Source: a virus. From it: a stretch of 24,241 nt of DNA. A program made the position numbers and the translations under genes. Of the stretch, positions 1-24,241 are shown piece after piece (within the stretch, counting starts at the first letter, position 1; each line of letters starts with the position of its first letter). The notes beneath the pieces were generated by a model that was given only the letters and a program-made list of their open reading frames with translations, ran no database searches and was not told the origin of the DNA. Location of the stretch: IMG/VR virus record IMGVR_UViG_3300044625_001057, positions 1-24,241 of that record. One strand, given 5' to 3'.

Positions 1-75
1 GCCGAATCAGGCCAATATGAATCACAAGGAAACCTGTTTCTTTCTTACCGATACCGCTTAACAATTTGGGGATAA
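1..75 (+). CDS. 3' end of a truncated gene, probably a virion structural protein
   Basis: Frame 1 is open from the first base and stops at TAA 73-75, giving the last 24 residues of a protein that begins before the window. The end contains the stretch LFLSYRYRLTIWG. It lies directly upstream of tail tube genes in the same direction, so a capsid or head-completion protein is the natural guess, but 24 residues are too few to assign a family. The reading frame is compatible with the codon use of its neighbours. It ends 9 bases before the next start. Confidence 0.5.
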   Translation, partial: AESGQYESQGNLFLSYRYRLTIWG

Positions 76-84
76 GGAGAACCA

Positions 85-288
85 ATGTCATACACGATCA
101 TCTCAAGCAAAACCGTCTGCGGAAAAATCAAAGGCGACACGCTAACAAATGAAGAATTGCAAGATGCAGGAGTCAGCGCAGAAACTCTGATCGCTGGAAA
201 CCACATCAAAGCAACAACAGCAGTAAATCAAGAAACAAAAGTAGTACAATCCATTAAACAAGAAACCAAAGAAGGAGCGACCGCATAA
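85..288 (+). CDS. Small hypothetical protein of the virion module (67 aa)
   Basis: A 67-residue protein starting at ATG 85 after a good ribosome binding site (GGAGA at about 76-80). It ends in TAATG shared with the next gene, so translation is probably coupled. The N-terminal half is mixed alpha/beta-like (MSYTIISSKTV, then TNEELQDAGVSAETL); the C-terminal half is polar and rich in Lys, Gln and Thr. There is no signal peptide or membrane segment. I do not recognise a family. The position between a probable head gene and the tail tube genes suggests a small head-decoration, connector or tail-associated protein, which is inference from order only. Confidence 0.6.
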   Translation: MSYTIISSKTVCGKIKGDTLTNEELQDAGVSAETLIAGNHIKATTAVNQETKVVQSIKQETKEGATA

Positions 289-698
289 TGCCACGCTTAG
301 TCCTAACTAACGCATTCATATCCGTCGGTGGAGTGGATCTGAGCGATTTGGTCGCATCAGTAACACTTAACTCGACATTCGACGTCGTCGAAACAACTGC
401 ATTCTCATCAACGGCAGCAAAGACTCGCCTTGCAGGATTGGCAGACAATTCAATCTCACTAGAATTTCATCAAGACTACGCAACAGGCGAAGTTGAGCAA
501 ACAATCTATCCATTGCTAGGAACAGTAGCAACAGTAATCGTTAAGCCAAACGGATCATCAACAAGCGCATTCAATCCGTCATATACATGCAGCGCGGTTA
601 TTGCCGAATGGACTCCTCTAAACGGAGCCGTTGGTGAATTAGCAACTGCAAGTGTGTCATGGCCAGTAACTGGAGCAATTACAAAGGCGGTCGTATAA
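288..698 (+). CDS. Major tail tube protein, copy A
   Basis: A 136-residue protein, one of two adjacent paralogues. It begins PRLVLTNAFISVGGVDLSDLV and contains EFHQDYATGEVEQTIYPLLG and SAVIAEWTPLNGAVGELATA, the pattern of small phage tail tube proteins: an N-terminal beta strand with a VDLSDLV-type motif, a central strand with EFHQDY, and a final segment where a planar sheet closes. Tube proteins stack as hexamer rings to form the channel for DNA passage. It sits immediately before the frameshifted tail chaperone and tape measure genes, the standard siphovirus order. Start ATG 288 overlaps the preceding stop. The family assignment is by recognition of order and sequence style, not by a search. 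Confidence 0.8.
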   Translation: MPRLVLTNAFISVGGVDLSDLVASVTLNSTFDVVETTAFSSTAAKTRLAGLADNSISLEFHQDYATGEVEQTIYPLLGTVATVIVKPNGSSTSAFNPSYTCSAVIAEWTPLNGAVGELATASVSWPVTGAITKAVV

Positions 699-1105
699 TG
701 GCAAGAATCGTTCTTACTAACGCATACGTTTTATTTGGAAGCACCGATCTGAGTGATCACATTAGTTCAATCACGATCAATAGTGCCTATGACATTGTCG
801 AAACAACTGCATTCGGACAAACAGCAAAAACACGTGTTGCCGGTCTTGTAGATAATTCTGTTAGTTTAGAATTTCACCAGGATTATGCAACTTCAAGTGT
901 GGAGCAGACAATTTATCCGACACTTGGAACAGCAGTCACAATTGCAGTAAAGCCTGTTAACGGAACAACAACTGCCGGAAATCCGCAATACAGCTTCTCT
1001 GCGGTTATTGCCGAATGGACTCCTCTAAACGGATCCGTCGGTGAGTTGGCAACCGCTTCGGTCTCATGGCCGATCAGCGGAGCAATAACAAAGACAACAA
1101 CTTAA
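698..1105 (+). CDS. Major tail tube protein, copy B (tandem paralogue)
   Basis: A 135-residue protein closely similar along its full length to the preceding gene: it begins ARIVLTNAYVLFGSTDLSDHI and shares EFHQDYAT, VEQTIYP and SAVIAEWTPLNG. I chose ATG 698, which overlaps the upstream stop as TAATG and aligns exactly with the start of copy A; an ATG at 659 would add 13 residues that do not align. Two blocks are identical at DNA level: 18 bases at 387-404 and 797-814, and 33 bases at 594-626 and 1001-1033. The copies are diverged elsewhere. It could be the main tube subunit, with copy A minor, or both may mix in the tube. Confidence 0.8.
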   Translation: MARIVLTNAYVLFGSTDLSDHISSITINSAYDIVETTAFGQTAKTRVAGLVDNSVSLEFHQDYATSSVEQTIYPTLGTAVTIAVKPVNGTTTAGNPQYSFSAVIAEWTPLNGSVGELATASVSWPISGAITKTTT

Positions 1106-1122
1106 ACTAATAAGGGGGAAAA

Positions 1123-1401
1123 ATGGACGGCTTATACGTAAAAGTAAAAACAACAGACGGTTTAGAGGCAACGTATTCATTACGACCAAGAATCATTGTT
1201 GACTTTGAACAAAAGTATGGAAAAGGACTTGCCAAACTTATCGGCGAAGATCAGAAGTTAGAGCACATCTATTATTTAGGTTGGCTCGCACTTCGGACAA
1301 ACGGCAAAGTGGTAAAACCCTTCGGGCCGGACTTCTTAGATACTCTAGAAACAGTATCGCTGGAGACAGACCCAAATTCCGGATCCACAGAAACAGCCTG
1401 A
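1123..1401 (+). CDS. Tail assembly chaperone, short form (gpG-like)
   Basis: A 92-residue protein with a strong ribosome binding site (AAGGGGG at about 1111-1117) before ATG 1123. It begins DGLYVKVKTTDGLEATYSLRP and is acidic toward the end. In lambda-like phages the gene between tail tube and tape measure makes two products, G and the -1 frameshifted G-T. Both coat the tape measure protein during tail assembly and are absent from the mature virion. Position, size and the slippery heptamer near its 3' end all fit. The short form stops at TGA 1399-1401. Confidence 0.85.
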   Translation: MDGLYVKVKTTDGLEATYSLRPRIIVDFEQKYGKGLAKLIGEDQKLEHIYYLGWLALRTNGKVVKPFGPDFLDTLETVSLETDPNSGSTETA

Positions 1402-1526
1402 CCTATTCAATAGCAGCAATTTCTGTGGAGACAGGATTAGATCCGATCACTTTGCTAGATGCACCGGATGGAATTCTAGAATCGATCGTGATTTATATGA
1501 AAGAACGAGCGAAGAGGAACAAATAA
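1123..1526 (+). CDS. Tail assembly chaperone, -1 frameshifted long form (gpGT-like)
   Basis: This is the long product made by a -1 shift at CCCAAAT (1371-1377), to be read as join(1123..1377, 1377..1526), about 134 residues. After the shift the sequence runs FRIHRNSLTYSIAAIS and ends in VIYMKERAKRNK, a basic, helical tail. The -1 frame is open from well upstream of the shift site and stops at TAA 1524-1526, one base before the next gene's ATG. No ribosome binding site serves an independent start of this frame after the shift site. The frameshift is inferred from the sequence signal plus the strongly conserved use of this mechanism at this locus in siphoviruses. Confidence 0.8.
1371..1429 (+). 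promoter_or_regulatory. Programmed -1 ribosomal frameshift signal
   Basis: C CCA AAT (1371-1377) is a canonical X XXY YYZ heptamer in the zero frame of the chaperone gene: Pro-Asn codons re-pair as CCC-AAA. After a 6-base spacer (1378-1383) a perfect 10-bp stem forms between TCCACAGAAA (1384-1393) and TTTCTGTGGA (1420-1429), with a 26-base loop. Loop bases CCTG (1397-1400) could pair with CAGG (1432-1435) to give an H-type pseudoknot. The zero-frame stop lies in the loop. Confidence 0.85.
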
Positions 1527-2072
1527 ATGGCCGAGGATAACGTTGTTATATCCGGCATCAAAGAAACCATCGATTCGCTCAAAGCTTTCGACAAGGACGC
1601 AGCTCGTCGGCTGAATAAAGTTATCAACGACGAGCTGCGTACTGCCGAAGGCGCAGCCAGGGCCAAAGTTAAAGATGAGCCACCCATGAGTGGATGGCGC
1701 ACAGTTCCAGCTGCAAGGGGCCGCACACGCGGTGGGCAAGGATGGCCAGCCTGGGAGCCAACAGCGATCCGTCAGGGCATCAAGAAGACCAGAGTCGAAG
1801 GCAAAGTCAGATCCGACTATACGACCAGCGCCGGAGCGCTTGTTCAAAGAACAGCAGCCGGTGCAATTTGGGAAGTAGCAGGACGACGCAGCGGCGGCTC
1901 AGGAACAGGACGCCAGATGATCGGCGTTCTTAACGAGAGATTCAAAGGCGCCTCACGCGGCATCTGGGCCGTTGTAGATAAAGACGCCGATAAAATTAGA
2001 GCCAACGTCCGCAAAGCGATGGACGATGCAAAGAAGATTCTTCAACTCAATATGAACAAAGAGAAGGGATAA
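1527..2072 (+). CDS. HK97 gp10-like tail/neck completion protein (tentative)
   Basis: A 181-residue protein starting at ATG 1527, directly after the frameshifted chaperone stop, with GAGGA upstream. The N-terminus (VVISGIKETIDSLKAFDKDAA, then an amphipathic helix rich in Lys, Arg and Ala) and the C-terminal helix (DADKIRANVRKAMDDAKKIL) resemble the HK97 gp10 / tail-completion family, which begins with a Gly-containing strand and a helix of this kind. The middle is Arg/Gly/Pro rich (residues 50-75). Members of that family usually lie before the tail tube gene at the head-tail joint; here it sits between chaperone and tape measure, which is unusual and weakens the call. A minor tail protein of another family is possible. 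Confidence 0.5.
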   Translation: MAEDNVVISGIKETIDSLKAFDKDAARRLNKVINDELRTAEGAARAKVKDEPPMSGWRTVPAARGRTRGGQGWPAWEPTAIRQGIKKTRVEGKVRSDYTTSAGALVQRTAAGAIWEVAGRRSGGSGTGRQMIGVLNERFKGASRGIWAVVDKDADKIRANVRKAMDDAKKILQLNMNKEKG

Positions 2073-2076
2073 TCAC

Positions 2077-4647
2077 GTGGCAACAGGCGCAGTAATCGCC
2101 CGGATTATTACCCAATACTCCGACAAGGGCAGCAAGGCAGCACGTCGCGACATTATGCGACTTGGCAAAGACTTCGATAAGTTTGCCGGGAAAGCCACTA
2201 AAGCATTTGGAGTAGCAGCTGCTGCATCGGCGGCTTTTGCAGTCAAAATTGGTGTCGACGCCGTCAAAGGCGCAATGGAAGACCAGAAGCAACAAGCAGC
2301 ACTAGCAACTGCTCTGCGTAATACAACAGGCGCAACAGATGAAGCAATCGCTGCAACAGTTACATATCTCGACAAATTAGAACTTCTTGTTGGCGTCGAC
2401 AATAATCAGTTGATTCCTTCACTTCAAATTTTAACCCAGGCAACAAAAGATGTGACACAGGCACAAGCGCTACAAGGCTTGGCACTTGATATTTCAGCCG
2501 GAACAACAAAAGATTTAGCTTCTGTTTCACTTGCTCTCGCAAAGGCACTAGGCGGAAATGTTGGCGCACTTACAAGACTCGGCGTTCCACTTGATGCAAA
2601 CGCAGTCAAGGCAAAAGACCTAAATGCAATTCTGACTTCTCTTGGCGAGACATTCGCTGGCCAGGCAGAACAGCGTGCAGGAACCTTTGAATTCAGAATG
2701 ATTAAATTACAGTTAGCATTTAATCAAATCATAGATCAAATAGGCTATGCATTAATTCCAATCTTAGAAGAATTTGCAAAATACATATCTGCAAACGTTT
2801 TGCCAATTATTCAAGAATGGGTAAGCACAAACAAAGAGCAACTTGCACAAGGCCTCAAAGATGTAGGAACGACGCTGATAACCGTTGCAAAAGCAATGGC
2901 TGGCTTCTTCAAAACTATTTCTGACAACATCGGCCTGGTCAAAGCATTTGCAGCAATCTTCATCGGAACAAAAGTTGCCACCGGAATCTACGCGATTGCA
3001 ACCGCGCTCGGAGTATTAAGAACAGCCTTCGCAGCTCAGGCGGCAGCTGCAACAGTCGCCGGCACAGCAACAGCGTTTGCCACAGGCGGTGCTTCGGCAC
3101 TTGCAGCAGCTGCGGCCATTGGAGCATTTGCATTAGCAGCAGGAACTGCTTATGCCGCAATTAATAAGTTAACAGCGGCAACCGACAAAGGCTCAACATC
3201 GACTAAGATCTATAATTCACATTTAAGTGAACTTGCAAGAATTGCAGATCAGGTTGCAGCAACGAACTTCAAAAATCGAAAAATTATTGTTGATACTGTA
3301 AAGACAACAAAAGAACTCACCGCTGCTGAAAAGAAAGCCGCTGAAATGCGTGCTGCAATCAAAAAAGCAGGGTTGGACAAGTTCGGCATCAAGAGTGTTT
3401 CAGACACCGATCCAATTCAGCTCGAAGCAGCACGCCTGAACCTTGTTAAGCAAGGCAACCTTGAAGAACTCAAGAAGGTTGAAGCCTTGATGAAATCTGC
3501 CGAGGCGCAGATGAAGGTCAATCAGAATGCGCAAAAATATGCAGACATTCTCGTTGCACTTGCAGACAACAAGATCAGCGCCGATGAAATTGGCATACTT
3601 GCAGCCAAGTGGGGGATGACTGTTCCGGCAGTCACCAACTATCTTGCAGCTCTGTTGATTGTCAAAGATCAAAAGATTGATGACTCTGAAGTTGCACTCT
3701 TAGCAGCAGCATGGGGCATTTCCAAAGAGGCAGCACAGAAATATCTTGATTTCACAACAGCACTTGAAGATCAAAAACTCAGCGATGAAGAGATCAAGAA
3801 ACTTCAAGATAAGTGGAATTTAACTTACAAAGAAGTCTTGCAATATGCAGACTTTGTTGGAAAATTAGATGATTTTACTCTTTCAGATGAAGAAATCCAA
3901 AAGTTAAAAGATGCTTGGGGTCTTACAACAAAGGGAGTTCTTGATTATACCAAGGAAATTGGCGCTCCTGTTTCATATTCAGGAACTCTCATTGATCCTG
4001 CAACAGCAGCAGAAGCAGGTTGGAACAATGCAAACGCAGCACTTACCGCTTACATCACGCAGCTTGACACAGCAATCACAAAATCGGCAGCAGCCAACGA
4101 AGCCGCCGTTGCCGCCTTTGCAGCAACACAAACGGCAGTTGCAGGGGCAGAGGCAGCAACAGATGCAGCCAATGCATCTATTGCAGCCTCAAATGCGGCA
4201 GCGGCAGCAGCAGGTGCAGCAGCATTAGCAGCAGCAGCACAAGCAGTAGCAATTCTTGAAGAAGCAGAGGCAGCAGCAAGATTAGCCGATGCCCTTTCAG
4301 GTTTAACTCAAGCCGAAAAAGATGCATTTGCTGCTGAAGCAGATGGCAACACAGCAGCACTTGGTGGAACAGGTGGAGATCGAATCAATCCAAATGGCGG
4401 CGATCTGATTGCTCTTGCAAAGGGTGGAATCGTCACATCACCAACGATGGCATTGATCGGTGAAGCCGGCCCTGAAGCAGTAATCCCACTCTCACGCGGT
4501 GGCGGATTTGGTGGCGGAATCACCATCAATATCAGCAATGCCGGATCGGTGATTGCAGAGGCAGACCTTGTTTCAAGCATTCGCAACGCACTCCTTCAGG
4601 CTCAAAATCAAGGGCAAGTGATTACAAAGTCAGCGGTGGCCATCTAA
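2077..4647 (+). CDS. Tape measure protein
   Basis: An 856-residue protein starting at GTG 2077 behind GAGAAGGG. The tape measure fills the tail tube, sets tail length and is ejected ahead of DNA. Evidence: it is the largest gene, it follows the chaperone pair, and the C-terminus has the motif ALIGEAGPEAVIPLSRGGG (about residues 790-808) common in tape measure proteins. Residues 1-280 are helical and Lys/Ala rich; about 290-360 is strongly hydrophobic and Ala-rich, a probable membrane-interacting segment. Residues 497-629 hold four tandem 34-residue repeats, and about 665-750 is a very Ala-rich, coiled-coil-like helix. At the usual 0.15 nm per residue it would predict a tail of about 130 nm. 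The stop overlaps the next ATG (TAATG). Confidence 0.92.
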   Translation: MATGAVIARIITQYSDKGSKAARRDIMRLGKDFDKFAGKATKAFGVAAAASAAFAVKIGVDAVKGAMEDQKQQAALATALRNTTGATDEAIAATVTYLDKLELLVGVDNNQLIPSLQILTQATKDVTQAQALQGLALDISAGTTKDLASVSLALAKALGGNVGALTRLGVPLDANAVKAKDLNAILTSLGETFAGQAEQRAGTFEFRMIKLQLAFNQIIDQIGYALIPILEEFAKYISANVLPIIQEWVSTNKEQLAQGLKDVGTTLITVAKAMAGFFKTISDNIGLVKAFAAIFIGTKVATGIYAIATALGVLRTAFAAQAAAATVAGTATAFATGGASALAAAAAIGAFALAAGTAYAAINKLTAATDKGSTSTKIYNSHLSELARIADQVAATNFKNRKIIVDTVKTTKELTAAEKKAAEMRAAIKKAGLDKFGIKSVSDTDPIQLEAARLNLVKQGNLEELKKVEALMKSAEAQMKVNQNAQKYADILVALADNKISADEIGILAAKWGMTVPAVTNYLAALLIVKDQKIDDSEVALLAAAWGISKEAAQKYLDFTTALEDQKLSDEEIKKLQDKWNLTYKEVLQYADFVGKLDDFTLSDEEIQKLKDAWGLTTKGVLDYTKEIGAPVSYSGTLIDPATAAEAGWNNANAALTAYITQLDTAITKSAAANEAAVAAFAATQTAVAGAEAATDAANASIAASNAAAAAAGAAALAAAAQAVAILEEAEAAARLADALSGLTQAEKDAFAAEADGNTAALGGTGGDRINPNGGDLIALAKGGIVTSPTMALIGEAGPEAVIPLSRGGGFGGGITINISNAGSVIAEADLVSSIRNALLQAQNQGQVITKSAVAI
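3565..3972 (+). repeat. Four tandem 34-codon repeats inside the tape measure gene
   Basis: Units start at 3565, 3667, 3769 and 3871, each 102 bases apart. The protein units begin DNKISADEIG, DQKIDDSEVA, DQKLSDEEIK and DFTLSDEEIQ and each carries a KWG/AWG/KWN/AWG turn followed by a T/S and a second helix ending in a YL/YA/YT pattern. A half unit (NAQKYADILVALA) precedes the first. The DNA has diverged so that only the period and key residues remain; repeats of this kind adjust tail length by whole units. Confidence 0.85.
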
Positions 4648-5897
4648 TGGCAATGCCTGCGCTTGGAGTTTCAGTTGACTTTGCCAACGGCCCTGCCTTC
4701 GGCAACCCACTTATTCTTGGCGATGCTTCAACGCCGCTTGGCATAGGCATCTTGGCAGATGCCGCATCTGATGTTGTTGATGTTTCAGACATCACCCTTC
4801 GAGCATCAATTCGAAGAGGAAGAAACCGAATCCTCAATAAGTTCGAGGCAGGAACCGCCACAGTTGTCCTTGAAGATACCAATGGTGACTGGGTACCCAG
4901 CAACACGGCATCGCCCTATTATGGAAAACTTGTTCCACTTCGCAAGATTCGCATATACGCAGATTACAACTCAGTTCGGTACTACCTTTACTCAGGCTAC
5001 ATTACGAGCTACGACACAAACTTCCAACTTGGACTTGAATCAATCTCAAGTGTGACCTTGCAATGCGTGGATGCATTCCGCCTTTTCTCCAATGTTGCCA
5101 TTTCAACGGTGGCAGGAACTTCGGCAGGGCAGACAACAGGTGAGCGAATGAACAACCTGCTTGATGTGCCAACCTTTCCAACCTCAATGCGAGTAATTGA
5201 CACAGGCGACAGCACCGTTCAGGCAGACCCAGGCACCGAGCGCGACCTTTTGAGCGCCTTGCAGACAATTGAAAACAGCGAATTTGGTGGGTTCTATATT
5301 GACCCCGAAGGCAATGCCACATTCCTGTCTCGCGACACGCTTGCACAAAAAGCAGATGGAACAGCAACGGATTTTGCCGATGACGGCACAGGAATCTCAT
5401 ATCAGGCAATTGACTTTGCCTATGATGACACCCTCATCTTCAATAGTGTCACAGTCAACCGCGAAGGCGGTACGGCGCAGACGGTGCAGGATACGAGCAG
5501 CATTGAAACTTACTTCATACACTCAGGAAAGCGCGAAGGTTTATTGATTGAAACCGATGCCGAGTCTTTGGATCAGGCAAACATGATTCTGCAATCACGC
5601 AAAGATGCCATCTTTCGCATTGACTCCATCGGGCTGAACTTGGCAGATGATGCTGAAACGGCTCGAATCGTTGCAGGGTTAAGTTTAGACATCTTTGACT
5701 TGGTGGACATTACAAAATCAACTCCCGGGTCGGGAAGTGTTACCCTTGAACTATTCGTACAGGGAGTTCAACAAGACATCACGACCAACACTTGGACAAC
5801 AAAATTGTTCACGGCAGAGCCTATAATTCAGGCATTCATCTTGGACTCAGCAACACAAGGAACTTTGGATGGCGCAAACTCTGTGCTTTCCTACTGA
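4647..5897 (+). CDS. Minor tail protein (distal tail/baseplate-like)
   Basis: A 416-residue protein directly after the tape measure, where siphoviruses encode the distal tail or baseplate hub. Residues about 50-135 carry a segment familiar from phage minor tail proteins: RASIRRGRNRILNKFEAG, then VVLEDTNGDWVPSNTASPYYG, then LVPLRKIRIYA and a strand YLYSGYITSY, i.e. an RGR motif followed by a beta domain with a dN-G-dW-P turn. The rest is beta rich with no recognisable enzyme motif. The start overlaps the tape measure stop (TAATG), so translation is probably coupled. The exact structural position (distal tail versus hub) is uncertain. Confidence 0.7.
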   Translation: MAMPALGVSVDFANGPAFGNPLILGDASTPLGIGILADAASDVVDVSDITLRASIRRGRNRILNKFEAGTATVVLEDTNGDWVPSNTASPYYGKLVPLRKIRIYADYNSVRYYLYSGYITSYDTNFQLGLESISSVTLQCVDAFRLFSNVAISTVAGTSAGQTTGERMNNLLDVPTFPTSMRVIDTGDSTVQADPGTERDLLSALQTIENSEFGGFYIDPEGNATFLSRDTLAQKADGTATDFADDGTGISYQAIDFAYDDTLIFNSVTVNREGGTAQTVQDTSSIETYFIHSGKREGLLIETDAESLDQANMILQSRKDAIFRIDSIGLNLADDAETARIVAGLSLDIFDLVDITKSTPGSGSVTLELFVQGVQQDITTNTWTTKLFTAEPIIQAFILDSATQGTLDGANSVLSY

Positions 5898-5910
5898 TTA
5901 AGGAGCAATA

Positions 5911-6615
5911 ATGGCAGGAGCAGGTTACAAGTTATTCAACACAGGCGATGTGTTAACAGCCGCCCAGGTGAATACTTATTTGATGCAACAGAGCGTGATG
6001 GTCTTTGCCAACTCAACAGCTCGAACAACGGCTCTGTCAGGCGTACTTGCAGAAGGAATGCTCTCATATCTTCTTGATACCAACGCGGTTGAAAAATATG
6101 ACGGAGCAGCGTGGGGTGCAATTACAGCAGGTGACATTGAAGGCGTAACAGCAGGAACAGGTTTATCAGGTGGCGGAACTTCAGGCACCGTGACACTTTC
6201 TATTGCAACTTCACAATCAGATTTGATCGTCAAAGGCTTTGAAGAAGATGTCAATGTTGTCGCATCGGCTGCAACAGGCACAATCAACTTTGATGTCTCA
6301 ACAGCATCGGTGTGGTATTACACGACAAATGCAACTGCAAACCACACGCTGAACTTTAGATATTCAAGCGGAGCAACTCTCAGCTCGGTTCTAGCAGTCG
6401 GCGATGCCATCACCCTTGTATGGCTCAACACCAACGGTGCAACACCTTACTATCCCAATGTCATTCAGATTGACGGCAGCGCGGTGACTCCAAAGGTTCC
6501 TGCCGCAATCAGCGCAGGAAATGCTTCTTCAATTGATGCCTATGTGTTCACAATCATCAAGACAGCAGCAACGCCAACATATACAGTTCTTGAAACACAG
6601 ACGAAGTTCGCATAA
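5911..6615 (+). CDS. Tail fibre-like structural protein
   Basis: A 234-residue protein with a good ribosome binding site (AAGGAGC before ATG 5911). It begins AGAGYKLFNTGDVLTAAQVN, and residues about 70-100 contain GVTAGTGLSGGGTSGTVTLS, a Gly/Ser/Thr-rich repeat-like stretch very common in phage fibre and fibre-adaptor proteins. The remainder is predicted beta, without Cys and with few charges, as expected for an extracellular fibre. The N-terminal part probably attaches to the tail tip and the C-terminal part may bind the host. The exact role is not determined by the sequence. Confidence 0.65.
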   Translation: MAGAGYKLFNTGDVLTAAQVNTYLMQQSVMVFANSTARTTALSGVLAEGMLSYLLDTNAVEKYDGAAWGAITAGDIEGVTAGTGLSGGGTSGTVTLSIATSQSDLIVKGFEEDVNVVASAATGTINFDVSTASVWYYTTNATANHTLNFRYSSGATLSSVLAVGDAITLVWLNTNGATPYYPNVIQIDGSAVTPKVPAAISAGNASSIDAYVFTIIKTAATPTYTVLETQTKFA

Positions 6616-6624
6616 GGGGTTTTG

Positions 6625-7224
6625 ATGTCACCGATCAGTTCAACATTGGCAAACGCCTCTGCATATGGTTATCGAACCTTTGTCGGTGAGACCAACTCTT
6701 ACGAGTCCATTGCTACGACTACTGTCGGATCCACCCCAGTAACTAGCGTTACCTTTTCAAGCATTGTAGGTACCTATACGCATCTTCAACTTCGTATAAT
6801 GGCTCGCACAAATGGCTCAGGTCAAGACAGAGGATCAATAGCATTAAAAATAAATGCTGATACGACTGCTGCAAATTATTCTTATCACTATCTTGGAGGC
6901 GATGGCTCGAGTGCTTTTGCAGGTGGTGCAGCATCTAGCGGTACTAATAACTTAATTGGTGGTATCTCCGCTTACCCAGCGGCTAATGCAACTGCTAGCA
7001 TTTTTGGCGTTGGCATTATCGATATTCTAGATTACGCAGATACTAACAAGCATAAAACTATTCGTACCCTTGCAGGACAAGACCAAAATAGTACTTCAGG
7101 CCGTATCAGTCTTAACTCAGGGCGATTTGGATCATCAAGTGCAATTACATCTATTGAGTTAATTCCTGAATATGGGTCTTTTGTACAGTACTCATCCTTC
7201 GCCCTATACGGAATAAAGGGATAA
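6625..7224 (+). CDS. Putative receptor-binding/tail tip protein, paralogue 1
   Basis: A 199-residue protein. I chose ATG 6625, preceded by AAGGGG (6614-6619); a TTG at 6622 is closer than usual to that site. After about 30 unique residues it shows the shared pattern of the next two genes: YESIATTTVGS, VTFSSIVGTYTHLQLRIMAR, an internal variable part, then SAITSIELIPE and a closing ALYGIKG. This looks like a jelly-roll or lectin-like beta domain found at the tail tip of phages. Codons use more T-ending triplets than the rest of the tail module. Binding to host surface glycan is an inference from fold style and position. Confidence 0.6.
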   Translation: MSPISSTLANASAYGYRTFVGETNSYESIATTTVGSTPVTSVTFSSIVGTYTHLQLRIMARTNGSGQDRGSIALKINADTTAANYSYHYLGGDGSSAFAGGAASSGTNNLIGGISAYPAANATASIFGVGIIDILDYADTNKHKTIRTLAGQDQNSTSGRISLNSGRFGSSSAITSIELIPEYGSFVQYSSFALYGIKG

Positions 7225-7225
7225 C

Positions 7226-7735
7226 ATGCCATCTACTTATGAACCGATCGCTACGCAGACTCTAGGGTCTGCTGCTGCAACTGTTACATTTTCATCTATC
7301 AGCGGCAGTTACACAGACCTTATTCTTGTCTGTGCTGCGCGCTCTGCAACTGCCGCGACAAGTGATTCTTACTTAATGACTTTTAATGGCAACACTACGG
7401 CAATTTATTCTCGTACTCGCTTGCTTGGTACTGGCTCGGCCGCTTCATCTGCTGGGCGCACAGGCGCAACTAATATTGACTTCGAGGGTTTAGCAGGTGA
7501 TACATCTTCGGCTAATACTTTTATGATTGGAAAGATTCAGCTACAAAATTACTCAAACACTACGACTAACAAGACCTGTCTAATTCGTGGCGATGATGCG
7601 AATAACTATGTCTTGGCAACTGTCGGATTATTTCGTAGCACCTCAGCAATTACATCTATCAGCCTTGCAACCTCATCGGCTGCTAACTTTATGACAGGCT
7701 CTACATTTACATTATACGGGGTGAAAAGTGCCTAA
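7226..7735 (+). CDS. Putative receptor-binding/tail tip protein, paralogue 2
   Basis: A 169-residue protein starting at ATG 7226, one base after the previous stop, with AAAGGG upstream. It repeats the same scaffold: YEPIATQTLGS, TVTFSSISGSYTDLILVCAAR, STSAITSISLATSS and a C-terminal TLYGVKSA. The core region between the shared strands differs strongly from paralogues 1 and 3, consistent with diversifying surface loops. No enzyme motif, signal peptide or membrane segment is visible. It is likely to be a virion tail-tip component, and could equally be a fibre chaperone-less structural spike; host binding is not shown. Confidence 0.6.
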   Translation: MPSTYEPIATQTLGSAAATVTFSSISGSYTDLILVCAARSATAATSDSYLMTFNGNTTAIYSRTRLLGTGSAASSAGRTGATNIDFEGLAGDTSSANTFMIGKIQLQNYSNTTTNKTCLIRGDDANNYVLATVGLFRSTSAITSISLATSSAANFMTGSTFTLYGVKSA

Positions 7736-8246
7736 TACATTTACTAAGATTGCATCTAGTACCGTCGGTAGTGGTGGTGCTGCAAGCATAACTTTTTCAA
7801 GCATCCCTAGCACATATACAGATTTACAGATTTTGCTATCTGCGAGAGATACTGATTCTGCAAACAACTGGTATTTACTAAAACTACAATTAAACACAGA
7901 TACAACAGACGGCAATTATTCTACACGTATACTTTTTGGTTTTGGTACTACAGCGGGATCAAGTACAGGCAATAGACAAAATACAGGTTACGTTACAAGT
8001 AATGCTCGGACGGCTAATACTTTTGGAAATTTATCTTTATACATCCCTAATTATGCTGGGAATACGAATAAAAGTTTTAGCACAGACTCAGTAACAGAGG
8101 GAAACGGAACAACTGTAGAAATCTTAGGATTACACGCAGGATTATGGAGTGATACATCTGCAATCAACCAAGTAATTCTTGCTTTAGACGCAGGTAATTT
8201 TGCTCAATATACAACAGCAACACTTTACGGCATCAAAAACTCATAA
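7728..8246 (+). CDS. Putative receptor-binding/tail tip protein, paralogue 3
   Basis: A 172-residue protein starting at GTG 7728, overlapping the previous gene by 8 bases, with GGGG at 7718-7721 as ribosome binding site. It shares TFTKIASSTVGS, ITFSSIPSTYTDLQILLSAR, SAINQVILALDAG and the closing TLYGIKNS with the two preceding genes. The middle is Asn/Thr/Ser rich and diverged. T-ending codons are frequent (for example ACT TTT, GGT AGT GGT GGT GCT), unlike the A- and C-ending codons of the neighbouring tail genes. The three genes together look like a duplicated host-range cassette. Confidence 0.6.
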   Translation: MPNTFTKIASSTVGSGGAASITFSSIPSTYTDLQILLSARDTDSANNWYLLKLQLNTDTTDGNYSTRILFGFGTTAGSSTGNRQNTGYVTSNARTANTFGNLSLYIPNYAGNTNKSFSTDSVTEGNGTTVEILGLHAGLWSDTSAINQVILALDAGNFAQYTTATLYGIKNS

Positions 8247-8255
8247 GGAGACAAC

Positions 8256-8483
8256 ATGGCAGACACAAAGATCGTAGTTGATTGCTCTACTGGGGAAGTC
8301 TCAGAGATCGAATTGACTCAAGAGGAAGTAGCACAGCGTGAGGCAGATGCAGCGGCATACGCCGATGCAAAGGCGCTAGAAGAAGCAGAAGCAACTGCAA
8401 AGGCGGCAGCCAAAGCAAGTGCCGAAGGCAAACTTACAGCACTCGGTCTCACCGCCGATGAAGTTGCAGCTCTTCTAGGCTAA
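8256..8483 (+). CDS. Small virion-associated protein of unknown function (75 aa)
   Basis: A 75-residue protein with an excellent ribosome binding site (AAGGAG) before ATG 8256. It starts with a short beta segment (TKIVVDCSTGEVSEIELT), then EEVAQREADAAAYADAKA and a long Ala/Glu/Lys helix, ending KLTALGLTADEVAALLG. This architecture recurs downstream of tail fibre genes in many phages of aquatic bacteria and is usually left as hypothetical. The helix could form a coiled coil that chaperones or caps the upstream fibre, which is inference. There is no membrane segment. Confidence 0.7.
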   Translation: MADTKIVVDCSTGEVSEIELTQEEVAQREADAAAYADAKALEEAEATAKAAAKASAEGKLTALGLTADEVAALLG

Positions 8484-8512
8484 CCCTTCCCCATCCCCAA
8501 TCAAGGAGCAAC

Positions 8513-8773
8513 ATGGCCTCATCAAAACAACTGCTCGTCACCTCAACTGCTCAGATTCTTATTGAATCTTACGGTGAGAACCGCCGAGTCCTTCTGACAA
8601 ATAGCAACGATCACCCCTGCTATCTTGGCGGAGCCGATGTCACTTCTAGCACAGGTCTTGCATTTCAAAAAGCCACAACCCTTGATTTTCTTGTTCCCAT
8701 CAAGAGCGTGATTTATGCCGTGGCAAATGGCAACAACACCACGACTGTATCTGTTCTCTACTTGGAGCCATAA
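8513..8773 (+). CDS. Small probable virion protein of unknown function (86 aa)
   Basis: An 86-residue protein with CAAGGAGC before ATG 8513. It is beta rich: QLLVTSTAQILIES, NRRVLLTNSND, CYLGGADVTSSTGLAF, TLDFLVPIKSVIYAVAN, TTVSVLYLEP. The pattern (a strand with LLTN, then a YLGG turn, then an ST-G-F strand) resembles short head or tail decoration-type domains that carry a single beta sandwich. It closes the structural block, one base before the lysis genes. I do not recognise a named family. Confidence 0.65.
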   Translation: MASSKQLLVTSTAQILIESYGENRRVLLTNSNDHPCYLGGADVTSSTGLAFQKATTLDFLVPIKSVIYAVANGNNTTTVSVLYLEP

Positions 8774-8774
8774 G

Positions 8775-8993
8775 ATGACCGCACAAGATTACGCAGCTCT
8801 GACGGTTTCGATCATCACGATCGCCGGCGCATTTGCCGCGATAACCAGATGGCTCGTAAAGCACTATTTGGCAGAATTAAAGCCAAACGGCGGCAGCTCG
8901 ATGAACGATCGCATGACCAGGGTCGAAAGCAGGGTCGACGAGATCTACAGCTTGCTATTGGAAAACAACAAAACAAGAGGGGGCAGGAAATGA
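8775..8993 (+). CDS. Small membrane protein, probable holin or holin partner
   Basis: A 72-residue protein starting at ATG 8775, one base after the previous stop; an upstream in-frame ATG at 8715 lies inside the preceding gene and would add 20 residues of out-of-frame sequence. Residues 7-25 (ALTVSIITIAGAFAAITRW) form one membrane span. The rest is charged and helical (MNDRMTRVESRVDEIYSLL), probably a short cytoplasmic coiled coil. The gene overlaps the endolysin start by ATGA, so it is a natural holin or holin regulator. A second membrane protein follows the endolysin, and the roles of the two could be swapped. Confidence 0.65.
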   Translation: MTAQDYAALTVSIITIAGAFAAITRWLVKHYLAELKPNGGSSMNDRMTRVESRVDEIYSLLLENNKTRGGRK

Positions 8994-9493
8994 ACCAAAG
9001 AGACAAGATGATCCAGATCGCAAGAGCAGAGCTCGGATACATCGAAGGGCCAGCCGATAATCAGACGAAATACCAGAAGGCAAACGTCGCATGGTGCGGC
9101 GCCTTCGTTAACTGGGTGGCAAAACAAGCTGGCGTACGAATTCCAAACTGCGTCTACACCCCGGCAGGGGCGGTCGCCTTTATGGACAAGAACAAATGGC
9201 AAGACGCAGCTACGGCAACGCCAGAGCCAGGGGATATCGCATTCTTTGATTTCCCAGGAGACGCGCTCGACCGGATCAGCCACGTGGGGATTGTGATCAA
9301 GAATAACGGCGACGGCACCGTCACCACGATCGAAGGCAACACGGCACCCGATAAGAAGGGCGATCAACGCAACGGCGGCCAGGTTTGCCGTAAGATCAGG
9401 GCCTACCAAAGCAAGAACCGAGGCAAACTCAAGCCATCAATGGCCGTGACCATTGTCGGCTTTGGAAAGCCAACCTTTAAGGAGACAGAATGA
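8990..9493 (+). CDS. CHAP-domain endolysin
   Basis: A 167-residue peptidoglycan hydrolase. The CHAP fold (cysteine, histidine-dependent amidohydrolase/peptidase) cuts peptide or amide bonds of the wall at the end of infection. Visible motifs: AWCGAFVNW with nucleophile Cys36, the PGDIAFFDF strand at about 80-88, RISHVGIVI with His98, and TIEGNT with Glu115 and Asn117 as the third position. I chose ATG 8990, which overlaps the upstream stop (ATGA) and has AGAGGGGG just before it; an in-frame ATG at 8849 would lie within the preceding membrane protein gene. No separate wall-binding domain is visible, though the basic C-terminal 35 residues might serve. No signal peptide, so release depends on a holin. 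Confidence 0.9.
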   Translation: MNQRDKMIQIARAELGYIEGPADNQTKYQKANVAWCGAFVNWVAKQAGVRIPNCVYTPAGAVAFMDKNKWQDAATATPEPGDIAFFDFPGDALDRISHVGIVIKNNGDGTVTTIEGNTAPDKKGDQRNGGQVCRKIRAYQSKNRGKLKPSMAVTIVGFGKPTFKETE

Positions 9494-9684
9494 ACAAGCC
9501 AGCACTTGAAGCGATTATTAAGACATACCTCCGAGCAGCAGCAGCAGCTGCGGCAGCTCTTTATTTAGCAGATCCAAACCAGCCAGCGAAGAATTACTTG
9601 GTAGCCGGCCTAGCAGCGATCGCAGGGCCAGTTCTTAAGGCGCTCGATGGCAAGGCAACCGAGTTCGGACGCGGAGCAAAGTAA
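9490..9684 (+). CDS. Small holin-like membrane protein
   Basis: A 64-residue protein overlapping the endolysin stop by ATGA. It has two hydrophobic segments, about 13-26 (very Ala-rich, ending ALYLAD) and about 36-51 (LVAGLAAIAGPVLKAL), separated by a polar turn with DPNQPAK, and a charged tail (DGKATEFGRGAK). This two-span layout next to an endolysin is typical of a holin, which makes lesions in the inner membrane at a timed moment. Together with the gene at 8775 it may form a holin pair. Confidence 0.75.
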   Translation: MNKPALEAIIKTYLRAAAAAAAALYLADPNQPAKNYLVAGLAAIAGPVLKALDGKATEFGRGAK

Positions 9685-9687
9685 TTG

Positions 9688-9951
9688 ATGAATCGGGGGG
9701 ATATTCTTAAAGAAGCAGCACGCCTGACATCAAGCGATCGCCAGAACCAGTACGGCGACCCACATACAAACCACCAAAGAATTGCAGACCTCTGGACCAC
9801 ATATCTGGAAACACAGATCAAGCCAGAGCAGGTCGCAATTTGCATGGCGCTGGTCAAAATTGCACGTTTGATGCAGACACAGAGCGATGATTCATTTATA
9901 GATCTAGCCGCATACGCAGCGATAGCCGGCGAGATTGCGAGCAACCGATGA
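9688..9951 (+). CDS. DUF6378-like phage protein
   Basis: An 87-residue protein. It begins MNRGDILKEAARLTSSDRQ and carries NQYGDPHTNHQRIADLW, the signature of a small phage family I recall as DUF6378 (D-R-Q, Y-G-D-P, N, I-A-D-L-W). The rest is helical and includes KIARLMQTQSDDSFIDLAAYAAIAGE; the pattern K-x-AR-x(7)-D-x(3)-D-x-AAY-x-A resembles the metal-binding helices of all-alpha NTP pyrophosphohydrolases, but that link is uncertain. ATG 9688 is preceded by GGAG about 12 bases upstream; a TTG at 9685 is an alternative. The stop overlaps the next start (ATGA). Function is unknown; nucleotide pool housekeeping is a guess. Confidence 0.7.
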   Translation: MNRGDILKEAARLTSSDRQNQYGDPHTNHQRIADLWTTYLETQIKPEQVAICMALVKIARLMQTQSDDSFIDLAAYAAIAGEIASNR

Positions 9952-10625
9952 ACAAGATGATCATCCTGGTGCCAACTCGCGGCCGCCCAATGAACGCAAC
10001 AGCCCTGCTTGCAGCTCACGAAGAGCTTTCAGCAGCAAGCGACCTGCTCTTCATCATTGACGCAAACGACCCAGAGCACGACCAGTACCACTTTGAAGTC
10101 GGTGCAGAGCGCTGCATGACGATCGAGAACCAAACCCGAGGAATGGCCTACCCAATCAACAAGGCAGCCAACGCGATCGCAAAGCAAAACAAGTATGACT
10201 TCTTCGCCTTCTTGGGCGACGACCACCGCCCACGCACAGCCGAGTGGGATTTACAGTTGATGGCGGCGATGCAACGGCGGCCGTCAATGGCCTACGGCAA
10301 CGATCTTCTGCAAGGTAAGCGACTTCCCACCATGATCGCGATGACCAGCGACATCGTAAAGGCGCTCGGTGGAATGGTTCCGCCGAATATGAAGCATTTA
10401 TATCTAGATAACTTCTGGAAAAAACTAGGAGAAGATTTAGGAGCGCTGATATATTTAGACGACGTGATCGTTGAACATATGCACCCAGTTGCAGGCAAAG
10501 CCGAATGGGATGAAGGATACAAGGAAGTCAACGCGCAGGAAGTTTACTCATTCGATGCGCTTGCCTACCAGAACTACATTCAAAGCGAAGCCTACGAAGC
10601 GCTCAAGAAAAAACTTTGCCGATGA
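9948..10625 (+). CDS. Glycosyltransferase-like protein (GT-A fold)
   Basis: A 225-residue protein. The N-terminus MIILVPTRGRP (residues 4-14) is the nucleotide-sugar binding strand of GT-A enzymes, followed by LLFIIDANDPE. FFAFLGDDHRPRT (Asp91, Asp92) sits where the DxD metal site is expected, and DLGALIYLDDVIVEHMHP resembles the late part of family 2 enzymes, where His coordinates the metal. It would transfer a sugar from a nucleotide donor to an unknown acceptor such as a virion protein, host wall polymer or DNA base. The gene is coupled by ATGA overlaps on both sides to the DUF6378-like gene and to a second glycosyltransferase-like gene. Confidence 0.75.
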   Translation: MNKMIILVPTRGRPMNATALLAAHEELSAASDLLFIIDANDPEHDQYHFEVGAERCMTIENQTRGMAYPINKAANAIAKQNKYDFFAFLGDDHRPRTAEWDLQLMAAMQRRPSMAYGNDLLQGKRLPTMIAMTSDIVKALGGMVPPNMKHLYLDNFWKKLGEDLGALIYLDDVIVEHMHPVAGKAEWDEGYKEVNAQEVYSFDALAYQNYIQSEAYEALKKKLCR

Positions 10626-11344
10626 AGCAAGTGATTGCTTATTCACTCTACGGATCCGATGCCAGATACATGATCGGCGCGATCAAGAACGCAATCCTGG
10701 CGCAGAAGCACTTCGCCGGATACGAGATTCGCTTCTACACAGGCGCCAGCGTTCCAGATTGGACGCGAAGCACCCTGGCACTTATTCCAAACGTGCAGCT
10801 CGTCGATTGCGACGGCCCCGAAGATCACACAGCCAAACTGTGGAGATTCAAAGCGCTGGCAGACAAGCAGGCAGATGTGGTTCTCAGCCGCGACGCAGAC
10901 GCCCGGCTTACCAGGCGAGAGCGACTGGCACACGAAGACTTTCTAGCCAGTAGGCTCGACTTTCACATTATGAAAGACCACCCGATCGGTCACAATTACA
11001 AGATCAGCGCCGGAATGTTTGCAGCTCGAAGGGGCGCCATTCCAGAGATCGAAGAGCTTCTAGCCGAGCAACAGAGCCAGAATTACTACACACAAGACCA
11101 GGACTGGCTTGCAGAGCAGATATGGCCCCGGATCAAGGACAACTGCCTGATTCACGATGAAACCTACGACACGCAGGCCGAAGGCATTTCAGCGGTGAAG
11201 CCATTCCCGATTAGCAAAGAAGCAACCTTGCAGCACATCGGCGCAGCTCTGGATGAGAACGACCGCTACATATTCGACATAGATCGACACCGAGCAAAGG
11301 CCGAAACCGGCAGCGACAGATATCTGGCAGAATGGCTCGCATGA
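10622..11344 (+). CDS. Second glycosyltransferase-like protein
   Basis: A 240-residue protein starting at ATG 10622 in the overlap ATGA; a TTG at 10616 would add two residues. It opens with VIAYSLYGSDARYMIGAIKN, continues YEIRFYTGASVPDWTRSTL and LWRFKALAD, and has VVLSRDADARL (Asp91-x-Asp93), a DxD metal-binding site. Then RERLAHEDFLASRLDFHIMKDHP follows, a block I associate with a family of phage and bacterial glycosyltransferases that read RD-DSR and HIMRDHP. The sequence SAGMFAARRGAIPEIEEL probably contacts the acceptor or donor. It is unlike the preceding gene in sequence. Substrates are unknown. Confidence 0.75.
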   Translation: MKQVIAYSLYGSDARYMIGAIKNAILAQKHFAGYEIRFYTGASVPDWTRSTLALIPNVQLVDCDGPEDHTAKLWRFKALADKQADVVLSRDADARLTRRERLAHEDFLASRLDFHIMKDHPIGHNYKISAGMFAARRGAIPEIEELLAEQQSQNYYTQDQDWLAEQIWPRIKDNCLIHDETYDTQAEGISAVKPFPISKEATLQHIGAALDENDRYIFDIDRHRAKAETGSDRYLAEWLA

Positions 11345-12204
11345 AGATATTGATCACAGGGGATGCAGGCTTCGTAGGCCGGGCATTTCACAGAGCGCTC
11401 GACAATAAGGGCCACGAAATTACAGGAATCGACATTGCAAACGGAATCGATTGCAGAGATTTCTTCAAGACAGACAACACAAAGTACGACTTGGTGATTC
11501 ACTTGGCAGCCATCGTCGGCGGCAGAGCCACGATCGAAGGCAACCCTTTGGCCGTTGCCACCGACCTGGCGATCGACAGCGATATGTTCCAATGGGCGAT
11601 AAAGACAAAGCCGCGACACATTGTTTATTTCAGCAGCTCAGCGGCTTATCCGACTTATTTGCAGCGCTTGGCATACAAGCAAACGCTTCGAGAGAACGAC
11701 ATCAATCTCGATCATATTCGAACTCCAGACTTGAGCTACGGATGGGCCAAATTGACAGGGGAAACACTTGCCAGATACGCCAGGAACGAAGGCCTCAAGG
11801 TCACAGTTCTGCGCCCATTTAGCGGCTACGGATCCGATCAGGCCCTGGATTACCCATTCCCATCCTTGATCGAGCGAGCAAAGCGCAAAGCCGATCCGTT
11901 CGACGTTTGGGGAACAGGCGAGCAAACCAGAGATTTCATCCACATCGACGACATCGTTGCAGCTACATTCGAAGCAGTAATCAACGACGTCAAAACGCTC
12001 AATCTTTGCACCGGCAGAGCCACATCTTTCATTGAACTAGCAGAGATGACAATGATGCAAGCCGGATACCTAGCCCCGATCAGGAAGCACCCAGGCAAAC
12101 CAAGCGGAGTCGAATACAGAGTCGGCAATCCGACAAAGATGCTGGAGATTTACACACCGAAGATCAGCCTAGAAGAAGGAATCGCCAGAGCTCTCGCAGA
12201 ATAA
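11341..12204 (+). CDS. NAD-dependent epimerase/dehydratase (extended SDR)
   Basis: A 287-residue enzyme of the sugar-nucleotide-modifying short-chain dehydrogenase group. MKILITGDAGFVG has the cofactor motif Gly7-x-x-Gly10-x-x-Gly13; HLAAIVGG follows, the catalytic Ser lies in SSSAAYPT (98-105), Tyr133-x-x-x-Lys137 in YGWAKLTGE, then LRPFSGYG, and DFIHIDDIV near residue 200. These fit UDP-glucose 4-epimerase, GDP-fucose synthase or a dTDP-sugar relative; I cannot tell which. ATG 11341 overlaps the upstream stop (ATGA); an in-frame ATG at 11332 is less likely. It probably makes the donor sugar used by the two glycosyltransferases upstream. It ends just before a terminator. Confidence 0.85.
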   Translation: MKILITGDAGFVGRAFHRALDNKGHEITGIDIANGIDCRDFFKTDNTKYDLVIHLAAIVGGRATIEGNPLAVATDLAIDSDMFQWAIKTKPRHIVYFSSSAAYPTYLQRLAYKQTLRENDINLDHIRTPDLSYGWAKLTGETLARYARNEGLKVTVLRPFSGYGSDQALDYPFPSLIERAKRKADPFDVWGTGEQTRDFIHIDDIVAATFEAVINDVKTLNLCTGRATSFIELAEMTMMQAGYLAPIRKHPGKPSGVEYRVGNPTKMLEIYTPKISLEEGIARALAE

Positions 12205-12205
12205 G

Positions 12206-12247
12206 AAAACCCCCATCGCCGTCTACAAAGCGATGGGGGTCTTTCTT
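12206..12247. terminator. Bidirectional intrinsic terminator between convergent operons
   Basis: A perfect 11-bp stem ACCCCCATCGC (12209-12219) / GCGATGGGGGT (12230-12240) with a 10-base loop. Downstream on the plus strand is CTTTCTT; on the minus strand the exit is TTTTCTTATTC, so both have T-rich tails. It stands between the plus-strand sugar genes and the minus-strand operon, which both end here. Confidence 0.88.
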
Positions 12248-12252
12248 CGTCC

Positions 12253-12495
12253 CTAGAACAGATCTGACGGATCCCGAATCGGACGCATTATTCGAGCGAT
12301 CTGCCAGTTGCTGTAAGAAGCAAGCAACCAGTTGGGAAACTGAGGGATACGCGGATCTTTATACGGCAACAAAAGAATGATCATTGACCAGAAACCAAAG
12401 AGGATGCCAAACAAGCTCCAGAACCAAACCCGGCGACCGAAAGCCAGGGCAAGCAGGGCAGCGATGGGAGCAGCCAGGACATTCAACCAACTCAC
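12253..12495 (-). CDS. Small membrane protein, last gene of the minus-strand operon
   Basis: An 80-residue protein starting at GTG 12495 and overlapping the upstream gene stop as GTGA (12492-12495). Residues about 5-20 (NVLAAPIAALLALAFG) and 23-44 (VWFWSLFGILFGFWSMIILLLP) form two probable membrane spans, with a Trp/Phe-rich second span. The C-terminal half is polar with aromatic residues (FPNWLLASYSNWQIARIMRPIRD) and probably cytoplasmic. I do not recognise a family. The gene ends a few bases before the bidirectional terminator, so it closes the operon. A role in superinfection exclusion would fit a small phage membrane protein in such a cluster but is a guess. Confidence 0.7.
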   Translation of the reverse strand: MSWLNVLAAPIAALLALAFGRRVWFWSLFGILFGFWSMIILLLPYKDPRIPQFPNWLLASYSNWQIARIMRPIRDPSDLF

Positions 12496-12623
12496 TTGAT
12501 ATAAGCCTTCAACGCATCGACGATGACTTCAGAAACAGACTTCTCGTCGGCTGCGGCTTTTGCTTTGACAGCAGCCCACAGCTGATCAGAGACTCGGACG
12601 GAACGCGCCTTCTTAACGGCCAT
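12492..12623 (-). CDS. Ribbon-helix-helix DNA-binding protein (43 aa)
   Basis: Reading the minus strand from ATG 12623 gives 43 residues: MAVKKARSVRVSDQLW, then AAVKAKAAADEKSVSEVI and VDALKAYIK. The pattern is a classic ribbon-helix-helix (CopG/Arc type): a basic beta strand (ARSVRVS), helix 1 (DQLWAAVKAKAAAD), a turn with KSVSE, helix 2 (VIVDALKAYI). Such proteins dimerise through the strand, which also contacts the DNA major groove. GGGG lies 10 bases before the ATG. It overlaps the upstream gene by 11 bases and the downstream GTG by 4. It is a candidate autoregulator of this operon or of the divergent early operon; an antitoxin is also possible. Confidence 0.85.
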   Translation of the reverse strand: MAVKKARSVRVSDQLWAAVKAKAAADEKSVSEVIVDALKAYIK

Positions 12624-12777
12624 TAGAGATCACCCCATCAATCATTGCAGAACAAGAGCCATAGCCAGAACCAACCCAGCACAGATCGCGAGTGCCATAC
12701 GTCAAAGCCACCAGTGCAACCAGGGCGATGACAAAGGCGACGCGACGACGACGAACAAACTTGCGATCCATTCTCAT
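12613..12777 (-). CDS. Short basic single-span membrane protein (54 aa)
   Basis: Minus-strand ATG 12777 to TAA 12613-12615 gives 54 residues. It starts with a basic run (MRMDRKFVRRRR), followed by a hydrophobic span VAFVIALVALVALTYG (residues 13-28), then CWVGSGYGSCS with two Cys. By the positive-inside rule the N-terminus stays in the cytoplasm and the Cys-containing tail would face outward, where the two Cys could form a disulfide. AGGTG lies upstream as ribosome binding site, and the start overlaps the previous gene's stop (ATGA). It could also be read as a secreted mini-protein with an uncleaved signal. Function unknown. Confidence 0.7.
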   Translation of the reverse strand: MRMDRKFVRRRRVAFVIALVALVALTYGTRDLCWVGSGYGSCSAMIDGVISNGR

Positions 12778-12947
12778 GACTTCACCTGGCGCAAAACTTC
12801 CAGATAAGAAGGAAGGGCATCAAGGACATTCACCAAGACCGCCTCCATCAATTCAGGATCCTGAGAATCCGAAGCATCGACAAGATTGCGACCAGCCAAA
12901 GTCATGGCATCGCTGATATCAATAAACAAAGACTTCATTGCACCCAT
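12774..12947 (-). CDS. Small acidic helical protein of unknown function (57 aa)
   Basis: Minus-strand ATG 12947 to TGA 12774-12776, 57 residues beginning MGAMKSLFIDISDAMTLAGR, then an acidic stretch DASDSQDPELMEA and VLVNVLDALPSYLEVLRQVKS. It is probably all helical. It starts one base after the upstream gene's stop and ends in an ATGA overlap with the next gene, and GAGGA lies upstream of the start. Its third codon positions are mostly T and G, the mirror image of plus-strand genes here. No family is recognised; a small partner protein or a regulator without a DNA-binding motif is possible. Confidence 0.65.
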   Translation of the reverse strand: MGAMKSLFIDISDAMTLAGRNLVDASDSQDPELMEAVLVNVLDALPSYLEVLRQVKS

Positions 12948-13070
12948 TTATTTATCCTCACTTTTCTCGACTTTAATCCATACGAATCCATCTTGATGAC
13001 GAGTGATCTGATTTAGAATATCGAACCATTGCTGATCAACTTCGGCAGTTATTGTGTAAGTAGCGCTCAT
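12948..13070 (-). CDS. Micro-protein of the minus-strand operon (40 aa)
   Basis: Minus-strand ATG 13070 to TAA 12948-12950, 40 residues: MSATYTITAEVDQQW, then FDILNQITRHQDGFVWIKVEKS and EDK. It has the look of two beta strands around one helix, a miniature alpha/beta domain, with a conserved-looking Trp in each strand. ATGA joins it to the zinc-ribbon-like gene upstream, and its stop abuts the next ATG without a gap. Support comes from this exact packing, since the gene is too short for statistics. Function unknown. Confidence 0.6.
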   Translation of the reverse strand: MSATYTITAEVDQQWFDILNQITRHQDGFVWIKVEKSEDK

Positions 13071-13237
13071 GATTTAACCTCAAAATTTGAATGCTTAGGA
13101 GCACAGAAAACACAGACATTCATCCAGTAGCGCTCACCATTTGGATGTTCATATTGGCGCTTGAAGATTGCCTGCCAGCGACCATCGCAGGCATCGCAAT
13201 CAGGAAGACCGGCAACCTTTGTGTTAGAGATTTTCAT
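13067..13237 (-). CDS. Small zinc-ribbon-like protein (56 aa)
   Basis: Minus-strand ATG 13237 to TGA 13067-13069, 56 residues. Two Cys pairs are visible: PDCDACDGRWQAIFK (Cys14, Cys17) and NVCVFCAPKHS (Cys42, Cys45), with 24 residues between them, a typical spacing for a zinc ribbon. The middle contains a beta hairpin with QYEHPNGERYW. It could bind nucleic acid or protein. AAGGAG is 8-9 bases upstream of the start. It overlaps genes on both sides by ATGA. The closest general likeness is to the many phage zinc-finger mini-proteins of unknown role. Confidence 0.72.
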   Translation of the reverse strand: MKISNTKVAGLPDCDACDGRWQAIFKRQYEHPNGERYWMNVCVFCAPKHSNFEVKS

Positions 13238-13536
13238 GCGAGCCACTCCTTAGCAACAGCAACGACGACAGCAGATGAAATAACTTCGCCTCTGAATGAA
13301 CCACAAGCAGCAACGCCCCAGTTCTCAAACTTCCAGATATGGATCACGCCATCTTCAATAGAAAGACGAACACCGTCGCGAAGACCACGAACACTTCGGT
13401 TGTGGAATTCATAATAACCAGGAGCAACAAGATCAACGCCGCCCCACTTGTTATCAATAGGAAGATCACACTCGCCGTTTAAAGCAAGTTGAGTAGCAGC
13501 TTCAACAATCACATCTTCAACAGTTAAGAATGCCAT
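13234..13536 (-). CDS. First gene of the minus-strand operon, unknown function (100 aa)
   Basis: A 100-residue protein starting at minus-strand ATG 13536. I chose this start because GGGGGG stands 8 bases before it; an in-frame ATG at 13563 and longer open frame to 13791 have weaker support and a compositionally different N-terminus. The protein reads AFLTVEDVIVEAATQLALNG, then LPIDNKWGGVDLVAPGYYEFHNRSVRGLRDGV and IEDGVIHIWKFENWGV, ending EVISSAVVVAVAKEWLA. It looks alpha/beta without membrane segments or known motifs. As the promoter-proximal gene it should be the most strongly expressed of the seven. Its stop overlaps the zinc-ribbon-like start (ATGA). Confidence 0.7.
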   Translation of the reverse strand: MAFLTVEDVIVEAATQLALNGECDLPIDNKWGGVDLVAPGYYEFHNRSVRGLRDGVRLSIEDGVIHIWKFENWGVAACGSFRGEVISSAVVVAVAKEWLA

Positions 13537-13779
13537 TTTCTTACCCCCCACCGGCTGAGACATTCGCTCTTTGCCGATAAGAGAATCTTCGCATACGTCA
13601 ATACAAAGAGCAATACAAAGACACGCCAAAATTGGTTGTTTTATTCCTGTGAACGCCAGGGCCACAAGCGTGAAATGGCAGCCACGATCGGCCAGACGGC
13701 GTGGCGGCCACCGCCAGGGGCCAGCACAAGGCACAATAAGCCGACCAGGGCCAAAGGCCCACCAAACTAGGGGGAACCA
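13537..13779. promoter_or_regulatory. Divergent control region between minus-strand and early plus-strand operons
   Basis: About 240 bases without a convincing gene separate two divergently transcribed operons, so promoters in both directions must lie here or leave from here. The half near the minus-strand operon is AT-rich and holds a 12-base-period direct repeat; a TTGACG (minus strand, complement of 13596-13601) could be a -35 but no good -10 is spaced from it. The other half is GC-rich with small hairpins: TGGCGG-CCA-CCGCCA near 13700-13715 and GGGCC-AAA-GGCCC (13748-13760). I cannot place promoters firmly. Confidence 0.55.
13599..13621. repeat. Tandem 11-base direct repeat, candidate operator
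   Basis: CAATACAAAGA occurs at 13599-13609 and again at 13611-13621, a period of 12 bases. It lies within 90 bases upstream of the minus-strand operon. Ribbon-helix-helix repressors often bind tandem half-sites about one helical turn apart, so the 43-residue protein of this operon is a plausible ligand; this is inference. Confidence 0.5.
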
Positions 13780-13938
13780 ATGCAAACGCAATACCTGATC
13801 TTCGCCGGGGCCATAGCCGCCTGCGGAATCCTTTATTTATTACTCAAGCTCGAAGGCGATCCGATCGACAAAGAGATCGAAGAAGCACAGCAATACGAAG
13901 GCAAGCAGAAGCGGATCAAGAAGGCGCTTGAAAAATGA
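13780..13938 (+). CDS. Small membrane-anchored protein at the head of the early operon (52 aa)
   Basis: A 52-residue protein starting at ATG 13780 behind a strong AGGGGGGA site (13769-13775). Residues 5-22 (YLIFAGAIAACGILYLLL) are one membrane span; the remainder is highly charged, helical and probably coiled coil (DKEIEEAQQYEGKQKRIKKALEK). It overlaps the next gene by ATGA, so it opens a long run of coupled early genes. The layout resembles small phage proteins that tether a complex to the membrane. Function unknown. Confidence 0.7.
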   Translation: MQTQYLIFAGAIAACGILYLLLKLEGDPIDKEIEEAQQYEGKQKRIKKALEK

Positions 13939-14273
13939 GTTCAGATCGACGCCCACTCTTTTCAGTACACACCAACGGCGAAGGACGGATCGCTTTATAT
14001 TTGGAAGAACAAGATGCCGTTCTAGATCTACTCGAAGAAGCAGGCAAGGAAGCCAACGGCGACTACATCGCAGCTCTTCACCGAGCAGCACACATCAATC
14101 AAGTTTCTCAAGACAGCAGCAACTGGTTGGAATATGACAAATTGCGACAAGCACTTCCAGACACAGTTTTATTAATCGCATCGATGAGCGAAAACGAAGC
14201 ACTTGATTTAGCACAAGACATCGTGCGCAACGTTGCAGCTCGCAGAAGCCCACGATTGGAGCTCGTAAAGTAA
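13935..14273 (+). CDS. Hypothetical early protein (112 aa)
   Basis: A 112-residue protein that begins SSDRRPLFSVHTNGEGRIALYLEEQDAV and continues as helices (DLLEEAGKEANGDYIAALHRAAHI, NWLEYDKLRQALP, ALDLAQDIVRNVAARR). It has no Cys, membrane segments or enzyme motif that I can see. Start ATG 13935 overlaps the previous stop; its TAA abuts the next ATG (TAAATG). It sits in front of a resolvase-like nuclease, so a nucleic-acid role is possible but unproven. Confidence 0.7.
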   Translation: MSSDRRPLFSVHTNGEGRIALYLEEQDAVLDLLEEAGKEANGDYIAALHRAAHINQVSQDSSNWLEYDKLRQALPDTVLLIASMSENEALDLAQDIVRNVAARRSPRLELVK

Positions 14274-14624
14274 ATGGCAAACCCAAACGGACGCAAAGGC
14301 GCATTGTTCGAAACCGCAGTGATGAAGTGGTTGCGATCCGTTGGGGCCACAGCTGAAAGATTGACGAAAGCCGGCAGCAAAGACGAAGGCGATATCGTTT
14401 GTATTATTTCAGGCCAAACCTTTATACTTGAACTCAAGAATCGCAAAGCGATATCGCTCCCAGCCTTCTGGGAAGAAGCAACAACAGAAGCGACCAACTA
14501 CGCAAAAGCGCGTGGATTAGAACAAACACCCCCGGCGTATGTGATTATTAAACGACGCAACGCCGGCATTGAAAAAGCCTGGGTGGTAGAAAACCTAGAG
14601 CAATGGATCAAGAGGAACCAATGA
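14274..14624 (+). CDS. Holliday junction resolvase-like PD-(D/E)XK nuclease
   Basis: A 116-residue protein with the layout of small archaeal-type or phage junction resolvases. GRKGALFETAVMKWLRSVGA provides the N-terminal Glu13, GSKDEGDIV the Asp40, and FILELKNRK the Glu53-x-Lys55 pair of the metal site; AFWEEATTEATNYA continues the family pattern. It should cut branched DNA left by replication or recombination, so the genome can be packaged. It lies among early genes next to WhiB, with TAAATG on its 5' side and an ATGA overlap on its 3' side. General VRR-NUC-like nicking nucleases are the alternative. Confidence 0.8.
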   Translation: MANPNGRKGALFETAVMKWLRSVGATAERLTKAGSKDEGDIVCIISGQTFILELKNRKAISLPAFWEEATTEATNYAKARGLEQTPPAYVIIKRRNAGIEKAWVVENLEQWIKRNQ

Positions 14625-15085
14625 TCCGTCCGCAACTATTTCTTAACACGATTCCTTTATTTGAAAACGCACTCTGTGCAGATTTAGAGGATCAGGATTT
14701 ATTCTTCCCAGATGGGAAAACAGAAGAGACAAAGCGTCTCCCACAGCTTCGGGCGATTTGCCAAAGCTGCGTAGAAAGAAAGGAATGCTTGGAATACTCA
14801 ATTAGAGAAGAGATCCCGTACGGCATCTGGGGTGGCAAAACGCCAACCGAAAGAGGCGTCGTTCTCAAGAGAACAGAAATTCTCAAGAGGAAAGAACGCG
14901 TAATAAAACTACGCAACAGGGGAGTCTCAACCGAAGATATCGCTCAAATTGTTGGCATCAAGATCCATTCGGTCTACCGAATATTTTCAGATGAAAACAG
15001 GGCGAGAAGGCGAGAAAACCAATCAAACCCGAAAACAGATACACAGTCCGCCGATTTATCGCAATCGTTGGAATCAGCGCAATGA
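14621..15085 (+). CDS. WhiB-family iron-sulfur regulator with an added HTH
   Basis: A 154-residue protein with start ATG 14621 in ATGA overlap and AGAGGA before it (an in-frame ATG at 14603 is less likely). Cys19, Cys47, Cys50 and Cys56 match the four-Cys cluster site of WhiB proteins (ALCADL, then AICQSCVERKECLEY), followed by the signature YGIWGG (67-72) and TERGVVLKR. WhiB proteins bind a 4Fe-4S cluster and the host sigma factor and act on transcription; they are an actinobacterial family. Residues about 92-125 (RVIKLRNRGVSTEDIAQIVG, then KIHSVYRIF) look like a separate helix-turn-helix, which standard WhiB proteins lack. It may redirect host or phage promoters. Confidence 0.92.
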   Translation: MIRPQLFLNTIPLFENALCADLEDQDLFFPDGKTEETKRLPQLRAICQSCVERKECLEYSIREEIPYGIWGGKTPTERGVVLKRTEILKRKERVIKLRNRGVSTEDIAQIVGIKIHSVYRIFSDENRARRRENQSNPKTDTQSADLSQSLESAQ

Positions 15086-15468
15086 CCAGCACGATCTTCA
15101 GTACAGCCCTGAATCCAACCCCGGCGATCCCGGTGGTTTACAAAGAGCGCACAGCGATGCAAAACATCGATCCAAAGCAGCTCGCACGCGAATTATTGAC
15201 CACAGATCAGTTCAAATGTTTCACGCAGCTCGTAGGTAAAGAGAGCGCGTGGAGATCGGTCAATAACCCCACATCAAGCGCAGCAGGCGTGGGCCAACTT
15301 CTAGCCGGCACTTACAAGAATCTAGGAATGCGACACCCCGAGAGCCGGGTGTCACAAACTATCGCTGCATTGGCGTATATTGGAAGAAAATACGGATCCG
15401 GTGGACCATGCGCGGCATGGAAACATTGGAGACACCAAAAACAAAAGACCGGCTACGGCTGGTATTAG
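15082..15468 (+). CDS. Lytic transglycosylase-like muramidase domain protein
   Basis: A 128-residue protein from ATG 15082 (ATGA overlap with WhiB). GKESAWRSVNNPTSSAAGVGQLL (Glu54 the likely catalytic acid) is the lysozyme-like or transglycosylase core motif ES-W...N...S-A-G--Q, followed by TYKNLGM and AALAYIGRKYGS and a closing AWKHWRHQ...GYGWY. It would cut the glycan chain of peptidoglycan. The first 25 residues are not a clear signal peptide. It lies in the early operon, far from the lysis genes, so it may assist entry or exit, or it may be a virion-packaged enzyme. A start at the inner ATG 15157 is possible. Confidence 0.75.
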   Translation: MTSTIFSTALNPTPAIPVVYKERTAMQNIDPKQLARELLTTDQFKCFTQLVGKESAWRSVNNPTSSAAGVGQLLAGTYKNLGMRHPESRVSQTIAALAYIGRKYGSGGPCAAWKHWRHQKQKTGYGWY

Positions 15469-15477
15469 GGGGAAGCA

Positions 15478-15798
15478 ATGAGCATAGAAGGAAGCCCTGG
15501 CGTCGTTGATTTCGACGAAGGCATCGCTCAATGGTTACAGCAGTACAGACACGCAAAAGAAGAGATTGCACGATGGGAAGAGATCGCTGACATCGCACGA
15601 TCGCACGTTGAAAATGCGATGGGCGATGCAGAAACAGCTCTCTACGAAAACAAACCCGTCGTACGATGGACACGCGTCGAAAGCCGACGCTTCGATACAA
15701 AGAAGGCACGCGAGATATTGCCACAGCAAGTAATCGACGTGCTCGAAGTCGTCAGCACCAGCCGACGCTTTGTCATTGTCGATCAGGATCAGCAATGA
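15478..15798 (+). CDS. Small early protein resembling the C-terminal part of YqaJ-type recombinases
   Basis: A 106-residue protein with GGGGGA before ATG 15478. It is a helix pair (AQWLQQYRHAKEEIARWEEI, then ARSHVENAMGDAETALYENK) followed by VVRWTRVESRRFDTKKAREILP and a strand STSRRFVI. This helix-plus-strand unit is what follows the nuclease core in many phage YqaJ/RecE-type exonucleases. Here it is a separate gene, two genes before a Cas4/RecB-like nuclease, so it may be a subunit or a spun-off domain of a two-part recombination enzyme. The link is recognition of pattern only. Confidence 0.6.
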   Translation: MSIEGSPGVVDFDEGIAQWLQQYRHAKEEIARWEEIADIARSHVENAMGDAETALYENKPVVRWTRVESRRFDTKKAREILPQQVIDVLEVVSTSRRFVIVDQDQQ

Positions 15799-15878
15799 GC
15801 CTTCCGACAATTCTGCCGTCAATTGACGTCCCAGAGGTTCCAGAATGGCCATACGATGACGAAGAGGACGACGAATAG
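15795..15878 (+). CDS. Acidic micro-protein (27 aa)
   Basis: ATG 15795 (ATGA overlap with the previous stop) to TAG 15876-15878, 27 residues: MSLPTILPSIDVPEVPEWPY followed by DDEEDDE. It has no Lys or Arg, and 10 of 27 residues are Asp or Glu. The next gene's ATG follows immediately after its stop. Exact packing on both sides supports translation. An acidic tail of this kind could act as a DNA mimic or as the flexible partner of a nuclease or ssDNA-binding protein; this is speculation. Confidence 0.6.
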   Translation: MSLPTILPSIDVPEVPEWPYDDEEDDE

Positions 15879-16616
15879 ATGTTCGTTTCACCACATGCAC
15901 CCGGTAAATCTTTGGGCGATGAATTAGCAGAGATCATCACCAAAGCAGGAACATGGACGCCGCGATCTAAACAGGTCTACATCGGACCTTCAGAGATCGG
16001 TCACGAATGCACTAGACGCATCGCTTACAAGCTACTTGATTGGGATAAGCCAAACGAGATGCCAGGCGGCGGCAACTGGGCAGCACAAGTGGGAACAGCG
16101 ATTCATGCCCACCTTGCCGACATCTTTGCCAAACTAGAAGATTACGAAGTGGAGCAAAAGGTAACCATTAGGAACAATCTTTCAGGCACTGTCGATCTAT
16201 TCGACAAGCGACGCGGCATCGTGATGGACTGGAAAACAACAGGCAGCAGCGGATTAGACAAGCGACGCAAAGAAGGAGCAACGCAACAGCAGCTCGTTCA
16301 GGTACAGCTCTACGGTTATGGCAAAGCACAAAGCGGAGCCGAAGTAAACAAAGTAGCGCTGATTTATTTACCGACAAGCGGCAGCTTAGATGAGATGCAT
16401 GTGGAACTTCACGATTACGACGAAGCCGTCGCGATCAAAGCACTAGAGCGCCTAGATAATGTTTATTCATTACTGGCCACCGTCGATGTTGAGAAGAGCC
16501 CGGATTTATGGCCGATGATTCCAGCAACGCCAGATCGACTTTGCAACTACTGCCCATACTTTCAACCTTTCAGCAAAGATTTATCAAAAGCGTGCGCTGG
16601 AGATACACAGGCATGA
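15879..16616 (+). CDS. Cas4/RecB-type PD-(D/E)XK exonuclease with Fe-S cluster motif
   Basis: A 245-residue nuclease. GPSEIGHECTRRIAYKLL carries Cys44; QVGTAIHAHLADIF carries His76; LSGTVDLFDK carries Asp106; IVMDWKTT carries Asp117-x-Lys119; and QLVQVQLYGYG provides the QxxxY motif (Gln141-Tyr145). CNYCPYF (Cys222, Cys225) and Cys239 complete a four-Cys set with Cys44, matching the iron-sulfur site of Cas4 and AddB nucleases. Phages use such enzymes to resect DNA ends for annealing-type recombination. It stands next to the YqaJ-tail-like gene and upstream of an ssDNA-binding-like protein. Not a CRISPR adaptation gene here, since no other cas gene is nearby. Confidence 0.85.
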   Translation: MFVSPHAPGKSLGDELAEIITKAGTWTPRSKQVYIGPSEIGHECTRRIAYKLLDWDKPNEMPGGGNWAAQVGTAIHAHLADIFAKLEDYEVEQKVTIRNNLSGTVDLFDKRRGIVMDWKTTGSSGLDKRRKEGATQQQLVQVQLYGYGKAQSGAEVNKVALIYLPTSGSLDEMHVELHDYDEAVAIKALERLDNVYSLLATVDVEKSPDLWPMIPATPDRLCNYCPYFQPFSKDLSKACAGDTQA

Positions 16617-16741
16617 GCGATCCAATCAAGACCATCAACGACATCATCAAAGAGATCGCTGAAACAGAGTTGGAAAACCAACAAACAAGCAACACCCAAA
16701 CAGAAGAGGGGGAATGCGAATGTCAAACTTCGCAGAACTAA
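16613..16741 (+). CDS. Small early protein (42 aa)
   Basis: ATG 16613 (ATGA overlap with the nuclease stop) to TAA 16739-16741, 42 residues: SDPIKTINDIIKEIAETELE, then Gln/Thr/Asn-rich, then EEGECECQTSQN with a Cys-x-Cys. Upstream in-frame ATG 16508 lies inside the nuclease gene and is unlikely. It overlaps the next gene by 22 bases. One amphipathic helix and a disordered tail are all that can be seen. Function unknown. Confidence 0.65.
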   Translation: MSDPIKTINDIIKEIAETELENQQTSNTQTEEGECECQTSQN

Positions 16742-17187
16742 GCACAGGGGGAGATCAGCCTAAAGTTGCTGACCTTGCAAACCAGCTGCTTATCATTACC
16801 CCGGTCGAATACAAGACCGGAATCCAAACAGTGCATGGGGAAACCGATGCAATCGAAGTAGCGATCGTAAACTTGGACACAAACCAAGAATACGAAAACA
16901 TCTTGTTCTTCAACGTTGCACTTAAGAACGCACTCAAGAACAAAGTCGGCCAGAAAGTTCTAGCACGCATAGGACAGGGAACGGCAAAGCCCGGAAAATC
17001 GGCCCCCTGGATCCTTGTCGATGCAACAGGCAACCCGGCAGATCTAGCAAAGGCAAACGCCTACATCGGCAACGCCGGAGCGAAGCCAGCGGCAGCGCCA
17101 GCTGAGACAAAGCAAGTCGTCGATGCCGGCCAGATAACACCAGAAGTGGCAGCACTTCTCGCACAGCTCGGCGCAAAGCCGGTCTAA
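16720..17187 (+). CDS. Probable ssDNA-binding (OB-fold-like) protein
   Basis: A 155-residue protein. I chose ATG 16720, 7 bases after GAGGGGG (16706-16712); ATG 16714 is too close to that site. The core DLANQLLIITPVEYKTGIQT, then GETDAIEVAIVNLD, then ILFFNVALKNALKNKVGQKVLARIGQG, then SAPWILVDATGNP recalls a family of actinophage proteins seen next to Cas4-like nucleases and primases, which I believe to be ssDNA-binding. The tail from residue 125 is Ala/Pro-rich, and the last 18 residues form a helix. It probably protects single strands for recombination and replication. The assignment is from context and pattern. Confidence 0.6.
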   Translation: MSNFAELSTGGDQPKVADLANQLLIITPVEYKTGIQTVHGETDAIEVAIVNLDTNQEYENILFFNVALKNALKNKVGQKVLARIGQGTAKPGKSAPWILVDATGNPADLAKANAYIGNAGAKPAAAPAETKQVVDAGQITPEVAALLAQLGAKPV

Positions 17188-17195
17188 GAAAAACA

Positions 17196-17276
17196 TTCCC
17201 GGTAACACCTTCCGCCGGGAAGCGAACGCCTGGGGCCGCTTGGGGAAGCGGATCGGTTCGATTCCGATCGTTCGCA
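17196..17276 (+). ncRNA. tRNA-like structured RNA element lacking one arm
   Basis: Two adjacent folds fill the gap between genes. First, TTCCCGG (17196-17202) pairs with CCGGGAA (17215-17221). Then GCGAACG (17222-17228) pairs perfectly with CGTTCGC (17269-17275) like a 7-bp acceptor stem; inside it are CCGCTT-GGGG-AAGCGG (17236-17251) and ATCGG-TTCGATT-CCGAT (17252-17268), the latter a textbook T-arm with a TTCRANN loop. The acceptor and T-stem are contiguous as in tRNA, with discriminator A at 17276. Only one other arm exists, so this is not a complete tRNA; there is no encoded CCA. It may be a degraded tRNA, an attachment-site remnant, or a functional tRNA mimic. Confidence 0.5.
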
Positions 17277-17277
17277 C

Positions 17278-17460
17278 ATGGAAAACGATGCACAAGCAAC
17301 CATCGCCAGATGGCTCTGGAAATATTATGAGTACGGATTGCCAGATACACCAGGCCGGATGGCAAAGGGCATCTTGCAAGGATTACAAGCACAGGGGTTC
17401 GTTGTTATCGAAAGGGAGAATCCGGACGGAGCAACGGCCAGAGAATCACTAGGGGGGTAA
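17278..17460 (+). CDS. Hypothetical early protein (60 aa) with no ribosome binding site
   Basis: A 60-residue protein from ATG 17278, two bases after the tRNA-like fold. It reads ENDAQATIARWLWKYYEYGL, then PDTPGRMAKGILQGLQAQGFVVIERE. The WLWKYYEYGLPDTP stretch looks like a genuine conserved helix. No purine-rich ribosome binding site precedes the ATG: the bases upstream belong to the T-arm and acceptor stem. Translation may therefore be leaderless after processing of the RNA, or coupled to upstream translation. An inner ATG at 17359 would remove the most conserved part. Function unknown. Confidence 0.65.
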   Translation: MENDAQATIARWLWKYYEYGLPDTPGRMAKGILQGLQAQGFVVIERENPDGATARESLGG

Positions 17461-17462
17461 CA

Positions 17463-17663
17463 ATGGAAGACCAGAACGCAACACTCAATGCGATTCTAGA
17501 TCAGATTGACGTATGGCAACGACGGCCCATGCCGGAGCAATACAAAGACAATTGCTGCGAAGTTCAAAGAGAGCGCGGATTTCAGGAAGGCCTGCGACTT
17601 GGCGGAGCCATTGTCCGTGGCTTTCTCATTAAGCTCGAAGAAGAACAAGAAGACGACGAATGA
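17463..17663 (+). CDS. Hypothetical early protein (66 aa)
   Basis: A 66-residue protein with AGGGGGG (17451-17457) before ATG 17463. It contains NAILDQIDVWQRRPMP, then CCEVQRERGFQEGLRLGGAIVRGFLIKLEEE and an acidic end QEDDE. It is mostly helical, with two adjacent Cys. The stop overlaps the primase-helicase start (ATGA), so it is a coupled companion and might be a loader or accessory factor, although nothing in the sequence proves it. Confidence 0.7.
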   Translation: MEDQNATLNAILDQIDVWQRRPMPEQYKDNCCEVQRERGFQEGLRLGGAIVRGFLIKLEEEQEDDE

Positions 17664-19729
17664 GCGATGCGATCCTTACGACAGCCCTGCGATTTGCAGC
17701 TGCTGGCATCTCAGCCGTTCCAGTAGCAGCAGATGGATCCAAACGCCCCGGATTATCGGCGTGGAAGGATTACCAGAACAGAAGGCCAACGCCTGAAGAA
17801 CTTATGAACTGGTTCGGCAAGAAGCAAGACGGCGTCGGCATCATCTGCGGCGCAGTTTCTGGCAACCTTGAAATGCTTGAATTAGAAGGCAGGGCGGTAG
17901 CAAAGAAACTCCACGTCGAGCTGCGCGAAATCTTCGAGAAGAGCCAGCATGGAGAACTTTGGACACGACTGGTCAACGGATACATGGAAGCAACGCCATC
18001 GGGCGGAATCCATTGGTTGTACCGAGTAAGCGATGGCGCGATACCAGGCAATACAAAGATCGCACAGGCAGCTGGCGAAGACGGCGGATGCCTAGCCGAA
18101 ACACGCGGCGAAGGCGGCTTCGTGATCACAGCGCCATCTGGCGGCAAGTGCCACCCTTCAGGCAACGCTTGGCAGATTAGCGCCGGATCCATTGAAACCA
18201 TTCCGACCTTTACGATGGCAGAACGCGCAACCATTCACCAATACTTTGCTATGTACGACGAAGTACCAAAGGCCGAATGGATCGGCGAAGAGACAAAGCC
18301 ACGCAAAGAAGGCGGCATTCAAAGCCCCGGCGATGATTACGAAAACAGCGTTACCTGGGAAAGCATTCTCGAGCCACTCGGATGGACGAAGGTCTACAGC
18401 AAGGGCGAATCAACGGCCTGGCGACGACCAGGAAAGAACGAAGGCATCTCGGCGACCACAAACTTTAACGGCAACGGCAAGCTCTTCGTTTTCAGCACAA
18501 GCACAATCTTCGACGCACAGAGCAGCTACTCCAAGTTTGCCGCCTACACACAGATAGAACACCGGGGCGATTTCAGATCAGCAGCGACGCACCTGCGAAC
18601 ACAGGGGTTCGGAGCACCGACTGACTTGCGCACCGATTGGCAACAGATCGAAGCAGCAAGACCGAGCCACGTGCAGCTTCACGACGAGAATGAAGAGATA
18701 ACGACCAGCTCGTGGATTCCACAAGATATCACCGATATGCAGCTCGAGGATGAACCAGGGCCATCCATTCTCAAGCGCGAAGACGGAAACTTCATTCTTT
18801 ATGCAAACAAGATAAATGCCATCTTCGGCGAAAGCGAAAGCGGCAAGACTTGGATTGCATTGGAAGCGGTGCGCCAGGAATTAGCCAACAAGCACGTCGT
18901 CTTTTATTTGGACTTTGAAGATAGCGCTCGCGGCATTAAGAACCGACTCAAGACGATGGGCGTGGCCAGCGATCGCTTGCGCCATTTCAGATACGCCAAC
19001 CCGGATGAAGGAATTACCAAAGGCGTGATGGATGTGATTCAAAGCGAAATAGCAACACATAAACCGAGCCTGATCGTTGTCGACGGCGTCAACGCAGCGA
19101 TGAATCTGCTCGGCCTAGATTTGGAGAAGAACAAAGACGCAACGACCTTCTCGCAGCTCATCCTTCGCCCCATGCGAATGGATAACGCCGCCATCTTGAC
19201 CATTGACCACGTCACGAAGAGCAAGGACACCCGAGGAAACTACGCCATCGGAGCACAGGCAAAGAGAGCAGACATCGACGGCGTCGCGATCGCGGTCGAC
19301 GTTGCAACCCCATTCGGCCGTGGCTTGGACGGCTGCCTGAACCTCAAAGTAACCAAAGACCGGCCAGGATTCGTCCGCGCCATTTGCCAGGACGCCAAAG
19401 AACTCGGAGTGGCAAACTTGATCAGCAACGAGGATGGCACCATCAAGATCACGATCACCGGCGGATCCGTTCACGTTTCCACCAGGGAACACAAGATGGC
19501 TGACATAAGCCAGTTCTTCGAAGCACATGGGGCAGAGATGAGCCAGAACGAGCTGCGAAAGAATTTGCGAGCCGCCCACATTGAAATAGGCAACGACGAA
19601 CTCAGCGCAACCCTGGAAGCCTTGATTGCAAGCGGCCACGTCGAATACAGGAAGCAAGGGCAGAAGTACCTCTACAAACACAAAAGCCAATTTGTTATCG
19701 GCGACGTCAACGCATGGGAAGAAGGATGA
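17660..19729 (+). CDS. Bifunctional primase-helicase (prim-pol N-domain plus RecA-like ATPase)
   Basis: A 689-residue replication protein. N-terminal third: AAAGISAVPVAADGSKRP, GIICGAVSGNLEMLELEG (Glu74-x-Glu76), TPSGGIHWLY (His118) and ETRGEGGFVITAPS, the order of motifs of phage primase-polymerase domains. Centre: IFGESESGKTW is a Walker A (390-397), followed by VVFYLDFED, LIVVDGV as Walker B (Asp475), and ILTIDHVTKS, typical of the RepA/DnaB-like hexameric helicase core. The last 75 residues (SQFFEAHGAEMSQNELRKNL, ALIASGHVEYRKQ) form a winged-helix-like domain. It makes primers and unwinds DNA, and probably binds the repeats just downstream. Coupled by ATGA on both sides. Confidence 0.9.
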   Translation: MSDAILTTALRFAAAGISAVPVAADGSKRPGLSAWKDYQNRRPTPEELMNWFGKKQDGVGIICGAVSGNLEMLELEGRAVAKKLHVELREIFEKSQHGELWTRLVNGYMEATPSGGIHWLYRVSDGAIPGNTKIAQAAGEDGGCLAETRGEGGFVITAPSGGKCHPSGNAWQISAGSIETIPTFTMAERATIHQYFAMYDEVPKAEWIGEETKPRKEGGIQSPGDDYENSVTWESILEPLGWTKVYSKGESTAWRRPGKNEGISATTNFNGNGKLFVFSTSTIFDAQSSYSKFAAYTQIEHRGDFRSAATHLRTQGFGAPTDLRTDWQQIEAARPSHVQLHDENEEITTSSWIPQDITDMQLEDEPGPSILKREDGNFILYANKINAIFGESESGKTWIALEAVRQELANKHVVFYLDFEDSARGIKNRLKTMGVASDRLRHFRYANPDEGITKGVMDVIQSEIATHKPSLIVVDGVNAAMNLLGLDLEKNKDATTFSQLILRPMRMDNAAILTIDHVTKSKDTRGNYAIGAQAKRADIDGVAIAVDVATPFGRGLDGCLNLKVTKDRPGFVRAICQDAKELGVANLISNEDGTIKITITGGSVHVSTREHKMADISQFFEAHGAEMSQNELRKNLRAAHIEIGNDELSATLEALIASGHVEYRKQGQKYLYKHKSQFVIGDVNAWEEG

Positions 19730-19884
19730 TGCCTGTGGATAACTTAACCGTTCCGCCGTTCCGCACCGTTCCGCACCGTTCCGCCGGAACACTCGACAAA
19801 AGCGACCAAACCGTTCCGCCGTTCCCCCCCTATAAGGGGGAACGCGGAACGGTGGAACAGCAGGCTCAGGAACAGAATAAATGA
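19726..19884 (+). CDS. Pro-rich micro-protein encoded across the origin-like repeats (52 aa)
   Basis: ATG 19726 overlaps the primase-helicase stop (ATGA) and TGA 19882-19884 overlaps the next ATG, giving 52 residues: MMPVDNLTVPPFRTVPHRSA, then TVPPFPPYKGERGTVEQ, ending QAQEQNK. The repeats TVPPF/TVP arise from the DNA repeat ACCGTTCCGC read in one frame. Conservation of an open frame with perfect overlaps on both ends suggests it is translated. Similar Pro-rich short proteins appear at this place in other actinophages as I recall. It may simply keep ribosomes moving to the next gene. Confidence 0.6.
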   Translation: MMPVDNLTVPPFRTVPHRSAGTLDKSDQTVPPFPPYKGERGTVEQQAQEQNK

Positions 19885-19928
19885 GAGATTCAAACTTCAA
19901 ACCCATTTATTGCACAGCCTGTGGAAAA
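19734..19928. other. Candidate origin of replication
   Basis: A region directly downstream of the primase-helicase gene combines a perfect DnaA-box consensus on the minus strand (TTATCCACA, complement of 19734-19742), a one-mismatch DnaA box in the same orientation (TTTTCCACA, complement of 19920-19928), and, between them, a cluster of short GC-rich repeats plus a large inverted repeat with a TATAA centre. Placement next to the initiator-type enzyme gene is usual for phage and plasmid origins. It also lies within coding sequence. Confidence 0.55.
19747..19853. repeat. Iteron-like repeats ACCGTTCCGC and a large inverted repeat
   Basis: ACCGTTCCGC starts at 19747, 19765, 19775 and 19810 in direct orientation, with a truncated CGTTCCGC at 19757-19764, and occurs once inverted at 19844-19853. 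The copies at 19810 and 19844 form the ends of an inverted repeat: 19810-19828 against 19836-19853, one unpaired C, centre CCTATAA. The tandem 10- and 18-base spacing and the hairpin are what iterons of an initiator protein look like. Confidence 0.85.
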
Positions 19929-20261
19929 CTTATCTGGGAAGGCATCTGCCTGACAGGATTTCCCACTCGGCTAGAGCCAGAGCCGCTGACGATTATTGAA
20001 GAGATCACGCAACGCATCAACCAGAATCGCAGCTACGAAATCCTCAAGACGCACCGATCATTTGAAGCAGCCTTACGTTCGGCCAACCGAATCAAAAGAA
20101 GCGACCCAGGCAAGCAAAGGATTATCCTGGCAAGCCATAGATGCGAGAGAACCAAAGTAACATTTAGAACCAGGGGCCAGGAGCCAACCCCGGATGAAGT
20201 GCCGGATTACTGGAACAGCAACCAGGGCAAGCAGGCAGAGACAGAAGGGATACCGTTTTGA
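19881..20261 (+). CDS. Small zinc-binding-like protein of unknown function (126 aa)
   Basis: A 126-residue protein starting at ATG 19881, overlapping the preceding stop. It begins with IYCTACGKLIWEGICL, a Cys11-x-x-Cys14 pair plus Cys23, then EPLTIIEEITQRINQNRSYEI, THRSFEAALRSANRIKRSD and ILASHRCER, with a His-x-Cys motif that may complete a metal site, and a polar tail. Proteins with this ribbon-plus-helix layout appear behind primase genes in actinophages and are not functionally assigned. A possible role in binding the neighbouring origin or replication proteins is inference. The stop and the next ATG share one base (TGATG). Confidence 0.7.
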   Translation: MRDSNFKPIYCTACGKLIWEGICLTGFPTRLEPEPLTIIEEITQRINQNRSYEILKTHRSFEAALRSANRIKRSDPGKQRIILASHRCERTKVTFRTRGQEPTPDEVPDYWNSNQGKQAETEGIPF

Positions 20262-21001
20262 TGGAGTGCAGCATCTGCGCAAAGCAAACAGATACACTCG
20301 GCGCTTGCCAGCGATGCGGATCCAAGATCAGGACACAGCTCGCAGAACTTCCAGAGTTGCAGCAAGAAGCAGGCAAGCACCTGACGCCAGCGCGAACAGG
20401 ATCAGGAAGCGCCAGCCCAGAGCGAAGCATCGGCATCAACGTCGCAGCCCTGGACTTCTCAATGGCGACCGACCTGCTGAACATCTTGCACAGTTGGGAA
20501 AGCCAGATACGCAAAGACAGAAACCTGACGCCGCCGGCGATGGTCAAGAAGGAAGAGACCACCGAAGGCGAAGTCAAAGCAACGATTGAATTTCACCTTA
20601 GCCATCTGGCCTGGTCACTTCAGCAAACATGGGCGTTAGACTTTGCCAACGAGGTCAACACAATCCATGCCAAAGGAAGAGCAGCTGCAAAACGATTCTC
20701 AGAACAGCCACGACGGATCCCATGTCCGAGCGATGACTGCAAAAGATTCGTTGTGATAGATGCAGAAAACCTAACAGAAGAAGTCAGTTGCTTCGGATGC
20801 AAACAAACGTGGACAGTTCTGCGATTGGTTGCATTGGCAATGAGCAACCCGAAGAAGAAGTTCTTCCTTGATGTAGAAGCGATAGCACTATGGCTAGGGA
20901 TAACAGAACGAGAAGTTTATAGAACAATTAAGAAGAACGAGATAGACAAACGCGGAAATCTCTACGACCTATCTCAGATCATTAAAGCGAGGACAATATG
21001 A
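20261..21001 (+). CDS. Double zinc-ribbon protein with a C-terminal helix-turn-helix
   Basis: A 246-residue protein starting at ATG 20261 (TTG 20258 would add one residue). MECSICAKQ and GACQRCGSK give Cys3, Cys6, Cys16 and Cys19 as an N-terminal zinc ribbon; a long helical middle follows; a second ribbon is formed by IPCPSDDCKRFV and EVSCFGCKQTW. The C-terminus FLDVEAIALWLGITEREVYRTIKK then GNLYDLSQIIKAR is a MerR- or excisionase-like winged helix-turn-helix. It looks like a DNA-binding regulator or origin-binding factor. It ends the early operon, and a promoter follows at once, which it might control. Confidence 0.7.
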   Translation: MECSICAKQTDTLGACQRCGSKIRTQLAELPELQQEAGKHLTPARTGSGSASPERSIGINVAALDFSMATDLLNILHSWESQIRKDRNLTPPAMVKKEETTEGEVKATIEFHLSHLAWSLQQTWALDFANEVNTIHAKGRAAAKRFSEQPRRIPCPSDDCKRFVVIDAENLTEEVSCFGCKQTWTVLRLVALAMSNPKKKFFLDVEAIALWLGITEREVYRTIKKNEIDKRGNLYDLSQIIKARTI

Positions 21002-21009
21002 CGAACGAC

Positions 21010-21041
21010 TTGACAAAAATGTCACTGCGCTCTGTTACACT
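21010..21041 (+). promoter_or_regulatory. Sigma-70-type promoter with an overlapping inverted repeat
   Basis: TTGACA (21010-21015) is a perfect -35 and TACACT (21036-21041) a good -10, although the spacing is 20 bases rather than 17-18. TGACA-AAAA-TGTCA (21011-21024) is a perfect inverted repeat over the -35 and a plausible operator. The gap between the previous stop and the next start (79 bases) is the only longer gap between plus-strand genes after 19730 except for 21935-22089. Confidence 0.55.
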
Positions 21042-21080
21042 TGCGTTAGCAGATAAAACCATCCCTGCAAAGTCAGCGCC

Positions 21081-21275
21081 ATGCTAAATATAACAATCAG
21101 CATAGGCGACATCTCAACAGACCTAACAACTGACGCAAACCTTTCATTTGATGCGATCGAAACTTTACTGACACGCGCAGCACAAACAACACTGCAATCG
21201 TATCTATCGCTACCACCAGAGGACAGGCTTGCATCATTCGGATTGGAAGATGATGACGGAGACGACGACTCATGA
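21081..21275 (+). CDS. Hypothetical acidic protein (64 aa)
   Basis: A 64-residue protein starting at ATG 21081. LNITISIGDISTDLTTDANL is followed by a helix (SFDAIETLLTRAAQTTLQSYL), then SLPPEDRLASFGLEDDDGDDDS with a strongly acidic C-terminus. The ribosome binding site is poor (no clear GGAG before the ATG). It is the first gene after the promoter at 21010 and overlaps the endonuclease VII-like gene by about 23 bases. Function unknown; the acidic tail suggests protein or DNA-mimic contacts. Confidence 0.65.
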   Translation: MLNITISIGDISTDLTTDANLSFDAIETLLTRAAQTTLQSYLSLPPEDRLASFGLEDDDGDDDS

Positions 21276-21639
21276 CTACCAGAAGTGCTCACGATGTGGA
21301 ATAGAAAAACAAAAAGCAGAATTTAACAAAGACAGAAGAACAGCAAGTGGCTACAGAGATGTATGTACCAAGTGCAGAAGTCTGCACAGAAGAGTTATTC
21401 GTAACGCAGACAAAGACAGAGAAGCAATACTTAAATCACAGAACAATGCGTGCGCAATCTGTCAAGTAGATAACAAAGACAGCGCAACAAGATTCGTTAT
21501 GGATCACAATCACGATACACATTTGATACGTGGAATTCTTTGCAGCAACTGCAACGTTGGACTCGGATACTTCAGAGACAAGCCAGCTCTTCTTGCGATG
21601 GCAATTAAATATTTGATGGATACAGATGGCGCTTCCTAG
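21253..21639 (+). CDS. Recombination endonuclease VII-like protein
   Basis: A 128-residue protein. I prefer ATG 21253, close behind GGAAG (ATG 21250 and 21229 are alternatives). The first part has CSRCGIEKQKAEF and VCTKCRSLHRR, a zinc-binding Cys set; then ACAICQVDN, and FVMDHNHDTHLIRGILCSNCNVGLGYFRD, the core of the T4 endonuclease VII family (His-Me finger fold: Asp-His-Asn-His-Asp then RGILC--CN--LG). It resolves branched DNA, as does T4 gp49 before packaging. It overlaps an HNH nuclease gene at its 3' end. Confidence 0.85.
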   Translation: MTETTTHDYQKCSRCGIEKQKAEFNKDRRTASGYRDVCTKCRSLHRRVIRNADKDREAILKSQNNACAICQVDNKDSATRFVMDHNHDTHLIRGILCSNCNVGLGYFRDKPALLAMAIKYLMDTDGAS

Positions 21640-21934
21640 ACCATGCTTGGACTGCGGAGAGATCGCACGCGAAGCACGATGCGACGAATGTAAACGCAAT
21701 CACAATCGGATCAAAGAGAAGGCAAGACCAACAAGAGCGCAACGAGGCTACGACTATGAATGGCGAAAGATTAGCCAGGCACTCCGCCAGGAACAGCCGT
21801 GGTGCAGCCGATGCGGATCCCCAAACGACCTGACGGTCGATCATGTGAAACCGCTGAGCGATGGCGGCCTGAGTGTTGCGAGCAATCTTCAGGTTTTATG
21901 CCGTAAATGCAACAGCTCGAAGGCGAATCAGTAG
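21626..21934 (+). CDS. HNH endonuclease, probably packaging-associated
   Basis: A 102-residue protein. CLDCGEIAREARCDECK (Cys7, Cys10, Cys19, Cys22) is followed by RGYDYEWRKISQALR, then PWCSRCGSPNDLTVDHVKPLSDGG and NLQVLCRKCNSSK, the classic HNH fold: two Cys pairs holding zinc and a DH at the catalytic centre. HNH proteins of this form are found beside terminase genes in HK97-like phages and are needed for DNA packaging and cos cleavage in some. It overlaps the endonuclease VII-like gene by 14 bases. A structured 155-base gap follows before the methyltransferase gene. Confidence 0.88.
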   Translation: MALPRPCLDCGEIAREARCDECKRNHNRIKEKARPTRAQRGYDYEWRKISQALRQEQPWCSRCGSPNDLTVDHVKPLSDGGLSVASNLQVLCRKCNSSKANQ

Positions 21935-21948
21935 ACAACACGCACAGA

Positions 21949-22001
21949 CCCCCCACCCGGCATATCCCGGTACGGCCTATAACTTCAGGCCGCATGGGGG
22001 G
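21949..22001 (+). promoter_or_regulatory. Structured intergenic element, possible cos/packaging or RNA motif
   Basis: CCCCCCA (21949-21955) pairs with TGGGGGG (21995-22001), and inside CGGCCT (21973-21978) pairs with AGGCCG (21987-21992) around an 8-base loop; the intervening left strand holds CCCGGCATATCCCGG. Together the two stems could stack. The gap is between an HNH gene and the ParB-methyltransferase and terminase genes, where packaging sites are often found. It could also just be leader RNA of the next gene. Confidence 0.45.
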
Positions 22002-22015
22002 AGTTCACCCCGACG

Positions 22016-22052
22016 CCCCTAGAACGCGCATTGACGCAGTTCAGGGGTTTTT
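22016..22052 (+). terminator. Intrinsic terminator after the nuclease genes
   Basis: CCCCT (22016-22020) and GAAC (22022-22025) pair with GTTC (22039-22042) and AGGGG (22043-22047), leaving one bulged A, with a 13-base loop; TTTTT follows at 22048-22052. It separates the nuclease genes from the methyltransferase and terminase genes. Confidence 0.75.
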
Positions 22053-22089
22053 GAGGGTAGGCGCGATACAATAAAAACCAGGGGGAAAA

Positions 22090-23415
22090 ATGATCAATGA
22101 AAACTTGCAGGCGCTCGCAACGCCGATTGACGATTTAAAGCCGCTGCCAGGAAACCCACGCATCGGCGACGTAGCCGCCGTAGCTCGATCGCTTGAGCGC
22201 TTTGGCCAACGAAAGCCAGTAGTTGCCCGGCACGCAGACGGCACCATCATCGCAGGCAATCACACATGGAAAGCAGCGAAGCAACTCGGCTGGACAGAGA
22301 TCGCGGTCGTTTGGACAGACGACGATGACAGCACAGCGAAAGCATTTGCACTAGCCGATAACAGAACCGCCGAGCTTGGAACTTACGATGAGGAAGCATT
22401 GCGCGAGATGATTGCGCAGCTCGTAAACGTTGATCCAGAATTGGTAAGCGACGCAGGCTACAGCGCAGAAGCGATCGCAGAGATTCTAAAGATTCCGGTC
22501 GAAGAGATTCCAATGGCCGGCGACTTAGACGAAGCACCAGCAAAGCCACGCGAAGCACACAGCATAGAAGGCGACGTATGGATTCTAGGGCCGCACAGAT
22601 TAGTCGTCGGAGATTCAACAGACCCGGCAATTTTGGCAAAGGCACTCGACAACAAACTTGCAGATTGCATCTTTACAGATCCGCCATACAACGTGGCATA
22701 CACCGGCGGAACAAACGAGAGCCTGACAATTCAAAACGATTCGATGAGCGATCTAGAGTTTGAATCTTTCTTGCTTGCAACATACGCAGCGATGTACGCA
22801 AACGCAAAAGAAGGCTGCCCGATTTACGTATGCCACGCAGATGGAAGCAGCGTGACATTTAGATCAGCATTCAAAACTTCAGGTTTTATGTTGAAGCAGA
22901 TTCTTATCTGGGTCAAAGACAACTTCACACTTAGCCGTCAAGATTACAACTGGCAACACGAACCAATTATTTACGGATGGAAGCCAGGAGCAGCACATCC
23001 GTGGTTTGGCCCATTCAACGATTCAACCGTTCTAGACTTTGCCACTAAAGACCTGGACACATTGAGCAAGACAGAACTCGTCAAAATTATCGAAACAGCA
23101 CGAAGCACATCAACGGTGATCAGAGAACCACGCCCACGCCGGAACTCAGAACATCCAACGATGAAGCCGATTAGTTTGATTACAAGAGTTCTCAAGAATT
23201 CAGCAAACAGCGAATCGCTTATTCTTGATCCATTCGGCGGATCCGGTTCCACATTGGTAGCAGCTCATTCACTAGGAATGAAAGCAGCGCTCGTAGAACT
23301 CGATCCAATCTACGCAGATGTAATCTGCAAGCGATGGCAGCAACTAACCGGAGTGCAGCCAATCAACGAGCTCACCGGCAAGACTTACGATTTCATAGGA
23401 AGCGAAGATGCCTAA
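22090..23415 (+). CDS. ParB-like domain fused to a DNA methyltransferase
   Basis: A 441-residue fusion with AGGGGGA before ATG 22090. Residues about 8-100 carry a ParB/Sulfiredoxin-type fold (LKPLPGNPRIGDVAAVARSLERFGQ, then VVARHADGTIIAGNHTWKAAKQLG). The methylase follows: FTDPPYN (Asp197-Tyr200) is the catalytic motif and DPFGGSGST (380-388) the S-adenosylmethionine loop. Catalytic motif before SAM loop is the beta-class order, and DPPY favours N6-adenine (N4-cytosine also possible). Target sequence unknown. In phages this fusion is common and may protect DNA from host restriction. It overlaps the small terminase start by 8 bases. Confidence 0.9.
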   Translation: MINENLQALATPIDDLKPLPGNPRIGDVAAVARSLERFGQRKPVVARHADGTIIAGNHTWKAAKQLGWTEIAVVWTDDDDSTAKAFALADNRTAELGTYDEEALREMIAQLVNVDPELVSDAGYSAEAIAEILKIPVEEIPMAGDLDEAPAKPREAHSIEGDVWILGPHRLVVGDSTDPAILAKALDNKLADCIFTDPPYNVAYTGGTNESLTIQNDSMSDLEFESFLLATYAAMYANAKEGCPIYVCHADGSSVTFRSAFKTSGFMLKQILIWVKDNFTLSRQDYNWQHEPIIYGWKPGAAHPWFGPFNDSTVLDFATKDLDTLSKTELVKIIETARSTSTVIREPRPRRNSEHPTMKPISLITRVLKNSANSESLILDPFGGSGSTLVAAHSLGMKAALVELDPIYADVICKRWQQLTGVQPINELTGKTYDFIGSEDA

Positions 23416-23845
23416 TCCACCAAAGCCAACAGAACAAAAGCGCAAATTGGGGAACCCTGGAAAGCGACCACTTCCAGAGAAGGCCAATGTCATAGCACTA
23501 CCGATGGCGATGGAAACACCAGAACCTCTCCGACCACTAGGGCCAGAAGGCACAAAGATGTGGGAACGAATCTGGAAAGCAGGACGCGCCTGGATTTCAC
23601 CAACGACAGACATCGAGCAAGTGATGATGCTCTGCGAAACAATGGATGAACGCATCCAACTACGCGCCGTAGTATTTCGCGGTGGCGAATGGAGAGATCG
23701 AGTAGCACTTCGACAACTCGACTATCAGATCACTAACATGCTTTCTTTGATTGCGTTCAATCCAGTAGAGCGATCAAGGCTAGGACTTGCAGAAGTGCAA
23801 GCACAGACACGCATCCAGGAATTAATGCAGCGATCACGTGGGTAA
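23408..23845 (+). CDS. Terminase small subunit (P27-like)
   Basis: A 145-residue protein from ATG 23408, overlapping the methyltransferase by 8 bases. NPPKPTEQKRKLGNPGKRPLP is the basic N-terminus typical of P27-family small terminases, followed by EPLRPLGPEGTKMWERIWKAGRAW, then TDIEQVMMLCETMDERIQLR and a C-terminal helix (RSRLGLAEVQAQTRIQELM). The small subunit recognises the packaging site and stimulates the large subunit. It is directly followed by the large terminase gene in the standard order. Confidence 0.85.
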   Translation: MPNPPKPTEQKRKLGNPGKRPLPEKANVIALPMAMETPEPLRPLGPEGTKMWERIWKAGRAWISPTTDIEQVMMLCETMDERIQLRAVVFRGGEWRDRVALRQLDYQITNMLSLIAFNPVERSRLGLAEVQAQTRIQELMQRSRG

Positions 23846-24241
23846 AAAGAAAATACAATCGTGGCCGCCGCGTTGGATGACGCCGGTGGACGCAGCTGAC
23901 CGCAAACGCGGAGACGGCCCACTCTATTCAGAATTTGCTGAAGCGGTTTGCAGAGTTACAAAAGATTCAGTAGCAGCACCAGCAGGCCAACTCCTAGAAC
24001 TGCGAGAATGGCAGAAGGAACTTCTCAATCACGCACTTGCACGACGCAAAGACGGCCGCTTCAAACACAGAGTGGCCCTGATCGGCATGGCACGAAAGAA
24101 CGGAAAATCTGCGCTCGCAGCATCGGCAGGATTGTCGGCCCTGACATTAGGCGGCAACGGTTCCGAAATTTATTCATGCGCAGCCGATCGAGATCAAGCA
24201 AGAATCGTATTCGGCACAGCTCGTCGAATGGTTGAATTAGA
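23838..24241 (+). CDS. Terminase large subunit, 5' part only
   Basis: The gene starts at GTG 23838 inside the end of the small-subunit gene and runs off the window after 134 codons. It begins GKKKIQSWPPRWMTPVDAADRK. LLELREWQKELL (Gln59) resembles the adenine-binding motif and VALIGMARKNGKSALAA (Gly83 to Ser91) is the terminase Walker A of the phage large subunits, with the following TLGGNGSEIYSCAADRDQA a strand with the usual sensor-like turn. This is the ATPase motor that pumps DNA into the head; the nuclease domain lies outside the window. An ATG at 23877 is a less likely start. Confidence 0.88.
   Translation, partial: MGKKKIQSWPPRWMTPVDAADRKRGDGPLYSEFAEAVCRVTKDSVAAPAGQLLELREWQKELLNHALARRKDGRFKHRVALIGMARKNGKSALAASAGLSALTLGGNGSEIYSCAADRDQARIVFGTARRMVEL

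Follow-up and report, generated by a model that had tools for sequence, protein, structure and literature searches.

We identified a leftward operon of seven small genes (g1 to g7) in the window, that is, the whole 24,241-bp IMG/VR record analysed here, and found the same site and gene core in about 64 uncultured phage contigs, where core genes are fixed beside a swappable set and a conserved, hairpin-forming leader RNA precedes the first gene. The anatomy of this operon is well supported, while its function is one that we infer. Since the core genes are fixed beside exchangeable ones, the cassette is probably used for control of the infected cell. We propose that it is a ribbon-helix-helix (RHH)-autoregulated, translationally coupled host-control/exclusion operon of mostly lytic siphophages, probably of aquatic actinobacteria, a proposal to which we give about an even chance of being correct.

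The seven genes tile 1.28 kb of the minus strand (13536-12253), antiparallel to the rest of the genome (Table 1), and all seven frames called there by the initial annotation were present. When open reading frames (ORFs) of at least 40 aa were chained by junctions of -14 to +3 nt, the longest chain comprised seven ORFs in the operon, compared with a maximum of four in 1000 dinucleotide shuffles and of two along the remainder of the window's minus strand. The junctions from g1 to g7 were, in order, ATGA, ATGA, zero gap, ATGA, an 11-nt overlap (g5/g6) and GTGA; the ATGA, GTGA and zero-gap types agree with the initial annotation, from whose list the 11-nt overlap was absent. Across the called operons, 374 of 494 junctions were -11, -4, -1 or 0 nt, a share that is soft because the gene-call scoring itself favours such junctions, and that favours translational coupling. 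A terminator-like stem follows g7, and a similar sequence was detected in a related contig (L002).

Table 1. Coordinates of the operon, its control elements and its flanking features in the window
Feature	Position	Strand	Description
Divergent gene	13780..13938	+	52-aa membrane protein; starts the plus-strand early block
Direct repeat, putative operator	13599..13616	-	Promoter region; 12-bp period, GTATTG-CTCTTT-GTATTG
Leader	13534..13602	-	69 nt, ending with the g1 start codon; model R1, 91.3 bits
Leader hairpin	13550..13578	-	P1: 13578-13573 with 13555-13550, AUCGGC/GCCGGU; P2 caps P1
Probable Shine-Dalgarno of g1	13544..13549	-	GGGGGG, directly 3' of the hairpin; G run near-invariant
g1	13234..13536	-	100 aa; helix / three-stranded beta / helix protein; 37 distinct relatives
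g2	13067..13237	-	56 aa; two CxxC pairs (zinc-ribbon-like)
g3	12948..13070	-	40 aa; accessory gene; three relatives
g4	12774..12947	-	57 aa; acidic, probably helical core protein
g5	12613..12777	-	54 aa; one transmembrane segment; conserved C-terminal CWxGSGYGSC
g6	12492..12623	-	43-aa ribbon-helix-helix (Arc-like) protein
g7	12253..12495	-	80 aa, GTG start; two transmembrane helices, amphipathic helix, conserved IRDPSDL tail
Terminator	12206..12243	-	Stem of 15 pairs; separates the operon from the convergent epimerase gene

Codon-usage log-odds were uninformative on coding, and dN/dS was used in their place. Compared with the closest relatives, dN/dS was about 0.0-0.6 over all seven genes, with values of 0.26-0.58 for g1, 0.05-0.49 for g2, 0.13 for g3 (three relatives), 0.11-0.26 for g4, 0.12-0.28 for g5, at most 0.05 for g6 and 0.24-0.38 for g7. 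All seven genes are under purifying selection. The frames of g1, g2 and g4 to g7 were open in dozens of related contigs, and that of g3 in three.

With respect to the individual proteins, g6 matched Pfam RHH_1 (E 4.2e-5; 23.8 bits against a curated cut-off of 20.5) and PHROG 6506 (Arc-like repressor; 5.5e-12), which bears out the earlier assignment of a ribbon-helix-helix protein. Searches of Pfam, PHROGs and PADLOC gave nothing significant for the six other proteins, the operon matched no anti-phage defence system model of PADLOC, and no core protein except g6 matched a family of known function. The predicted zinc ribbon, g2, contains two CxxC pairs; since g2 matched neither Pfam nor PHROGs, this name stands on the motif. 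The two membrane proteins were likewise recovered: g5 contains one hydrophobic segment, and the AlphaFold model of g7 (mean pLDDT 72) places two helices in its N-terminal, hydrophobic half, followed by an amphipathic helix and a conserved tail. The structure model of g1 is confident (pLDDT 88), and a Foldseek search of the PDB with it returned no match with E below 0.6. A tblastn search of 50,697 phage records with g6 and g7 gave no match.

Searches of the viral collection detected 2 loci for g1, 4 for the g1 profile, 62 for g7, 80 of 120 for g6 and 55 for g4. After removal of same-contig repeats, 64 operons, including that of the window, were readable from the divergent gene through to the epimerase gene. 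The site is constant, lying between the late epimerase gene on the far side and the divergent WhiB/replication genes on the near side, where TM52, a 112-aa protein, a nuclease-like protein and WhiB are the constant neighbours; the window itself has this order after its divergent 52-aa gene. The RHH gene g6 was present in 64/64 operons and g7 in at least 61, followed by the g5 family (54, with other one-transmembrane proteins at the g5 place in the remainder), the g4 family (51, down to 31-35% identity), the g2-like family (41) and g1 (at least 36). The core consists of the RHH, two-transmembrane and one-transmembrane proteins, usually with the acidic helical and zinc-ribbon-like proteins as well, and persists at identities as low as about 30%. 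Several dozen further families of small genes are gained and lost, chiefly in the stretch that separates the leader from the core. The core order may also differ, as in L128-L143 (transmembrane protein, CxxC protein, g4, RHH, g7).

Just upstream of the coordinates covered by the initial annotation, and absent from it, lie the leader and the promoter repeats. The pattern GTMTKG-N6-GTMTKG occurred 37 times in the 64 loci, compared with 2.3 times in shuffles, and was located just upstream of the leader in most loci having it, with a few occurrences elsewhere. In several far-clade promoters, the palindrome ATAGACAaaTGTCTAT, or a sequence near it, was found between the likely -35 and -10. A scan with the sigma-70 consensus gave no matches. 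The direct repeats and the far-clade palindrome are natural candidates for the g6 operator.

The conserved leader precedes the first gene, whichever gene this is, and ends with GGGGG(G)TAAtAAAATG. Its P1 pairing occurs as AUCGGC/GCCGGU, GUGGGC/GCCUAC, AUCGGU/ACCGAG and mixed forms, and compensatory changes were observed both in P1 (AU/GC, CG/GU and CG/UA) and in P2 (AU/GC). Among 24 leaders, 92.6% of cells pair compared with 82.9% in shuffled alignments, with 26 double changes compared with 9.2. In an alignment of 43 distinct leaders to the model, which leans to structure by construction, 96.4% pair, with 29 double changes compared with 6.2 in shuffles, and pairing falls to 29-55% when the partner is slid. 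These double changes do not represent many independent events, since few lineages share them. The mean z of folding energy was -3.1 for the leaders (38 sequences) and 0.04 for internal starts. The leader is a previously undescribed, hairpin-forming RNA supported by compensatory changes; no Rfam family matched it at the gathering score, and relaxed searches gave weak hits only.

Leader model R1 detected a single site in 17 of the 24 records to which it was applied; the window has one copy, and a second copy was observed in L005 and in many far-clade contigs. In L005 the promoter-leader stands twice within one operon (4141-4209 and 5071-5139), as if moved with a gene, and in the far clade (L128 6814, L136 5360, L143 6566 and others) a second promoter-leader follows g7 and drives further small genes. 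In the far clades the leader sequence differs and a hairpin is predicted at the same place; an arm-swap test of these far-clade hairpins gave no discrimination.

The mean unpaired probability of the Shine-Dalgarno sequence was 0.20 in the long form, 0.41 in an RNA starting at P1 and 0.44 at internal starts, so that its predicted occlusion hinges on which transcription start is assumed. Conserved occlusion of the Shine-Dalgarno sequence was not supported in the far clades (0.46 unpaired compared with 0.50 in shuffles). One could suppose that the leader represents a novel type of cis-regulatory RNA in phages, which switches translation of the whole coupled operon, exposing or hiding the Shine-Dalgarno sequence on a phage or host factor signal, and whose body stays constant as the downstream genes are exchanged; we regard this as a tentative and rather doubtful reading.

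A less probable alternative is that the conserved stretch acts not as an RNA structure but as a DNA element (an operator or recombination site) or as a small upstream ORF. The leader overlaps the likely promoter, and an open frame, MRRFSYRQRANVSAGGG, can be read from an ATG in the leader of the window; however, in several leaders this frame ends early (e.g. at CGGTAA in L010) or is shifted by the run of 5/6 G, and P1 is kept by G-U pairs and double changes, which a DNA palindrome does not favour. As a candidate in its own right, an upstream peptide gene was rejected, since the frame is broken in several relatives and the DNA is conserved there nonetheless. We consider this family of explanations unlikely, and retain the RNA hairpin.

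The mechanism that we propose for the host-control/exclusion operon is as follows. A single promoter would fire the whole operon, and g6 might bind the promoter repeats and autoregulate the operon, and perhaps regulate the divergent early genes as well. Placed at the 5' end of the mRNA or close to it, and abutting the Shine-Dalgarno sequence, the leader hairpin would set mRNA stability or g1 translation, and the overlapping stop and start codons would couple translation of the remaining genes. The membrane proteins g5 and g7 would act at the host membrane, most likely in exclusion of superinfecting phages or in an envelope change, while the swapped soluble proteins would be directed against the host or its defences. 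For the membrane proteins, exclusion is our preferred guess, made by analogy with small phage membrane proteins. The timing of the operon we infer from its position only.

The initial annotation had read the genes as an accessory or host-control module, with immunity, exclusion or host takeover as possible roles. Conservation, exchangeable genes, the divergent position and the terminator uphold an accessory/host-control operon; the part that concerns lysogenic immunity is disfavoured. In a lysogeny or immunity module, g6 would be the prophage repressor, and g5 and g7 would shield the lysogen from superinfection. The RHH of g6 belongs to an Arc-like group, the operon is divergent from and adjoins the early genes, and a tyrosine recombinase is encoded in 5 of 24 related records, suggesting that some family members may be temperate. 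Against this, integrase was absent from the window and from 19 of the 24 records, including 9 of 10 over 30 kb, although records may be fragments; no HTH_3 protein scored above the cut-off, and no clear CI-type repressor was seen in full-length relatives. A search for the type-A leader core in 84,980 species genomes gave two isolated matches only, which we judged to be chance. The pair of integrase and repressor that marks a temperate immunity module was not found in the window, whose record is incomplete, or in most relatives. Because an integrase is missing from most full-length relatives and a clear CI-type repressor from all of them, lysogenic immunity is unlikely as the shared role, and we assign it a low probability. 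The tyrosine recombinase lies in the late region, where that of L002 (6334-7131) is identical to that of L017 (12539-13294); it is absent from the window.

Still more improbable is a replication or copy-control operon of the plasmid CopG style, in which replication genes would be under the control of the RHH protein and the membrane proteins would serve as anchors for replication: in one group of relatives (L077-L092), in which a different one-transmembrane gene replaces g5, a 152-aa stand-alone Prim-Pol (PF09250, 1.8e-29; e.g. L088 4007-4465) lies between g6 and g7, and the 689-aa plus-strand replication gene of the window starts like a Prim-Pol, but the clade of the window has no Prim-Pol in the operon and the cargo consists mostly of small unknown proteins with quick turnover.

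As for the host, Pontimonas phage phiPsal1 was among the nearest isolates by terminase (44%), and WhiB is considered to be confined to Actinobacteriota and to mark actinophages (PMC10202952). Together, WhiB and the likeness to the phiPsal1 terminase indicate an actinobacterial host, and the family probably infects water-living actinobacteria. Since integrase and HTH_3 proteins were lacking as described, WhiB is present and phiPsal1 is among the nearest isolates, a mostly lytic actinophage with a host-handling operon is the simplest reading. No portal or capsid gene was seen in the 24,241-bp window, indicating that its genome is probably incomplete. Other features of the window include two closely similar, tandem tail-tube-like proteins (288-1105), three tandem, paralogue-like genes of about 170-200 aa with a TFSSI.G.YT motif (6622-8246), a transglycosylase-like gene that stands within the early block on the plus strand and apart from the genes for lysis (15082-15468), and a DNA methyltransferase with what looks like a ParB-like domain fused to it (22090-23415).

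The family probably infects abundant, hard-to-grow water bacteria, and its cassette combines a fixed place, a constant core and a control element with changing cargo; it therefore offers a ready catalogue of small proteins that are likely to act on the host. The leader is a searchable handle for finding more such cassettes, and the cassette makes it possible to test whether a phage operon with coupled translation is controlled at the RNA level.

Among known systems, the SAS/ESAS elements of Cluster K mycobacteriophages and Cluster EF Microbacterium phages, with about 10-19 SAS copies per genome and a fixed 13-bp sequence (PMC3203893, PMC7302621), resemble the leader in being conserved over the ribosome-binding site of small non-structural actinophage genes, independently of the gene that follows, and in Cluster K inverted repeats lie just upstream. 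In contrast, the leader described here is single copy, apart from the second copies noted above, and forms a compact hairpin kept by compensatory changes; the leader sequences contain no sequence like the SAS 13-bp GGGATAGGAGCCC, and their copy number also falls outside the SAS/ESAS definition. The SPO1 host-takeover module comprises 26 genes in several operons of a terminal region, with toxicity assayed (PMC6873191). The two are alike, in style and not by descent, as blocks of mostly small, host-directed and largely uncharacterised genes, whereas here one operon of about 7-10 genes carries an RHH regulator and membrane proteins. T4 Imm, from a phage of another host type, may be comparable with g7 in small size and membrane topology. 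This superinfection-exclusion protein is said to resemble a holin (PMC6832632). Finally, g6 is by its sequence a minimal, 43-aa member of the Arc/CopG-type RHH repressors (Pfam RHH_1, PHROG 6506), and differs from these in being encoded near the end of the operon that it may regulate.
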